NCBI GenBank assembly: GCA_000799755.1
Contig: JUHI01000003.1
Span: 186,001 to 250,000 of the forward strand
Length of the DNA: 64,000 nt
Direction: 5' to 3'
DNA from: Martinezella tropici
GTDB lineage: Bacteria > Pseudomonadota > Alphaproteobacteria > Rhizobiales > Rhizobiaceae
The notes beneath the pieces were generated by a model. The model saw only the letters and a program-made list of their open reading frames with translations. It was not told the origin of the DNA and did no database searches. Positions 1-64,000 of the stretch are shown in pieces (positions within the stretch are counted from its first letter, which is position 1; every line of letters begins with the position of its first letter). Made by a program: the position numbers and the translations under genes.

Positions 1-1004
1 GCGATGCGATTGCGATCCAGCGCATCGGCCTTGTTCGGCGGTAGCTCGATTTCGATGCCGTCATGCCCGGCGCCGATATCGATTTCCAGATGGCGGGTGC
101 CTGCGACGCGACGGCTGGCGACCAGCAAACCGGCGATCGCCCCGCCGTCGCCGTCGCGAAGTTCGATGTCGTGCGGTCGGAAATAGAGATGAGCCTCGCC
201 ATCCGGCTCATGCGGCGTGCTAAGCCCCAACGGCTTGTCGTCGAACCAGATCTCGCCGCTGGCGATGCGCACCTTGACCCGATTGGACTGGCCGATGAAC
301 CCATAAACGAAGGGAGAATTCGGCGTATCGTAGATCTCGTCCGGCGTACCGACCTGCTCAATCGCGCCCTTGTTGAGCACGACGACGCGGTCGGCAAGCT
401 CAAGCGCCTCTTCCTGGTCGTGCGTGACGAAAACGGTGGTATGGCCGGTCCGATCGTGAATTTCGCGCAACCACCTGCGCAGATCCTTGCGCACCTGAGC
501 ATCGAGAGCGCCGAAGGGTTCGTCGAGGAGTAGAACATTCGGCTCCACCGCCATGGCGCGCGCCAATGCCACGCGCTGCCGCTGTCCACCTGAAAGCTGC
601 GTCGGGTAGCGCTTCTCCAGGCCATTCAGTTGCACGAGTTCCAACAGTTCCATTGCGCGCCGGCGGATTTCATCACGCGGCGGGCGACGCGATGCCGAGC
701 GGACTTTCAGGCCGAAGGAGATATTGTCGAGCACCGTCATGTGCCGGAACAGCGCGTAATGCTGAAACACGAAGCCGATGTTGCGCTGCTGCACGGTCTT
801 CAGCGAAGCATCGTCCTCGCCGAAGAAGATCTTGCCTTCCGTTGGCGTTTCCAGGCCGGCAATCAGGCGCAACAGCGTCGTCTTGCCCGAACCGGATGGC
901 CCGAGAAGCGCGATCAGCTCGCTTGAGCGAATATCCAGTGAAACGTCGTGCAAAGCGGGAAATCGACCGAATTCCTTGCGCAGATTTTGAACGCGAACTT
1001 CCAT
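1..1004 (-). CDS. cysA: Sulfate/thiosulfate ABC transporter ATP-binding protein, partial
   Basis: ATPase of the sulfate importer, working at the inner face of the membrane with CysT and CysW. The visible 334 residues start at [12 protein letters not shown] and carry the Walker A motif GPSGSGKTT, the ABC signature LSGGQRQR and Walker B VLLLDEP. A C-terminal regulatory beta domain follows. The 3' end of the gene lies outside the window, so the C-terminus is missing. It lies 11 bp downstream of cysW and is the last visible gene of sbp-cysT-cysW-cysA. Family assignment rests on the sequence and on the operon order, which is the classical one for sulfate uptake. Confidence 0.95.
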
Positions 1005-1015
1005 CAAGAATTCCT

Positions 1016-1894
1016 TCAGTGACGCCGGCTGGCTGCGATCTCTTCGCTATAGCGCATTTCCAGCAGCGTCTTCAGTATCAATGTGATGAGGGCAAGCAGA
1101 GCCAGAAGCGTGGCAACGGCAAAGGCCCCCGAGAAATTATATTCGTTATAGAGAATCTCGACCTGCAGCGGCATGGTGTTGGTTTCACCACGAATATGAC
1201 CCGACACGACCGACACGGCACCGAACTCACCCATCGCGCGGGCGTTGCAGAGCAACACGCCATAGAGCAAGCCCCATTTGATGTTCGGCAACGTGACGTA
1301 CCAAAAGGTCTGCCAGCCATTCGCCCCGAGGGAGAGTGCTGCCTCCTCGTCCGCACTGCCCTGCTCCTGCATCAGCGGGATCAATTCACGGGCGACGAAG
1401 GGAAAGGTAACGAACATCGTCGCCAGCACGAGCCCCGGAACCGCAAACAGGATCTGGATACCGTTGCTCTGCAACCAGGGGCCAAGCGCGCTGTTCGAAC
1501 CGAACAGAAGCACGAAAACCAGACCCGAGATAACCGGGGAAACGGAGAACGGCAGATCGATCAGCGTCGTCAGGAAGGCCTTGCCCTTGAACTCGAACTT
1601 GGCGATCGCCCATGCCGCCGCGACACCGCAGACGAGGTTCAACGGCACGCTGATGCCCGCAACGATCAGCGTGAGGCGGATCGCAGCAAAGGTTTCTTCG
1701 TCAACCAAGGAATCGAAGAAGGTCCCAACCCCCTTGCGGAAAGCCTCGACAAAGACTGCTGCCAGCGGCAACAGCACCATGAGCGTCAGGAAAGTGAGCG
1801 AGATCAACACGAAGACGATGCGTGCGAACCGGCTTTCGGTAATGACAGACTGACCCGTGTCGGCGGCAGCGGAAAGATTATGCGCCATAGCCAT
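1016..1894 (-). CDS. cysW: Sulfate ABC transporter permease CysW
   Basis: Inner-membrane permease of the sulfate/thiosulfate importer, 292 residues with about six hydrophobic segments. The cytoplasmic EAA loop, which contacts CysA, is visible around [16 protein letters not shown]. Its start overlaps the end of cysT by 17 bp, indicating translational coupling within the operon. The length and order match CysW of proteobacteria. An in-frame second methionine two codons inside the chosen start is a possible alternative. Confidence 0.95.
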
Positions 1895-2735
1895 ATCTCC
1901 TTCTGCTCCATGACTGGATGAGATTGATGATCAAAAGCATGGTGAAGGAAATGAACAGCATCACCGTCGCGATCGCCGTTGCCGCGGCATAGTTATATTC
2001 CTCCAGCCGGATGACGATGAGCAGCGGCGCGATTTCCGAAACATAGGGCTTGTTGCCAGCGATGAAGATCACCGATCCGTACTCACCGGCGGCGCGCGCG
2101 AACGCCAGCGCAAACCCGGTGAGCGCTGCCGGTGCAAGGCCGGGAAGCAGCACCCGGGTTATCGTCTGGAAACGCGACGCACCAAGGGTCGCCGCCGCCT
2201 CTTCGACTTCGCGGTCGATCTCCTCCATGACAGGCTGCGCGGTACGCACCACGAAGGGCAAGCCGACGAAAATCAGCGCGATGACGATACCGATCGGGGT
2301 AAAGGCGATCTTGATGCCGAGCGGCGTCAGGAACTGACCGATCCAGCCGTTCGGCGCGTAGAGCGTCGTGAGCGCAATACCGGCCACAGCCGTCGGCAGC
2401 GCGAACGGCAGATCGACCATCGCATCGAGGATGCGCTTGCCCGGAAAGCGATAGCGCACCAGCACCCAGGCCAGGATAAGCCCGAGCACGGCATTGACGA
2501 GCGCGGCGATAAATGCGCCGCCGAAACTCATGCGCAGCGCATAGAGCGTACGCACGTCAAGCGCGAGAGCCCAGAATTTCTCCCAGCCGAGAGCGCTGCT
2601 TTTCCACAACAGTCCCGACAGAGGAATGAGAACGATAAAGATGAGCCAAGCCAAGGTAACGCCGAGCGCCAATCCGAATCCCGGAATGACGCTCGGCTGC
2701 CGTAACCGCCACCGTTTGCGGGTTATAGAATGCAT
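1878..2735 (-). CDS. cysT: Sulfate ABC transporter permease CysT (CysU)
   Basis: Second permease of the sulfate importer, 285 residues. It has a basic N-terminus, multiple hydrophobic spans, and an EAA loop near [17 protein letters not shown] that docks on the ATPase. It starts only six bases after the stop of the binding-protein gene and overlaps cysW at its 3' end, so the four genes form one tight transcription unit. It pairs with CysW as a heterodimeric channel. The assignment is family-level and secure. Confidence 0.95.
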
Positions 2736-2741
2736 CCAGCC

Positions 2742-3770
2742 TTATTGCCCCGGCTTGTAGACTTGGTCGAAGATCCCACCATCATCGAAGAATTTCGGCT
2801 GAGCTTGGGCCCATCCGCCGAAATCGTCAATCGTCGCAAGCTTCAGGGTCGGGAAACGGGCGATATCCTTGGGATCGGCCACTTCCGGCTTGATGGGCCG
2901 GTAGTAATGCTTGGCGGCGATCTTCTGGCCTTCATCCGAGTAGAGATAGTTCAAATAGGCTTCCGCGACCTTGCGCGTGCCTTTCTTGTCCACATTCCCG
3001 TCGACGACGGCAACCGGCGGATCGGCGCGGATCGAGAAGGACGGGGTCACGACTTCGAATTTGTCGGGGCCAAGCTCGTCGAGCGAGAGGTAGGCCTCGT
3101 TTTCCCAGGCGAGCAGGACGTCGCCGAGACCGCGCTGGACGAAGGTGGTCGTCGCGCCGCGCGCACCGGTGTCGAGAACCGGCACATGTTTCAGCAACTG
3201 CGTCAGATATTCCTGTGCCTTGGCATCATCGCCGCCATTGGCCTGCTTGGCCCAGGCCCAGGCTGCAAGGATGTTCCAGCGGGCGCCGCCAGAGGTCTTC
3301 GGGTTCGGCGTGATGACTTCCACGCCATCCTTGATAAGATCCGGCCAGTCCTTGATACCCTTGGGATTGCCCTTGCGCACCAGGAAGACGATGGTCGAGG
3401 TATAGGGAACGGAATTGTTCGGGAATTTGGTCTTCCAGTCGGCCGGGATCTTGTGCGTCGCCTTGGCGATCGCATCGATATCGCCTTCAAGAGCGAGCGT
3501 CACGACATCGGCATCGAGACCGTCGATGACGGAGCGCGCCTGCGCGCCGGAACCACCGTGCGAAGCCTTGATATTGACGGTTTCGCCCGTGTCCTTCTTC
3601 CATTTGGCGGCAAAGGCCGTGTTGAAGTCCTTATAGAGTTCACGGGTCGGATCGTAGGAAACATTGAGAAGCGTCTTGTCCGCCGCAAAGGTCGGCGCAA
3701 CGGCCGCGATCGAGAAACTGCCGATCAGAACTGCGGTGGCGAGAAGCCGTGAAAGCTTAATCGTCTGCAT
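2742..3770 (-). CDS. sbp: Periplasmic sulfate-binding protein
   Basis: Solute receptor of the importer, 342 residues. It begins with a typical Sec signal peptide (basic start, hydrophobic core, cleavage near PTFAADKT). The mature part shows sulfate-binding-protein hallmarks such as [25 protein letters not shown] and [13 protein letters not shown]. It is the first gene of the operon. It has a purine-rich ribosome-binding site (GGGGG) just upstream, and the preceding 160 bp must hold the operon promoter. Expression is probably sulfur-regulated through a CysB-type activator, but I could not define a site. Confidence 0.95.
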
Positions 3771-3931
3771 GAATGCACCCCCTTCGTTTGTCCCTAAACC
3801 CTATCAACTTGGTCGTATAAAGTAACGAAGACAGTTCCCGTTTTGAGCAACTGCGGAGAACAGCATCCCATAGAATCCGGAAAAGTGAAATCACATTCCC
3901 GAATAACAATCAGCGCGCGATTGGCGCACTG
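3771..3931 (-). promoter_or_regulatory. Upstream region of the sulfate operon
   Basis: This 161-bp gap separates sbp from the ptsN-like gene, both on the minus strand. On that strand an AT-rich TTTATAC, near 3815-3822, could be a -10 element. No convincing -35 or CysB site is evident. No ORF is supported here. Confidence 0.35.
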
Positions 3932-4399
3932 TCAGAGGATGGTGTCGGACATGAACACGGAGTAGAGTTCGTCGGCCTTCTTCGTCTGCCGCATCGCCGC
4001 CAGGACGCCTTCAGTCCGCAAACGCCTCGCGATCGCCGCCAGCACGTTCAGATAATCGCTGCGACCACCTTCCCCGAACAGCAGGACGAATGCCCATTCG
4101 GTCGGCACGTCGTCGATCGCCTCGAAATCGATGGCATGGGCAAAATGCACCATCAGACCTCGCGGCCTCGTCATGCCGGCAAGGGCGGCATGCGGAACCG
4201 CAACGCCATTGCCAATCCCCGTCGTACCTAATTTTTCGCGCGTCTCCAACGCCCGCAGAACCATTCCCTCATCCAAGCCGAAGCAACTGGCCGCTTTCGA
4301 CGACAGCATCTGCAATGCCCGCCATTTGGTCGGAGCGGAGACGCCGACGAAGACATGTTCGGGAAGAATGATCGTGGAAAGGTCCATGGTCGCACTCAA
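3932..4399 (-). CDS. PTS IIA (EIIA-Ntr type) regulatory protein, PtsN paralogue
   Basis: A 155-residue protein of the PTS EIIA-2/PtsN family. The phosphorylatable histidine is H70 within GNGVAVPHA, and the flanking TREKLGTTGIG matches the family motif. Such proteins are phosphorylated by the PTS-Ntr chain and act by protein contact rather than by sugar transport. In E. coli, EIIA-Ntr binds the KdpD sensor. The gene sits directly downstream of kdpE on the same strand, 88 bp away, which suggests a dedicated partner of KdpDE here. The gap contains a hairpin, so it may have lower or separate expression. A second start four codons inside (MDLST) is possible. Confidence 0.88.
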   Translation of the reverse strand: MSATMDLSTIILPEHVFVGVSAPTKWRALQMLSSKAASCFGLDEGMVLRALETREKLGTTGIGNGVAVPHAALAGMTRPRGLMVHFAHAIDFEAIDDVPTEWAFVLLFGEGGRSDYLNVLAAIARRLRTEGVLAAMRQTKKADELYSVFMSDTIL

Positions 4400-4440
4400 G
4401 GTCGGGCAATAAATTCTGAAATGGCATTGGTCGTCACACG

Positions 4441-4462
4441 ATCGAGGCCAGATCGCCTCGAT
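4441..4462 (-). terminator. Hairpin between kdpE and the ptsN-like gene
   Basis: A perfect 7-bp inverted repeat, ATCGAGG and CCTCGAT, separated by 8 bases, lies 25 bp after the kdpE stop. No U-tract follows on the minus strand, so it is at most a weak terminator or attenuator separating kdpE from the ptsN-like gene. Confidence 0.35.
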
Positions 4463-4487
4463 AATGGGTCTTTAAGTCCCTACCGCG

Positions 4488-5180
4488 TCAATCCGGTTCG
4501 CGTAGCCGATAGCCGACGCCTGTTTCGGTGGTGATATATTGCGGCTGATCGGGAATGTCCTCGATCTTCTGCCGGAGCTGGCGCACATAGACGCGCAGAT
4601 ACTGCACATCGGCTGCCGGACCCCAGATCTGCTTCAACAGGAACTGATGGGTCAGCACCTTGCCGGCGTGCTGCGCCAGCACCCGCAGGATGTCATACTC
4701 CTTCGGTGACAGCTTGATCTCCTTGCCGTCGACCTTGACGATGCGCTTGACCAGATCGATCGAGAGACCACCGGTCTGGAAGATTGCCTTCTCGCCTTGC
4801 TGCTGCAGGCGATGGCGCAGCGCCACACGGATGCGGGCTGCAAGCTCGTTGACGCCGAAAGGCTTGGTCACATAATCGTCGGCACCGCTTTCCAGCGCCT
4901 TGACGATACCCGCCTCGTCGGTGCGACTGGAGAGGATGACGACGGGGATCTGCACCCCGTCCTCCCGCCAGCCGAGCAGCAGATCCTGGCCCGACTTATC
5001 CGGTAGGCCGAGATCGAGCACGATCAGGTCGGGTTGGTCTTCGTCAACCGATGCCTGAGCCGACGCGGCGTTCTGCGCCTCGTTGACGACGTAGCCCTGA
5101 GCACCGAGGCCGACGCGCAACAGTTTGCGGATCGGCGGTTCATCATCGACGACGAGAATCTTGACGGCAGTTGTGTTCAT
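4488..5180 (-). CDS. kdpE: KdpE response regulator
   Basis: OmpR/PhoB-type response regulator, 230 residues. It has an N-terminal receiver domain with acidic pocket DDE at 12-14 and phospho-acceptor D56 in LIVLDLGLPDKSG, and a C-terminal winged helix (SPKEYDILRVLAQHAGKVLTH). Phosphorylated by KdpD, it activates the kdp operon under potassium limitation or osmotic stress. Its start overlaps the kdpD stop by 4 bp (ATGA), implying coupled translation. A plausible binding site lies upstream of the operon at 12970-12986. Confidence 0.95.
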   Translation of the reverse strand: MNTTAVKILVVDDEPPIRKLLRVGLGAQGYVVNEAQNAASAQASVDEDQPDLIVLDLGLPDKSGQDLLLGWREDGVQIPVVILSSRTDEAGIVKALESGADDYVTKPFGVNELAARIRVALRHRLQQQGEKAIFQTGGLSIDLVKRIVKVDGKEIKLSPKEYDILRVLAQHAGKVLTHQFLLKQIWGPAADVQYLRVYVRQLRQKIEDIPDQPQYITTETGVGYRLREPD

Positions 5181-7888
5181 TTCAGTTCATCCAGCTTAGG
5201 GACATCTGTTGGTTTCGGCAGGCGGATGGTGAAAACAGCTCCCTGCCGATCCGTTCTGTTGCCGGCAGCGATCGTTCCACCCATCGCTTCGATGAAGCCC
5301 CGGCAGATGGAAAGGCCAAGGCCGGTGCCAGCACGCACCTGATCGCCCTTGCGCACGCGGTAGAAGGTATCGAATACACGTTCAAGGTCGGCGGGCGGAA
5401 TGCCCGGTCCTTCGTCCATCACCCGAAAGACGATATTGTCGATGTCGGCCCATGCTTCGAGGCGAATGGCCGAGTCCTCCGGCGCATATTTGGCGGCATT
5501 GTCGAGCAAGTTGAACAGCACCTGCTCGAACAGAACCGGATCGACCTTCACCATCGGCAGATCGACGGGCATCTGCACGTCGACACGATGATGGGTCAGG
5601 ATCTTTCCCGCACGACGCAGGGCACTCCCGACGATATCGCCGGCGTAATGCAGCGCATAGTTCGGCTCCATGGCGCCGGACTCGATCTTGGTCATGTCGA
5701 GCAGGTTGGCAATGAAGCGATTGAGGCGTTCGGATTCGTCGATGACGGTCGACAGGAGATCGACCCGGTCCTCGTGCGGCAATGTCTCCAGATAGTCGCG
5801 CAGCGTTCCCGCCGCACCGAGGATGGCCGCAAGCGGTGTTTTCAAATCATGCGAGATGGAGGTGAGCAGCGCGGAGCGCAGCCGGTCGGCCTCCACGGCC
5901 AGCTTGGCGCGGTCGACATCGGCAACCAGTTGCACGCGCTCGATGGCGAGTGCCGCCTGGTCGGCAAGAGCATCGAGCAGCCGCTGCTGCTCCGGCGTCA
6001 AAAGCGGGCCGTCGCGGCGATCGCTGTCGAGGCCGATGACGCCGACAGCGGTCCGGCCGGTGCGCAGGGGAACATAAAGACGCTTGGCGCCGGGCAGCGT
6101 GTCCGCGCCGCGGCCGGCGGCATGATTGTGCTCCCAGGCCCAGCGCGCCGCAGCGATATCGGCGTCGTCGAGCGTATCGTCAGGCGGATAGCCCGCCTTG
6201 ACCGCAATCGTGCCGTGTTCCGGCAGAAGCAGCACGACGCGCAGCTTCAGCATCGAGGCCAATTGAAACGCGGTTGCCCAAAGAACGTCGTCAAGCGTAC
6301 CCGTGCCCGCGAGTTTCTTCGAGAAAAGGTAGAGGTCTTCGGTCGTTCGCGCGCGCTGGCGCGCCGCCGCCGCCTGCCTCTGCACGGTCGCCGTCAGATT
6401 GCTTGCAATCACCGCGACACCGAGGAAGAAGAAGAAGGCGAGCACGCTCTCCGGATCGCTGATCGTCAGCGTATAGCGCGGTGGCAGGAAGAAGAAATTG
6501 AAGGCAAGCGCGCCGAGAATACAGGAATACAGCGCTGGGCGCAGGCCCTGCGTTACAGCGCTCGCCAGAACCGCCATCAGGAAGACCAACGCCAGATTGC
6601 GCACATCCAATACCTGATCGAGGATGACGCAGAAGCCGAGCGCGATGGCCACGTAAAGCGTTGCCAGGACATAGCTGCGGAGCTGGAAGACCGGAGCCGG
6701 CGCTGCGACCTTGAGGCCGCGGCTTGCGGCCGGGCCATCGGCATCGCTGCCGGAGATGACATGGACGCTGATATCTCCAGCCTTACGGATGAGATCATAG
6801 GAAACCGAACGGCGCGACCAATCGCGCCACGACCCGATCTTCGGCGAACCGATGACAATATGCGTCACATTGTTGCTGGCAGAATGGCGAAGCAGCTCCT
6901 CCGCCACCTCGCGGCCCGGAAGGGTGATCGCTTCACCGCCGAGTTGTTCGGCGAGCCTGAGCGTTGCGGCAATCGTGTCGCGCTGCGCCTCGGTCAGGCT
7001 GATGGAGCGGTTGGTCTCGACATAAACGGCGGCCCAGGGCGCACGCAGGCGTGACGCCATGCGCGCCGCGTAGCGGACCAACGACGCCGACCGAGGATGA
7101 TGGTCGATGGAAACGAGCACACGCTCGCCGGCTGCCCACGGTCCCTGGATCGCATGCGCCTGCATGTGTGTGAGGAGCTGGTCGTCGACGCGCTGGGCCG
7201 TACGCCTCAGCGCCAGTTCGCGCAGCGCCGTCAGATTGCCAGGCGTGAAATAGTTGGTCAGCGCCCTTTCGGCCGTCTTCGATACATAGACCTTGCCGTC
7301 GTGCAGTCGTTTGATGAGGTCGTCCGGCGTCAGGTCGATGATCTCGACGTCGTCTGCCATATCGATGATCGAATCCGGCACTGTCTCCCGCACGCGGATG
7401 CGCGTGATCTGCGAGACGACATCGTTCAGACTTTCCACATGCTGGATATTCAGCGTCGTGTAGACATCGATCCCGCGCTCCAGAAGCTCTTTGACGTCGA
7501 GATAGCGCTTCGGATGGCGACTGCCCTGTGCATTGGTGTGAGCCAGCTCGTCGACGAGCACGAGTTCGGGCCGGCGCTTCAGAATGGCATCGAGGTCCAT
7601 TTCCTCGAGCGCCCTGCCCTTGTAATCGACATTGACGCGGGGGATGATCTCGAAACCGTCGAGCAATGCCTGCGTCTCGCGGCGACCATGCGTTTCGACG
7701 ACGCCGACCACGACATCGACGCCATCGGCAATCTTCGCCCTGCCGGACATCAGCATTTCATAGGTCTTGCCGACGCCGGGGGCAGCACCCAGAAAGATTT
7801 TCAACCGACCGCGTGTCTCTGCCCGCGCCTTTTCCAAAAGTGCATCGGGCGAAGGCCTGCTTAGCGTGTCGCGGCTGTCATCTGCCAT
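5177..7888 (-). CDS. kdpD: KdpD sensor histidine kinase
   Basis: Potassium/turgor sensor kinase, 903 residues. The N-terminal KdpD domain has Walker A GAAPGVGKT at 34-42. A universal-stress-protein-like domain follows, then a DUF4118 region with four closely spaced membrane spans, a GAF-like region, a HisKA box (SHDLKTPLAAILG, histidine near residue 680) and a HATPase domain with DEGPGIPP and GTGLGLSI. All parts of the family architecture are present. The gene follows kdpC after 62 bp containing a strong hairpin, and overlaps kdpE by 4 bp. It is the likely target of the ptsN-like product encoded downstream. Confidence 0.97.
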   Translation of the reverse strand: MADDSRDTLSRPSPDALLEKARAETRGRLKIFLGAAPGVGKTYEMLMSGRAKIADGVDVVVGVVETHGRRETQALLDGFEIIPRVNVDYKGRALEEMDLDAILKRRPELVLVDELAHTNAQGSRHPKRYLDVKELLERGIDVYTTLNIQHVESLNDVVSQITRIRVRETVPDSIIDMADDVEIIDLTPDDLIKRLHDGKVYVSKTAERALTNYFTPGNLTALRELALRRTAQRVDDQLLTHMQAHAIQGPWAAGERVLVSIDHHPRSASLVRYAARMASRLRAPWAAVYVETNRSISLTEAQRDTIAATLRLAEQLGGEAITLPGREVAEELLRHSASNNVTHIVIGSPKIGSWRDWSRRSVSYDLIRKAGDISVHVISGSDADGPAASRGLKVAAPAPVFQLRSYVLATLYVAIALGFCVILDQVLDVRNLALVFLMAVLASAVTQGLRPALYSCILGALAFNFFFLPPRYTLTISDPESVLAFFFFLGVAVIASNLTATVQRQAAAARQRARTTEDLYLFSKKLAGTGTLDDVLWATAFQLASMLKLRVVLLLPEHGTIAVKAGYPPDDTLDDADIAAARWAWEHNHAAGRGADTLPGAKRLYVPLRTGRTAVGVIGLDSDRRDGPLLTPEQQRLLDALADQAALAIERVQLVADVDRAKLAVEADRLRSALLTSISHDLKTPLAAILGAAGTLRDYLETLPHEDRVDLLSTVIDESERLNRFIANLLDMTKIESGAMEPNYALHYAGDIVGSALRRAGKILTHHRVDVQMPVDLPMVKVDPVLFEQVLFNLLDNAAKYAPEDSAIRLEAWADIDNIVFRVMDEGPGIPPADLERVFDTFYRVRKGDQVRAGTGLGLSICRGFIEAMGGTIAAGNRTDRQGAVFTIRLPKPTDVPKLDELK

Positions 7889-7912
7889 CAGAGTGCTTTG
7901 TCTTTCCTGACG

Positions 7913-7943
7913 AGATTGAGACGGCGTGAAGCCGTCTCAATCT
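7913..7943 (-). repeat. 13-bp perfect inverted repeat between kdpC and kdpD
   Basis: Arms AGATTGAGACGGC and GCCGTCTCAATCT flank a 5-base loop (GTGAA), seven bases after the kdpC stop on the minus strand. No U-tract follows, so it is more likely a stabilising, processing or attenuating hairpin that separates the pump genes from the regulatory genes than a full terminator. Confidence 0.7.
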
Positions 7944-7950
7944 GCTCAAC

Positions 7951-8556
7951 TTACTGTTTCATAGAAGCATCGAGCGCCTGGTTCAATGCCAGCACGTTGA
8001 CAACAGGCTCGCCGAGAACGCCAAGCTCCCTGGGTTCGACAGCTGCGTCGACAAGCGCCTTGACCTTGGCCTCATCCATGTTGCGAGCCTTGGCGACACG
8101 CGGCACCTGGAAATAGGCTGCTTCGGGCGAGATATCCGGATCGAGACCACTGCCGGAAGTGGTCAACAAATCCATGGGAACCGGCGTATTCGGATTCTGC
8201 GCCTGCAACGTCGCGGCGTCACCCTTGATCCGAGTGATCAGGCTCGAATTGGTGGGGCCCAGATTGGAGCCCATGGAATTGACGGCGTTATAGGGCGCAG
8301 AAACCGTTTTGGTCGAGTCGTTCGGGTCGGCAGCGGTTGTCGCCGACGGGCGACCGTGGAAATACCGGTCGCTCGTGAAGTTCTGGCCGATGAGGGTGGA
8401 GCCGATCACCTTGCCGTCCTTCTCCACCAGGCTGCCATTGGCCTGGTTTGGAAAGAGCGCCTGGGCGACACCCGTCATGGCTAGCGGGTAGGCAAGGCCG
8501 GTCAGGACGGTCGTGGCGACGATCATGACGATGGCGGGTCTGATTTGTTTAAGCAT
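7951..8556 (-). CDS. kdpC: Potassium-transporting ATPase subunit KdpC
   Basis: Accessory subunit of the KdpFABC P-type potassium pump, 201 residues. It has a single N-terminal membrane span ([20 protein letters not shown]) and a periplasmic domain ending in [18 protein letters not shown], which is characteristic of KdpC. It starts 12 bp after kdpB. Full length for the family, with no defect seen. Confidence 0.96.
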
Positions 8557-8568
8557 GATGGGAACTCC

Positions 8569-10656
8569 TTAGGCGAGGCCGATGGCGGTAATCACCAGGT
8601 CGATGGCCTTGATGCCGATGAAGGGGACGATGATGCCGCCGACGCCATAGATCAACAAGTTGCGGCTGAGCAGCGCACCTGCACCGATCGGACGGTAGCG
8701 GACACCCTTCAGCGACAACGGGATCAATGCGACGATGATGAGCGCATTGAAGATGATCGCCGAGAGGATGGCGCTTTGCGGCGTTGCCAGATCCATGATG
8801 TTCAGCATTTTCAATTGCGGATAGAAGGCGATGAACATTGCGGGGATGATGGCGAAGTACTTCGCGATGTCGTTGGCGATCGAGAAGGTGGTCAACGCGC
8901 CGCGGGTCATGAGCAACTGCTTGCCGATCTCGACGATTTCGATCAGCTTCGTCGGGTCGCTGTCGAGGTCAACCATGTTGCCGGCCTCGCGGGCGGCGAC
9001 CGTGCCGGTGTTCATGGCGACGCCGACATCAGCCTGGGCGAGTGCCGGGGCGTCGTTCGTGCCGTCACCGCACATGGCGACCAGCTTACCCTGTGCCTGT
9101 TCCTGGCGCATCAGCGCCAGTTTCATCTCAGGCGTTGCCTGGGCAAGGAAGTCGTCGACGCCGGCTTCGGCAGCGATGGCGGCAGCCGTCAGCGGGTTGT
9201 CACCCGTGATCATGACAGTGCGGATACCCATGCGGCGCAGCTCGGCAAAACGCTCGCGGATACCGCCCTTGACGATGTCCTTGAGGTGAATGACGCCAAG
9301 CAGGCGGCCGTCGCGGGCAACGGCAAGCGGCGTGCCGCCGGCCTTGGCGATCTCGTCGGCAATCGCCTGCAGTTCGCGCAGCGTCTCGCTTGATGTGCGG
9401 GATATCACAGCCGTGCCTTCGGCCCCGCTGTTGGCGGCACCTTCGACATAGGCGACCACAGCATCGACAGCGCCCTTGCGGATCGAGGAGCCATCGAGGT
9501 CGACGCCGCTCATGCGCGTCTGGGCAGTGAAAGGCACGAAGGTCGCCTTCAAGCTCGTCATGTCGCGGCCGCGGATCGCATATTTCTCCTTGGCGAGCAC
9601 GACGATGGAACGACCCTCCGGCGTTTCGTCGGCAAGCGAAGCAAGCTGAGCCGCGTCAGCCAGATCCTGTTCGCTGATGCCGCGGACAGGGCGGAACGCG
9701 GTTGCCTGGCGGTTGCCGAGGGTGATCGTGCCGGTCTTGTCGAGCAGCAGCGTGTCGACGTCACCGGCGGCTTCAACCGCACGACCGGACATGGCGAGCA
9801 CGTTGAAACGGACGAGACGGTCCATGCCGGCGATACCAATCGCTGAAAGCAAGGCGCCGATAGTGGTCGGGATCAGGGTGACGAAGAGAGCAACCAGCAC
9901 GACCGTCTGGATCGATCCGCCTGCATAGGCGGCAAAGCTCGGGATCGTCACCGTCGCCAGGACGAAGATCAGCGTCATGCCGGCCAGCAGGATGTTGAGC
10001 GCGATTTCGTTCGGCGTCTTCTGACGTTCGGCGCCTTCGACAAGTGCGATCATGCGATCGATGAAGGTCGATCCGGCGGCAGCCGTAATGCGCACACGGA
10101 TTTCGTCCGACAGGACCTGAGTACCGCCTGTTACTGCCGAGCGGTCACCGCCCGATTCACGGATGACGGGGGCCGACTCGCCGGTGATCGCGGCTTCGTT
10201 GACGGAGGCGACGCCTTCGATGACTTCGCCATCCGACGGAATGATGTCGCCGGCTTCGACCAGAACGACATCGCCGACCTTCAGGCTGGTGCCGGGCACC
10301 ATCTTGTAGTCGGTGCGGCTGTTGCCGACGAGAAGCTTCGCCTGGGTTTCGGTGCGCGACTTGCGCAGCGAATCCGCCTGTGCCTTGCCGCGGCCTTCGG
10401 CAACGGCCTCGGCGAAATTGGCGAACAGGACCGTGAACCACAGCCAGATGTTGATCTGCAGCGAGAAGGCGAGATTGCCGCCGCCGGTGATAAGGTCGCG
10501 CAGGAAGAGGATGGTCGTCAGCATCGAAACGACGGCGACCACGAACATGACGGGGTTTTTGGCAAGCGTGCGCGGGTTCAACTTCTTGAAAGCGGCGCCG
10601 ATAGCCGGAACGAGGATGCGAGAATCCAGAAGACTCGCTGATTTTAACTGGCTCAT
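8569..10656 (-). CDS. kdpB: Potassium-transporting P-type ATPase subunit KdpB
   Basis: Catalytic ATP-hydrolysing subunit of the Kdp pump, 695 residues. P-type landmarks are present: TGES in the actuator domain, the phosphorylation motif DKTGTIT, and the hinge [13 protein letters not shown]. The transmembrane helices are arranged as in KdpB. It follows a 53-residue small ORF by 48 bp, an unusual insertion between kdpA and kdpB. The length agrees with E. coli KdpB, and all catalytic motifs are intact. Confidence 0.97.
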
Positions 10657-10704
10657 AAGAGGCTCCAGCGTGAAGAGGAAAACGTCAGATCGGAACGCTG
10701 CCGA

Positions 10705-10866
10705 TCAGCCGATTAAAAATCCGAAGACGACGAGGCCGAGAAACAGGGCCGCCATCGCCAGCAAAATGGCGTCGGAAGCACAGGTTATTCCGGCCGGGCC
10801 ACGCCCCCTGTCTGAGGGGCGTGGATCGATGACTTTTCGAAGCCTGGCCAAAAGCGGTTGGCTCAT
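10705..10866 (-). CDS. Small membrane protein (53 aa) encoded between kdpA and kdpB
   Basis: A short ORF starting MSQPLLARLRKVIDPRP and ending FLGLVVFGFLIG. The first 30 residues are arginine-rich and contain one cysteine (C29). Residues 33-53 form one hydrophobic span, so an N-in, single-pass protein is likely. It starts 11 bp after the kdpA stop behind a good ribosome-binding site (AAGGA, 8 bases before ATG), and ends 48 bp before kdpB. Position, spacing, ribosome-binding site and hydrophobic profile support a real gene. I do not recognise the family. A role as an extra Kdp subunit or assembly factor is inference only. Confidence 0.72.
   Translation of the reverse strand: MSQPLLARLRKVIDPRPSDRGRGPAGITCASDAILLAMAALFLGLVVFGFLIG
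10799..10824 (-). repeat. 9-bp inverted repeat inside the small kdp ORF
   Basis: CCACGCCCC and GGGGCGTGG flank an 8-base loop, giving a very GC-rich perfect stem inside the 53-codon ORF, between kdpA and kdpB. It may act as an mRNA processing or polarity element, or simply reflect the arginine/glycine codons. Confidence 0.5.
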
Positions 10867-10877
10867 GACATCATTCC

Positions 10878-12581
10878 TTAGAAGGTCTGACCAGCGATCA
10901 TCGACAGATGTTCGACGATCGGTCCAAGCGCCAACGCCGGGAAGAAGGTCAGCCCACCGACGATCAGGATCGTGCCGACGAGAAGGCCGACGAAGAGCGG
11001 GCCGTCCGTCGGGAAAGTGCCGGCGGAAGCAGGGACCGTCTTCTTGCCGATCAAGGAGCCAGCGATAGCGAGGGCCGGTACGATGACCAGGAAGCGACCG
11101 ATCAGCATGACGATACCGAGCGTGGTGTTATACCAGGGGGTATTACCGGATAGACCGCCGAAGGCAGAGCCGTTGTTCGCCGCCGCCGAGCTGTAGGCGT
11201 AGAGGATCTCCGAGAAGCCATGCGGGCCGGAATTGCCGACAGATGCGACGGCGGCAGGCAGCACCACGGAGATTGCGGTGAAGATCAGCATGCCGAAGGG
11301 CAAGCAAAGCACGGCAAGCATTGCCATCTTCACTTCTTTGGCTTCGATCTTCTTGCCGAGATATTCCGGCGTGCGGCCGACCATCAGGCCAGCAACGAAG
11401 ATGGCGATGATGACGAACATCAGGATGCCGTAGAAACCGGCGCCGACACCGCCGACGATGACTTCGCCGAGCTGCAGGTTGATGAGCGGGATCATGCCGC
11501 CGATTGCGGTGAAGCTGTCGAGCATGCCGTTGACCGCGCCGCAGGACGCCGCAGTGGTGATGACAGCAAACAGCGAGGAGGCAGCAATGCCGAAGCGGAC
11601 TTCCTTGCCTTCCATGTTGCCGCCCTGGATGCCGAGCGCGTGAACGAGCGGATTGCCGGCGGCCTCTGCCCAGTAAGTGACAAGCACGCCGACAATGAAC
11701 AATACGCCCATGGCGGCAAGGATCGCCCAGCCCTGACGCTGGCTACCGACCATGCGACCGAAGACGTTGGTCAGCGCGGCACCGATGGCGAAGATCGACA
11801 ACATCTGAATGAAGTTGGAGATCGCGTCCGGGTTTTCGAACGGATGAGCGGAATTGGCGTTGAAGAAGCCGCCACCGTTCGTACCGAGCATCTTGATGGC
11901 CAGCTGCGAGGCAACCGGTCCGACGGCTATCGTCTGCTGCGCGCCTTCGAGCGTCGTGGCGTTGACATAGGGTCCGAGCGTCTGCGGCACGCCAAGATAG
12001 ACGTAGACCAGCGTCAGCACGATGCAGATCGGCAGCAGGACGTAGAGCGTCGCACGAGTCATGTCGACCCAGAAATTGCCGATCGCCTTACCCGAGGCAC
12101 GCGCGAATGCGCGGATCAAGGCCACCGCAATGGCAATACCGGTTGCGGCGGACACGAAGTTCTGCACCGTGAGGCCCGCCATCTGCACGAGATAGGACAT
12201 CGTGCTTTCGCCACCATAGTTCTGCCAGTTGGTATTGGTGACGAAACTGGTCGAGGTGTTGAAGGACAAATACGGGTCGAGGGACGTCATGCCGGCCGGA
12301 TTATACGGCAGGCTGCCCTGCAATCGCTGAAGGAAATAGAGAACGATGAAGCCGGCAAGGCTGAATAGCAGCATGGAGACCGAATAGGTCGTCCAGTGCT
12401 GTTCTTCGCGTTCGTTCGTGCCGGACAAACGATAAAGCCCCCGCTCCACAGGACCGAGGACGAAAGAGAGAAGAGTGCGCTCGCCGGTAAAGACACGCGT
12501 CATATAACCGCCGAGCGGTTTGACGAGCAGGAGTAAGATCCCGATGTAAAGGAGGATCTGAAGCCATCCGTTGAAGGTCAT
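10878..12581 (-). CDS. kdpA: Potassium-transporting ATPase subunit KdpA
   Basis: Potassium-selective channel-like subunit of the Kdp pump, 567 residues with about ten membrane spans. The filter-type loops [34 protein letters not shown] and a third segment around [11 protein letters not shown] are visible. It belongs to the superfamily of potassium transporters with four pore loops. It follows kdpF by 27 bp and precedes the 53-residue ORF. The length is normal for KdpA. Confidence 0.97.
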
Positions 12582-12608
12582 GGAGGTAACTTTCCCTACC
12601 CAGCGCTG

Positions 12609-12698
12609 CTAGAAGCGCTCGGGGCGAATGAGAGCGTAAACCAGGTAGGCGGTAAGAAAAATCGTTACGCCGCCACCGAGAATGTAATCGAGAAGCAT
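12609..12698 (-). CDS. kdpF: KdpF, small stabilising subunit of the potassium pump
   Basis: A 29-residue hydrophobic peptide starting MLLDYILGGG and ending YALIRPERF, the typical KdpF pattern of one helix followed by a LxRPERF-like tail. KdpF packs against KdpA and stabilises the complex. It has its own ribosome-binding site (GGAGAG, 7 bases before ATG) and lies 14 bp after a second tiny ORF and 27 bp before kdpA. A longer ORF that includes it runs upstream without support. Confidence 0.92.
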   Translation of the reverse strand: MLLDYILGGGVTIFLTAYLVYALIRPERF

Positions 12699-12712
12699 TG
12701 CCGTCTCTCCGA

Positions 12713-12796
12713 CTAGAGGCTGTCGCAGGCCTTGGTGTAAGCGACACAGAGGAGGAAGAATAAAACGCCGATCCCGACAAGAATAATGTCCATCAT
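12713..12796 (-). CDS. Tiny hydrophobic peptide (26-27 aa) upstream of kdpF
   Basis: The ORF reads M-MDIILVGIGVLFFLLCV and ends YTKACDSL: a single membrane helix with two cysteines and a short charged tail. Two adjacent ATG codons can serve as start. AAGGA lies 10 bases before the first, which favours 12796. It is the first ORF of the kdp transcript, with kdpF 14 bp later. Size, hydrophobicity and tight spacing suggest a real membrane peptide. Its function is unknown; a second small Kdp subunit or leader peptide are alternatives. Confidence 0.68.
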   Translation of the reverse strand: MMDIILVGIGVLFFLLCVAYTKACDSL

Positions 12797-12857
12797 CGAT
12801 CGCGATTCCTTGATTGTTATTGTTGACTGCAGAAGCGATGAAAGGCGCGCTCCGACG

Positions 12858-12871
12858 AAGAGGCGCCTCTT
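12858..12871. repeat. 14-bp palindrome in the kdp leader
   Basis: AAGAGGCGCCTCTT is perfectly self-complementary and falls in the predicted untranslated leader of the kdp transcript, about 60 bp before the first small ORF. Confidence 0.45.
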
Positions 12872-12969
12872 TTCTCTCTGCCGAGGGGGAAGACCACTTC
12901 GTGTGTATCTTCGCCATACAATATGCGACTGAACTGCATTAACGTTCGAGACGGCCGGAATGTGGAAGA

Positions 12970-12986
12970 TATAAAAATCTTATAAA
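12970..12986 (-). promoter_or_regulatory. Putative KdpE binding site
   Basis: On the kdp coding strand the sequence is TTTATAAGATTTTTATA, two TTTATA half-sites whose starts are 11 bp apart, one helical turn. E. coli KdpE recognises AT-rich direct half-sites of this kind upstream of kdpF. A possible -10 (TATTGT, at 12918-12923) would place this box about 60-75 bp upstream of transcription start. Confidence 0.55.
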
Positions 12987-13350
12987 TGCCGATATGAGTG
13001 GCGGCGGCCCGAAACTATGCTCACACGCCAGCCCGCTGCCTGCCTCTGTTGCCAAATTCGTTGAAGAACCAGACGCAGTTCATAAACATGCGGCAGGTAT
13101 TTCATTGAATTTTATGGACTATCTACGCGAGATACCGAAACCATCTCCGCAATGGCCACCACCCTCAATGATTGTATATTAGCATACACTACCAGCTTCA
13201 CCTAGATGGAATTGCGAGACCGAATATAAAGCCATATGCATCGCGCTTGATGCCGCAACCCGACGGTGATTTAGTTCCAATCCATATGAGTCACACTGCG
13301 ACACCCCTTCAGGACCAATCGACAGCAAGCGAAAGAAGCGCGACGAGCAC

Positions 13351-14370
13351 GTGACGACCAGCATCCGACATATCGCCAGGCTAGCGGGGACCTCGGTCTC
13401 ATCGGTCTCCCGGGTACTCAATAATAGCGGCTATGCGTCTCCTGAGCTTCGCGAGCGCGTGGAGGCCGCCATCCGCACGCTCAGCTACACGCCGAGCAAG
13501 GGCGCTCGCATGCTTCGCGGTGCGCCGAGCCGGATGATCGGGCTGATGTTGCCGTCGATCGACGTGCCATTCTTCGGCATCCTTGCCCACGCCATAGAGC
13601 AGGACCTGTTCAGCCGCGGCTACCAGACGCTGATCTGCAGCACGGCCGAAAACATCGATCACGAAGCACGCTACATCTCGATGCTCCTTTCTCAGCGCGT
13701 CGATGGCGTCATCGTGGCGAGCGCCTTTGGCAGCACGAAACATTTCGAGACGTTGCGCGATGCGCACATCCCGATCGTTGCCATAGACCGAGATTTACCC
13801 GGGATCGCCGATGATGCCGTCATGGCTGACCATGAGCAGGGAGGGCGCTTGATGGCTCGTCACCTGATCGAGCTCGGCCATCGCGCAATCGGCATTGTCG
13901 GCGCCCCCGCCCATAGTCAACCGGTTCAGCTTCGGCTTTGTGGCATAACAGCAGAGATGGCTACGAGCGGCATCGCGCCCATCGCCGTGACCATGGCCGA
14001 GGAGCATAGCTTCACTGCCGCCTATCCGCTTGCAAAGGCGCTGGTGGCTTCACGACCGGACATGACGGCGATCATCGGGACGACGGATATTTCGGCGATT
14101 GCCGCAATTCACGCCGTTCAGGATCGCGGTTTTTCCGTACCCCAGGACTACTCGGTGATCGGCTTCGACGATCTACCTGAGGCAGCCTATGTCTTTCCAC
14201 GGCTGACGACCGTCGCCCAGCCGATCCGCGGTGTCGGCGAGCAGGCTGTGCGTCGATTGGAAGCTCTGATCGAGGAACAGCCGGCGGATCGAAAGCCTGC
14301 TGTTGGCGCAATCGCCAAAGTGCCCGTCAACTTGATCGAACGCGACTCCACCGGCCCCGTACGCGCATAA
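13351..14370 (+). CDS. LacI-family transcriptional regulator
   Basis: A 339-residue repressor-type protein. The N-terminal HTH (IRHIARLAGTSVSSVSRVLNN, shown in part) is followed by a hinge helix and a periplasmic-binding-like sensor domain ending VIGFDDLPEAAYVFPRLTTV. Translation appears to start at a GTG codon. It is convergent with, and 24 bp from, the end of a five-gene carbohydrate operon whose first gene carries a LacI-type operator at 19253-19270, so it is probably that operon's regulator. The effector sugar is unknown. Confidence 0.9.
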   Translation: MTTSIRHIARLAGTSVSSVSRVLNNSGYASPELRERVEAAIRTLSYTPSKGARMLRGAPSRMIGLMLPSIDVPFFGILAHAIEQDLFSRGYQTLICSTAENIDHEARYISMLLSQRVDGVIVASAFGSTKHFETLRDAHIPIVAIDRDLPGIADDAVMADHEQGGRLMARHLIELGHRAIGIVGAPAHSQPVQLRLCGITAEMATSGIAPIAVTMAEEHSFTAAYPLAKALVASRPDMTAIIGTTDISAIAAIHAVQDRGFSVPQDYSVIGFDDLPEAAYVFPRLTTVAQPIRGVGEQAVRRLEALIEEQPADRKPAVGAIAKVPVNLIERDSTGPVRA

Positions 14371-14394
14371 GGAGACCGGGCCCGAAGACCATGT

Positions 14395-15405
14395 TCATGG
14401 CCGGACGATAACCTTGATCTCGCCGGGCAACGGCACCCCACCAACCACCTCCGCAACCTCCTCGAGGCCGATCGCCTTCGTGACCAGCGAATCCAGTTCC
14501 AGAATCCCGCTCGCCACCATGGCGGCGGCTCGCGAATGGGTGAATGGATTAAGATAAGCAGGCCTGATGTCTACTTCGTTGACGAGCAGATCGAACGGCA
14601 AAACCGGCACCGCCAGACCCGCCGGCGTCACGCCGAACAGTATGAAAGCGCCGCCGCGCCGCACCATCTGCACACCGGTCTGAAGCGTCTCGGGAACGCC
14701 GGCGCATTCGATAACGACATCCACCCCGCCGTCGGTCAAATCCCGGACGGCGGCAACGACATCGGTCGCCGTTGGATCGATGGCCTGCGTCGCACCCAAC
14801 CGCAAGGCCGCCTCGCGCCGCGACAGCTGCCTGGTGATCAGGATGATCTGGTCCGCGCCAGCTAGACGTGCCAGTTGCACCATCAGCAGCCCGATCACGC
14901 CGCCGCCCAGGATCGCAACGCTTTCGCCCGGACGGATCTTCGCCCTGTCGATGGCGTGGATACAACAGGCGAGCGGCTCGCAAAAGGCGCCATGAACTGG
15001 ATCGAGGTCGGAGGGCAGTGTAAACGCCTGGCCGCAGGGAACCGCGACATATTCGGCAAAGCCGCCATCCCGCGTCACGCCGATGGCCTTCAGATTGGCG
15101 CAAAGGTTCGGTCGCCCACGCCGGCAGGCGGGGCAGGTGCCGCAAGCGATATTCGGGTCCACCGTCACGAGCTCTCCGCCGACAAACGACGAAACGCCCT
15201 CGCCCACTTCCTCAACCAGACCACAGAATTCATGACCGAGGGTCACCGGGATCGCCGTCGGATATTCGCCCTTGTACATGTGCCGGTCGGACCCGCAAAT
15301 GCCCGCGGCCAGCACACGGACGACGACTTCTCCCGGCCCCGCATTCGGCTTCTCGACCATGTGGATGGCCATCGATCCGATCGATTCCAAACGGACTGCC
15401 CTCAT
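14395..15405 (-). CDS. Zinc-dependent medium-chain alcohol/polyol dehydrogenase
   Basis: A 336-residue MDR-family dehydrogenase of the sorbitol/threonine dehydrogenase group. Catalytic zinc ligands are visible in AAGICGSDRHMYKG and GHEFCG, and structural-zinc cysteines in CGTCPACRRGRPNLC. The nucleotide-binding loop is AILGGGVIGLLMVQLA. It probably oxidises a polyol or sugar to a ketose using NAD. It is the last gene of the operon, 97 bp after the kinase, which is looser spacing than the rest. The substrate cannot be read from the sequence. Confidence 0.88.
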   Translation of the reverse strand: MRAVRLESIGSMAIHMVEKPNAGPGEVVVRVLAAGICGSDRHMYKGEYPTAIPVTLGHEFCGLVEEVGEGVSSFVGGELVTVDPNIACGTCPACRRGRPNLCANLKAIGVTRDGGFAEYVAVPCGQAFTLPSDLDPVHGAFCEPLACCIHAIDRAKIRPGESVAILGGGVIGLLMVQLARLAGADQIILITRQLSRREAALRLGATQAIDPTATDVVAAVRDLTDGGVDVVIECAGVPETLQTGVQMVRRGGAFILFGVTPAGLAVPVLPFDLLVNEVDIRPAYLNPFTHSRAAAMVASGILELDSLVTKAIGLEEVAEVVGGVPLPGEIKVIVRP

Positions 15406-15502
15406 TCTCCTCCTCCGAACTCAGGGACCGATTCGCCGATGCTACTGCGCTCGCCCGATGAGCGCCATAGCATCCAATTATCCGCACCGCGCTTTGCCCC
15501 GA

Positions 15503-16567
15503 TCATGTTTGAGCGCATACCGGCGGTGTCCCCTTCACATCCTCGAGAAGCACAGCCATGTCGGGAATACCATCCGTCGCGGTCGCTCCACCAAGACAAC
15601 GTGCGGCGGCGGCATGAGCAACGGCGCAGATACGCTCGATGGGCCAATCCTCATGCAGACCGTAGAGCACGGCGGCACAGAATGCGTCGCCCGCGCCCAC
15701 GGTGCTGACGATCTCTGCCGGATCGACCGGTCGAGAACGGGAGACAACCGGTGTGCGCCCCGGCGCAAACCAGATGCAGATTTCCGGGGCATGGATGATC
15801 GCTCCCTTGACAACGCCCGCCACGAGCAGCCGCTCGCCGGCTGCCAGAAGCGCTGCCTCGTCCAACTCTCCCTCTACGCCGCGCACGGTAATGCCGGTTG
15901 CCCGCCCGGCTTCGATCTCATTGATGACGATGAAATCGCAATATGGCAGAGCCGCACCGACCTTGGCCGCAAACTCCGTGTCCTCGCTGGAAACGAAATC
16001 GACACAGGTGGTCAGGCCGGCATTGCGCGCGGCCTCCAGCAGCCGCGATGCTCCCGAACGACCATCGGCATCGAGCGCGTCGAGACCGGGCAGCAACATC
16101 AGATAGCCAAGATAGAACAACCGGTAGCCGGAGCCTGCAAAGGTCGCCGGCGTAACGAGCGCATCCGTCACCGCGTCATTGGCACCGCCATGATAGAAGA
16201 AGGTGCGGTTCTGACCCGGCACATTCATGACATGGGTGTGCGCTGTCGCGCGATCCGAAAGCGCCTGCAGACCACCGACATCGACGCCGGCGCCCTGAAG
16301 GCGCGTCTTGACGATCTCTCCGTCTATATCCGCGCCGATACAGCCGGCCGCGGCTAATCTTGCGGGAAAGCCCAGCGACGAGAGATCAGTGACGACATTG
16401 GCAGCGCCACCGCCAACGCCGACATCCTGGTGGACGATGTGAGCGAGATTACCCTGCTCGGGCCAATAGGACAGCGTATGGACGCGGTCGACAATGAAGT
16501 TTCCCGCGCAGACGATGCCTCCTCCACTTTTCCTTTCACTAGTGCGAACCTCCTCCCCGGTTCGCAT
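15503..16567 (-). CDS. PfkB-family carbohydrate kinase
   Basis: A 354-residue ribokinase-like sugar kinase. It has the N-terminal GNFIVDR and GGGAANVV motifs of the PfkB family and the C-terminal signature VSTVGAGDAFCAAVLYG with the catalytic aspartate. It should phosphorylate a ketose or sugar acid with ATP. Its start overlaps the stop of the isomerase gene by one base (TGATG), so translation is coupled. The residues before GIVCAGNFIVD look like a weakly conserved extension, and the start may lie further inside. Confidence 0.9.
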   Translation of the reverse strand: MRTGEEVRTSERKSGGGIVCAGNFIVDRVHTLSYWPEQGNLAHIVHQDVGVGGGAANVVTDLSSLGFPARLAAAGCIGADIDGEIVKTRLQGAGVDVGGLQALSDRATAHTHVMNVPGQNRTFFYHGGANDAVTDALVTPATFAGSGYRLFYLGYLMLLPGLDALDADGRSGASRLLEAARNAGLTTCVDFVSSEDTEFAAKVGAALPYCDFIVINEIEAGRATGITVRGVEGELDEAALLAAGERLLVAGVVKGAIIHAPEICIWFAPGRTPVVSRSRPVDPAEIVSTVGAGDAFCAAVLYGLHEDWPIERICAVAHAAAARCLGGATATDGIPDMAVLLEDVKGTPPVCAQT

Positions 16568-17238
16568 CAGCCGCCCGCCTCATTCCACAGTGGCCTTAGT
16601 GGCGGCTCATCCTCCTCGATCGCGGCGAAGCGCCCGATCGGCTCCAGAAAGTAATTGTCGCTGTTGTCGTCGTTGACCTGGCTGACCTCGCCGACGAAGA
16701 CAGGCCCGCCGCCCTTGCGACCGTAAAAGCGATGATAGAGCCCGGTGTGGATCGTGACGCTCTGGCCGGGCGAGAGAACCAACGGTTCCCACGCGGTGAG
16801 CTTCTTTGGCAGACCATCGACCGGAACCGTCACATCGTCGGGCAGAACATTGCCCTCGGCATCCGTCGCAGCGAATTCGATGACGAGATCGCCGCCGGCC
16901 CTGTTGATGATGTCTTCCATCTTGGCTTGATGGCGATGGGTCGGCGTCACCTGCCCTTCCTCGACGAAAAGCAGCTTTTCGGCATAGGTGCGTTCGCCTT
17001 CCACGCCGACGATGCCGTTGCGCAGGCAGAAGAGCACGAGGCCACATTCGGCAAACCGGCCTGAGCCGAAGTCCGTGACGTCCCAACCCAGCTGATGGCG
17101 ACGCAGATAGCGCGCCGCTTCCCGATTGGCGGCGAAATCCGCCGCTGACCAGTAGCCCCATTCCGGCAGAGACCAGCGCCAATGTTCAAGGGTCTTGCTT
17201 GCGCGCGTGAGCGCTTCGTTGATCTCGGAACGCTTCAT
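16567..17238 (-). CDS. D-lyxose ketol-isomerase family cupin protein
   Basis: A 223-residue single-domain cupin. The metal-binding histidine/glutamate motif is visible as THRHQAKMEDIINRAGG, and a second metal histidine in IHTGLYHRFYG. These match the D-lyxose isomerase family, which interconverts D-lyxose with D-xylulose and often D-mannose with D-fructose. It overlaps the oxidoreductase gene by 4 bp and the kinase gene by 1 bp. It likely supplies the ketose to the kinase. The true substrate in this organism is not determined. Confidence 0.82.
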   Translation of the reverse strand: MKRSEINEALTRASKTLEHWRWSLPEWGYWSAADFAANREAARYLRRHQLGWDVTDFGSGRFAECGLVLFCLRNGIVGVEGERTYAEKLLFVEEGQVTPTHRHQAKMEDIINRAGGDLVIEFAATDAEGNVLPDDVTVPVDGLPKKLTAWEPLVLSPGQSVTIHTGLYHRFYGRKGGGPVFVGEVSQVNDDNSDNYFLEPIGRFAAIEEDEPPLRPLWNEAGG

Positions 17239-18392
17239 CGGACGGTCGCTCCTTCATAGTCGACCGGTACCACAATGTTCTCACGGCCGGATTTCAACGC
17301 CGCTGTTAGCACTGCATGATGAGCCTGCGCTTCTTCCGGCGTGGCGCAGGCAAAGCCGTTGGCATTTCCGCCTGCCAGCTCATCGACGAAAGCGGCCCAC
17401 ATCTGCTGGATGGCATCGGCAAAGCCGAACTCGAAGATCTTTCCGGTGATTGCCGGGAAGAGCGAACCGTATCCGAGGTCTTCGGTGCTCCAGGCCTGCG
17501 CGCCACCACTATAGTCCATCCACTGCCACTGACGCGGCGACTTGGTGGTGAAGAAGGCGCTCTTCTTCATGCCGAGGATGCGAATGTACCAGGTATTGGC
17601 CTCACCCGGCGCGATACGCCAGGTCTTCAGCACCATCGGAAAATCCTGATCGCCCGCGCTGACGCGCGTGCTGATCGTCGCATTGTCCCAGGTCGTGCAC
17701 GGCACCATGCCGCCCTTGCCATCCGGCCGCTCAGTGATCTTCTTGACCAGTTGCGCATGCAGGGTCTGCGGACGCCAGCCGAGACGCAGGGGCACATGCA
17801 GGACATGCATGCCGAGATCGCCCATGCAGCCATACTCGCCGTTGATATCGGCCATACGCTTCCAGTTGATCGGCTTCTGCCTGTCGATGTCGGAGGAATG
17901 CAGGAAGCCCGCCTCGACCTCAAGGATATCGCCCATCTCGCCGCTTTCGGCGAGTGCGATGACTTTCTGCGCGCCGGGGAAGAACGGCATTTCCGACGAG
18001 CAGCGGACAAGAAGCTTGGGGTTCTCAGCAAGAACCGCCATGATCTCGCGGTTCTGAGCCGCGTCCATGCCGAAAGGCTTCTCCCCAAGCAGATGCTTTC
18101 CGGCCTTCAGGATATCGACATAGAACTGCTGGTGAATCACATGCGGCACGGCACAATAGACGGCGTCTACATCCGGATTGGCAAGCAGCTCCTTATAGTC
18201 GCCGGTGAATTGCCGAACCGACGGCACATTGTCCTTGAACCAATCCAGAAGTGCCGGATTGGTATCGCAGACGGCGACGATTTCCGGTCGCGCCCTCGTA
18301 TCGGCAAGATGGAGCCAGCGCGCGGCAGCGCTTGCGAATTCGCGTCCCATCAAGCCGCAGCCGATAACGCCGAAGCGGAATACTTTTTTCAT
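17235..18392 (-). CDS. Gfo/Idh/MocA family oxidoreductase
   Basis: A 385-residue NAD(P)-dependent sugar dehydrogenase-type protein. The N-terminal Rossmann motif is GVIGCGLMGREFA, followed by the family's EKP motif in GEKPFGMDAAQN and a C-terminal substrate domain. Members oxidise or reduce sugars, inositols or their derivatives. It is the second gene of the operon, 21 bp after the aldolase gene, and overlaps the isomerase gene by 4 bp. Confidence 0.9.
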   Translation of the reverse strand: MKKVFRFGVIGCGLMGREFASAAARWLHLADTRARPEIVAVCDTNPALLDWFKDNVPSVRQFTGDYKELLANPDVDAVYCAVPHVIHQQFYVDILKAGKHLLGEKPFGMDAAQNREIMAVLAENPKLLVRCSSEMPFFPGAQKVIALAESGEMGDILEVEAGFLHSSDIDRQKPINWKRMADINGEYGCMGDLGMHVLHVPLRLGWRPQTLHAQLVKKITERPDGKGGMVPCTTWDNATISTRVSAGDQDFPMVLKTWRIAPGEANTWYIRILGMKKSAFFTTKSPRQWQWMDYSGGAQAWSTEDLGYGSLFPAITGKIFEFGFADAIQQMWAAFVDELAGGNANGFACATPEEAQAHHAVLTAALKSGRENIVVPVDYEGATVR

Positions 18393-18413
18393 GTTTACTC
18401 CTCCCAGGATGCG

Positions 18414-19238
18414 TCAGGCGAGATGTCGCGCGGCATCGTCGACGGAAGCCCCCTCGTGGACGATCGCCATCAGGGCACGTGTCATGCCGGCCGGATTATT
18501 GTGCTGGATGACATTACGGCCATAGACGATGCCGCGGGCGCCCTGCTCCATCAACTGCTTGGTGCGGGTCAGGATCTCCTGATCCGATACGCGGCCACCG
18601 CCCCGCACCAGAACGGGAAGCCCCTGAGCGATCTCGATGACGCGATGGTACTCCTGCACGTTGTCGCAGGGGTCCGCCTTGATAATATCAGCGCCAAGTT
18701 CGGCGGCCTGACGCACCAGAGGCAAGATCTTGTCGATCGCGCCATCGACCATGTAGGCACCCTTGGAATTATCCTGCATGACCAGCGGCTCGACCATCAG
18801 CGGCATGCCATAGATTTCGCATTCGCGCTTGAGGCTGTTCACGTTGCGCACGCAGGCGCGGTAAACTTCCGGCTGATCCGGCAGCATCAGGAGATTGACG
18901 ACAACGCAGGCGGCATCGAGCGCCACCGCCTGCTCCACACCCCTGTCGATCATCTCGGAAAACAGCGCCGAGGGCAGCGGATTACCGTAGATATTGGCAA
19001 TATCCGTGCGCAAAACCAGCGCCGGACGATTTTTGCCGGGGATCGCCTGCAAAATGGGGGCAGTTCCAGGCGGAAGCTGGATGGCATCGGGCGCGGCATC
19101 CGCAATCACCCTGATCGCCGTCCGCATGTCCTCGATGCCGGCGAGAAAGGTCCGCTCATTGAACATGCCGTGATCGATTGCAACGTCGAAGCAATTTCCG
19201 GACACGCCAAACAGGCGGTTGAGCCGCGCGGATTTCAT
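18414..19238 (-). CDS. Class I (DhnA/LsrF-type) aldolase
   Basis: A 274-residue TIM-barrel aldolase of the FbaB/DhnA/DeoC group. Visible features are the N-terminal FDVAIDHGMFNE and the phosphate-binding end VLVRGGGRVSDQEIL. The probable Schiff-base lysine is in GADIIKADPCDNV. It probably cleaves a phosphorylated ketose made by the PfkB kinase. The start at 19238 is chosen because GGAGG lies 7 bases upstream; a longer in-frame extension crosses the operator and is rejected. First gene of the five-gene operon. Confidence 0.87.
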   Translation of the reverse strand: MKSARLNRLFGVSGNCFDVAIDHGMFNERTFLAGIEDMRTAIRVIADAAPDAIQLPPGTAPILQAIPGKNRPALVLRTDIANIYGNPLPSALFSEMIDRGVEQAVALDAACVVVNLLMLPDQPEVYRACVRNVNSLKRECEIYGMPLMVEPLVMQDNSKGAYMVDGAIDKILPLVRQAAELGADIIKADPCDNVQEYHRVIEIAQGLPVLVRGGGRVSDQEILTRTKQLMEQGARGIVYGRNVIQHNNPAGMTRALMAIVHEGASVDDAARHLA

Positions 19239-19252
19239 CTCTTTCCTCCCAA

Positions 19253-19270
19253 TGTGGTAACGTTTCCACA
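19253..19270 (-). promoter_or_regulatory. LacI-type operator before the carbohydrate operon
   Basis: TGTGGTAACGTTTCCACA is an 18-bp palindrome in which only one base pair breaks symmetry. It has the central AACGTT with flanking purines typical of LacI-family operators and ends 14 bp upstream of the aldolase start codon, where a bound repressor would block initiation. The convergent LacI gene at 13351 is the obvious candidate ligand. Confidence 0.7.
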
Positions 19271-19500
19271 TACTCACAATAATGGCGGAACCCGATGAGT
19301 CAAGATCAATGCGGCATCGTCTCCACAGTGGGCAGCCGCTTCTACGGCAAGCCTCCCGCGCTGGGACACGAACAGTCGCAGGCCAAATAACCCCGGCGAA
19401 CTGGCCGCCGGAGCCCGTCACGCTATATCGAGGGAAGTTCTGGTAGGCTCGATATGACTTGGGGCCAAGGCATATCACCGATCACGGCAGCGGAGGCGAA

Positions 19501-21519
19501 ATGATGGACGAGCTATGGCAGCGTTGGCAGGCAGATTGGCGATGGATGGAGGAGATTGCGCGCAGGCGCGGCTGGAATCTTACGCCACTATCCATAAGTC
19601 CGCCCGCAAGCGAAGGTGCGCTACGCCGCATCGAGGATGCCATCGGCATGGCCATGCCCATGCAGTTGCGCCAGGTGCTGGCGCAATATTCCGCCAACGT
19701 CGAGTTTGAATGGCACATTCCTTCGCACCTCCATCCGATGGAGCAACGCCAGTTTCCGACATCAAGCCTTAATCGCGGCGCGATCTGGGACATCGATCAG
19801 ATCGAAAGCCGCGCGATCCCCAACTTCCTCGGTTGGAAACGCGATCTGGCGACCGTCGAAGAAGCCGAGGCGCCCAACACACCGGAAATGTGGGAACGAC
19901 AATTTCCGTTCTATGAGCTTATCAACGGCGACATGCTGACGATCGACATGCGCGCGGCGGACGGCCCGCATCCGGTGCGCTACTTCAGCCACGAGCTGGC
20001 AGTGCTGCACGGACAGGCCCTCGCACCGGATTTCTTCACCTTCATCACCGAAATGGCAAAACTCGGACAGGCCGGCACCGAATGGGCTTCCTGGGCTCGC
20101 TTCGGCACCTGGGATGAGGACCGCTGTTACCTGAGCGCCGACAGTGCTGGCGGGCGCGAATGGCGGCAGTGGCTGGAAAGCGACCCTGCCGCCGTAACCA
20201 GCGATGAACCGCCACCCGTGATCTTGGGAGAGACCGATTCCGAGCGGACACTTCTGGAAGCTGCCCAAAGCGGCGACACGGCAGCTGCACTCGCTGCGAT
20301 GACGGCTGGGGCTCGGCCGGATGTGGTCTGGAATCCCAATTGGCCGCTCGAGTACCCCTCCTACAATGACGAGTTCCCGACCGCGCTGACCTATGCCATC
20401 CGTCAGAACAACATTGTCCTGGCTGAACGGCTCGTCGCAATGGGTGCGGGTTTGAATACGCGCCGCCTTGCTGTCGCCGAAGCGATCTCGAACGGCTCGC
20501 TCTCTACGCTGGAGTGGCTCATCGCAAACGGCGGGCGCGTCAACGGCTGGGAAAGCGAGCGGTATTGGCCGCTGCACCTCCTCATTACCCGACGCAGCAG
20601 ATTTGTTGCAGCATCGCGTGAGCAACTGGAAAAAAGACTGCGTGAGGAAAATAAGGGATTTTGGGACGGTGAAGGAATGGATTCCGAGATCCGCGCAATT
20701 CTCGCCGAACAGACGGAAAAGACAATCGCAAGCGATCTTGCTGCCTATATCAGCCGGGAAGATTATCTGGCCATGCTGGAGAAGCTTCTTCACGCAGGCG
20801 CCGACCCGGACGCACGCTGGGATAACGGCACGACGATGTTGATGTGGGCCGATCCCGATGTAGCGCGTATCCTCATCCGTCACGGCGCAGATCCGAATGC
20901 ACGAACACCGGGCGGTCAGACACCCCTCCATTATACAAGTTCGGCCGATACCGCCCGGGTGCTCGTGGACGCCGGAGCAGATATCGACGCCTTGGCCTCG
21001 CCCGACGGACGCAAAAGCGAAACCGACCCAGTCTACACTCCGCTTCAATCATCCCTGATGCTTGGCGACCTGCGAGGCATCAAACTCCCCCGAACGCTGC
21101 TGGAACTGGGAGCCGATCCGGCCAAACGGGATGGTGAGGGCTTTCCAACGCTCGCCTACGCAACAAGCGTCTCGTCCTTCAAGCTGATGGAACCTTATGG
21201 CCTTGATCCATTGGAGCGTATGCCGGACGGCGGCACGCTGTTGCATAGGCTATATAGACAACGAGGTGCCATCCGCGCCGGTTTCCCTAATGAAGTCGCC
21301 ATACTGGATCTTTTGCTATCACAGGGCATCGACATCAATGCAGTCGACAATACCGGACAGACCGTTCTGCATGTTGCGGCGCCCGACGCGATAGACGCCG
21401 CTTCCATCGAGCTCCTGTTGGTAAGGGGATCGGACAGCTCCATCCGCGATCACGCGGGCAAACTCGCCATCGACCGGGTTCCCCGCTCGAAAAAGGATCT
21501 CCGCGCGGCATTGAAATAG
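19501..21519 (+). CDS. SUKH (SMI1/KNR4-like) domain plus ankyrin-repeat protein
   Basis: A 672-residue protein. Residues about 35-220 resemble the SMI1/KNR4 SUKH fold: ALRRIEDAIG, a WDIDQIES segment, and GDMLTIDM followed by PVRYFSHE. From about residue 255 to the end there are several ankyrin repeats, e.g. LLEAAQSGDTAAALAAM, LIRHGADPNARTPGGQTPLH and VDNTGQTVLHVAAPDA. No signal peptide or membrane span is seen. The start at 19501 follows GGAGG by 5 bases; an upstream in-frame TTG is less likely. Both domains occur in immunity proteins of polymorphic toxin systems, but no toxin gene is adjacent. Function unknown. Confidence 0.85.
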   Translation: MMDELWQRWQADWRWMEEIARRRGWNLTPLSISPPASEGALRRIEDAIGMAMPMQLRQVLAQYSANVEFEWHIPSHLHPMEQRQFPTSSLNRGAIWDIDQIESRAIPNFLGWKRDLATVEEAEAPNTPEMWERQFPFYELINGDMLTIDMRAADGPHPVRYFSHELAVLHGQALAPDFFTFITEMAKLGQAGTEWASWARFGTWDEDRCYLSADSAGGREWRQWLESDPAAVTSDEPPPVILGETDSERTLLEAAQSGDTAAALAAMTAGARPDVVWNPNWPLEYPSYNDEFPTALTYAIRQNNIVLAERLVAMGAGLNTRRLAVAEAISNGSLSTLEWLIANGGRVNGWESERYWPLHLLITRRSRFVAASREQLEKRLREENKGFWDGEGMDSEIRAILAEQTEKTIASDLAAYISREDYLAMLEKLLHAGADPDARWDNGTTMLMWADPDVARILIRHGADPNARTPGGQTPLHYTSSADTARVLVDAGADIDALASPDGRKSETDPVYTPLQSSLMLGDLRGIKLPRTLLELGADPAKRDGEGFPTLAYATSVSSFKLMEPYGLDPLERMPDGGTLLHRLYRQRGAIRAGFPNEVAILDLLLSQGIDINAVDNTGQTVLHVAAPDAIDAASIELLLVRGSDSSIRDHAGKLAIDRVPRSKKDLRAALK

Positions 21520-21554
21520 CTTCGCTGACGATCGACATCAGAGGCTATCAAACC

Positions 21555-21583
21555 GATTGCCCCGGCTTTTGTGCGGGGCAATC
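21555..21583. terminator. Bidirectional terminator-like hairpin
   Basis: GATTGCCCCG and CGGGGCAATC form a perfect 10-bp stem with a 9-base loop, between the converging ankyrin and Tim44-like genes. Long U-tracts are absent on both sides. Confidence 0.6.
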
Positions 21584-21607
21584 TCATCAGCAAATATCAG
21601 TTCAGGC

Positions 21608-22606
21608 TTAATGCTCGCCCGTACCCTGGATCGCGGAAAGCGTCCAGTCTGTGCCGGGCTTGCGCACGAAGGTCCAGAGCTCCGTCGTTTCCGAAGGATT
21701 GCGATCATCGCCGTCGACGAGTTTTCCGGTCGCACGGTCGACCATCGCGTCGATGCTCGAGTAGCGCATGGCAAGCGTCGCATATTCGGCATTGTCCTCG
21801 CGCCAGGCTTCGGCGATATCGCCCTGCAGCAGGCGGACGTCCGAGACGCTGTTGCGGACGCCGTTCGTGGCATTCTCGCCCAGTTCCTCGGCAAGATAGG
21901 ACATGGCTTCCGGCGTCGTCAGATGACGCAGCGTCGCATAATCTTCCTTCCCGTAAGCCGACTGGATTTCGGTGAGAAGATGCTCGAAGCGATCGAGATC
22001 GGCCTGTTGCAGTCCGATCTCGTCATTGGCCTCGCGTGCTTTCGGCGCGGCTGCCGCTCCACCGCCAATGGACGGGATGGAGAAGGATGGGCGCGGCGAT
22101 GCATTCGCGTTGTTCATCGGATTCATGGCGTAGGGTGACGCCGAGCCCGGGCCGGCATATTGCGTACGCTGGCGGTTTGCGAAAAAGCGCATGGCAAAAC
22201 TGATCAGCAGCACGATCAGGCCGATCTGCAGCAACATACCAAGGAAGCCGATGCCGCCACCGAACCCGTGGCCGAGCATCATGCCGAGCAGGCCGCCGGC
22301 GATCAAACCGCCGATCATCGACCCACCAAAGCCGCCAAAGAGACCCGGGCGCTGCGGCGCGCCGACCGGCGGCTGGGTCGCTGTTTGCTGCTGCGGCCGC
22401 TGCGTCATCGTCCGATCGACCGGAGCTGCCTGTGTGGGCGCGGTCCTCGTAACGGCCGGGGTATCGAAAGTGCGCGTCCCGCGACTTCCGAACCCGCTTG
22501 ACCCTGCCCGACGCGCATCGGCAGCATCAAAGGTCGCTAAAGATGAAGCGGCGGCAAGGACGACGATGGCTGCGATCTTGGCAAAACGCGGTACTGCACT
22601 CAGCAT
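21608..22606 (-). CDS. Tim44-like domain membrane protein
   Basis: A 332-residue protein. It has an N-terminal hydrophobic signal or anchor (AAIVVLAAASSLATF), a proline/threonine/glutamine-rich linker, and two glycine-rich hydrophobic stretches near FGGSMIGGLIAGGLLGMM and IGFLGMLLQIGLIVLLIS. The C-terminal Tim44-like domain includes YATLRHLTTPEAMSYLAEEL and ends with a tryptophan-containing FVRKPGTDWTLSAI. Bacterial members are membrane-associated and poorly characterised. The start at MLSAVPRF is preferred because AGGAG precedes it by 6 bases; an ATG five codons upstream overlaps that site. Confidence 0.83.
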   Translation of the reverse strand: MLSAVPRFAKIAAIVVLAAASSLATFDAADARRAGSSGFGSRGTRTFDTPAVTRTAPTQAAPVDRTMTQRPQQQTATQPPVGAPQRPGLFGGFGGSMIGGLIAGGLLGMMLGHGFGGGIGFLGMLLQIGLIVLLISFAMRFFANRQRTQYAGPGSASPYAMNPMNNANASPRPSFSIPSIGGGAAAAPKAREANDEIGLQQADLDRFEHLLTEIQSAYGKEDYATLRHLTTPEAMSYLAEELGENATNGVRNSVSDVRLLQGDIAEAWREDNAEYATLAMRYSSIDAMVDRATGKLVDGDDRNPSETTELWTFVRKPGTDWTLSAIQGTGEH

Positions 22607-22796
22607 TGGCTCTCCTGTCATTGGGCAGAAAAATCGTTTCCGCCGCTATATGGGGACGCCAGGTTGCGATTGTAAGTTGGCAACCCGTTAAATTTCAATC
22701 CTGGGCATGCCGACACCTCGGCCGAGCGACCTGATCCTTGCTTGCACTAACCGCAAGCCTCCTAAAATTCCGGCCTTTCCGGCCGATCAGAGCACT

Positions 22797-23018
22797 CTAG
22801 CGCTCATCGAGCTTTTTAAGCAGGCCGTCGTAAACCTCCATCAATGCATTGGTAATTGCCTGCCCAAGCGCATTGCCGGCGGCGCGGACATCGTCGTCCG
22901 TGCCATCACGCGCAGCCCTCGCAAGCTCGAAGCCCTGCTCGCCGATGATCTGCTTTGCGACCTCTATGGCCCAGAGACCAAAGTCGCCACGATTGTCTAT
23001 TCTGATCTCGTCTTCCAT
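22797..23018 (-). CDS. Conserved-looking small protein of unknown function (73 aa)
   Basis: Starts MEDEIRIDNRGDFGLWAIEVA and is a soluble, charged, mostly helical protein, with pI near neutral judged by eye. Codon usage is like its neighbours, and a purine-rich AAGGTGGGA stretch precedes the start. I do not recognise a family. It stands alone between the Tim44-like gene and the HU gene. Confidence 0.6.
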   Translation of the reverse strand: MEDEIRIDNRGDFGLWAIEVAKQIIGEQGFELARAARDGTDDDVRAAGNALGQAITNALMEVYDGLLKKLDER

Positions 23019-23371
23019 GGCCTATTCCCACCTTTCGTCATGACCAGGCACTATACGCCCCGACCGCGAATGGCCAGTCTTGATTGCACAGGCCCAGATA
23101 TCCGACCCGTCCGAAAGGCACGGCTGGGGCCTGAATATCAGCTCTCGCGGCAGATTCGGGCGGCGCAGCAGGAGGCGCGACCGGCGTCCTAATGCCGTGC
23201 TGCACGGCGACCGGCCCTCCGGATTCACCGACAAAAGTTGGGGGAAATGGCTCCAATACGTCGGAACCTGTGGAAATACAGGCATTCTGGGCCTTTCCGC
23301 ACAGAACTCCAGGTGACAATGGACATCGGCAATGGAAATGATTCCGGTGTCATCAATGCGGGGGAAGCCTC
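23019..23371. other. Intergenic region upstream of the HU gene
   Basis: 353 bp with no supported gene. A small inverted repeat, CCTGT and ACAGG around 6 bases, lies at 23267-23282. The region must hold promoters for the HU gene (plus) and the 73-residue gene (minus), but I could not define either one. Confidence 0.5.
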
Positions 23372-23650
23372 ATGACCACTACCAATGAAATCGCAGACAA
23401 GATTGCTGCCGACCACAAGCTTACCAAAGTCCAGAGCAAGGCGATTGTCGAAGCCGTCTTTGCAGCCATAACCGAAGCTGCAACATCCGGCGCAGAAACT
23501 TCGATCCCGGGCTTTGGCAAGTTCAAAGTCAAGGACACGCCGGCACGCGAAGCGCGCAATCCGGGAACGGGCGCAACCATTAAGGTCGCTGCCTCGAAGA
23601 AGCTCTCCTTCACGCCGGCCAAGGCGCTGAAGGATGCGCTCAACAAATAA
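23372..23650 (+). CDS. HU-family DNA-binding protein
   Basis: A 92-residue nucleoid protein of the HU/IHF family. The dimerising helices lie at the N-terminus (NEIADKIAADHKLTKVQSK). IPGFGKFKVKDTPAREARNPGTG is the HU signature and arm base (shown in part), followed by the lysine-rich end FTPAKALKDALNK. It is slightly divergent at the N-terminus compared with canonical HupB, so it is probably one of several HU paralogues. It binds DNA non-specifically as a dimer. Confidence 0.93.
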   Translation: MTTTNEIADKIAADHKLTKVQSKAIVEAVFAAITEAATSGAETSIPGFGKFKVKDTPAREARNPGTGATIKVAASKKLSFTPAKALKDALNK

Positions 23651-23684
23651 TCCCGCTTTAGGCCGGTAAGGTCTGACGGTTCAG

Positions 23685-23713
23685 TGGCCGGCTCTATCCG
23701 CTAGGGCCGGCCA
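23685..23713 (+). terminator. Terminator-like hairpin after the HU gene
   Basis: TGGCCGGC and GCCGGCCA form an 8-bp perfect stem with a 13-base loop, 34 bp after the HU stop and followed by TTTGCATCTT. Confidence 0.55.
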
Positions 23714-23789
23714 TTTGCATCTTCGAATAAAGGCTGGCAGCGCCACTCGAGCGCAAACGGCAGCAGCGACGCGAGCGGCTTGGCAAACA

Positions 23790-24632
23790 TCACGTCGAAA
23801 GCTGCACCCGGCGCGTCTTCAGGTAGGTCTTCAGCGCCTCGGCCTCGTCCGTCTGGATGGCGGAAACACCTGCATCGATCAACCGGCCCCAGATCGCCGC
23901 GGGATTGTCCAGTGCGGCTGTATCCGTGAATCCAGCGCAGGATACGGAATCGAGCGTATTGACCCATAGTTTGATACCAGCCTTGTCGAACAGCGCTCTG
24001 CGCGCCGCAAGCTGATCCAGACTGTCGAAGTAGATTTCGCACAGAAGCGGGTTGAGCTCGGACAGAAGATCGAGCTGGCGCTCGGCATCAGGAGACCCCA
24101 GGCGTGTCTTTGCCATGAACAGAACCATCTCCGGCGATATGTTGTCGCGGACCCATGCAAGATCGTCCTGAGTTTTCAGGTCGCCCCAGAAATCGACTTC
24201 CCGATCAACACCCATGGCGCGGGCGCATGCGATCACGCCTGGAATCACGTCTCTGCGCTTGACGTCGAGATGCAGGAAAATGCGTCCGCGCGTGAGGTCG
24301 AAGACATCCTTCAGGCTTGGCAGCCTCTCTCCGGTCATCCGGTTCGTCTCTCCGCCGTCACGATCGCGCAGATGCAGGCTCGACAGCTGGTGGAGCGTCA
24401 ACCCTTCTGCCTCCTGGGCAAGGTCCGCCGTCCGCGCCAGCGTATCGTCATGCAGGAGAAAGAACTCGCCGTCGCTGCTGCGTCGCACGTCGATCTCGAC
24501 TGCATCGTAACCGGCTGAAATTGCCCGCTCGATCGCCAGCAAGCTGTTTTCCGGTGCAGCGCGCCAGACACCGCGATGAACAACGATCGCGCAGTCGCGC
24601 AAGGGATCGGCGATGTAGTCGGCATAGTCCAT
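23790..24632 (-). CDS. Glycerophosphodiester phosphodiesterase
   Basis: A 280-residue GDPD-family TIM-barrel enzyme that hydrolyses glycerophosphodiesters to glycerol-3-phosphate and an alcohol. Catalytic and metal residues are visible: H19-R20-G21, the P27-E28-N29-S30 motif, E46 and D48 in AVEIDVRRS, and H61 in LLHDD. There is no signal peptide, so a cytoplasmic UgpQ-like enzyme is likely. It is monocistronic, convergent with the HU gene, and downstream of nrdF on the same strand with a 196-bp gap. Confidence 0.9.
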   Translation of the reverse strand: MDYADYIADPLRDCAIVVHRGVWRAAPENSLLAIERAISAGYDAVEIDVRRSSDGEFFLLHDDTLARTADLAQEAEGLTLHQLSSLHLRDRDGGETNRMTGERLPSLKDVFDLTRGRIFLHLDVKRRDVIPGVIACARAMGVDREVDFWGDLKTQDDLAWVRDNISPEMVLFMAKTRLGSPDAERQLDLLSELNPLLCEIYFDSLDQLAARRALFDKAGIKLWVNTLDSVSCAGFTDTAALDNPAAIWGRLIDAGVSAIQTDEAEALKTYLKTRRVQLST

Positions 24633-24828
24633 GATACGTCCTCACCTCACGGAGATGCGCGCGAATCGTCCGGGGGCCGAACGTCCTTAGCGAGGCGTAT
24701 CATGAGATTTTGACGAATCTGCAAAGCGCAAAACAACTATTGCGAGCTGCGCTTCGCGACAACGATCGCAGCCGAATGACTGCGATCGGAAATGATAGAG
24801 GCTTATCCAAGTTACGGGAGACGCAATC

Positions 24829-27970
<3,142 letters not shown>

Positions 27971-27983
<13 letters not shown>

Positions 27984-28366
27984 AATCGTTCCAATCCGTG
28001 TCTGACATTGGCGACATCCTCATCCGTGCCCAGAAGTTCGAACCGATAGAGATACGGCACCTGGCATTTTGTGGAGATAATGTCGCCGGCGATCCCGTAG
28101 GTCGCGCCGAAGTTGCTGTTGCCCGCGGCGATCACCCCGCGGATGTTCGAACGGTTTCCCGCATCATTGAGGAAGCGGATCACCTGCTTGGGCACGGCCC
28201 CCTTTCCTCCTTCGCCGCAATAGGTCGGGACGATGAGGACATAGGGCGAGGTCGCACGAAACTCGTCTCCCGCAGCAAGCGGAATACGGGCGGCCGGCAA
28301 TGCAAGCTTTGCAACAAAGCGATGGGTGTTTTCCGATCGGCTTGAGAAATAGACGATCTCGCCCAT
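27971..28366 (-). CDS. nrdI: NrdI flavodoxin-like activator of class Ib RNR
   Basis: A 131-residue flavodoxin-like protein. The N-terminal FMN loop is [14 protein letters not shown], and [18 protein letters not shown] and [11 protein letters not shown] are NrdI hallmarks. It delivers the oxidant needed to build the manganese cofactor in NrdF. GAGGAG, 8 bases before the start, overlaps the nrdH stop, consistent with coupling. Confidence 0.95.
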
Positions 28367-28377
28367 CGCACAGCTCC

Positions 28378-28599
28378 TCAGGCGAGCGCGCTGATCATGT
28401 CAGGACGGAAACCAGCCCAATGCAGTTCGCCGGCGACAACAACCGGGACCTGACGATAGCCGAGACCCTGCACCAGCTCATAGGCCGCCGAATCGGCAGA
28501 TACGTCGATTATGGTGTAGTCGATACCCTGGCGATCGAGGGCGCGGGTCGTGGCTGTGCATTGAACGCAGGCGGGCTTGCTGTAAACGGTGATGCTCAT
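28378..28599 (-). CDS. nrdH: Glutaredoxin-like NrdH redoxin
   Basis: A 73-residue thioredoxin-fold electron donor for NrdE with the C11-V-Q-C14 active site in [15 protein letters not shown] and the C-terminal [10 protein letters not shown] typical of NrdH. The start at MSITVYSKP is preferred over a 15-codon upstream extension because GAGGA precedes it and homologues begin here. It is the first gene of nrdHIEF. Confidence 0.96.
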
Positions 28600-28866
28600 T
28601 GGATATCCTCGTGTATGGTGTGGGCATGCAAATCGTTCGGGCACCGGATGATGCCCGTTGGTCGGGATGGAGATAGTGGCAAAAGCCTAGCCGGAGCCGG
28701 ACGCTTAAGCGGCCGTCATTCGCGTGGGCGACTATGGATACTCAAGAACATGCACTTCACCCCGAAATCATTCATACGGGGCACTTCGGGAAGCGACGAC
28801 GGCAATCATGCCGCGCAAACCATCGCTCGCCAACCGGACACCCCGCCCGTGGACGCTGTTATTCGA

Positions 28867-29026
28867 GGCAGGTCTCCTGGCTCGCGGGTCAAAACATTCG
28901 TCTCGCCTTCCCAAGGCACAGGGCCTCAGTGACTTTACCCAACGAATGCTCACCGCTCACAGTTGCGGGGGCAGCCCCGGCTTGACAAGCATCATATTTG
29001 CCGACCGGATTCCCATCTTAGCCTCC
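28867..29026 (-). ncRNA. Cobalamin (B12) riboswitch upstream of nrdHIEF
   Basis: Read on the minus strand, the region shows the conserved cobalamin aptamer parts in order: GATGGGAATCCGGT, the core GCCGGGGCTGCCCCCGCAA with CTGTGAGCGG, a GGGAAGGCGA element, and the terminal B12 box AGCCAGGAGACCTGCC at 28867-28882. Adenosylcobalamin binding normally turns the downstream gene off. Placed before a B12-independent reductase, it would shut nrdHIEF when cobalamin is available, presumably because a B12-dependent class II enzyme elsewhere takes over. The aptamer lies about 270 nt before nrdH. Confidence 0.93.
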
Positions 29027-29053
29027 AATTCTTGCGAATCAGCGGAACCTCGA

Positions 29054-29090
29054 ACACTATATATAGTATTCCAGGTTAAAATTACGTCAA
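29054..29090 (-). promoter_or_regulatory. nrd promoter with overlapping NrdR box
   Basis: ACACTATATATAGTAT at 29054-29069 matches the NrdR box consensus (acaCwAtATaTwGtgt) at 15 of 16 positions. On the minus strand a -35 TTGACG (29085-29090) is spaced 17 bp from a -10 ACTATA (29062-29067), so the repressor site covers the -10. Only one box is visible, whereas NrdR sites are often paired. Confidence 0.75.
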
Positions 29091-29198
29091 CTGCTTCGAC
29101 GGCCTACGACCGATTTCCATACTGATACACACAGATAATTTGGCTTGAAGCCTGCACGCAAGGGCTGGACAAGCGCCACGTTACTCTATTACGTTGCA

Positions 29199-29217
29199 TA
29201 TGTAATGTTATTACATA
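29199..29217 (+). promoter_or_regulatory. Zur-like palindrome before the aztD-like gene
   Basis: TATGTAAT GTT ATTACATA has two perfect 8-bp arms around 3 bases and ends 11 bp before the start codon, overlapping the promoter or initiation region. Its AT-rich TGTAAT/ATTACA form resembles Zur operators, and the downstream gene is a zinc-handling protein. Family-level inference. Confidence 0.6.
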
Positions 29218-29228
29218 AAGGATTCCGT

Positions 29229-30467
29229 ATGCCTCGCACAAGTTCTGGTACCTTCCTGGCGGCTTCATCACTTGCCTGCGCCTTGCTCTTTCCATTTCCG
29301 TCCATCGCCGACGACGAAAACGAGACGGAAAGCTGGCGGCTGTTCGTCGCCGATCATAGCCTGCCAATCGTCCGCACGATCGACGCGGCCAGCGGCAAGG
29401 AAATTGGCCGATTCGATCTCGAAGGCTATGCCGCGCTATCGCTTAGCCAGTCGGGCCGGACGGTCTTTGCGGTTCAAGGCGAAAAGAATGTGGTCAACGC
29501 AATTGCCACCGGCATATCCCTTTCCGATCATGGAGAGCACCGCGACATCGAACTTTCCGACCCGAAGCTACTTTCAGTATCGATCAAAGGCGAAAAGCCT
29601 GGCCACGTGGTGACGCACGGCAATGATGTCGCGATCTTCTTCGACCGTGAGGACAAATTCGACCTTCTCTCCGAAAGCGACCTTGTCACAGGCAAAGCCG
29701 ACATCCGCGCATTCAAGACGATGGCTGCCCACCACGGCGTTGCCGTTCCGATGGGCAATCATCTCCTTGTTTCGGCACCGAATGTCGAAGCACCCGTCAA
29801 GGAGGGCGAATTGCCGCCACGTCTGGGCCTGCGCGTCCTCGACCGAAAGGGTGAACAGGTCGGCGATATCAAGCCCTGCACAGGGCTCCACGGCGAAGCC
29901 ACATCTGCCCGGTTGGTTGCCTTTGGCTGCGAGGAAGGCGTTCTCATCGCGCATCCCGGCGGCACGGACGGCCCGAAAATCCAGATGCTCGCCTATGGTT
30001 CATCGCTCCCCAAGGGCAAGGTATCGACATTGCTCGGCGGCACATCCATCCAATTCTTCCTCGGTAATTATGGCGAACAGAATGTCGTGCTGATCGATCC
30101 CGACAACGCGGCCGAGCCCTACAAGCTTATCGAACTGCCGACGCGACGTGTCGACTTCGTACTCGACCCGGCAAAGCCGCAGCATGCCTACATTCTGACC
30201 GAGGACGGCAAACTACATCTTCTCGATGTCGTCAAAGGCGCGATCGTCCAGTCCCAGACCGTTACCGAACCTTACAGCAAGGACGGACATTGGCGCGACC
30301 CGCGACCGCGCCTTGCCGTGGCCGGCGGCCTCATCGCCATCACCGACCCTCGCCACGGTCTCGTGCGCATGGTCGACAACCAGTCCCTGAAGGAAGTCCG
30401 CAGCATCCCAGTCGAAGGGCAACCCTTCGCGATCGTTGCGGTCGGCGGATCGGGTGCCGTACACTAA
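29229..30467 (+). CDS. AztD-like periplasmic zinc metallochaperone
   Basis: A 412-residue secreted beta-propeller protein. A signal peptide spans about the first 27 residues (hydrophobic ASSLACALLFPFPSIA). Features recalled from AztD proteins follow: WRLFVADH near the mature start, a DHGEHRD histidine/aspartate patch, HHGVAVPMG, CTGLHGEATSARLVAFGCEEG and FLGNYGE. AztD passes zinc to the AztC binding protein of the AztABC importer. No aztABC genes are adjacent, so this copy is stand-alone. AAAGGA lies 6 bases before the chosen ATG. Confidence 0.82.
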   Translation: MPRTSSGTFLAASSLACALLFPFPSIADDENETESWRLFVADHSLPIVRTIDAASGKEIGRFDLEGYAALSLSQSGRTVFAVQGEKNVVNAIATGISLSDHGEHRDIELSDPKLLSVSIKGEKPGHVVTHGNDVAIFFDREDKFDLLSESDLVTGKADIRAFKTMAAHHGVAVPMGNHLLVSAPNVEAPVKEGELPPRLGLRVLDRKGEQVGDIKPCTGLHGEATSARLVAFGCEEGVLIAHPGGTDGPKIQMLAYGSSLPKGKVSTLLGGTSIQFFLGNYGEQNVVLIDPDNAAEPYKLIELPTRRVDFVLDPAKPQHAYILTEDGKLHLLDVVKGAIVQSQTVTEPYSKDGHWRDPRPRLAVAGGLIAITDPRHGLVRMVDNQSLKEVRSIPVEGQPFAIVAVGGSGAVH

Positions 30468-30591
30468 CAGATCAGGGATAGAGGACGGCGGTGGGAGGGG
30501 TAACGACACGCACAAGCCTTCGACCTCTCACAGCCGGCACGGTTCATATCTTGCGCGGCGTCATCAGTCGTCGGATTTGGTGAAAGAAAAC

Positions 30592-30615
30592 GGGGCCAGT
30601 TGCTCGGCTGGCCCC
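30592..30615 (-). terminator. Rho-independent terminator of the acyltransferase gene
   Basis: On the minus strand GGGGCCAG and CTGGCCCC form an 8-bp perfect stem with an 8-base loop, followed by GTTTTCTTT. It lies about 50 bp after the acyltransferase stop and may also stop read-through from the aztD-like gene. Confidence 0.8.
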
Positions 30616-30664
30616 CGAGCATTGATGATCGACCGAGAAGCAGACCGCCCGCCCGTCAACCACA

Positions 30665-31807
30665 TCAAGCGGCATGCGGGCGAAATATGGTTTTCGCGAC
30701 AGTCTCGAGGCGAAGCTTCAACTCGTATGCCACAGCACATATCGCCAATGTGGCCAGAGCGATCGGAATGAAAGCTGAAGCGGACAGGAGCCCCATACGG
30801 TCCAGTTCATAGGCGATCAGCAGCATGATGGTCTGGTGGAGAACATAATAGGTAAGAACCGCCCTGTTGAGATAACGGATCACAGCGTTCTCAGATCGGC
30901 ACAAAATTCTGGCATAGCCCAGAACGGCGACGATCGCGCACCACTGGAACGCGCCGCCGAGCATCCTCCCCGCCGACAGCCGCCACATTTCCGGATCGGT
31001 GGATGGTAAGACGGGAAACAGCAGCACCAAGGCGAGAGCGCAGGCGACAGTCAGGATCAACGCCGGTTTGCGCATATTGACCACGGCATCCCAGCAGTCG
31101 TCGCGCGTTGCCATCACGATGCCCATCAGAAACGCGGCCATGTAGGCGGCATGGCTGTACCAATCGGTCACAAAGTCCAGCGTCGGGGGAAAAACCGGCC
31201 TCAACACCAGCCGCAGCCCGACGAACAGCAAAACGGGCGCTATCAACACCCATTTGCCTCTCAGCCAGGGCGCCAACCGATCTCCCATAGCCGGCAACAG
31301 CGACGGCCATGCCGCCACGGCAAGCGTGACGATGACGGTATAACTCCAGAGATAAACCAAATACCAGAGATGCTGCATACCGATGAACAATGCTTGCCCG
31401 CCATCCGGCAAGGAAACCGGAGTCAAGGTCAAATAGTCCCAAAAGACCTTCGAAAGGCTGATGTCCATCCCCATCGCATTCAGACAGACATACAGCTGCG
31501 GCGGCAGGAGAAACAGCATCCCCGCCAGAAAGGGCATTAGCAACTGCCTCGTTCGAACGCTCCTCAACATGCCGGGGGAATGCTTCCCCAGCAGAATGCC
31601 GGTCACGGCACCGGAGATGAAAAACAGTAGCGTCATGCGCCAGGGATGCGTCCACAAATGGATAACGTCGAAAGCGGAAGAGCTGTCCGGAGCCTTCAGC
31701 AGGAATTCCCTGGAATTGTATATTAAGCTGACGTGATAGACGATCAGCAGCATGAATGCTGCCACCCTGACAAAATCCAGATCGTGCCGACGCGATGATT
31801 TCTCCAT
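30665..31807 (-). CDS. Acyltransferase 3 family membrane protein
   Basis: A 380-residue polytopic membrane protein of the acyltransferase-3 family (OafA/MdoC-like). It has the N-terminal RRHDLDFVRVAAFMLLIVYH with the catalytic histidine, about ten hydrophobic spans, and WRMTLLFFISGAVTG. Members acylate sugars, polysaccharides or glucans in the envelope. It is monocistronic and divergent from the LacI-ABC operon. The acceptor cannot be predicted. Confidence 0.85.
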   Translation of the reverse strand: MEKSSRRHDLDFVRVAAFMLLIVYHVSLIYNSREFLLKAPDSSSAFDVIHLWTHPWRMTLLFFISGAVTGILLGKHSPGMLRSVRTRQLLMPFLAGMLFLLPPQLYVCLNAMGMDISLSKVFWDYLTLTPVSLPDGGQALFIGMQHLWYLVYLWSYTVIVTLAVAAWPSLLPAMGDRLAPWLRGKWVLIAPVLLFVGLRLVLRPVFPPTLDFVTDWYSHAAYMAAFLMGIVMATRDDCWDAVVNMRKPALILTVACALALVLLFPVLPSTDPEMWRLSAGRMLGGAFQWCAIVAVLGYARILCRSENAVIRYLNRAVLTYYVLHQTIMLLIAYELDRMGLLSASAFIPIALATLAICAVAYELKLRLETVAKTIFRPHAA

Positions 31808-32015
31808 AGCCGGTATTTTAAATCTCAGTCATTAACTAATTATCTAATATTCCACATAGAATCTCGCGAAGATAGAATTTTTGATCGGCAAACTCAACCG
31901 TAGACCGAACATGCGCCCACCTCGAAGAGCCTTTCCAGAGGCACTTTGGCGCCTTCCCACAAACGACCGATAGCTCCTCCGCCTGATGCTTGACATCAGA
32001 AAAACCGCCTTCTAT

Positions 32016-32038
32016 TGATACGTATCACTAATACGTAT
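32016..32038 (+). promoter_or_regulatory. Paired ATACGTAT operator before the LacI-ABC operon
   Basis: A perfect 12-bp palindrome TGATACGTATCA (32016-32027) is followed by a second ATACGTAT core (32031-32038), centres 13 bp apart. They end 13 bp before the regulator's start codon, an autoregulatory position for a LacI-family repressor. Confidence 0.6.
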
Positions 32039-32051
32039 AAGTAAGCGATCA

Positions 32052-33065
32052 ATGACGAACGGACGAGCTACACAAAAGGATGTCGCACGGGCAGCGGGGG
32101 TCTCGCAGGCCACCGTTTCCATGGTGCTGAGCGGCGGCGGAGCATCCATTCCCGAGGAGACATGGGCTCGTATTACCAAGGCGGCAAAAGACCTCGGCTA
32201 TGTGCCGAACCGGTTTGCCCAGGCGCTCAAGACGAGCCGTTCGATGACCATCGCCTGCATCGTGCCCGACATTACCAATCCGTTCTATCCCTCGCTGATC
32301 CGCGGCATACAATCGGTTGCCGATGGCCTGAACTACGATGTCATCACGGTCAACACCGATGGCACGCCGGAGCGCGAACGCCATTTCCTTGATTGGGCAC
32401 GGCAGGGTCGCGTCGACGGCGTGATCGGGGTCTTCTTCACGCTGAAGGCCAAGGATTTCAGCCCGCTGGTCGAGGCAGGCGTTCCCATAGTCCGGATTGA
32501 ATCGTCAAAGAAGCGCGGCGGCGAGATTCCGATCGACGATATCTATGTCGACAGTCGCGCGGCAGCCCAGACGGTAACCGAATATCTTTTAGGCCTTGGT
32601 CACACGCGTATAGCACTTGTCGCGGGCCGCGGCGGGCCACAAGCCCACCGCATCGAGGGTTACCGCAAAGCCCTCGCAAAACAGGGCCATTCCGATCATG
32701 TCGTCATCGATGACGAATTTTCGGAGCTCGGCGGCATTCGTGCAGCCGAGGCCATCCTTGGCGGCGATTTTCGACCGACCGCCATTTTTGCCGCAAACGA
32801 CCTGATGGCGATCGGGGTGATGCAGTCGCTTCGCGAGCGCAGCATCCGTATTCCGGAAGATATCGCCGTCGTCGGCTTCGACGATATTTCCGCCGCCAAG
32901 CTCGTCACACCGACGCTGACGACGGTCGCGCAGTTTCAATGGAAAATGGGAGAACGTGCCGCGCAGACACTGATGGACCGTCTGCGAGGGGAGAAGACCG
33001 GTGCAGGTACAGCCGTCGAAATGCCCTTTGATCTCATCGTCCGAGGCTCGACGCACAACGAATAA
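32052..33065 (+). CDS. LacI-family regulator of the adjacent sugar ABC operon
   Basis: A 337-residue protein with an N-terminal LacI HTH (TQKDVARAAGVSQATVSMVL), a hinge, and a sensor domain (IVPDITNPFYPSLIRGIQ, AVVGFDDISAAKLVTPTLTTV). It is the first gene of the operon, 20 bp before the binding-protein gene, so it likely autoregulates through the paired operator immediately upstream. The ligand is probably the transported sugar or a breakdown product. Confidence 0.92.
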   Translation: MTNGRATQKDVARAAGVSQATVSMVLSGGGASIPEETWARITKAAKDLGYVPNRFAQALKTSRSMTIACIVPDITNPFYPSLIRGIQSVADGLNYDVITVNTDGTPERERHFLDWARQGRVDGVIGVFFTLKAKDFSPLVEAGVPIVRIESSKKRGGEIPIDDIYVDSRAAAQTVTEYLLGLGHTRIALVAGRGGPQAHRIEGYRKALAKQGHSDHVVIDDEFSELGGIRAAEAILGGDFRPTAIFAANDLMAIGVMQSLRERSIRIPEDIAVVGFDDISAAKLVTPTLTTVAQFQWKMGERAAQTLMDRLRGEKTGAGTAVEMPFDLIVRGSTHNE

Positions 33066-33085
33066 AACAAATCGGAGGAGTAACT

Positions 33086-34405
33086 ATGCACAGACGTACA
33101 GTTTTGAAGGCCGGTCTCGGCCTTGCCGCCTTGCCGCTCATGTCCCGCCTCGCATTCGCGGCGGATCAGAAGCCGATATCCTTCTGGTATGAATCGGCAT
33201 CGCCCGAGAACCAGGACAATCTGAAGAACATCCTGATCGACCCGTTCAATACAGCCCATCCCGACGAGCTCCTGAGCATCGACTTCCGCGGCTCCGATCT
33301 CGACAAGCAGTTGCGCGTTGCCATGCTCGCCGGCACCGGTCCCGATGTCGTCTTCACGGCAGGCCCAAGCTATGTCGCGGCGATGGCCCAAGCCGGCCAA
33401 CTGCTACCACTCGACGACTACGCCAAGAAATATGGTTGGAACGAACGCCTGCTGCCGCTTTTCCTCGATCTCGGCCGTTACAACGGCAAGCTGTACGCAT
33501 TGGCAAAGACATACGAGACACTTGGCCTCTTCTACAACAAGACACTGTTCGAACAGAACAAGTGGAAAGTACCGACGTCGCTTGCCGAATTCGACGCACT
33601 TGCGCAGGAGATGAAGGCCAAAGGTATCACGCCATTCGGTGCCGGTAATGCCGACTGGCGCCCCGCCAACGAACATTATGTCTCGATCGCCTTCAATTCG
33701 ATCGCTGGACCTGAAAACGTCTACAAGGCGTTGACCGGCGCCATCCCGTGGACTGATCCGGCCTTCGTACACTCGATCGACAAGCTCGCGGAGTGGTGGG
33801 ACAAGGGCTACTTCGGCGACAATTATTTCTCGCTGACGCTTGAGCAAGCTTTCGCGCAGATCGCCACTGGGCAAGCCGGCATGGCGCCGACCGGCACGTG
33901 GAATTTCAGCAACATCCCCACCTATTTCCCGCAGAACAACGCCGAACCCGGCTTTGTCGGCTTCCCGAGCGAGAAGGGCGATCCGATCTTCGCGCTCGGC
34001 ATCGGCTCGACACTGTCGATCAACGCCAAGGCAGACAATGCCGACGGCGCCGCCGCCGTTCTCGACTACATGTTCACGGACGACTACTACAGCAAGATGA
34101 ACTCGGTCTGGCAGGGAGAATGGAACCTGCCACTCGCCGATCTCTCCAAGGTTAAGCTCTCCGACAAGGTATTGCCTCTCTACGAAGATACCATGAAACA
34201 GCTCGCAAGCGCCGTCGCCGCCGGCAAATACGGCTACACGACCTGGACCTTCCTGCCCCCCGCCACGGACACTTATCTCGTCAGCGGCATGGAAGAGGTC
34301 TGGCTCAAGAAGGCGAAGCCTGCGGACTTCCTCAAGAAGCTGGACGATACCTTCAAGCAGGAACGCGATGCCGGCAAGGCGCCGGCGGTTCCGGCTCGTA
34401 CCTGA
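33086..34405 (+). CDS. ABC sugar-binding protein, Tat-type signal
   Basis: A 439-residue family-1 extracellular solute-binding protein. The N-terminus HRRTVLKAGLGLAALPL has a twin-arginine motif and cleavage near SRLAFAADQ, suggesting export by the Tat pathway. The body shows MalE-like features such as GTGPDVVFTAGPSYVAAMAQ and GQAGMAPTGTWNFS. GGAGGAG lies 7 bases before the start. It feeds the two permeases downstream. The long size suits an oligosaccharide or glycoside ligand, but specificity is unknown. Confidence 0.92.
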   Translation: MHRRTVLKAGLGLAALPLMSRLAFAADQKPISFWYESASPENQDNLKNILIDPFNTAHPDELLSIDFRGSDLDKQLRVAMLAGTGPDVVFTAGPSYVAAMAQAGQLLPLDDYAKKYGWNERLLPLFLDLGRYNGKLYALAKTYETLGLFYNKTLFEQNKWKVPTSLAEFDALAQEMKAKGITPFGAGNADWRPANEHYVSIAFNSIAGPENVYKALTGAIPWTDPAFVHSIDKLAEWWDKGYFGDNYFSLTLEQAFAQIATGQAGMAPTGTWNFSNIPTYFPQNNAEPGFVGFPSEKGDPIFALGIGSTLSINAKADNADGAAAVLDYMFTDDYYSKMNSVWQGEWNLPLADLSKVKLSDKVLPLYEDTMKQLASAVAAGKYGYTTWTFLPPATDTYLVSGMEEVWLKKAKPADFLKKLDDTFKQERDAGKAPAVPART

Positions 34406-34414
34406 TCTGGCCGC

Positions 34415-34439
34415 AGGGCGACGCATAGGGCGTCGCCCT
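34415..34439 (+). repeat. Intercistronic hairpin between binding protein and permease genes
   Basis: AGGGCGACGC and GCGTCGCCCT form a perfect 10-bp stem with loop ATAGG, 9 bp after the binding-protein stop and 15 bp before the permease start. No long U-tract follows. Such hairpins often leave binding-protein mRNA in excess over permease mRNA. Confidence 0.75.
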
Positions 34440-34454
34440 TCCCCGGAGGACAAT

Positions 34455-35300
34455 ATGCACCGACTTTATCTCGTTCCGACGATGCTCATCAACATCGTCA
34501 TCGTTCTCGTGCCCGCCTTGCTGACAGTGGCTCTCGCCTTCTGCAATTGGGATGGCATCTCGTCGCCCACCTTTGCGGGCCTCGATAATTTTCGCGCGCT
34601 TGCTGCCGATCGCGTCTTCTGGCTGGCGCTCGGCAACAATATCCTCTGGACGCTGGTTTTCCTGATTGTACCGATCCTGATGGGGCTACTGGCTGCCTCG
34701 ATGCTGCTCATCGTACGCCGCGGCAGCAATTTCTTTCAGGTGGTCTATTTCCTGCCCGTCGTCATCGCGACCGCGATCACAGCCCGTATCTGGCAAGGCA
34801 TGATCTATAGCCCCGTGACCGGCGTATTCGCCGTTCTCAAGAAATACGGCCTGCCGATCCCCAATCCCCTGACGCAGCCGCCAATCGCTCTTTTCGGCGT
34901 CGCCACCGTGGATTTGTGGCATTGGTGGGGATTTCTCTGCGTCATCTTCTTTGCGGCACTTCGGCAGGTGCCGCAGGAACAGATCGAAGCCGCCCGCATC
35001 GAGGGCGCCACCTATTACCAGATGATGCGCTACGTGCTGCTGCCGGGCATCCGCCCGACCATCACGCTCATGATGATCATGACCGTCATCTGGTCGTTCC
35101 TCGCCTTCGATTTCGTCTACATCCTGACCCAGGGTGGCCCCGCTTTCTCCAGCGAACTACTTTCGACGCTCGCCTACCGCAAGGCATTTTACGACCTGAA
35201 CGTCGGACAGGCTGCAGCCGCAGCGCTCGTCATCAGCCTCTTCGGGCTGGTCGGCACCTTCTTCTACGTACGTGTTCAGACCAGGGAGGGCGAACAATGA
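34455..35300 (+). CDS. Sugar ABC transporter permease (MalF type)
   Basis: A 281-residue inner-membrane protein with six predicted spans. It has the EAA loop EQIEAARIEGATYYQMMRYVLLPG (shown only as family motif EAARIEGA), which contacts the ATPase. GGAGGA just upstream of the ATG at 34455 sets the start; a 29-codon in-frame extension into the binding-protein gene end is rejected. The stop overlaps the next permease start by 4 bp. Confidence 0.92.
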   Translation: MHRLYLVPTMLINIVIVLVPALLTVALAFCNWDGISSPTFAGLDNFRALAADRVFWLALGNNILWTLVFLIVPILMGLLAASMLLIVRRGSNFFQVVYFLPVVIATAITARIWQGMIYSPVTGVFAVLKKYGLPIPNPLTQPPIALFGVATVDLWHWWGFLCVIFFAALRQVPQEQIEAARIEGATYYQMMRYVLLPGIRPTITLMMIMTVIWSFLAFDFVYILTQGGPAFSSELLSTLAYRKAFYDLNVGQAAAAALVISLFGLVGTFFYVRVQTREGEQ

Positions 35301-36130
35301 GGCTCGTGGAAAGCCGTCTGACCCTCTGGGTCTGTTATATACTTCTTGGAATCTTCGCCTTTCTCGCGCTGTTCCCGATCGTGCTTCTGGTGTTGAACTC
35401 ACTGAAGCCGGCAGCCCAGATCGTGCAGAATCCACTCGGGCTGCCGCAGCCGATCCGCTGGCAGAATTTTGCCAATGCATGGAATCACGCGAAATTCTCG
35501 CAGACCTTCATCAACTCGCTGATCGTATCCGGCACGACCATCGCGCTCGTCTGCACGACATCGTCGCTGACGGCCTATGTGATCGCGCGTCGCAAGATCA
35601 AAAGCTGGAAGATCTTCACCTTCTACCTGCTGGCAACCACGACAGCGCCGATCCAGCTTTACATCTTCCCGCTCTATTTCGGCTTTGCGAAGCTCGGTCT
35701 CATCAACAACATCTTCGGCGTGGCGCTGATCTATACCGCGCTCTACAGCCCCTTCGCGGTCATGCTGCTCAGAACCTATTTCCTCGCGGTTCCCAAGGAG
35801 CTCGAGGAGGCGGCGATCGTCGACGGCGCCACGCATTGGCAGGTTTTCTGGCGGGTGATGCTGCCGATCGTCTCCCCGGGCATCCTGACCGTGGCGCTGA
35901 TCATCGGTCTGAATTCGTGGAACGAGTTTCTGATCGCAACGACCTTCCTTCAGAAGCAGGAGAACATGACGGCCGTCATCGCCTTCTTTCTGCTCTCTGG
36001 CCAATACAGCTCGGACTGGGGCGAGATCATGGCCGCAGCCCTCATCATCGTCGTGCCCGTCGTGACGCTCTTCGTCTTCATGCAGAGGCGCTTCATCGAA
36101 GGCATGGCCGGCGGCTCGGTCAAGGGCTGA
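35297..36130 (+). CDS. Sugar ABC transporter permease (MalG type)
   Basis: A 277-residue permease with six spans and the EAA motif KELEEAAIVDGATHWQVFW before a C-terminal MQRRFIEGMAGGSVKG, typical of the MalG/UgpE group. It overlaps the previous permease gene by ATGA, showing translational coupling. It forms the heterodimeric channel with that permease. Confidence 0.93.
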   Translation: MRLVESRLTLWVCYILLGIFAFLALFPIVLLVLNSLKPAAQIVQNPLGLPQPIRWQNFANAWNHAKFSQTFINSLIVSGTTIALVCTTSSLTAYVIARRKIKSWKIFTFYLLATTTAPIQLYIFPLYFGFAKLGLINNIFGVALIYTALYSPFAVMLLRTYFLAVPKELEEAAIVDGATHWQVFWRVMLPIVSPGILTVALIIGLNSWNEFLIATTFLQKQENMTAVIAFFLLSGQYSSDWGEIMAAALIIVVPVVTLFVFMQRRFIEGMAGGSVKG

Positions 36131-36162
36131 GCAATTTTTTCAAACAATCTATGGAGTGAGCA

Positions 36163-38271
36163 ATGCGACTTCCGAACGATTATCTCGAACGTGTCTATGC
36201 TGGCGTCCTCGGCAAACTCATCGGCGTCTATCTCGGCCGCCCCTTCGAGGGATGGACTTACCAGAAGATCATGGATGAACTCGGCCCGATCGAATACTAC
36301 GTGCATGAGCGTCTGAACCAGCCGCTCGTCGTCACCGATGACGACGTGGCCGGCACTTTTACCTTCATTCGTGCGCTTGAAGACTACGGTATCAAGCCGA
36401 ACCTCTCGGCCGAGGAAATCGGCAAGGCCTGGCTCAACTATATCGTCGAGGAACGGTCGATCCTCTGGTGGGGCGGCAACGGTAACTCCACCGAGCACAC
36501 GGCCTGGCTCAACCTCAAGAAGGGTGTGCCGGCTCCGCATTCAGGTTCCATCGCCACCAATGGCCAAGGGGTCGCCGAGCAGATCGGCGCGCAGATTTTC
36601 ATCGACGGATGGGCGATGGTCGCCCCCGGTCAACCGGAGCTCGCGGCGAGGCTTGCCGAGCAGGCCGGCAAGGTCAGCCATGACGGCGAATCCGTCCATG
36701 CCGCCATGCTCTGGGCAGCAATGGAGGCCGAAGCTTTCGTCGCTTCCGACATCGATCATCTCATCGATACCGGGCTGAAAATGATCCCGAGCGACAGCCA
36801 GATCGCGAAAATGATCAAGGATGTACGAGCCTGGCACAAAGCTCATCCTGATTGGCGCGACACCCGCCAGAAGATCCAGGACAATTACGGTTACGACAGA
36901 TATCCCGGCAACTGCCACATCATGCCCAACCACGCGCTGATGATCATGACCGTACTTTACGCGCCGCACGACTTCCAGAAGGCGCAGATGATCGTCAACA
37001 CATCGGGCTGGGATACCGATTGCAATGCCGGCAATGTCGGTTGCCTGCTCGGCATCATGAATGGGCTGGAAAGCATTGCCGAGGGTCCGGATTTCCGGGG
37101 CCCGATCGCCGACCGCATGCTGATCTCGTCGGCCGATGGCGGCAACTCCATCAACGACGCCGTGCGCCAAGCCTATTTCCTGACCAATCTCGGCCTTAAG
37201 CTTGCCGGGCAGCAATCGCTTGCAGCCCCCAAGAATGGCGCGCAATTCCATTTTTCGCTGCCGGGAAGCCAGCAGGGTTTCCGTCCGCTAACAGGTCTCG
37301 ATGCGGCAAGCGGCGTGCGCGTCGGCAATACCGAGTTCGAAGGCAGCCGAGCGCTGACCATAGAGTACGAAGCCCTCGGCCCCGCCCAGAGCGCCATCGT
37401 GACGACGCCGACCTTCTCGCCACGCGAAATGCTCGACATGCGCACCTACGACCTGATGGCGACGCCTCTGCTCTACTCCGGTCAGACGGTAAAGGCGCGG
37501 GTCAAGGGTGATGCGCAAAATCACGGTGCGATCGAAGCGCGCCTGCGCGTAAGGGTCTACGACGGGCGCGACCAGCTCAGTGACATAGACGGGCAGACGG
37601 TCGCGGTTCAGCCCGGCTCGGAAGCCGTCCTTGAATGGACCCTGCCGGACACAGGTGGCCAGCCCATCGCTGAAATCGGCATCGTCGTGACCGGCACCGG
37701 CAGGCACGCCGACGGCAAATTGCTCGTCGACTACCTGCGCTGGGACGGAACGCCGAAGCTGACGCTCAAGCGCCCGGCAGGCGACGGCGATTTCTGGCGT
37801 ATGGCTTGGGTGAACGGCGCAAGCTTCTTCTCCAAGCGCTTCAAGGCCGCTTTCCGCATCGCGCAAAATCGCGGCGAAGGCATGATTATCCACGGCACGC
37901 GCCAGTGGACGGATTACCAGGCGTCCGGGGATGTGATGATCCACCTCGGCAACTACGGTGGCCTTGCCATCCGCGCACAGGGCCTGCGCCGCTATTACGG
38001 CGCTCGCGTCACCCGGGATGGCAAGATGCAGATCGTCAAAGTGCGTGATGAAGACACCAAGGTCCTTGCAGAAACCGCCTTCAAGATGGAATTCGACAAG
38101 CACATCGCCATGAAGGTTTCCGCGCAGGGTCCGCGTATTACCTTCGAAGCAGATGGCGTCTCGGTGACGGCGGAGGATACCTCCGCGGATGCCCTCCATG
38201 ACGGCGGCGTCGGCCTGCTCATCCATGAAGGCGCCTTGTCGTCGAACGAGATCCGGATCGGAGGGGTATGA
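36163..38271 (+). CDS. ADP-ribosylglycohydrolase-fold enzyme with C-terminal beta-sandwich domains
   Basis: A 702-residue cytoplasmic protein without a signal peptide. Residues 1 to about 350 are an all-helical ADP-ribosylglycohydrolase (ARH/DraG) fold. Metal-binding acidic motifs are T58-D-D-D61 and SGWDTDCNAGNVG (D284, D286), both intact. A linker beta domain (about 375-525) follows, then a concanavalin-like lectin/glucanase-type domain (about 535-702). It is inserted between the permease genes and the ATPase gene of a sugar importer and overlaps the latter by 4 bp. The likely role is intracellular hydrolysis of an imported glycoside, rather than removal of ADP-ribose from proteins. Substrate unknown. 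Confidence 0.85.
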   Translation: MRLPNDYLERVYAGVLGKLIGVYLGRPFEGWTYQKIMDELGPIEYYVHERLNQPLVVTDDDVAGTFTFIRALEDYGIKPNLSAEEIGKAWLNYIVEERSILWWGGNGNSTEHTAWLNLKKGVPAPHSGSIATNGQGVAEQIGAQIFIDGWAMVAPGQPELAARLAEQAGKVSHDGESVHAAMLWAAMEAEAFVASDIDHLIDTGLKMIPSDSQIAKMIKDVRAWHKAHPDWRDTRQKIQDNYGYDRYPGNCHIMPNHALMIMTVLYAPHDFQKAQMIVNTSGWDTDCNAGNVGCLLGIMNGLESIAEGPDFRGPIADRMLISSADGGNSINDAVRQAYFLTNLGLKLAGQQSLAAPKNGAQFHFSLPGSQQGFRPLTGLDAASGVRVGNTEFEGSRALTIEYEALGPAQSAIVTTPTFSPREMLDMRTYDLMATPLLYSGQTVKARVKGDAQNHGAIEARLRVRVYDGRDQLSDIDGQTVAVQPGSEAVLEWTLPDTGGQPIAEIGIVVTGTGRHADGKLLVDYLRWDGTPKLTLKRPAGDGDFWRMAWVNGASFFSKRFKAAFRIAQNRGEGMIIHGTRQWTDYQASGDVMIHLGNYGGLAIRAQGLRRYYGARVTRDGKMQIVKVRDEDTKVLAETAFKMEFDKHIAMKVSAQGPRITFEADGVSVTAEDTSADALHDGGVGLLIHEGALSSNEIRIGGV

Positions 38272-39374
38272 TGGCAACAGTCACCATCGACAAGGTGCGC
38301 AAAGCCTATGGCGCCGTGGAAGTTCTCCACGGCGTCTCGGCCGACATAACGGACGGCGAATTCGTCGTTCTTGTCGGGCCGTCGGGCTGTGGCAAATCCA
38401 CTCTCCTCAGGATGATAGCCGGGCTCGAAGACATTACCGGTGGTTCGATCGGCATCGGCGGTCGCGTCGTCAACGATCTGCCGCCCAAGCAGCGCGACAT
38501 ATCCATGGTCTTCCAGAACTATGCGCTCTACCCGCATATGACGGTTGCCGAAAACATGGCCTTTTCACTGACGCTTGCCGGCGCATCGAAGGAGGAAAAG
38601 CAGAAGCGCGTGGCGCATGCCGCACAAATTCTCGGCCTGACCGATCTCCTCGGACGTTATCCCCGCCAGCTCTCTGGCGGCCAGCGCCAGCGCGTCGCCA
38701 TGGGTCGTTCGATCGTCCGCAATCCCCAAGTCTTTCTCTTCGACGAGCCTCTATCCAATCTCGATGCAAAGCTTCGGGTCGCCATGCGCGCCGAGATCAA
38801 AAGCCTTCACCGGCGTCTTGCGACAACGACCATCTACGTCACCCACGATCAGGTCGAGGCGATGACGATGGCCGATCGCATCGTGGTCATGAATGGCGGT
38901 CATATCGAGCAGATCGGCCGGCCGCTTGAACTTTACGACAATCCGCTGAGCACCTTCGTTGCCGCCTTCATCGGCTCTCCGGCCATGAACCTGCTGAACG
39001 GGCGCTTCGACAGTGACGGCGGCAAGCCCGTCTTCAGGACGAATGACGGCATCATACTGCCCCTGCCCGATAATGCACCGAAGCTCCCCGGCGTAGAGGG
39101 TGTCTACGGTATCCGACCGGAATATTTCACCCTGTCGCCGGCGAATATCGGCATTCCCGCGCGCGTGGTCGTGGTCGAACCTCTCGGCTCGGAAACACAC
39201 GTGACGGCAACCGTCGGCAGCCAGACGATCGTGACCGTCTTCCACGACCGGCTCGATATCGAACCGGAGGAAACGATCTGGCTGCAGCCGAAGACGGAAC
39301 GGATCTGCCTCTTCGATGCCGACGGAAAGCGATTGACCGGCAAGGCAGTGGAACGAAATCTGCAACTATCCTAA
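38268..39374 (+). CDS. Sugar ABC transporter ATP-binding protein (MalK/UgpC type)
   Basis: A 368-residue ATPase with Walker A GPSGCGKSTLLRMIAG, Q-loop MVFQNYALYPHMTV, signature [14 protein letters not shown], Walker B VFLFDEPLSNLDA and switch histidine YVTHDQVEAMT. A C-terminal regulatory OB-type domain follows (IRPEYFTLSP). It energises the two permeases upstream and closes the operon. ATG overlaps the enzyme stop by 4 bp; a second ATG directly follows. Confidence 0.96.
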   Translation: MMATVTIDKVRKAYGAVEVLHGVSADITDGEFVVLVGPSGCGKSTLLRMIAGLEDITGGSIGIGGRVVNDLPPKQRDISMVFQNYALYPHMTVAENMAFSLTLAGASKEEKQKRVAHAAQILGLTDLLGRYPRQLSGGQRQRVAMGRSIVRNPQVFLFDEPLSNLDAKLRVAMRAEIKSLHRRLATTTIYVTHDQVEAMTMADRIVVMNGGHIEQIGRPLELYDNPLSTFVAAFIGSPAMNLLNGRFDSDGGKPVFRTNDGIILPLPDNAPKLPGVEGVYGIRPEYFTLSPANIGIPARVVVVEPLGSETHVTATVGSQTIVTVFHDRLDIEPEETIWLQPKTERICLFDADGKRLTGKAVERNLQLS

Positions 39375-39382
39375 GACGAAAG

Positions 39383-39402
39383 CGTCGCCGCAAGGCGGCG
39401 CA
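39383..39402. terminator. Weak hairpin between convergent genes
   Basis: CGCCGC and GCGGCG around AAG, followed by ATTATTGTC, lie about 10 bp after the ATPase stop. The stem is short, so it is only a possible terminator. Confidence 0.35.
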
Positions 39403-39433
39403 TTATTGTCTGCCACTTGTCGGGCTCATCCGG

Positions 39434-40171
39434 TCAGTTGATCGGGCCGGCGACACCCGTCCTGACCGCCATATCCGCCAGGCTGACGTCAAGCAGCGCC
39501 GGGTCCACCGACTGGCGCACCTTCAGGAGCATATCGCCCAGCTCTTCCATCATCTTGCGAATGAATATCTCGGTGCGGCCCCGATCTCCCGAAACGATGT
39601 GGCGCAGCAGTGAAATATGGCTCTCGATCGTCGTCTCCATCGGAGCGCCAGGACCGAGATAGGTATGATATATCCAGCCCGTGCGGCGATAGAGCGTCTG
39701 CAGAGGGATGAGGGTGTTTGCCAGCAGCGGCTCGCCGGATGCCGTGAGGATCGCCCTGTTCAGCAGCCGGTCAGTGACGTTGAAGCGCTCGAGGCTGAGA
39801 TCCGCCTTGGAGGCTTCAAGATCGGTGATGAAGGTTCTGAGGATCTTGTGATCCTGCGGGGTCGCGCGCTCGCTCGCCAGCCCGCAGGCGATCGCCTCCA
39901 TCTCCATGCGCAGGGGAAGCAATGTCCGCTCCTGCGCCAGATTGACCGGCGCGATGCGCAGGCCCGAGCGCGGGCTGACATGGATGAGCTGGTTTGCGGA
40001 GAGACGCTTGACCGCGTCATGCACCGGCGTTCGGCCGAGGCCGGACTGCTGCTGCAATTGCTGGATCGTATAGCGGGCACCCGGCAACAGCTCGGTGGAG
40101 ACGATCATGCTTTCCAAGCGATCGTAGGCTTCCTCCGACAGGCTTCGAGGCTGCTTTTCCTTCTTCGTCAT
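39434..40171 (-). CDS. GntR-family regulator with FCD-type ligand domain
   Basis: A 245-residue protein with an N-terminal winged helix (SLSEEAYDRLESMIVSTELLPG and GRTPVHDAVKRLSANQLIHV in part) and an all-helical C-terminal FCD domain. Such regulators respond to sugar acids or related metabolites. It is divergent from the MFS-ManD pair and probably controls it. The start is uncertain: the ATG at 40171 is preferred because the domain begins soon after, but 30 in-frame codons lie upstream. Confidence 0.87.
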   Translation of the reverse strand: MTKKEKQPRSLSEEAYDRLESMIVSTELLPGARYTIQQLQQQSGLGRTPVHDAVKRLSANQLIHVSPRSGLRIAPVNLAQERTLLPLRMEMEAIACGLASERATPQDHKILRTFITDLEASKADLSLERFNVTDRLLNRAILTASGEPLLANTLIPLQTLYRRTGWIYHTYLGPGAPMETTIESHISLLRHIVSGDRGRTEIFIRKMMEELGDMLLKVRQSVDPALLDVSLADMAVRTGVAGPIN

Positions 40172-40276
40172 CACGCTGTCGATCTTTTCCCGCTCAAATT
40201 CATCACCCTTGTCGCCGCCCGACTTACATTGGTGGCATTGACTTTCGGCTGCATATATCAAAATTATTGCCTCATG

Positions 40277-40307
40277 TGAAATTTCAGATTAATTGACTGA
40301 TATTTCA
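40277..40307. promoter_or_regulatory. Two similar 10-bp boxes in the GntR-MFS divergent promoter
   Basis: TGAAATTTCA (40277-40286, a perfect palindrome) and TGATATTTCA (40298-40307) start 21 bp apart, two helical turns, just before the transporter's ribosome-binding site. They are candidate operators for the divergently encoded GntR protein. Confidence 0.5.
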
Positions 40308-40320
40308 TAAGGGAGGATTT

Positions 40321-41634
40321 ATGACCATCGAACACACATCCCCAGCCGGCGCCATGCGTCGGCCATCCACCAATCGACGCTGGTGGATCGGAGCGCTTCT
40401 CGCGCTCGGCGTCCTTGTCAATTATTTCGACCGCGTAAACCTGACGGTCGCTTCGCCGCTCATTCAGGACGATTTCAAGATAGGCCCCGCAGAGATGGGC
40501 ATTCTGTTCAGCGCCTTCGGCTGGACCTACGGCTTCCTGCAGATTCCCGTCGGCATGTTGCTCGACCGCTTCGGCGTGATGCGGGTCATGCGATGGAGCA
40601 CCTTCTCCTGGGGCATCGCCTCCGTCATCACCGCCTTCTCGACCGGTATGCAGACGCTGTTTCTTTCTCGCATGCTGCTCGGTGTCGCGGAAACTCCGGG
40701 CTTCCCGGCTAATTCCAAAGCGACCGGCTACTGGTTCCCACGTCATGAGCGGGGTCTTGCAACCGCACTCTTTGATGCGGCCGCAAAATTCTCCAACGTC
40801 ATCGCCATTCCGATGGTTGCCTTCCTCATGCTGCATTTCGGCTGGCGCGGCGGCTTTATCGCGACAGCGATCATCAGCTTCGTTTTCTTTGCGCTGTTCT
40901 GGCTGTTTTATCGCGACCCGAGTGCCGACAGGAACCTTTCGGACGAGGAGCGCGCCTATCTGAAAGCCGGTGGCGCCGCATTGGAGGGTGAAGCCTCCGC
41001 AAATGCGGTCGGAATGCTCGGTTATCTCCTGCGCAATCGCAAGGTCTGGGGACTTTCGATCGGCTTTGCCGCCTATGGCTATGCCTTCGCCCTCTTCATC
41101 TTCTGGCTGCCGGATTATCTGGTTAAAGAGATGCACATGGATATCTTGAAATCGGCGAGTTTCACGACGATCCCCTGGATCTTCGCCACGATTTCGGATC
41201 TCCTGATCGGCGGCTGGCTGATCGACCATCTGATCCGCAAGGGCCACGACGAATCCCGCGTGCGCAAAACGATCATCGTCCTCGGTATGCTGATGGGTCT
41301 AGCCGTCGTCGGCGCAGGGCTTACCGCCGACCCCTATTGGGCCATTCTCTGGATTACCATTTCGTTGAGTGGCCTTGCAGCTGCGGCACCGGCCGGATGG
41401 TCGATCCCCGCGCTGATCGCGCCGAAGGGTGGCGCGGCAACGGTCGGCGGCATCATGAACTTCCTCAACAGCGTCACCGGCATTGCCGCTCCGATCATTA
41501 CCGGCTTCATCGTCGGCGCCACGCAGTCCTTCAGTCGCGCCTTCCTGCTGGCAGGCGCGATGCTGGCGATCGGCATTGTCTCCTATGTCTTCGTCCTCGG
41601 CCGCATCGAACCAATCGCCGATCCGAAGGCCTGA
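40321..41634 (+). CDS. MFS transporter, sugar-acid (anion:cation symporter) type
   Basis: A 437-residue major facilitator with twelve spans. The family motif region [16 protein letters not shown] and [19 protein letters not shown] resemble hexuronate/galactonate/glucarate symporters. GGGAGG lies 5 bases before the ATG. The next gene is a D-mannonate dehydratase, so a hexuronate or aldonate is the likely cargo. Regulated with the divergent GntR gene. Confidence 0.9.
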
Positions 41635-41663
41635 TTTCGATCAAAGACCACGAAAGGGTTCCC

Positions 41664-42866
41664 ATGAAAATCACCAACGCGAAGGTCATCGTTTGCTCGC
41701 CCGGACGCAACTTCGTCACGCTCAAGATCGAGACGGACGAAGGGATCTACGGTATCGGCGACGCCACGGTGAATGGCCGCGAACTGGCCGTCGCCTCCTA
41801 CCTGCAGGATCATCTCGTTCCCTGCCTCATCGGCCGCGACGCGTCGCAGATCGAGGATATCTGGCAGTATTTCTACAAGGGCGCCTATTGGCGCCGCGGC
41901 CCGATCACCATGGCGGCGATCGCCGCCGTCGACGTGGCGCTCTGGGACATCAAGGCCAAGGCGGCCAACATGCCGCTCTACCAGCTGCTTGGTGGCGCAA
42001 GCCGCACGCATATGCTGACCTATACCCATGCAAACGGCGAGACGATCGAGGAGACAGCCGACAAGGTTGCCGCCTTCAAGGAACAGGGCTGGAAGGCGAT
42101 CCGCGTGCAGAGCGCCGTCCCCGGCCTGCCGATTACCTACGGTGTCGAAAAAGTCGGTTCGCTTGCACAGGCGGAGGACAAACCGCGTGAGACGCTCTGG
42201 GACACGCCCACCTATCTACGTTTCCTGCCGAAGCTTCTCGATCATCTGCGCGATCGCTTCGGCTATGAGCTTCACCTCCTGCACGACGTCCACCATCGCC
42301 TGACGCCACAGGAGGCGGCAAGCCTAGCGAAGGAAGTAGAGCGCCACAGGCTCTTCTGGCTCGAAGACGCGGTTCCGGCCGAAAACCAGGAATCCTTCCG
42401 CCTCATCCGCCAGCATTCGACCACGCCGCTCGCGCTCGGCGAGGTTTTCAATTCGATCCATGATTGCCGGCAGCTGATCCAGGAGCAGCTGATCGACTAT
42501 ATCCGCACGACGCCGCTTCACGCGGGCGGTATCACGCATGTGCGACGCATCGCCGACCTTGCTGGTCTCTATCATATCCGCACCGCCTGCCATGGCGCCG
42601 CCGACATGTCGCCGATCACCATGGGCGCGGCGCTGCATTTCGATCGCTGGGTGCCGAATTTCGGCATTCAAGAATACGCCTTTCATCCGGATGAAGCCAA
42701 GAACGTCTTCCCGCACGAATGGCATCTGAAGGACGGCCAGCTCTATAGCGGCGAAAAGCCGGGCCACGGTGTCGACATCGACGAGAAGGCGGCGGAAAAA
42801 TATCCCTATCGACGGGCCTATCTCGACGTCGCGCGGCTTTCCGACGGAACCATGTGGAGCTGGTGA
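41664..42866 (+). CDS. manD: D-mannonate dehydratase, ManD/RspA type
   Basis: A 400-residue enolase-superfamily enzyme converting D-mannonate to 2-keto-3-deoxy-D-gluconate. Positions agree closely with the ManD active site: R147 and Y159 as catalytic pair, D208, E234 and E260 as Mg ligands, H210 in LLHDVHH, and H310 in RTACHGAAD. It follows the MFS gene by 29 bp with AAGGG before the ATG. It feeds hexuronate breakdown towards KDG. Some homologues have low activity or act on D-gluconate, so specificity is not proven. Confidence 0.88.
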
Positions 42867-42878
42867 TTGTCGTGTAGA

Positions 42879-42904
42879 CCGGCCGGCTCACCCGAGTCGG
42901 CCGG
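42879..42904. terminator. GC-rich hairpin between convergent manD and FUSC-type genes
   Basis: CCGGCCG and CGGCCGG form a 7-bp stem across a 12-base loop, directly between the two stop codons. No U-tract is seen. Confidence 0.45.
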
Positions 42905-42909
42905 CTCCA

Positions 42910-44007
42910 TCAATTGATTTCGCTTTCGCGGATGCGGTCGGCAAGATCGAGAAAGTTCTGCCGCATCCGGCGCAATGTAAAATCGAGGCCGAACAGACGG
43001 CCCGTTTCGTTGAAGCCCATCGATTGGGCGGCCTCCGAGTTCTGGAGATTGTTGAAGCCGGCTTCGAAAGCTTGGTCGCCGGCCGCGAGTATCTCGGGAT
43101 CGATTTCCCCGCCGGTGCGAAGCGCCCGGCCACAGGCCTCGGCAAAACTGGCTTGTGCCTCGAGAACTCGCCCTGCCTGCGGCCCGATCGCCTCGACGAT
43201 CGCCGGTGGGAAAGGCATTTCCACGATGTGGCTGACATAGGTCATATCGTTGCGAATTCGCCAGAGCGAGCGGGGAATAGCCTCCGAAATCCCATGCTTC
43301 GTCAACCAGAAGGCACGTTCGCGCTGCGCGTCTGTCAGAAGCGCCTCGGTTGCCATCAAGGACTGGCGCAGCGCGATATTGGCCTCCGAGGCGGAGACCG
43401 GCTCGCCCTTCTCGACCGCGGATGCAAGCGTGCGCAATATCTGCGCCATCACGTCGAGAGCCGATCCGAAACGATCAAGCACCACAGTCCGCGAGCGTGT
43501 CGGCAGGATGAAGAGACTGGCGAGCACGCCGACGACACCGCCAAGCGTGATCTCGGCGATGCGATCGATCACGAAGATCTCGACCGGAACTGCTGCGGAA
43601 TGGGTCAACATGACGATCGCGGCGGTCAATCCGGCATTGCGCAAGCGAGGCACGCGTGCCGCCACAAAGCTCGAAAAGCCGACGACACAGATAAGCGCGA
43701 TCCCGATGGCGAGCGGCTCGTGCGGCGTGATGAAAACCGCTATTCCTCCAAGCACGGCGCCCGCGACCGTCGCCACCAGACGATCGACAGCCATGCCGGC
43801 CGTGGCGCCAACCGACGCCTGCATGACGATCAGCACGGTGAACACCGCCCAATAGCCTTGCTGAAGATGCAGAAGCTGGGAGACTGCATAAGTGATCGTG
43901 CATGCGATCATCACCCGCAGTGCCTGCACCGCAGCGCGCTTGGTCTGAATCAGCGATGCTTTGGGTTTTGACGTAGGCTGGCTTTGACGAGATGCGGGCT
44001 CGCTCAT
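42910..44007 (-). CDS. FUSC-family (aromatic acid exporter-like) membrane protein
   Basis: A 365-residue protein with about six N-terminal hydrophobic segments (ALRVMIACTITYAVSQLLHL, GYWAVFTVLIVMQASVGAT) and a charged helical cytoplasmic C-terminal half. This half-size FUSC/YccS-like architecture is found in putative efflux proteins. The start MSEPASRQ is chosen because the residues upstream are arginine/proline-rich and not membrane-like. Monocistronic; function not established. Confidence 0.82.
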   Translation of the reverse strand: MSEPASRQSQPTSKPKASLIQTKRAAVQALRVMIACTITYAVSQLLHLQQGYWAVFTVLIVMQASVGATAGMAVDRLVATVAGAVLGGIAVFITPHEPLAIGIALICVVGFSSFVAARVPRLRNAGLTAAIVMLTHSAAVPVEIFVIDRIAEITLGGVVGVLASLFILPTRSRTVVLDRFGSALDVMAQILRTLASAVEKGEPVSASEANIALRQSLMATEALLTDAQRERAFWLTKHGISEAIPRSLWRIRNDMTYVSHIVEMPFPPAIVEAIGPQAGRVLEAQASFAEACGRALRTGGEIDPEILAAGDQAFEAGFNNLQNSEAAQSMGFNETGRLFGLDFTLRRMRQNFLDLADRIRESEIN

Positions 44008-44176
44008 CGCACAACTTTCCGTCTGGGAACGTATGCTGACAATGGCCGTTAGGGTCTTGCCCCTCCCTTGCTGCAATACTGCCGATCGTGGGATGGACCC
44101 GGTGCTTACAATGGCAGCATTCGGCCTAATATGGAAGGCGAGCGAAGACCACAACCGACGGACGGACCCGTCGTCT

Positions 44177-44203
44177 GCCGTGCTTCCTTTTCGGAAGCAC
44201 GGC
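44177..44203 (-). terminator. Strong hairpin after the DUF1269 gene
   Basis: GCCGTGCTTCC and GGAAGCACGGC form a perfect 11-bp stem with loop TTTTC, 33 bp after the DUF1269 stop. No U-tract follows on the minus strand. Confidence 0.6.
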
Positions 44204-44236
44204 TCCTGGTCGATAGCCGCAGATCGGCTCTTACGC

Positions 44237-44779
44237 TCAAACCGTGGCGGACGCCTCAGCGGTTGGTGAGGTCTCATCAACGAGAACCTGACGCAGTCGC
44301 GCCTCCTGATCGGGCGAAAGCGAGGTGCGCAGAAGCCTTGCATGCTCACCCTTGAATTCGGCAAGCACCTTTTCGGGCTGGACCTTGCGGATCAGCAGGA
44401 AGAGCGCGGAACTGTTTGCCGGGATGGTTTCGGCTAGCTTCTCGATGAGGCCGTCATCGATGCCGTAATCGGCCATCGATCCGGCCAGCGCACCCGAGCC
44501 GGCGCCGATTGCGCCGCCGACCACCAGGCCCGCCAGCGGATTGAGGAACAGCAGGCCCACCAGCGAGCCCCACAGCGCGCCTGAAAGGCCGCCGCTTGCT
44601 GCACCGGCAGCGGTTAGATTGAAACTCTGCTTGAGACGGACCTTGCCGGCCTCGTCGCGGACGGCGACCACGGCATCTTCCAGATCGATCAGATATTCCT
44701 TCTCGAGCTGCACAAGACGGTTCAGCACAGTATCCGCCTTATCGGCATCGTCGAAACCAAGCACTATGAGTTCTGACAT
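44237..44779 (-). CDS. DUF1269-family protein
   Basis: A 180-residue protein. The soluble N-terminal part is MSELIVLGFDDADKADTVL. A central glycine-rich hydrophobic stretch (GALWGSLVGLLFLNPLAG, VVGGAIGAGSGALAG) follows, and the C-terminal part contains PANSSALFLLIRK. This matches DUF1269 membrane-associated proteins, often linked to stress, of unknown function. GGAGGA lies 6 bases before the start. It stands next to a 96-residue unknown with a putative stress promoter. Confidence 0.85.
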   Translation of the reverse strand: MSELIVLGFDDADKADTVLNRLVQLEKEYLIDLEDAVVAVRDEAGKVRLKQSFNLTAAGAASGGLSGALWGSLVGLLFLNPLAGLVVGGAIGAGSGALAGSMADYGIDDGLIEKLAETIPANSSALFLLIRKVQPEKVLAEFKGEHARLLRTSLSPDQEARLRQVLVDETSPTAEASATV

Positions 44780-44830
44780 CGAAATCCTCCGGGTCGTATT
44801 ATCGAGACAAGAAGTAGGGCATCAGGCCGG

Positions 44831-45121
44831 TTAGTGAACAGCCGTGCTGATCAACCGGTAGGGATGAGTAGCATTGAACTGCGAGATGATTGCGACAGCC
44901 TGCTGCAACAACTCTTCCGCCTGCTCGGGATCGTCGCGCGCGAGCTCGTCGGCGTTGACGCGAATTGCTTCGGCAATATTGGTGGAAAGCGCTGCAAATT
45001 GTTGATTGCCCTCGACAAGAGCCTCGCGTGCGTTGCCTTCCAGCGTTCGGGCGATATCGATGAGGATTTCCTCGCGCTCTTCGACGCTGAGGTCTTCGAT
45101 GATTTTCGTTCTATCTTCCAT
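44831..45121 (-). CDS. Small acidic helical protein of unknown function (96 aa)
   Basis: Starts MEDRTKIIEDLSVEEREEIL and is strongly acidic and helical throughout, without a signal or membrane span. AGGAG lies 11 bases before the chosen ATG. It precedes the DUF1269 gene by 51 bp on the same strand and may be cotranscribed. Upstream lie an 8-bp inverted repeat and an EcfG-like promoter, hinting at general stress control. Family not recognised. Confidence 0.68.
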   Translation of the reverse strand: MEDRTKIIEDLSVEEREEILIDIARTLEGNAREALVEGNQQFAALSTNIAEAIRVNADELARDDPEQAEELLQQAVAIISQFNATHPYRLISTAVH

Positions 45122-45147
45122 TTTGGTCACTCCTGACAGACGTGAAT

Positions 45148-45175
45148 GCAACCGATCTCATAAAGCCTCGGTTGC
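45148..45175 (-). repeat. Inverted repeat in the leader of the 96-residue gene
   Basis: GCAACCGA and TCGGTTGC are perfect 8-bp arms around 12 bases, between the putative stress promoter and the start codon. Confidence 0.5.
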
Positions 45176-45189
45176 TACTCACGTAGGAA

Positions 45190-45214
45190 GACGCAAATTC
45201 AGGTTCAAGGTTCC
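45190..45214 (-). promoter_or_regulatory. Putative EcfG-type general-stress promoter
   Basis: On the minus strand GGAAC (45210-45214) is followed after exactly 16 bases by CGTC (45190-45193), close to the alphaproteobacterial EcfG pattern GGAAC-N16/17-CGTT. It lies about 70 bp before the 96-residue gene. Confidence 0.5.
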
Positions 45215-45292
45215 CCTTCCCTTCGCACGACTGCAGCAAGATCGGGCTCTTATCGGCGGAAGCCGGACGAGCAGACTGCGGAGGACGCGAAG

Positions 45293-46924
45293 TCAACTCG
45301 CATAGCGCGCTTCCAGCAGATCCAGTTCCCGCACGAGCTTTGCCGCAATTTCCTTGCCGAGTTGCCTCGCCCGCAGCTTGCGAAAGATTTCTGTCCGCTC
45401 GGCACGAACACCCGCCAGCCGCAGCTCCATTTCAATGTGCATGGTGCGCCTGGACACGGCCGCTTCCTCGTCGGCGCCGGTCTGGTTGCGGATGCGTTCG
45501 CGATAGAGCTCCAGCACCCTTGAGGCCGCCTCCACATAAAGATCGGCATCCTCCTGCCCCTTGGAAAGCGAATGCTGGAGGCGGGCGATTTCCGTGATCG
45601 CAGCCTTTGCCGCATCGACCCGCGCGGCTGCTTCGTCCTCCTCGTGCTTGGTATCGTGCGGAAGTTCCAGATTTTTCAGCAGCGGCGGCAGGAAAAGCGT
45701 CGCCAGGATCAAAGACATGATGATGACGCCCATCGCCAGGCAGATCGCAAGATCGCGGGCGGGAAAGGGCGAACCGTCATTCAGGGCAAACGGCAGGGTC
45801 AGCACGCCTGCAAGCGTGATTGCACCGCGAACGCCGGCAAAGGAAAATGCCGCAAGAATACGCCAGGGCGGCGACGTCTGGTGCTGCCTCCTCTGGCGGA
45901 ACAGTGTCAGGTGAAGCGACAGCCAGACCCAACTGAATCGCAATGCGACAAGACCGAAGGTGAGCCCGACGATATAGGCGGCAAGCCACCAGAACTCGTG
46001 ATGTCCGGTGACTTCCACAGTTGCCGATGCCCGGCCGATGATCGACGGCAGTTGCTCGCCCAGAAGGACGAAGATCGTACCGTTGGCCGCGAACTGGATC
46101 ATGTCCCAGACAGCGCTTCGGCGCACGCGCGTCGCCGCCAGCGCACGCCCCGAACTCTCGGCGACGCTCATCGTCGTTCCCGCCGATACCGCCGCGAGAA
46201 TGCCGGAGCAGTGGAGGTGTTCCGCAATCAGATAGGCCGCAAAGGGGATCAGAATGCTGACCAGGATTTCCGAGCCGCTCTCCTCGCCATAACGCAGCGA
46301 TACGCGCGTGCTCAGCCACGTAATGGTCCAGGTGACGCCGACACCGATTGCAAGGCCGCCGAATGCGGTCCACAGGAAGCTCAGCGTGGCGTCATAGAGG
46401 GAAAAGCTGCCCGTCAGCGCCGCGGCGATTGCAAATCGCAGGCAGACGAGGCCGGACGCATCGTTCAGCAGGGCCTCCCCCTCGAGGATGTGCATCATGC
46501 GCGGTGGGATGGGCACCCGCTGTGCAATCGCCGAGACTGCGATCGGATCGGTCGGCGAAATGACGGCGGCCAGCGCGAAGGCGACTGGGAGCGGCATTGC
46601 GGGGATCATCCAATGGACGAGCAGGCCGGCTCCGAGAACGGTGAAAACGACAAGTCCGAGAGCCAATTCCACGACGACATTCATATCCTGCTTGAGCTCG
46701 TCGGCGGCAATACGCCATCCGTCAAGAAAGAGCAGCGGCGGGAGGAACAGCAGAAAGAAAATCTCCGGATCAAGCCGCACGCTAAGGTCGGCCGACAGAC
46801 CGATTACGGCGCCCAGCGCGATCTGAATCAACGGCAATGGCAGAATGACCGGTATGGCACGCGAAATGGCGCCACTGACGACGATCGCCAACAGGAGGAC
46901 GAGTGTCGTCGTGATTATTTCCAT
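45293..46924 (-). CDS. CPA1-family Na+/H+ antiporter
   Basis: A 543-residue cation:proton antiporter. The twelve-span membrane part contains FFLLFLPPLLFLDGWR, AVISPTDPIAVSAIA and LEGEALLNDASGLVCLRFA, with the conserved ND pair of the ion site. The SFAGVRGAITLAGVL signature is also present. A charged cytoplasmic tail of about 120 residues follows. It exports sodium or potassium in exchange for protons and supports pH and salt tolerance. Monocistronic; full family length. Confidence 0.93.
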   Translation of the reverse strand: MEIITTTLVLLLAIVVSGAISRAIPVILPLPLIQIALGAVIGLSADLSVRLDPEIFFLLFLPPLLFLDGWRIAADELKQDMNVVVELALGLVVFTVLGAGLLVHWMIPAMPLPVAFALAAVISPTDPIAVSAIAQRVPIPPRMMHILEGEALLNDASGLVCLRFAIAAALTGSFSLYDATLSFLWTAFGGLAIGVGVTWTITWLSTRVSLRYGEESGSEILVSILIPFAAYLIAEHLHCSGILAAVSAGTTMSVAESSGRALAATRVRRSAVWDMIQFAANGTIFVLLGEQLPSIIGRASATVEVTGHHEFWWLAAYIVGLTFGLVALRFSWVWLSLHLTLFRQRRQHQTSPPWRILAAFSFAGVRGAITLAGVLTLPFALNDGSPFPARDLAICLAMGVIIMSLILATLFLPPLLKNLELPHDTKHEEDEAAARVDAAKAAITEIARLQHSLSKGQEDADLYVEAASRVLELYRERIRNQTGADEEAAVSRRTMHIEMELRLAGVRAERTEIFRKLRARQLGKEIAAKLVRELDLLEARYAS

Positions 46925-47103
46925 TGTCCTGCCCTTCGCCTGGCATTCCTACACAGTCTCACGGTTCTCGACAGATGCCGCCGGCATGCATCGGACCCTA
47001 GCACTCCTTAAAACAAACCCGGCCGGAAATGAGAAGTGTGTAACTGCTCTGGCCGTGCCTGCACCCCAGCTTGAAGCGATCGGCGTCATACTCGGCGGCG
47101 CTG

Positions 47104-47328
47104 CTATTCTTCCCATTCCTCATCGTCAGCCGAAAGGAGATCCACCAGAGCTGCGACGGTTCCCGCAGGCAGATGGCGCCCTTCGCCGATCAGAGCCTCA
47201 TCACTGTTGACCCAGGCCCAGGCTTCCGAAAGTTCTGTCGACGTAGCACCCGTCGCAACGATCTCTGCGATCAGCGTTTCGTCCACAGGGCCGAGTACGG
47301 AGGTGACGTCTTGCGAGGTCAATGTCAT
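47104..47328 (-). CDS. Small acidic protein of unknown function (74 aa)
   Basis: Starts MTLTSQDVTSVLGPVDETL and ends with an acidic ADDEEWEE tail. It is soluble, with no membrane span. GAGGAG is placed 6 bases before the start, which fixes it against a longer upstream extension. I do not recognise a family with certainty. Its neighbours (antiporter and sulfone monooxygenase) give no functional clue. Confidence 0.65.
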   Translation of the reverse strand: MTLTSQDVTSVLGPVDETLIAEIVATGATSTELSEAWAWVNSDEALIGEGRHLPAGTVAALVDLLSADDEEWEE

Positions 47329-47602
47329 ATCCTGCTCCTCTTCCTGTTCGTCAAACCATGAACATCTCCAGGATATAGAAAACGGGCAGCGGACTTCCAC
47401 CGCCATGACGGAATGGGCGCCAACATCGGCCCGCATAGTGGATCGATATATTGCCCCAAGAATTCAACACGGCGAGGTGAATCACGTTTGGGATTTCAGG
47501 CCCGGAGCGAGCAAGGAGCAAAGGGCGGCCACCATCGTCAATGGCACCCGCCCTCAGCAAACATTGGTCAGGTAACGTTAAAAACGGACGACTATGGAGA
47601 CA

Positions 47603-48706
47603 TCATTCCGCCGCCACGGCAACGGTTTCCTTGGATTCTTCAAGGGCGCGGACCAGCGGAATGACATGCTTTCCGAAATACTCCACTTCCTCCTGAAAAT
47701 GCAGGAAGCCCAGCAGGATCAGGTCCGCGCCGGCCTGCTTCAACCGGATGATGCGTTCGGCCACCTGCTGCGGCGTGCCGATCAGATTGGAACGGAAGCC
47801 GTCATTGTATTGCACGAGATCCTCGAAGCTGGATTTCGCCCAGTTGCCCTCGCCTTCAGGCGAAGCCTTGCCGGCATTCTTCACTTCGTGACCGAAAGCT
47901 TTGACCGCTTCGGGATTGGCCTTTTCGATGATCTCGGCAAGCACTGCCTTTGCCTCTTCCTCGGTATCGCGGACGATGGCAAAGGCGTTGACACCGACGC
48001 GTACATGATGGCCGTTGGCCGTTGCCTTGGACTGGATGTCATCCACCTGCCTGGCGATCTCTTCGGGCGTATTGCCATTGGTGAAATACCAGTCGGAAAC
48101 CCGGGAGGCCATGTCACGCGCGGCGCGCGACGAGCCACCTTGGAAGATTTCCGGCTGAGGGTCGATCGGCTTTGGCTTCAGCGAATAATCGGTGAAGCGA
48201 TAGAAATCGCCACGGAAGGTAAAGCTATCTTCGGTCCATATGCCGCGCAAGGCGCGGATAAACTCTTCAGAGCGGCGATAGCGTTCGTCGTGATCGAGCC
48301 AGGGTTCGCCGATGGCATGAAACTCGCCGCGGAACCAGCCGCTGACGATGTTGACGGCGACGCGGCCGTTGGTGAGATGGTTGATGGTAGCGATCTGTTT
48401 GGCCGCCAGCGCCGGCACCCACGGACCGGGCAGGATTGCCGCGATCACCTTCAGTTTCGTCGTCGCCTCCAGAAGCGAATGACTGAAGGCTACAGATTCA
48501 TGCTGATACTCAGCGCCATATCCGGCCGTAAATCGGATTTGGCTTAGCGCATAATCGAAACCGCTGGCTTCGGCGATCTGGGCAAGCTTGCGATTGTATT
48601 CGATCGTCCAGCTCGTTCGTTGCTCGATATCCGAGATGACCAATCCACCTGATACGTTCGGTACCCAATAGGCGAATTTCAAAGTTTCCCTGCTTGCATC
48701 GCTCAT
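47603..48706 (-). CDS. sfnG: FMN-dependent dimethylsulfone monooxygenase, SfnG-like
   Basis: A 367-residue bacterial-luciferase-like flavin monooxygenase. Visible features are FAYWVPNVSGGLVISDIEQR at the start, ALSQIRFTAGYGAEYQHES and TNGRVAVNIVSGWFRGEFHA, all close to SfnG, which converts dimethylsulfone to methanesulfinate with reduced FMN. The start MSDASRE is chosen from the GGGAGA before it. It stands alone; no sulfonate transporter or flavin reductase is adjacent. It would supply sulfur under sulfate limitation, a theme shared with the cys operon at the other end of the window. Confidence 0.85.
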   Translation of the reverse strand: MSDASRETLKFAYWVPNVSGGLVISDIEQRTSWTIEYNRKLAQIAEASGFDYALSQIRFTAGYGAEYQHESVAFSHSLLEATTKLKVIAAILPGPWVPALAAKQIATINHLTNGRVAVNIVSGWFRGEFHAIGEPWLDHDERYRRSEEFIRALRGIWTEDSFTFRGDFYRFTDYSLKPKPIDPQPEIFQGGSSRAARDMASRVSDWYFTNGNTPEEIARQVDDIQSKATANGHHVRVGVNAFAIVRDTEEEAKAVLAEIIEKANPEAVKAFGHEVKNAGKASPEGEGNWAKSSFEDLVQYNDGFRSNLIGTPQQVAERIIRLKQAGADLILLGFLHFQEEVEYFGKHVIPLVRALEESKETVAVAAE

Positions 48707-49024
48707 CGATATCTCCCGGTTTGCCTTGTCCTCCGCCGAGCACAAGGATGAAGATTCCAACCCGGTGCAATTATATTCTATAGATTTTATAATCTATCGA
48801 ACAAACCCATCCCAAGTTTCAGCTCCTTTACGAAAAAGATACATTGCAAACCGTGCTTAACGAGGTTCTGGGCTTGAGGGGGAAGATTAGACTCTAAAGC
48901 TGGGGATCGGCCATCGAAGGCCATAATGCGGCCGCAAAGCGGGCAAATCAAAACAGTCGCCGTCCCGAGATCTCGATCGGGTGACCAAGAAATCGGCTCA
49001 TGATCTTAATCGATCAGGAGTGGT
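48707..49024. other. Intergenic region upstream of sfnG
   Basis: 318 bp without a supported gene. It holds an AT-rich stretch with a perfect inverted repeat at 48780-48797 and presumably the sfnG promoter; the remainder shows nothing recognisable. Confidence 0.5.
48780..48797 (-). promoter_or_regulatory. Inverted repeat, candidate operator upstream of sfnG
   Basis: ATAGATT TTAT AATCTAT has perfect 7-bp arms and lies 74 bp before the sfnG start. A TATAAT motif just downstream on the minus strand could be the -10. A LysR-type (CysB-like) or NtrC-type activator is conceivable. Confidence 0.45.
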
Positions 49025-49192
49025 TCAGAGTGTCGGGCCGGCTGCGCCGCCTTTCAGCGTAAAGTAAGCAAAGGCTGCTAGGAAAAACGCGATCACGGCC
49101 AAGATCGCCAACAGACGCTTGAGCCAAGGAGGTGTTTGTCTCGGCGGCTTGGGTTTGGGACGACGTTCAAACTTGATGATGTTATCGGACAT
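49025..49192 (-). CDS. Small single-span membrane protein (55 aa)
   Basis: Starts MSDNIIKFERRPKPKPPRQ, a basic proline-rich cytoplasmic tail, then one hydrophobic helix (LLAILAVIAFFLAAFAYFTL) and a short glycine-rich end. The helix with a positive cytoplasmic side gives a clear N-in topology. The codon pattern is coding-like. The gene is too short for routine calling, and its family is not recognised. Confidence 0.7.
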   Translation of the reverse strand: MSDNIIKFERRPKPKPPRQTPPWLKRLLAILAVIAFFLAAFAYFTLKGGAAGPTL

Positions 49193-49373
49193 GACACTCG
49201 ATTAGCGAAGAACAAACGATTTGCCAATCCGGTGCGGACGCCAGGGGCGCGGCGTTTCCGCAATCGGACGGGCAGAATGCCAGACTCACCTGATTTCTCA
49301 ATCTCGTCCGCAACGCTTCGGGGGCTGTGGTGGCGGATATTCGATAGAAATCCACAAACCCCGAAGGTGCCTC

Positions 49374-50138
49374 TTGAATATCCTGAATAAGGTTCGCCCC
49401 TGGACGCCGCAGCAGCGCGCGTTGATTATCCCGTTTCCGGCAGAGCCGGACCTGATCGAACGCCGATCGAGGGCTGCAAACAGCAACGGCTCGATTGTCG
49501 CCTTTTTTACCAAGGACAGCATCTATGAGCATGAGAAGGATCGCATGGTTCTCTCTGCCGAACGCATCGGATTGAGCGTTCAGGCGACCGCGATGCCGAG
49601 TGCCGGCAGTTGGGTGCAGAATGCCGGGCTGAAGCCCGTCTTCCTGCTCAAGGAAAGAACAAGGCTTCGCGGGCCGCTGCTCTACGTCGATGTCGACGCC
49701 GTCTTTCATCGCGATCCCTGGCCGGCGCTGGGCGGATTCGATTGCGATATCGCCGCCTACTACGATGCCGATGATCGGCTGTTCAGCGGAACGATCCTGA
49801 TTAATGACACGCCAGGCGCCGCGCGTCTGCTCGAACGTTGGCAGCAAGGATGCCGCGACAATCCTGAGATGTGGGATCAGATCGTTCTCGAAGAGATCAT
49901 CATCGAAGACGCCAAAAGCGGCCACCCATCGTTCCGTATCGGCAAACTGCCAGTCTCCTTCTGCTGGGTTTTCGACCGCGTCGAGAACGAGGACGTCAAG
50001 CAGGTGTTCATCGAGCATCTCCAGGCGAGCCGCGAGGCGACCAGGCGCAAGCGCTGGTTCGGCCGCATCGGCAAGCGCCTCTCGCGCCGGCGCGACCGGG
50101 TCGAGGAAATAGAACGCATCTTGAACGATCACAGCTGA
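49374..50138 (+). CDS. Glycosyltransferase-like protein with DxD motif
   Basis: A protein of about 254 residues. LLYVDVDAVFHRDPW contains a DxD metal-binding motif typical of nucleotide-sugar transferases with a GT-A fold. SGTILINDTPGAARLLERW and MWDQIVLEEI resemble the nucleotide-diphospho-sugar transferase family. The C-terminus is very arginine-rich. A TTG at 49374 with AAGGTG before it fits best; upstream codons look non-coding, but an ATG 51 codons earlier is in frame. Acceptor and sugar unknown. Confidence 0.65.
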   Translation: MNILNKVRPWTPQQRALIIPFPAEPDLIERRSRAANSNGSIVAFFTKDSIYEHEKDRMVLSAERIGLSVQATAMPSAGSWVQNAGLKPVFLLKERTRLRGPLLYVDVDAVFHRDPWPALGGFDCDIAAYYDADDRLFSGTILINDTPGAARLLERWQQGCRDNPEMWDQIVLEEIIIEDAKSGHPSFRIGKLPVSFCWVFDRVENEDVKQVFIEHLQASREATRRKRWFGRIGKRLSRRRDRVEEIERILNDHS

Positions 50139-50180
50139 GACAAGCACCAGACAGAGCGCGCTGCCGAGATCGAACTCCAG

Positions 50181-51110
50181 TCACAGCATGTCGCCGAGCG
50201 TCCAGTGGTTGTTCCACCTGGCATCGATCTCGTCCTCGACATTCTGATAGCGAATGTCGGTGGATAGGCGCAAGCGTTGCTGCCTGTCCTGGTTGGTGGT
50301 CGACGCGTGGATCATGAAGGGCGAATGGAGCATGACGTCGCCGGCTTCATAGTCGGCGACCAGCCAGCGCGTATCGAAGCGTTCCGCCATATCGGGCAGA
50401 TCCTTCGAAACCCAGCCGCCCTCGGTCATGTTGCGATTGAAAGCGCTGACACGCTCCTCGGGGCTGAGATCGGCATTCTTCTCGGCAAACTCTCGCTCCA
50501 TTTGCCGGCCGATCGCATGCGATCCCTCCAGATAGGTGAGCCCGCCCATTTCGACGGGAATATCGCCGATCGGTATCCAAGCCGTTACGATCCGGCTGGT
50601 GCCGCCGCGAAGATAGACCAGATCGTAATGAGCCGGTGTCGCCGTCGTCGTTCCCGGGCGGATATGGCGCATGATCTTGCGCTTGTGCAGATAGGAAATG
50701 CCCGACAGGAATTCGTCCATGAAGCGAGACATGCGCGGCTGCGCGCAAAAGCCCTCGTAAGCGACCGATCGCACGAGCGACATCAAGCATCGATCAACTT
50801 GCCTGCCTTCGGGCACGGAGACCGATGATATCCCGTCCCTTGGGTCCGTTCCCTTCTTGATCAGCCCTGTTGCTGCCATGTGGCCGAAGACCCAACCCCT
50901 GAAATCGATGACGTCATTGCGCGGCAGGAACCCCTTGAGCCAGACATAGCCATTCTCCTCGTAGAGATGGCGGATCGCCTCGACACCAACTCCCGGATCG
51001 GTCGGGGTCAGAAAGCCGAGCCGGTTGGCCGCGCTCGAAAGAACCTTTCCATTGGCGACAAGGTTGAGCGCGCGCTCGCCGCTGGGCATTGCCTGCATGG
51101 GAATCGACAT
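50181..51110 (-). CDS. Phytanoyl-CoA dioxygenase (PhyH) family protein
   Basis: A 309-residue Fe(II)/2-oxoglutarate-dependent oxygenase. The iron facial triad can be read as H161-x-D163 in AHYDLVY and H268 in MIHAST, with a 2-oxoglutarate-binding arginine near R281. It hydroxylates an unknown substrate. It is divergent from an AraC regulator, 97 bp away, a common pairing for inducible catabolic enzymes. Full length for the family. Confidence 0.88.
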   Translation of the reverse strand: MSIPMQAMPSGERALNLVANGKVLSSAANRLGFLTPTDPGVGVEAIRHLYEENGYVWLKGFLPRNDVIDFRGWVFGHMAATGLIKKGTDPRDGISSVSVPEGRQVDRCLMSLVRSVAYEGFCAQPRMSRFMDEFLSGISYLHKRKIMRHIRPGTTTATPAHYDLVYLRGGTSRIVTAWIPIGDIPVEMGGLTYLEGSHAIGRQMEREFAEKNADLSPEERVSAFNRNMTEGGWVSKDLPDMAERFDTRWLVADYEAGDVMLHSPFMIHASTTNQDRQQRLRLSTDIRYQNVEDEIDARWNNHWTLGDML

Positions 51111-51207
51111 TTCACTCGCCTATAGTTTGATTTGATTGCCCATTGAATCTAACAGGAGGTGATGTTTCACTACATGGACGAAAACCATACTGGACTTTTC
51201 GCTCACC

Positions 51208-52032
51208 ATGAAACCAACAGATGCCATCTACAGGTCACCGCTCGCCGCCGCCGGAGGACTGGCCGTCACCGGCAGCGGCAGGCAGCATTCCATGCATGCT
51301 GTCAAGACGCGGAAATTGCCTGGCTATGCGGTAGTTCTCGTCGAAAGCGGCCAGGGCTTCCTTGAAACAGATGCCGCCGGTCGCAGAAGCGTGAAGGGGC
51401 CGGCGCTTTTCTGGCTCTTCCCGAACCGCCCGCACTCATACGGCCCCGACAGCGAAGGCTGGAGCGAGCGATGGGCGCTGTTCGAAGGCTCGCTCTTGCG
51501 AGACTTCCTGCGTCTGCGCCTCATCAGCGAACAGACCCCCCTCGTCATCCTCCGTAATCCCGACAGCGTGCAGCGCCTCTTCAACAATATCCACGGCGAC
51601 CTCATCGAGGATAGTAACCTGTCGAGAGCTTCCGCCGCCGCGGCTCTTCATCAGATCGTCATTCTCGCGGCGCGACAAGCAAGCCAAGCGGCCCCCTCCG
51701 CTCAAGGCGGAACGGATATCGCCGAAATCATCGAGGCTCTTCGTCAAAGAGCGATGCAATCCTTGGATATCGCGACCTTTGCCGCCGAATACGGGATGTC
51801 GCCCGCGACGCTGCGCCGAAAGATCGTAGCGGAAGTCGGGCTGCCGCCGAAGGGTTTTCAGCTTCGCGTACGGATGGACCATGCCAAGGAACTGCTGACG
51901 ATGACGGATGACAAGATCGAAATCATCGCCTCGCGCGTCGGATTCGACGATCCGTTTTATTTCTCCCGACTGTTTCACGAGCGGGAAAACTGCACGCCAC
52001 GCGAATTCCGCGCACGCTACCGAAGACGCTGA
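51208..52032 (+). CDS. AraC-family regulator next to the PhyH gene
   Basis: A 274-residue protein with an N-terminal cupin-like sensor (LFWLFPNRPHSYGPDSEGW) and two C-terminal HTH motifs (DIATFAAEYGMSPATLRRKI, and SRVGFDDPFYFSRLFHERENC in part). It probably activates the divergent dioxygenase gene. The ATG at 51208 has no good ribosome-binding site, while a perfect AGGAGGTG at 51154-51161 leads into a different frame; see findings. Confidence 0.88.
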   Translation: MKPTDAIYRSPLAAAGGLAVTGSGRQHSMHAVKTRKLPGYAVVLVESGQGFLETDAAGRRSVKGPALFWLFPNRPHSYGPDSEGWSERWALFEGSLLRDFLRLRLISEQTPLVILRNPDSVQRLFNNIHGDLIEDSNLSRASAAAALHQIVILAARQASQAAPSAQGGTDIAEIIEALRQRAMQSLDIATFAAEYGMSPATLRRKIVAEVGLPPKGFQLRVRMDHAKELLTMTDDKIEIIASRVGFDDPFYFSRLFHERENCTPREFRARYRRR

Positions 52033-52074
52033 CCGGCCGAGACATATCGAGCATGTGATTGCGACCGGCCTTTG

Positions 52075-52968
52075 TTACGCGGCGTCGCCACCCGAAGGCT
52101 CCCGCTCCAAATTCCGGCGCCGCCAGGCCGCTGGCGCTTCACCCACCCGCTTGCGGAAAAAGCGTGAGAAATAGGCAGGATCCTCAAAACCCACCTCACG
52201 GCCGATATCCTCGACCGAGCGGATGGTAAACATCAGCAGCCGCTTGGCTTCCAGCAGCCGCCGGTCCAGCAGCATTTCCTTGACGCTATGGCCGAACACC
52301 TCGCGCGCTGCTTTATCGAGCAGATGCGGCGTCGTGGCAAGCAGGTCGACATAGTTGCCGACAGGCCAATCGCTCTTGTAATGCCTGTCGACCGCGCTGC
52401 GCAGCGCCAGCGCAAGGGAGACAGTCGGCGAGGCCGACGGCAGCGCTGCACTGCCGCCGAGCCGGTGCATCAGCGACAGCACGACACCGATCAGTCCGAG
52501 CATGACCTTTTCGCTCTGGCCGCCACGCTCGCGATACTCCGCGCTCACCATATGCAGCAACGCGTCGACCTTCTGCCAGGAGGGGTCTTCCGGACGGTCA
52601 GTCAGAAAAGTCGGGACATCAAGGCTCAGATCCACCTGAGGCGCCAGCGCCTTCAGCGTATCGTCCGATACCGAGACAACAATGGCATCGGACTGATCGT
52701 CGACCTCGAATCCATGAATGATGTTGCTCGGCACGAAGCTGATCGTCGGAGCGGAAAAATTCCAAGTCCGATCCTCTATCCGATAGCGACCGCCACCCTT
52801 GTACCAATAGGTGATCTGCCCCATCAACGGATGTTTATGCGACGCGACATGCCCGAAATGCAATGTTTTGCGGTCCATGACCGTTTCCACATGCAGAAAT
52901 CCGACATCGAGCGCTCGGCTCGGTACGCCATAGACAAAGAAATTCGGGATCTCGTTCTTCTGCGACAT
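52075..52968 (-). CDS. AraC-family regulator of the hpaBC genes
   Basis: A 297-residue regulator with an N-terminal cupin sensor (GHVASHKHPLMGQITYWYKGGG) and a C-terminal AraC HTH (SVEDIGREVGFEDPAYFSRFF, shown in part). Architecture and length match HpaA/PobR-type activators of aromatic catabolism. It is divergent from hpaB with a 95-bp shared promoter region and is the likely activator of hpaBC in response to a phenolic effector. The start at MSQKNEIP excludes an arginine-rich upstream extension. Confidence 0.88.
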   Translation of the reverse strand: MSQKNEIPNFFVYGVPSRALDVGFLHVETVMDRKTLHFGHVASHKHPLMGQITYWYKGGGRYRIEDRTWNFSAPTISFVPSNIIHGFEVDDQSDAIVVSVSDDTLKALAPQVDLSLDVPTFLTDRPEDPSWQKVDALLHMVSAEYRERGGQSEKVMLGLIGVVLSLMHRLGGSAALPSASPTVSLALALRSAVDRHYKSDWPVGNYVDLLATTPHLLDKAAREVFGHSVKEMLLDRRLLEAKRLLMFTIRSVEDIGREVGFEDPAYFSRFFRKRVGEAPAAWRRRNLEREPSGGDAA

Positions 52969-53063
52969 GCCCGAAAAAGTACCAGCGAATTGCCCCCTTT
53001 GTCCATGGCCGCGACAACGTGGCGGACGTAGCATTCATCATGGTCTCAAGGGAGGAATACGAG

Positions 53064-54626
53064 ATGCGAGCCGAAGATCACCGTAGCGACAAGACCCGTC
53101 CGTTCACCGGCGCCGAATATCTGGAGAGCCTGCGCGACGGCCGCGAGGTCTACATCAACGGCGAGCGCATCGCCGATGTGACGGCGCATCCCGCGATGCG
53201 CAATTCCGCCCGCTCGCTGGCGCGGATGTATGACGCGCTGCATAACGAGAAGACCAAGGAGCGCCTGACCTCTCCGACCGACACCGGATCGGGCGGCTAC
53301 ACCCACAAATACTTCCGGGTCGCCAAATCCTCCGCCGAGCTTGTGGCACAGCAGGGCGCTATCGCCGATTGGGCGCGCATGTCCTATGGCTGGATGGGCC
53401 GCACCGCCGACTACAAGGCGGCCCTCATGAACACACTCGGCGCCAATGCCGAATGGTACGGCCCGTTCAAGGAGAACGCGCTTTCCTGGCACAAACGCGC
53501 GCAGGAATCCGTGCTCTTCATGAACCACGCAATCGTCAATCCGCCGATCGACCGTCACAAGCCGGCCGATACCGTCAAGGACGTGTTCGTTCACATCACC
53601 AAGGAAACAGATGCCGGCATCTATGTCTCCGGCGCCAAAGTGGTGGCAACGTCTTCGGCCCTCACTCACTATAATTTCCTTGCGCAGAGCTCGGCGACGG
53701 TTACCGAAGACCCGTCGCTGTCTGTTATGTTCATCGTTCCGATGAACGCGCCGGGGATCAAGATGTTCTGCCGCGTTTCTTATGAGCAGACGGCGAATAC
53801 GGTAGGCCATCCCTTCGACTATCCGCTATCGTCGCGCTTCGACGAAAACGACGCGATCCTGGTGCTCGACAATGTCTTTGTGCCTTGGGAGGATGTACTG
53901 GTGCTGCGTGACGCAGCCAAGATCCTCTCCTTCCATCCGGCCTCTGGCTTCATGCACGGCTATTGCTTCCAGGGCTGCACGCGTTTTGCCGTCAAGCTCG
54001 ACTTCATCGCCGGGCTGCTCGCCAAGGCATTGCGCGCGACCGGTGGCGATGCCTTCCGCGGCAATCAGGCAGCGCTCGGGGAAATCATCGCGCTTCGCCA
54101 CATGTTCTGGTCCTTCTCCAATGCCATGGCCTACAACCCGCAGCCCTGGGCCAATGGCGCTGTATTGCCGAACATGGAAGCGGCGCTCTCTTACCGCACC
54201 TTCATGTCGGAGGCCTATCCGCGTGTCATCGAAACGGTGCGCAGGGTCATCGCTTCGGGCCTGATCTACCTGCCCTCTTCGGCCAAGGATTTCGGCAATC
54301 CGGAGATCGACCGCTATCTCGCCCAATATGTGCGCGGGTCTAACGACATGGGTCATATCGAGCGCATCAAGATCATGAAGCTGCTCTGGGATGCCACGGG
54401 TACCGAATTCGGCGGGCGCCACGCTCTTTATGAGCTCAACTACGCCGGCGCGCCGGAAGAGGTTCGTCTGCAGGTGCTGAAAGGCGCCGAGCGCGGCGGC
54501 CGGCTGAAGGAGATGGAAGCGTTGGTCGATCAGTGCATGAGCGACTACGACGAGAACGGCTGGACCGGAGACACCTGGCTTCCGCCGCTAGGCGATACCT
54601 CCCCCGTTCGCAATGCCGCCGAATGA
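53064..54626 (+). CDS. hpaB: 4-Hydroxyphenylacetate 3-monooxygenase, oxygenase component
   Basis: A 520-residue FADH2-dependent phenol ortho-hydroxylase, equal in length to E. coli HpaB. Features include FTGAEYLESLRDGREVYING, HYNFLAQSSATVTEDPSLSV, DNVFVPWEDVLVLRD and GSNDMGHIERIKIMKLLWD. It hydroxylates 4-hydroxyphenylacetate or related phenols with reduced flavin from HpaC. GGGAGG lies 8 bases before the chosen ATG; a 15-codon upstream extension is rejected. No ring-cleavage genes follow, so the product must be processed elsewhere. Confidence 0.93.
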   Translation: MRAEDHRSDKTRPFTGAEYLESLRDGREVYINGERIADVTAHPAMRNSARSLARMYDALHNEKTKERLTSPTDTGSGGYTHKYFRVAKSSAELVAQQGAIADWARMSYGWMGRTADYKAALMNTLGANAEWYGPFKENALSWHKRAQESVLFMNHAIVNPPIDRHKPADTVKDVFVHITKETDAGIYVSGAKVVATSSALTHYNFLAQSSATVTEDPSLSVMFIVPMNAPGIKMFCRVSYEQTANTVGHPFDYPLSSRFDENDAILVLDNVFVPWEDVLVLRDAAKILSFHPASGFMHGYCFQGCTRFAVKLDFIAGLLAKALRATGGDAFRGNQAALGEIIALRHMFWSFSNAMAYNPQPWANGAVLPNMEAALSYRTFMSEAYPRVIETVRRVIASGLIYLPSSAKDFGNPEIDRYLAQYVRGSNDMGHIERIKIMKLLWDATGTEFGGRHALYELNYAGAPEEVRLQVLKGAERGGRLKEMEALVDQCMSDYDENGWTGDTWLPPLGDTSPVRNAAE

Positions 54627-54636
54627 GGCCATTGCC

Positions 54637-55149
54637 ATGGAGGAGCAACTCTCAAAAACCGAATTCCGCAATGCCATGGCCAGGGTCTGCGCACCGGTCA
54701 ACGTCATTACCACCAATGGCCCTGCCGGCCGCGGCGGCTTCACCGCGACGGCCATGTGCAGCGTCACCGACGAGCCGCCGACGCTGCTGGTCTGCATGAA
54801 CAGCCGCTCGGCGCAAACAAGCCTCTTCCTCGATAACCGTCGCTTCTGCGTCAATGTCCTGACGCAGGAGCACAAGGAACTGGCCGGCTATTTCGCCGGT
54901 CAGCGCGCCGACATGGAGGAGCGCTACGCCGCGGCGGAATGGGTCAACTTCCGCTCCGGCAGCCAGGCGCTCTCCGATGCCATCGTCTCCTTCGACTGCC
55001 GGCTGACGGAAGCGCGCCTCGTCGGCACGCACCATATCTTCATCGGCGAGGTGATGGATATACGCAGTCGCAAGGACGGACACGCACTGCTCTATTTCGA
55101 CCGCAACTACGTGCATGTGCCGACCCAGGCAGGCAGCTTCGGCGGCTGA
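54637..55149 (+). CDS. hpaC: 4-Hydroxyphenylacetate 3-monooxygenase, flavin reductase component
   Basis: A 170-residue NAD(P)H:flavin oxidoreductase of the HpaC/flavin-reductase-like fold. Visible motifs are FRNAMARVCAPVNVITTNG, TATAMCSVTDEPPTLLVC and GTHHIFIGEVMDI. It supplies FADH2 to HpaB. The ATG at 54637 gives the same length as E. coli HpaC and has GAGG 8 bases upstream; an earlier in-frame ATG at 54613 overlaps hpaB. A strong terminator follows. Confidence 0.92.
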   Translation: MEEQLSKTEFRNAMARVCAPVNVITTNGPAGRGGFTATAMCSVTDEPPTLLVCMNSRSAQTSLFLDNRRFCVNVLTQEHKELAGYFAGQRADMEERYAAAEWVNFRSGSQALSDAIVSFDCRLTEARLVGTHHIFIGEVMDIRSRKDGHALLYFDRNYVHVPTQAGSFGG

Positions 55150-55182
55150 ACAGCAAAGCATCGAAGATGTTTCAAAGGAATG

Positions 55183-55220
55183 GGGGATGCGATCGCCAAT
55201 CGCATCCCCTTTAAGATTTT
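55183..55220 (+). terminator. Rho-independent terminator of hpaBC
   Basis: GGGGATGCGAT and ATCGCATCCCC form a perfect 11-bp stem with loop CGCCA, followed by TTTAAGATTTT, 33 bp after the hpaC stop. Confidence 0.85.
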
Positions 55221-55239
55221 GCCAAATACTCGTGTTTCG

Positions 55240-55941
55240 TCAGGCAGCGGCATCGCCGAGATAGAGGCGATGGAGCTGCGCGGGATCATCTGCGAGCGCA
55301 GTGCAATCGCCATCATAGACGATCGCGCCTCTGCGCAGCACATAGGCACGATCGCCGATCGCAAGCGCCAGAGCCGCAAACTGCTCGACCAGAATGACCG
55401 CCATGCCAGCGTCTGCCAATTGCCTCACCGCCCGCATCAGGCGGCTGACGATGACGGGCGCCAGACCCGACGACATTTCGTCGATCATAATCACCTTCGG
55501 CCGTGTCAGCAGCGAACGGGCGATGACGACCATCTGCTGCTCGCCGCCGGAGAGCATGCCTGCCTTGATATTGCGGCGCTGCAGCAGCTCGGGAAACAGA
55601 TCGTAGGCCTCCTGGAGATCCGCCGCCGGATTGAGCGCCACCTTGAGATTTTCCTCGGTCGTCATTTCAGGAAAGACGGTACGGCCCTGCTCGACATGGC
55701 TGATACCGGCGCGGGCGCGCAGGCCCGCCCGCAGCTTCAAAAGCTCCGCGCCATCCAGTGAGACCGAGCCGGCCGCAGCTGAAATGATCCCCGAGAGGCT
55801 TTCGAGCAGCGTCGTCTTGCCCGCTCCGTTCGAACCGAGTAGCACGCTGATCTCACCGCTCGATACGCTAAGATCCACGCCACGAACGACTGGAATCCCG
55901 GATCGATTGACGACGAGGCCATTGATGGAAAGCGCAGTCAT
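55240..55941 (-). CDS. Branched-chain amino acid-type ABC transporter ATPase (LivF type)
   Basis: A 233-residue ATPase with Walker A LLGSNGAGKTTLLES, signature LSGGEQQMVVIARS and Walker B VIMIDEMSSGLAP. It is the last gene of the operon and overlaps the LivM-LivG fusion by ATGA. It pairs with the fused LivG domain to power the LivH/LivM permease. The cargo need not be an amino acid; this transporter class also imports amides, ureas and aromatic acids. Confidence 0.93.
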   Translation of the reverse strand: MTALSINGLVVNRSGIPVVRGVDLSVSSGEISVLLGSNGAGKTTLLESLSGIISAAAGSVSLDGAELLKLRAGLRARAGISHVEQGRTVFPEMTTEENLKVALNPAADLQEAYDLFPELLQRRNIKAGMLSGGEQQMVVIARSLLTRPKVIMIDEMSSGLAPVIVSRLMRAVRQLADAGMAVILVEQFAALALAIGDRAYVLRRGAIVYDGDCTALADDPAQLHRLYLGDAAA

Positions 55942-57653
55942 TCGGCCGCCTCCTCGAGTTCGATGCCCATATAGGCTTTCTGGACGATCGGCATGGCGAG
56001 AACGCTCTGCGGCGCGCCATTGGCGATCACGCGTCCGAAATCGAACACGGTGATCGCTGAGCAGGCCCGCCTTACGAGATCCATGTCATGCTCGATCAGA
56101 AGCACCGCGCTGCCGAAAGTCTCCGGGATTGCGGCGATGCGCTCGCCGAGCTTCACGGCATCGGCATAGGACTGGCCGGCGGCTGGCTCGTCGAGAAGGA
56201 TGACTGGGGCGCGGGAAGCAACGACGCCGGCGACATCGAGCAGCCGGCGCGTACCTGCGTCGATTGAGGCGATCGGCGTGTGGGCAGGCGGGCAATCGAA
56301 CCATTGCAGGATGGCGGAGAGTTCGTCGTCGCTGATCGCGCCGGCAGCGAGCCGCACATAGTTTCCGACACTCAGTTCCGGCGCGATGCGCGTGGTCTGC
56401 CAGGTACGGCGAATGCCAAGCCGAGCGCGATTGGTTGCCGAGAACCCCTCCAGTGCCTTTCCATTCAGCTTGATCGAACCGTCATACCGAGCGAGAAATC
56501 CAGCAATCGCATCGACCATGGTCGACTTGCCGGCGCCATTCGGCCCGACGAGGCCGACGACGGTACGGGCAGGCACCTGCAGATTGACCTTGTCGAGGGC
56601 AACGACAGCACCGTAGCGGACCGTCAGATTACCGATCTCCAACGCCAGTCCCTGTTCATGGATAGCAGCAGCCGGAAGGCGGCCCGGCTGGCTATGGGTA
56701 GCGGTCGCGCGGCGCTTGGGCAGCAATTTGCGCCCAAGCCGCGCCCAGGTCTCGCTGATCGTCTCGCCGGAAGAAAGGGCATGCACGGCACCGATGGCGA
56801 AGAAGACGTTGCCGACATCCTGCGGCAGGTTGAGTCGGCGCAGAAGTTCCGGAAACAGCGTGATCAATATGCCGCCGATGACGGCTCCAAGGGTGAAATG
56901 CGCGCCCACCATCGTCGCCACGGCAAAGAGCGAAAGCGACTGCATCATCGAGAAGTTTTCAGATACCAGCGTCCCGAGATAGCCGGCGAGCAAACCGCCC
57001 GACACACCGGAAATGAACGCACTGATGGCGAAGGCGCTGAGCTTGGCCCGCGGGATCGAAACCCCATGCGCCGCCGCTGCCCGCTCCGAATGCCGAACAG
57101 CGAGCCAGGACGCGCCGAGCCGCGAGCGGCTGACGAACTCGAGCGCCACGGCGATCACGCCGTAGGTGAGAAGCACGAAGATGAAAAAGCCGTAATCGCT
57201 CTCGAAGAGCGCGGGACGGACGACCTGCGTAAACGTCGTCTGCCCCGGAAAGGTGATCGTCGCGAGCACCGTATCGAAGGCCGCGGCGAAGCCGAGGGTG
57301 ACGATCGCAAGGTTGATGCCGCGCAGTCGCAACGCCGGCAGACCGATGGCAATGCCGACAGGTACGGCCGCCAAACCGCCGATGATCATCCAGACGACAA
57401 GACCGCCCGGTGCCTCGATGACATTCAGATATCCCGTGACCCAGCCGCCGACGCCGGCGAAGGACATCTGGCAGAGCGAGATCATGCCGGTGCGTCCGGC
57501 GACGAGTCCGAGGCTCTGCAGCGCAATGCCCGTTATGAAAACCGCCGTCAGGAGGAACACCCAGTACTTCGGCAAAAGCAAAAGAACGAGTGCGCCGACG
57601 GCCACAAGCGATAGGGCCGTCACAATGGCGGCACGGAAACTAGCGTGCTTCAT
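55938..57653 (-). CDS. Fused LivM permease-LivG ATPase
   Basis: A 571-residue single polypeptide. Residues 1 to about 310 are a LivM permease with eight to ten spans (LGLVAGRTGMISLCQMSFAG). After a basic, proline-containing linker (about 312-335), a LivG ATPase begins at ALEIGNLTVRYG, with Walker A GPNGAGKST at 370-378 and Walker B PVILLDEPAAG. The fusion is in frame with no sign of a sequencing join. The start at MKHASF overlaps livH by 14 bp. Such fusions are known in this transporter class. Confidence 0.92.
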   Translation of the reverse strand: MKHASFRAAIVTALSLVAVGALVLLLLPKYWVFLLTAVFITGIALQSLGLVAGRTGMISLCQMSFAGVGGWVTGYLNVIEAPGGLVVWMIIGGLAAVPVGIAIGLPALRLRGINLAIVTLGFAAAFDTVLATITFPGQTTFTQVVRPALFESDYGFFIFVLLTYGVIAVALEFVSRSRLGASWLAVRHSERAAAAHGVSIPRAKLSAFAISAFISGVSGGLLAGYLGTLVSENFSMMQSLSLFAVATMVGAHFTLGAVIGGILITLFPELLRRLNLPQDVGNVFFAIGAVHALSSGETISETWARLGRKLLPKRRATATHSQPGRLPAAAIHEQGLALEIGNLTVRYGAVVALDKVNLQVPARTVVGLVGPNGAGKSTMVDAIAGFLARYDGSIKLNGKALEGFSATNRARLGIRRTWQTTRIAPELSVGNYVRLAAGAISDDELSAILQWFDCPPAHTPIASIDAGTRRLLDVAGVVASRAPVILLDEPAAGQSYADAVKLGERIAAIPETFGSAVLLIEHDMDLVRRACSAITVFDFGRVIANGAPQSVLAMPIVQKAYMGIELEEAAE

Positions 57654-58509
57654 CCCAGCGGGCTCCTCTCTGCGACCATAGAAGGACGGCAAGAATGACG
57701 ATGAAGGGAACGGTGCTGCGGTATTGGCTGACAAAATCGATGGCGCTGACCGCACCTTCTAATATGCCGATCGTCAAGCCGCCGAGAAGTGCCGCGCGGA
57801 AACTGGCGAAGGCGCCGATCAGGGCCGCGGCCAGCGCCGGCACGACGAGCAGGCTCAGCGAGGCGAAATCCGGCGAACGCAACGGCGCGATGATCATCAG
57901 CGCGAAGGAGGTCACAGCTCCGGTCACCGCCCAGACGCCAAGCGCCAGGAGCCGCACCCGAATGCCGATCAGCTCCGCCGCCATCGGCCGCTGCGACAGC
58001 GCCCGTAGTTGCAGGCCGATGCGGGTGCGGGCGAGGAACTGTTCCGTTACGATGGTGAAGACGACCGATAGAAGAAGCGTCGTCACGGCAGCCCACGTCA
58101 CCTCCACACCCGCGAGGCGGAACGCCGAACCAGCGATAATTTCCGGGAAATTATGCGGATGCTGGCCGCCGGTCAGCCGCAGGCCGATCGCGATGATGCC
58201 GACGAGAAGCGCCGCAGTCACCGCCGCCTTCGTCGAGGCATTGGCGTTGGCAAACCATGTCGTCATCACAAGGCCGATCAAGATGCCGGCAACCGCACCG
58301 GCAGCGATGCCCAAGAGGACGGCCGGCAGCAGCGGTATGCCGGCTTCGTGCAGCGCAACCATGATGAAAGTGCCCGTGGCGCCGATCGCGGCGCCGGTGA
58401 AGTTCACCACCGCGACCAGGCGATAGGTGAAGATCGCGCAGACCCCGAGAATGGCATAGGCGCCACCTGCGGAAAGGCCAGCCACAGCGGCTGTAAAGAG
58501 AGCGTTCAT
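57640..58509 (-). CDS. Branched-chain amino acid-type ABC permease (LivH type)
   Basis: A 289-residue permease with about eight hydrophobic spans, starting MNALFTAAVAGLSAGGAYAI, which is the typical LivH opening. GIRVRLLALGVWAVTGAV is the cytoplasmic loop region. It forms the channel with the LivM part of the fusion protein. It follows the binding-protein gene after 107 bp containing a hairpin. Confidence 0.92.
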   Translation of the reverse strand: MNALFTAAVAGLSAGGAYAILGVCAIFTYRLVAVVNFTGAAIGATGTFIMVALHEAGIPLLPAVLLGIAAGAVAGILIGLVMTTWFANANASTKAAVTAALLVGIIAIGLRLTGGQHPHNFPEIIAGSAFRLAGVEVTWAAVTTLLLSVVFTIVTEQFLARTRIGLQLRALSQRPMAAELIGIRVRLLALGVWAVTGAVTSFALMIIAPLRSPDFASLSLLVVPALAAALIGAFASFRAALLGGLTIGILEGAVSAIDFVSQYRSTVPFIVILAVLLWSQRGARWDEAR

Positions 58510-58576
58510 TGCAGAACTCCGGAAGCGGGCAAAACTTGCCTCGCCAGATCAGATCGTCGTCGCGTCGAGCCAACGC

Positions 58577-58605
58577 CCGGCCCTGCCCTTCGAAGGCAGG
58601 ACCGG
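58577..58605 (-). repeat. Intercistronic hairpin between binding-protein and LivH-type genes
   Basis: CCGG-C-CCTGCC and GGCAGG-A-CCGG form an 11-bp stem with one mismatch around CTTCGAA, 12 bp after the binding-protein stop. Its position matches that of the hairpin at 34415-34439 in the other ABC operon. Confidence 0.65.
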
Positions 58606-58616
58606 CACGTGCGTCA

Positions 58617-59798
58617 TTACTTGGCCTTGGCCAGCGTGTACCAATCCGGCGTCTTGACGGTCCATTTGCCATCGACGAGCTGCATGATCTTGGTCGACTT
58701 CATCGGCGAATGCGCACGGGCATCGCCGAAGACATAGGGGCTGCCGGCCAGCGAATAATGCAGTTCTTTGCCCTCCTTGAGCGCAGAGGTCACGGCATCA
58801 CGGGTCACTTCGCCATCGATACCGGAGATCGTGTCGATCATGACCTTGGCCGCCAGGTAGCCGCCCTGAGAGAAGGCGGTCTTCGCGAGACCCGCCTTAT
58901 CCATGGTCTTGATCCAGTCGGCATTCGCCTCGTTATTTTCGGTATAAGGCTCCCATTCGGTGCCGACATAGACCGGCTGCTTGCTGTCGGCGAGCGCCTT
59001 GGCGACACCCTCGGTGTAGCCGGGGGCCAGGAAGAGCCAGTTGATGCCGGAAATCTTCTGCGCGTCGGCGGTCTTCACCCATTGCACGACACCCGGCTCG
59101 ACCTGGTTCGTGAGCACGGCATCACAGCCGGCATCGCGCGCCTTGATGACATAAGGCGTCAAGTCTCCCTGCGGCGGCAGGGTCATGTCGACCAGACCGA
59201 TGGTGTTACCGCTCATCTTCTGCCAGGCGGCAACGGCGTTACCATAGGCCTCCTGCGTGCCGCCGAGGATCAGGAAGAAGGCACAGACCTTCTTCGCCCC
59301 GAGGTTCTTCGTCGCATAATCGAGCATGACCGTCGTCAGCGTGAAGGGGCCGACATTGACGGGGGAAATACTCGGAGCGTTGAAGCAAAGCGGATCGACG
59401 CCGACGCCCTGAACGGCAAGCACCTCGTTGCGGTTGTAAGTGCCGGCGTTGACCGCGCAGTCGAGCAGGCTCGCCCCGCCCGCAAGCGCCACGACGCCCT
59501 TGTTGTCGATCAGGTCGCGCGCAGCCTGCGCCGCAACCTGCGGATCGCCCTTATCATCAGCCAGCGAATATTCAATCTTGCAGCCGTTGATGCCGCCAGC
59601 CTCGTTCAGCTGCTCGAAAACGGCCTTGGTCGCCTTCGGCGCATCGGAAAAATCGACGACGCCGGTGACCGTGGAGACGGCGCCGATCCTGATCGGCCCA
59701 TCCTTGCATGTCGGACCGGCCGCAAAGGCGGACGAACCGGTAAATGCCAGGCCGGCCGCGGCCAGACCCAGAACGATGAATGCGGATCTCAGTTTCAT
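58617..59798 (-). CDS. ABC transporter substrate-binding protein (LivK/Peripla_BP_6 type)
   Basis: A 393-residue periplasmic receptor. A clear signal peptide is cleaved near SSAFAAGP. The mature body has GPIRIGAVSTVTGVVDFSDA and LNEAGGINGCKIEYSLADD, with several cysteines that could form disulfides. It is the receptor for the LivHMGF-type importer and lies 48 bp after the amidohydrolase gene. The ligand is probably the amidohydrolase substrate or a relative. Confidence 0.9.
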   Translation of the reverse strand: MKLRSAFIVLGLAAAGLAFTGSSAFAAGPTCKDGPIRIGAVSTVTGVVDFSDAPKATKAVFEQLNEAGGINGCKIEYSLADDKGDPQVAAQAARDLIDNKGVVALAGGASLLDCAVNAGTYNRNEVLAVQGVGVDPLCFNAPSISPVNVGPFTLTTVMLDYATKNLGAKKVCAFFLILGGTQEAYGNAVAAWQKMSGNTIGLVDMTLPPQGDLTPYVIKARDAGCDAVLTNQVEPGVVQWVKTADAQKISGINWLFLAPGYTEGVAKALADSKQPVYVGTEWEPYTENNEANADWIKTMDKAGLAKTAFSQGGYLAAKVMIDTISGIDGEVTRDAVTSALKEGKELHYSLAGSPYVFGDARAHSPMKSTKIMQLVDGKWTVKTPDWYTLAKAK

Positions 59799-59846
59799 GT
59801 TGTTCCCTCTCTTTGTATGTGCGGCGTTTCCTCTTCGCCGCGCCAG

Positions 59847-61508
59847 CTATCGCTGGTAGACGGCTTGACCAGAGAAATAGGTGGTCAAGACCTTGGTGTC
59901 GGCGATGCGATCGGCCGGCACCTCGAAAACGTTCTGGTCGAGCACGATGATGTCGGCAGACTTGCCGACGGCGAGCGAGCCCGTCTCCTCGTCAATCCGC
60001 ATCGCCTTGGCCGAATTAAGAGTGTAGATCTCGATCGCCGAGGCAAGATCTATCGCCTGCTCCGCCCAGAGCGAGACGCCCGGAAAGGCGCCGGACGGAT
60101 TCTGCCGCGTCACCATCCCCTCGATGCCGTTCCACGGATCGGGGATCGGAATGACCGGCCAGTCGGAACCGCCGGCGAGCAGTGCGCCGGTCGCCTTCAG
60201 GCTCGCAATCGGCCAGAAGCGCGTGGCACGTTCTTCGCCCATCGCCTCCTTGTGACCCTCCAGAAAAGTCGTCGGATACCAGATCATCGGGCAGAGATCG
60301 GCGACGACGCCGAGCGGGCCGAAACGGCTGACATCCTCATCCCGGATATAGCTCGCATGGGCGATATGGTGCTTGATATCGGTCGGACCGTTGAAGTGCC
60401 TGATGGCCTCGACCGCATCAAGCATCTCGGTCACGGCGTAGTCGCCGGTGCAATGGATCTTCAGGCCCATGCCGAGCTTTTCGGACTTGTCGATATGGCG
60501 AACGAGATCGGGATAGCTCACCAAGACTTCGCCGCGATAGCCCTCCGGATGGGCCGCGTCGGCGACATAGGCATCATGGAAGGCGGCCGTGCGAGCACCG
60601 GGGACGCCATCCAGGAAGATCTTCGTGAAATTCGGCTTCACATGTGCGCTGCGATATTCATCGCGCAAAGCCAGAAGCGCATCACCCGAAAGGCCGAACA
60701 TGAAGCTCGGCTCAATCAGCGGGAGCGAGGTCACGGCCCAGGCGGTCAACTTGCCCTTGGTATCAAGATGCTTCAGCGCCTTCATGATCGGCAAAACCGA
60801 AGCAGCGTCCTGGAAAGCGGTCACGCCGTAGGAATTGACGATTTCGATGGCGCGCGCCACGGCGGCCTCGCCCATCTCTTCGGTGAAAGCTTCCGCCGCC
60901 GTCCGCTCGACGATCCCGGCGGCAGATTCGATCAGCAAGCCAGTGAGCCTGCCGGTTGAGGGGTCACGGCCGAAGGAGCCCTGCGGCGGATCGGGCTGGT
61001 TGTCGGAAATGCCGGCAAGCCGCATCGCCTCGCTGTTGACCCAGCGATTGTGCATGGTTTCGTCGCGCAGCAGTACGGGATGGCCACAGCCGGCGTCATC
61101 GAGCTTCCTGAGCGAAGCCTCGCTATTCAGCGCCGTAATCATGTCGGCGCCCCATTGATTGGCGACGATCCATTGCCCTCGCGGCACGATCTCGGCCTGG
61201 GCGCGCACATGGGCGCAGATCGCATCGACCGAGGCACCGGCCGGGATCTGCGTTTCGAACAGATCCGCCTGCCCGCCCATCATGATGTGATTGTGGACAT
61301 CGACGAAGCCAGGCATCGCCATTTTTCCCTCGAGATCGATGACCTGCGTCTCCGCGCCTTTCAGAGCCTCGATCTCGGCCCACCTCCCGACGGCCACGAT
61401 GCGACCGTCCTTGATCGCAAGAGCTTCGGCCCATGGCTGGGCCGGTTCGACAGTATAGATTCGTCCATTCTCAAAAATGAGGTCGGCAAAGCCGAGCATA
61501 GCAGTCAT
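59847..61508 (-). CDS. YtcJ-like metal-dependent amidohydrolase
   Basis: A 553-residue amidohydrolase-superfamily protein of the YtcJ group. The metal motif is VDVHNHIMM, followed by HPVLLRDETMHNRWVNS, KIHCTGDYAV and the C-terminal GGSDWPVIPIPDPW with the final metal aspartate. It likely hydrolyses a cyclic amide, N-acyl or related bond. It is first in the operon with the ABC importer. The start at 61508 has GGGAACAG before it; upstream in-frame ATGs lie within or beside an operator-like repeat. Confidence 0.87.
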   Translation of the reverse strand: MTAMLGFADLIFENGRIYTVEPAQPWAEALAIKDGRIVAVGRWAEIEALKGAETQVIDLEGKMAMPGFVDVHNHIMMGGQADLFETQIPAGASVDAICAHVRAQAEIVPRGQWIVANQWGADMITALNSEASLRKLDDAGCGHPVLLRDETMHNRWVNSEAMRLAGISDNQPDPPQGSFGRDPSTGRLTGLLIESAAGIVERTAAEAFTEEMGEAAVARAIEIVNSYGVTAFQDAASVLPIMKALKHLDTKGKLTAWAVTSLPLIEPSFMFGLSGDALLALRDEYRSAHVKPNFTKIFLDGVPGARTAAFHDAYVADAAHPEGYRGEVLVSYPDLVRHIDKSEKLGMGLKIHCTGDYAVTEMLDAVEAIRHFNGPTDIKHHIAHASYIRDEDVSRFGPLGVVADLCPMIWYPTTFLEGHKEAMGEERATRFWPIASLKATGALLAGGSDWPVIPIPDPWNGIEGMVTRQNPSGAFPGVSLWAEQAIDLASAIEIYTLNSAKAMRIDEETGSLAVGKSADIIVLDQNVFEVPADRIADTKVLTTYFSGQAVYQR

Positions 61509-61962
61509 TGATCTGTTCCCGTTTAGGTTCATTATTTGAACCAATTATTCAAATATTAAGGTTGATGCAGACCAGCACGTTTGTCAATATAGTTCACACG
61601 TTAATTACATTGATTGCGACGGTAATGGCGTTCGAGTGCGTGGGGTCTAAGGTCGCTGATGGTGCTGCGTTGACCTGAGCCGGAGGACGCAAGTTTTAAT
61701 ACAGATCCGCAATGGCTTCGCATCTGGCCTGACAATGCGGTTATCTGGGGCTTTCGTTCCCGCCACGCATGGCGGAAGCGCCGGTCCGCGCACAGACCTC
61801 AAATTGACATATAGCTTTCAGCAACGGCGATGTCATATCGCCGCCACAACCACCCGCGCATGAAATGGAGCCGAAAATCATGCCATCAAGCACGATCCGG
61901 ACTTGTCATTGCGGCCACGAAGGGCACGGGCTCGGATCGAAATCCCTCGCTTCTGATCTCTC
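61509..61962. other. Intergenic region upstream of the amidohydrolase operon
   Basis: 454 bp with no supported gene. The part near 61533-61555 holds an operator-like repeat and is AT-rich, and a small repeat GGCGAT/ATCGCC lies at 61826-61842. Nothing else was recognised. Confidence 0.55.
61533..61555 (-). promoter_or_regulatory. Operator-like inverted repeat before the amidohydrolase operon
   Basis: TATTTGAA and TTCAAATA are perfect 8-bp arms around 7 bases, about 25 bp before the chosen start codon. The spacing and AT-rich arms suggest a dimeric regulator. No regulator gene is adjacent. Confidence 0.55.
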
Positions 61963-62397
61963 TTACGGTCCGTCGATCTCGAGGACGCGAAGATAGCCTT
62001 CCAGAAGCAATGTCCGGTCGCGGGTCAGATCGGTTTCGGCGTCTGCCTGCATGGGCGCATACATGGTTCCCTGCCGGGTTTCGAACAGCCCGCCCCGCGC
62101 CCGGGCCTCCAAATCACGATAGCTTATCCAGGCTCTTTGAGCAGCCTTCAGGTCTTGCCCAGCCTGGGCCGGCAGCGACTTGATCAGCTTGGAATAGGCC
62201 ACGTTCATTCGCTTGTCATAGGATGCCAACGCCGCGGCCTCGCATTCATCCTGCCCTCCGGTCGATCCATGCTCTGGATCGTTCAGGCATGCGTTCAACG
62301 TCTGCTCAGTGGGGTCTTGCACGGCTGCCGCAAACGCAGGAAGCGCAAGACCGTGCAAGAACAAAAGGATGGCGATGCGACCGCCTCGAATTCTCAT
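61963..62397 (-). CDS. LprI/DUF1311-family secreted protein
   Basis: A 144-residue protein. A signal peptide (MRIRGGRIAILLFLHGLALPAFAA region) is followed by a domain with four cysteine/charged motifs, including LNACLNDPEH, DECEAAALASYDKRMN and AAQRAWISYRDLEA. This matches the LprI/DUF1311 family, some members of which inhibit lysozyme. The start MRIRGG is chosen from the signal peptide; the ribosome-binding site is weak. Monocistronic. Confidence 0.8.
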   Translation of the reverse strand: MRIRGGRIAILLFLHGLALPAFAAAVQDPTEQTLNACLNDPEHGSTGGQDECEAAALASYDKRMNVAYSKLIKSLPAQAGQDLKAAQRAWISYRDLEARARGGLFETRQGTMYAPMQADAETDLTRDRTLLLEGYLRVLEIDGP

Positions 62398-62644
62398 ATC
62401 TGTACCGCGCCGCGCTAACGAGAGAGATAGAGGACCCCAAGCGGGGGCAATCCGAGCACCCAATGCGGTCTTGACCGCTGAAATGTCTTCATAAATCCCG
62501 CCATGTCAATCGGCACCGAAGATTGACCCGCTTTTTAAAATAGACCACTCATGCTGGATCACGGCGCGGCTAAACGAAGTCGCTCTCCGAGCCTTCAACA
62601 GATGAGGCTCGCGACATGCCGAAAGCTATACCGTCGACATTGGC

Positions 62645-62669
62645 CCCGGTTCGAACGCGGCGAACCGGG
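62645..62669 (-). terminator. Terminator-like hairpin after the aldehyde dehydrogenase gene
   Basis: CCCGGTTCG and CGAACCGGG form a perfect 9-bp stem with a 7-base loop, 22 bp after the dehydrogenase stop. No U-tract follows. Confidence 0.55.
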
Positions 62670-62691
62670 TGATGGCGAGATCGAGCCGGCG

Positions 62692-64000
62692 TTAGAGTTG
62701 TATCCATGCGGTCTTCAGATCGACGTACTTGTCGAGCGCGTGCAGCGACTTGTCATGTCCGTTGCCAGATTGCCTGACGCCGCCGAGCGGGACACTGTTA
62801 TCGGCACCGCCATAAGTGTTGACATGCACCACGCCGGCGCGGATGCCGCGCACCATCCGGTGAGCGCGCGACAGGTTCGATGTCCAGACGGCCGAGGCAA
62901 GGCCATATTCCGTGGCATTGGCGATCTCCAGGGCTTCAGCTTCCGTCTCGAAGGGAATGATCGAAAGAACCGGACCGAAAACCTCTTCCCGCGCCAAAGT
63001 CATCGAGGGCGTTACGTCGAAGACAGCCGGCCGCATATAGTAACCACCTGTCTCCTCGAGAATCCGCGAGCCGCCGGCGCGCAGCGATGCGCCTTCCGAC
63101 ACCGCCTGCGAGACGTAGCCGAGGTCCTTCTTCAGCTGGATCTCACTGGAGATGGCTCCTGCTTCCGTCGCCAACTGCAAGGGATCGCCGACCTTCATGC
63201 TCTCGGCGATGCGTACGACTTTCTCCGAAAAGGCTTCATGAATCGACTTTTCGACCAGCAGCCGCGAACCGGCGACGCAAACCTGCCCGGAATTGCGGAA
63301 GATACCATAGGCCGACACCTTGGCCGCCTGATCGAGATCGGGCGCATCGGCAAAGATGACATTCGGCGACTTGCCGCCAAGCTCCAGATAGACCCGCTTC
63401 AGATTGGAGCGCGCCGAATATTCAAGAAGCCGCCGCCCGATAGGACCGGAACCGGTGAAGGCGAGCACATCGATATCCATATGCAGCCCCAACGCCTCGC
63501 CGCAAACCGCGCCGCGGCCGGTGACGACGTTGAAGACGCCTTCGGGCAATCCCGCTTCGGCACAGATTTCGGCAAGCTTCAGCAGCGTCAGCGACGCACC
63601 CTCGGCGGGCTTCAGCACCACGGAATTGCCAGCGGCAAGCGCTGGTGCGATCTTCCACGCGCCGATCATCATCGGGAAATTCCACGGCACGATGGCCGCG
63701 ACGACACCGATGGCTTCGCGGTGGACGAGACCGAGAATATTCTCGGCTGTCGGAGCGATCTCGCCATAGACCTTGTCGATCGCCTCGGCATAATAGCGGA
63801 ACGTGCCGGCCGCACTGCCGGGCTCGGCCTTCAGTGCCATCGAGATTTCGGTGCCGTTGTCACGCACGCCGAGCACTGCGAGTTCGAGCGTGTTCTTCTC
63901 GATCAGTTCGGCAATTTTCAGCAGCACCTTCTTGCGTTCGGCCGGTGCCGCCTTCGACCAGGTGCCCTTTTCGAAGGCCCGACGCGCTGCCTTGACGGCG
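62692..64000 (-). CDS. Aldehyde dehydrogenase (PuuC-like), N-terminus outside window
   Basis: 435 residues of an NAD-dependent aldehyde dehydrogenase are visible; the N-terminal part lies beyond the window end, and the reading frame is open to base 64000. Catalytic features are present: VPWNFPMMIGAWK, GSGPIGRRLLEYS, the general base in LELGGKSPNV, the nucleophilic cysteine in NSGQVCVAGSRLL and the EEVFGPVLS end motif. It resembles gamma-glutamyl-aminobutyraldehyde dehydrogenase (PuuC) of putrescine breakdown, but the family is broad. An internal ATG at 63927 is not the true start. Confidence 0.9.
   Translation of the reverse strand, partial: AVKAARRAFEKGTWSKAAPAERKKVLLKIAELIEKNTLELAVLGVRDNGTEISMALKAEPGSAAGTFRYYAEAIDKVYGEIAPTAENILGLVHREAIGVVAAIVPWNFPMMIGAWKIAPALAAGNSVVLKPAEGASLTLLKLAEICAEAGLPEGVFNVVTGRGAVCGEALGLHMDIDVLAFTGSGPIGRRLLEYSARSNLKRVYLELGGKSPNVIFADAPDLDQAAKVSAYGIFRNSGQVCVAGSRLLVEKSIHEAFSEKVVRIAESMKVGDPLQLATEAGAISSEIQLKKDLGYVSQAVSEGASLRAGGSRILEETGGYYMRPAVFDVTPSMTLAREEVFGPVLSIIPFETEAEALEIANATEYGLASAVWTSNLSRAHRMVRGIRAGVVHVNTYGGADNSVPLGGVRQSGNGHDKSLHALDKYVDLKTAWIQL

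Follow-up and report, generated by a model that had tools for sequence, protein, structure and literature searches.

An NrdR Box, a Cobalamin Riboswitch, and a Short Upstream ORF before nrdHIEF in Martinezella tropici: A Likely Double Gate on a Class Ib Ribonucleotide Reductase

Introduction

The class Ib ribonucleotide reductase operon nrdHIEF of Martinezella tropici is located on the minus strand of the 64,000-nucleotide stretch of DNA analysed here (the window). Its leader contains an NrdR box and a cobalamin riboswitch. This locus raises the question of how nucleotide status and cobalamin supply could act together on one operon, and which start codon the riboswitch would govern.

The combination of NrdR and a cobalamin riboswitch on a class I reductase is already known from nrdAB of Propionibacterium acnes and from Streptomyces. 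What the sequence comparison would add is the fixed overlap of an operator pair, a promoter, and an aptamer, the co-occurrence with the class II gene nrdJ, and a putative relay from the riboswitch to a short upstream ORF (uORF). The locus is likely a doubly gated class Ib operon, in which a B12 OFF switch would be relayed through translation of the uORF, beside the class II enzyme NrdJ.

Results

Reductase Genes of the Genome

The genes nrdH, nrdI, nrdE, and nrdF were named by NCBIfam models and are listed with the leader features in Table 1. Among the best 80 of 589 matches, the closest nrdE relatives are those of Rhizobium sp. AC27/96 and R. freirei, at 96% identity. The genome assembly totals 8.05 Mb over 74 contigs and is listed with a contamination of 8.97%. 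An earlier reading of the window from its letters (the sequence-only reading) had predicted a B12-dependent class II reductase elsewhere in the genome and named nrdJ and nrdR as the genes to look for. One of each was found: a full-length nrdJ frame of 1289 amino acids (2346.7 bits, cut-off 1737) and a single nrdR (153.2 bits, cut-off 124.65). The gene cobN is also present. Neither a class Ia nor a class III reductase was found in the genome by searches with the NrdE_NrdA and NRDD models; the former matched nrdE and, weakly, nrdJ and nothing else, and the latter gave no match.

The nrdJ gene has an NrdR box of its own (14/16, positions 946–961 of L012), 180 bp before the ATG at position 1126. 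Two further NrdR-box-like palindromes, of 12 and 13/16, lie far upstream of nrdJ at L012 positions 450–465 and 701–716.

Table 1. Features of the nrdHIEF leader and operon, in window coordinates.
Feature	Position	Strand	Basis or conservation
Degenerate upstream NrdR box, right half = -35	29085–29100	(-)	Weak in window; backed by relatives
-35 hexamer TTGACG	29085–29090	(-)	Exact in 39/41 leaders (window included)
NrdR box ATACTATATATAGTGT, containing -10 TACTAT (29068–29063)	29054–29069	(-)	12–15/16 in all 41 leaders
Cobalamin riboswitch aptamer	28850–29067	(-)	RF00174, 111.3 bits
L5 CCCCC, presumed kissing partner of L13	28967–28971	(-)	Sequence
P13 hairpin CGGGC-GGGGT-GTCCG, L13 loop 28844–28840	28835–28849	(-)	95.9% of cells pair, little variation (54 aligned platforms)
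Alternative anti-P13 hairpin, L13/P13 strand with anti-Shine-Dalgarno/anti-L13 strand	28776–28846	(-)	Folding, covariation
Anti-Shine-Dalgarno/anti-L13 strand CTTCCCGAAGTGCCCCG	28777–28793	(-)	Complementary to 28768–28754
Hairpin ATTTC-GGGGT-GAAGT with uORF Shine-Dalgarno GGGGTGA (28763–28757)	28754–28768	(-)	Stem of at least 4 bp in 36/40
uORF, 11 codons, MFLSIHSRPRE*	28716–28751	(-)	Start in window and 39/40 relatives
Hairpin before nrdH	28638–28657	(-)	-14.4 kcal/mol; about 40 nt before nrdH
nrdH Shine-Dalgarno GAGGA	28606–28610	(-)	Sequence
nrdH	28378–28599	(-)	TIGR02194, 100.7 bits
nrdI	27971–28366	(-)	TIGR00333, 160.9 bits
nrdE	25830–27983	(-)	TIGR04170, 1290.1 bits
nrdF	24829–25833	(-)	TIGR04171, 484.4 bits

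Promoter, NrdR Boxes, and Aptamer

NrdR boxes were scored against ACACWATATATWGTGT, which we take to be the consensus. The box ATACTATATATAGTGT matches it at 15 of 16 positions and is the best in the window. The next independent NrdR-like site scores 12/16, and the best site across five mononucleotide-shuffled windows scores 13/16. The sequence-only reading had this box cover the -10, which it does, and had placed it 28 bp upstream of the riboswitch. No such gap exists; the first 14 bases of the Rfam aptamer match lie inside the box, so that the aptamer starts at about the predicted transcription start. The same reading had called the promoter a good one. As a motif, TTGACG-16-TACTAT (29090–29063) is at chance level, found once against 1.0 expected in shuffles; support for the promoter comes from its conservation, with an identically spaced TTGACG in 39 of 41 leaders.

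NrdR reportedly requires two boxes with 15–17 bp between them (PMC12051234). The window has a single clear box; a degenerate candidate for the second, weak in the window itself, lies 31 bp further upstream and leaves 15 bp in between. Using a matrix from 34 non-Rhizobiales loci, offset 31 scored highest of 28 offsets over the 41 leaders, with a mean that is itself negative (-11.35), and the runner-up was offset 33 (-16.10). Plain consensus matches separate the two offsets less (7.29 vs 6.95). Box pairs in the 34 non-Rhizobiales loci have a best spacing of 32 bp (31 loci) or 31 bp (3 loci). The upstream boxes of three sister loci (L116, L129, and L118) match at 11–12 of 16 positions, end in TTGAC, and are exactly 31 bp upstream. 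An A at position -26, outside the -35, is present in 40 of 41 leaders. These comparisons make it likely that an operator pair lies over the -35 and -10, the upstream box being degenerate in the window.

A perfect inverted repeat, ATGTAAT-AAC-ATTACAT, is found at 29200–29216, where a divergently oriented gene for an aztD-like zinc metallochaperone begins (NF038015, 401.1 bits, cut-off 400). The repeat resembles a metal-regulator operator and is approximately 110 bp upstream of the nrd -35.

The well-formed B12 riboswitch proposed before nrdHIEF was confirmed by the Rfam covariance model, with a full-length match (gathering threshold 31.5 bits, E 4.9e-27) that is the sole RF00174 match at that threshold within the window. 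The whole genome has ten RF00174 matches, nine of which are above the cut-off. Both L5 and a complementary L13 loop, GGGGT, are present in the window, and their kissing role would be that of known cobalamin riboswitches.

Forty Rhizobiales loci (L016–L053, L056, and L057) were compared. RF00174 is above gathering upstream of nrdH in all 40, at 110.7–135.6 bits in 39 and at 76.5 bits in L046. The L046 sequence is changed in L5, L13, and other conserved places, and we judge its aptamer to be degenerate; an L5 of the GCTGCCCCCGCAACTG type is absent from it and present in the other 39 leaders. The predicted module of NrdR box, promoter, and aptamer is kept at fixed spacing by these relatives. One of the loci, L041, is from a contig of an Arenimonas-labelled metagenome-assembled genome with a rhizobial nrd module (90% NrdE identity) and is probably mis-binned.

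Co-Occurrence of the Riboswitch with nrdJ

The gene nrdJ was sought in 44 genomes (that of M. tropici and 43 of the loci, L025 being left out). It is present together with an intact riboswitch in 39 genomes. The five genomes without nrdJ are L046, with its degenerate aptamer, and L054, L055, L058, and L061, which have no riboswitch match in the nrdH leader (Fisher p 9e-7, or 4e-5 if L046 is counted as riboswitch-bearing, with relatedness ignored).

A family set of 199 genomes, which overlaps the first set, has 29 genomes with nrdE, 182 with nrdJ, and 15 with the platform model R1. Among the 29 nrdE-bearing genomes, nrdJ is accompanied by a riboswitch immediately before nrdE in 19, and by none there in two (G344 and G494); eight have neither, and none has the riboswitch without nrdJ (p 1e-5, again ignoring relatedness). 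Every genome with an intact riboswitch on class I genes thus has nrdJ (39/39 and 19/19). Devosia and Brucella/Ochrobactrum each contain both states. A scan of the order Rhizobiales with R1 matched 16 of 297 genomes, three of them strongly; stricter filters lose the weak matches.

By eye, the leaders before nrdHIEF in G494 and G417 (L116 and L129) had seemed to retain riboswitch remnants, which were rejected after a permissive cmscan gave no cobalamin match. Genome G511 has two nrdHIEF copies, on C20 and C61, each with a riboswitch and platform.

The sequence-only reading of a switch between class Ib and class II enzymes is supported by the presence of nrdR, nrdJ, and cobN and by a riboswitch on nrdHIEF that follows nrdJ across genomes. 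The class Ib enzyme is probably made solely when the B12-dependent alternative cannot work.

Expression Platform

After the aptamer, the same elements recur in the leaders in one order: P13 with a GGGGT loop, a hairpin that varies, a C-rich strand, (A)CTTC-GGGGT-GAAG(T) as a strong Shine-Dalgarno (SD) sequence, and an ATG. When the stretch that begins at P13 and stops short of the SD is folded in isolation, its minimum free energy (MFE) structure joins L13 to the 3' arm in each of the 39 leaders with an L13; L026 has lost it. Against dinucleotide shuffles, this anti-P13 segment has a mean z of -2.44 and falls below -2 in 26 of 40 leaders.

A covariance model, R2, was built from six seeds and gave 54 matches in 50 sources. 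On the resulting alignment (A4), which is fitted to the structure and includes the six seeds, the share of paired anti-P13 cells is 90.0%, where shuffles reach 79.2 (sd 0.6). Changes on both sides are seen in 24 of 30 pairs, where shuffles give 15.0 (sd 2.0). Slid anti-P13 structures fall to 40–52% paired. RNAalifold on full MAFFT alignments (A1; 38 leaders) did not recover the anti-P13 hairpin whole, since its middle aligns poorly. The six-sequence seed used for R2 did give the hairpin.

The OFF state, composed of P13 and the C-rich strand on the SD, has 90.2% of its cells paired and no covariation above shuffles on the 54-platform alignment. A Watson-Crick helix of at least 7 bp between anti-SD and SD is formed by 17 of 40 leaders, where shuffles give 2.2 (shuffle maximum 8). 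In energy, this pairing is no stronger than after dinucleotide shuffling of the upstream strand (mean z -0.31). For the window, the MFE of the longer segment is itself an OFF-like state, and the whole leader folds no better than shuffles. An OFF state that masks the SD is compatible with these models, and the anti-P13 hairpin, which covaries, could let one strand alternate between L13 and the uORF SD.

The hairpin that carries the uORF SD (also called P13b) has the same loop sequence as P13, and all five of its pairs vary on both sides, with a stem of at least 4 bp in 36 of 40 leaders. These features would also suit a tandem L13, in which the SD hairpin kisses L5 directly once B12 is bound. 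Such a contact is very unlikely given that the loop varies in length (GGGGT, GGGGTT, GGGGTTT, and GAGGGTT), that the stem is lost in L020, L022, L046, and L049, and that some 80 nt separate the hairpin from the canonical P13 upstream. In L036 (3980–4191), about 100 nt are inserted between P13 and the uORF start, and the start is kept.

Upstream ORF and Spacer

The predicted expression platform ends at the SD and ATG of a short uORF, and not at nrdH. A uORF start with a GGGGTGA-type SD is present in the window and in 39 of 40 relatives, the one without it being Devosia L053. In the window and relatives the uORF is 8–28 codons long, most commonly 20 or 11, and its stop is 98–224 nt before nrdH. 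It was also found in eight genomes added later (L114, L121–L124, and L126–L128), and was not found in L120 by the same script.

The platform elsewhere opens directly into genes. Five of the 54 R2 matches are non-nrd, and in all five the platform ATG is the first codon of metE (781–784 amino acids). In Devosia L053 the platform ATG is the first codon of nrdH. An additional R1 match in G432 (L115, G432:C9:17276-17385) opens directly into a 115-amino-acid NrdH-like, glutaredoxin-like protein. Because the platform ATG starts metE, and nrdH in Devosia, the element is best described as a translation start under putative riboswitch control. The uORF occupies that predicted regulated-start place in the nrdHIEF leaders of Rhizobiaceae and Brucellaceae. 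A metE gene with the same platform is found 2.5–3.8 kb upstream of nrdHIEF in L056 (627–732), L114 (325–433), L024 (367–473), L052 (444–548), and L018 (1352–1459), so that two B12-independent back-up enzymes adjoin.

The uORF peptides are alike within clades only. Selection on the peptide was considered and rejected, as in the larger clades the three codon positions differ at similar rates. A coupling device in which the uORF pairs with the nrdH start was likewise rejected; the MFE of the window hinted at it, and the mean z over 40 leaders is -0.33. No intrinsic terminator was found between the aptamer and nrdH in the window. C exceeds G in 38 of 40 uORF-nrdH spacers, a raw count that is not proof of a rut site. 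Hairpins of differing sequence, apparently comparable to that before nrdH, occur in many relatives.

The uORF could be a by-product of a platform inherited from a metE-type riboswitch, its translation having no effect. B12 would then act on nrdHIEF by terminating transcription or by RNA decay, under the direction of the aptamer or the anti-P13 hairpin. The real start codon carried by the platform at metE, the unconserved peptide, and the distance from uORF stop to nrdH would all fit. We consider this unlikely, as the ATG and SD are kept in 39 of 40 relatives from several genera although the spacer has diverged, and as the stretch from aptamer to nrdH contains no intrinsic-terminator-like site. 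For the same lack of such a site, the elongation in the sequence-only proposal that the riboswitch acts on elongation or translation could mean Rho or polarity alone. The translational half of that proposal agrees with a platform that ends at a start codon, that codon being the uORF's rather than that of nrdH.

Discussion

Proposed Mechanism

The relay through the uORF may be set out in four steps. First, from the operator geometry, NrdR would bind the box pair, 31 bp apart over the -35 and -10, and repress nrdHIEF when nucleotide status is right; nrdJ likewise carries a box. Second, the transcript would start at about the aptamer. Third, when adenosylcobalamin is lacking, the L13/P13 strand would pair with the anti-SD/anti-L13 strand, leaving the uORF SD free; when it is present, L5 would kiss L13, P13 would form, and the freed anti-SD strand would mask the uORF start. 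Fourth, in the weakest of the steps, translation of the uORF, and not its peptide, would protect the long leader from Rho-dependent termination or decay. If uORF translation guards the leader in this manner, B12 would turn nrdHIEF off while NrdJ works. No intrinsic-terminator-like site was found between the aptamer and nrdH, and direct uORF:nrdH pairing is not supported. Rho or decay acting on an untranslated leader would be the simplest link from uORF to nrdH, with a riboswitch-uORF precedent in the pe20 Mbox of Mycobacterium tuberculosis.

Translation of the uORF might instead repress nrdH, as the uORF of M. tuberculosis metE provides a precedent. B12 would then act on the operon in the opposite sense and favour the B12-independent enzyme, contrary to the co-occurrence with nrdJ, and we give this arrangement hardly any credence.

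We tentatively suggest, as a reading with somewhat less than an even chance, that the uORF has the sole start codon under direct riboswitch control in Rhizobiaceae and relatives and is kept for being translated and not for its peptide. The translational B12 switch would thereby reach an operon at a distance, in addition to a promoter with a pair of NrdR operators that extends into the aptamer. If true, relays from a riboswitch to a uORF would not be confined to mycobacteria, and the one proposed here would be shared by several genera and derived from a direct metE or nrdH platform. Sensing would be separated from the controlled operon, and a translational riboswitch could reach genes far downstream. 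The locus would also offer a case in which a single unit of promoter and leader lets bacteria select one of two reductases according to cofactor supply and nucleotide status. A natural series is available for comparison: metE (direct), Devosia nrdH (direct), Rhizobiaceae nrdHIEF (through the uORF), and Brucella rhizosphaerae (nrdJ lost, aptamer degenerate).

Comparison with Known Systems

A literature search, with subscription journals outside it, found no paper joining nrdHIEF, riboswitch, and cobalamin; the uORF may still be reported. B12 elements were reportedly treated by Rodionov in 2003, and Streptomyces by Borovok in 2006. Streptomyces coelicolor nrdABS reportedly has a B12 riboswitch and NrdR, the same two inputs on a class I reductase; it belongs to another phylum and class.

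The nrdAB genes of P. acnes also encode a class I reductase, with a promoter nrd-box, a cobalamin riboswitch, and nrdJ elsewhere (PMC3848588). They differ in being actinobacterial and class Ia, and the passages compared report a single nrd-box and name no uORF or relay.

The cobalamin riboswitch of M. tuberculosis metE is described in PMC11260477 as an OFF switch without an intrinsic terminator, in which a translation initiation region (TIR), an anti-TIR, and an anti-anti-TIR form a relay, L13 being in the last of these. B12 masks the TIR, as supported there by reporters and in-line probing. By analogy, we infer the same relay at the nrdHIEF platform. The M. tuberculosis element differs in controlling metE itself and in having its uORF inside the aptamer, where it is repressive.

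The ppe2 riboswitch of M. tuberculosis is alike in governing a uORF (uPPE2) needed by the downstream gene (PMC11260477). There, the two reading frames share an AUGA overlap and reinitiation couples them, whereas 98–224 nt lie between uORF and gene at nrdHIEF. The pe20 Mbox of M. tuberculosis responds to Mg2+ and has a uORF that encodes a conserved protein, according to PMC12810186. It shares with nrdHIEF a translational platform on a uORF before an operon, and its authors link that platform to Rho while leaving alternatives open.
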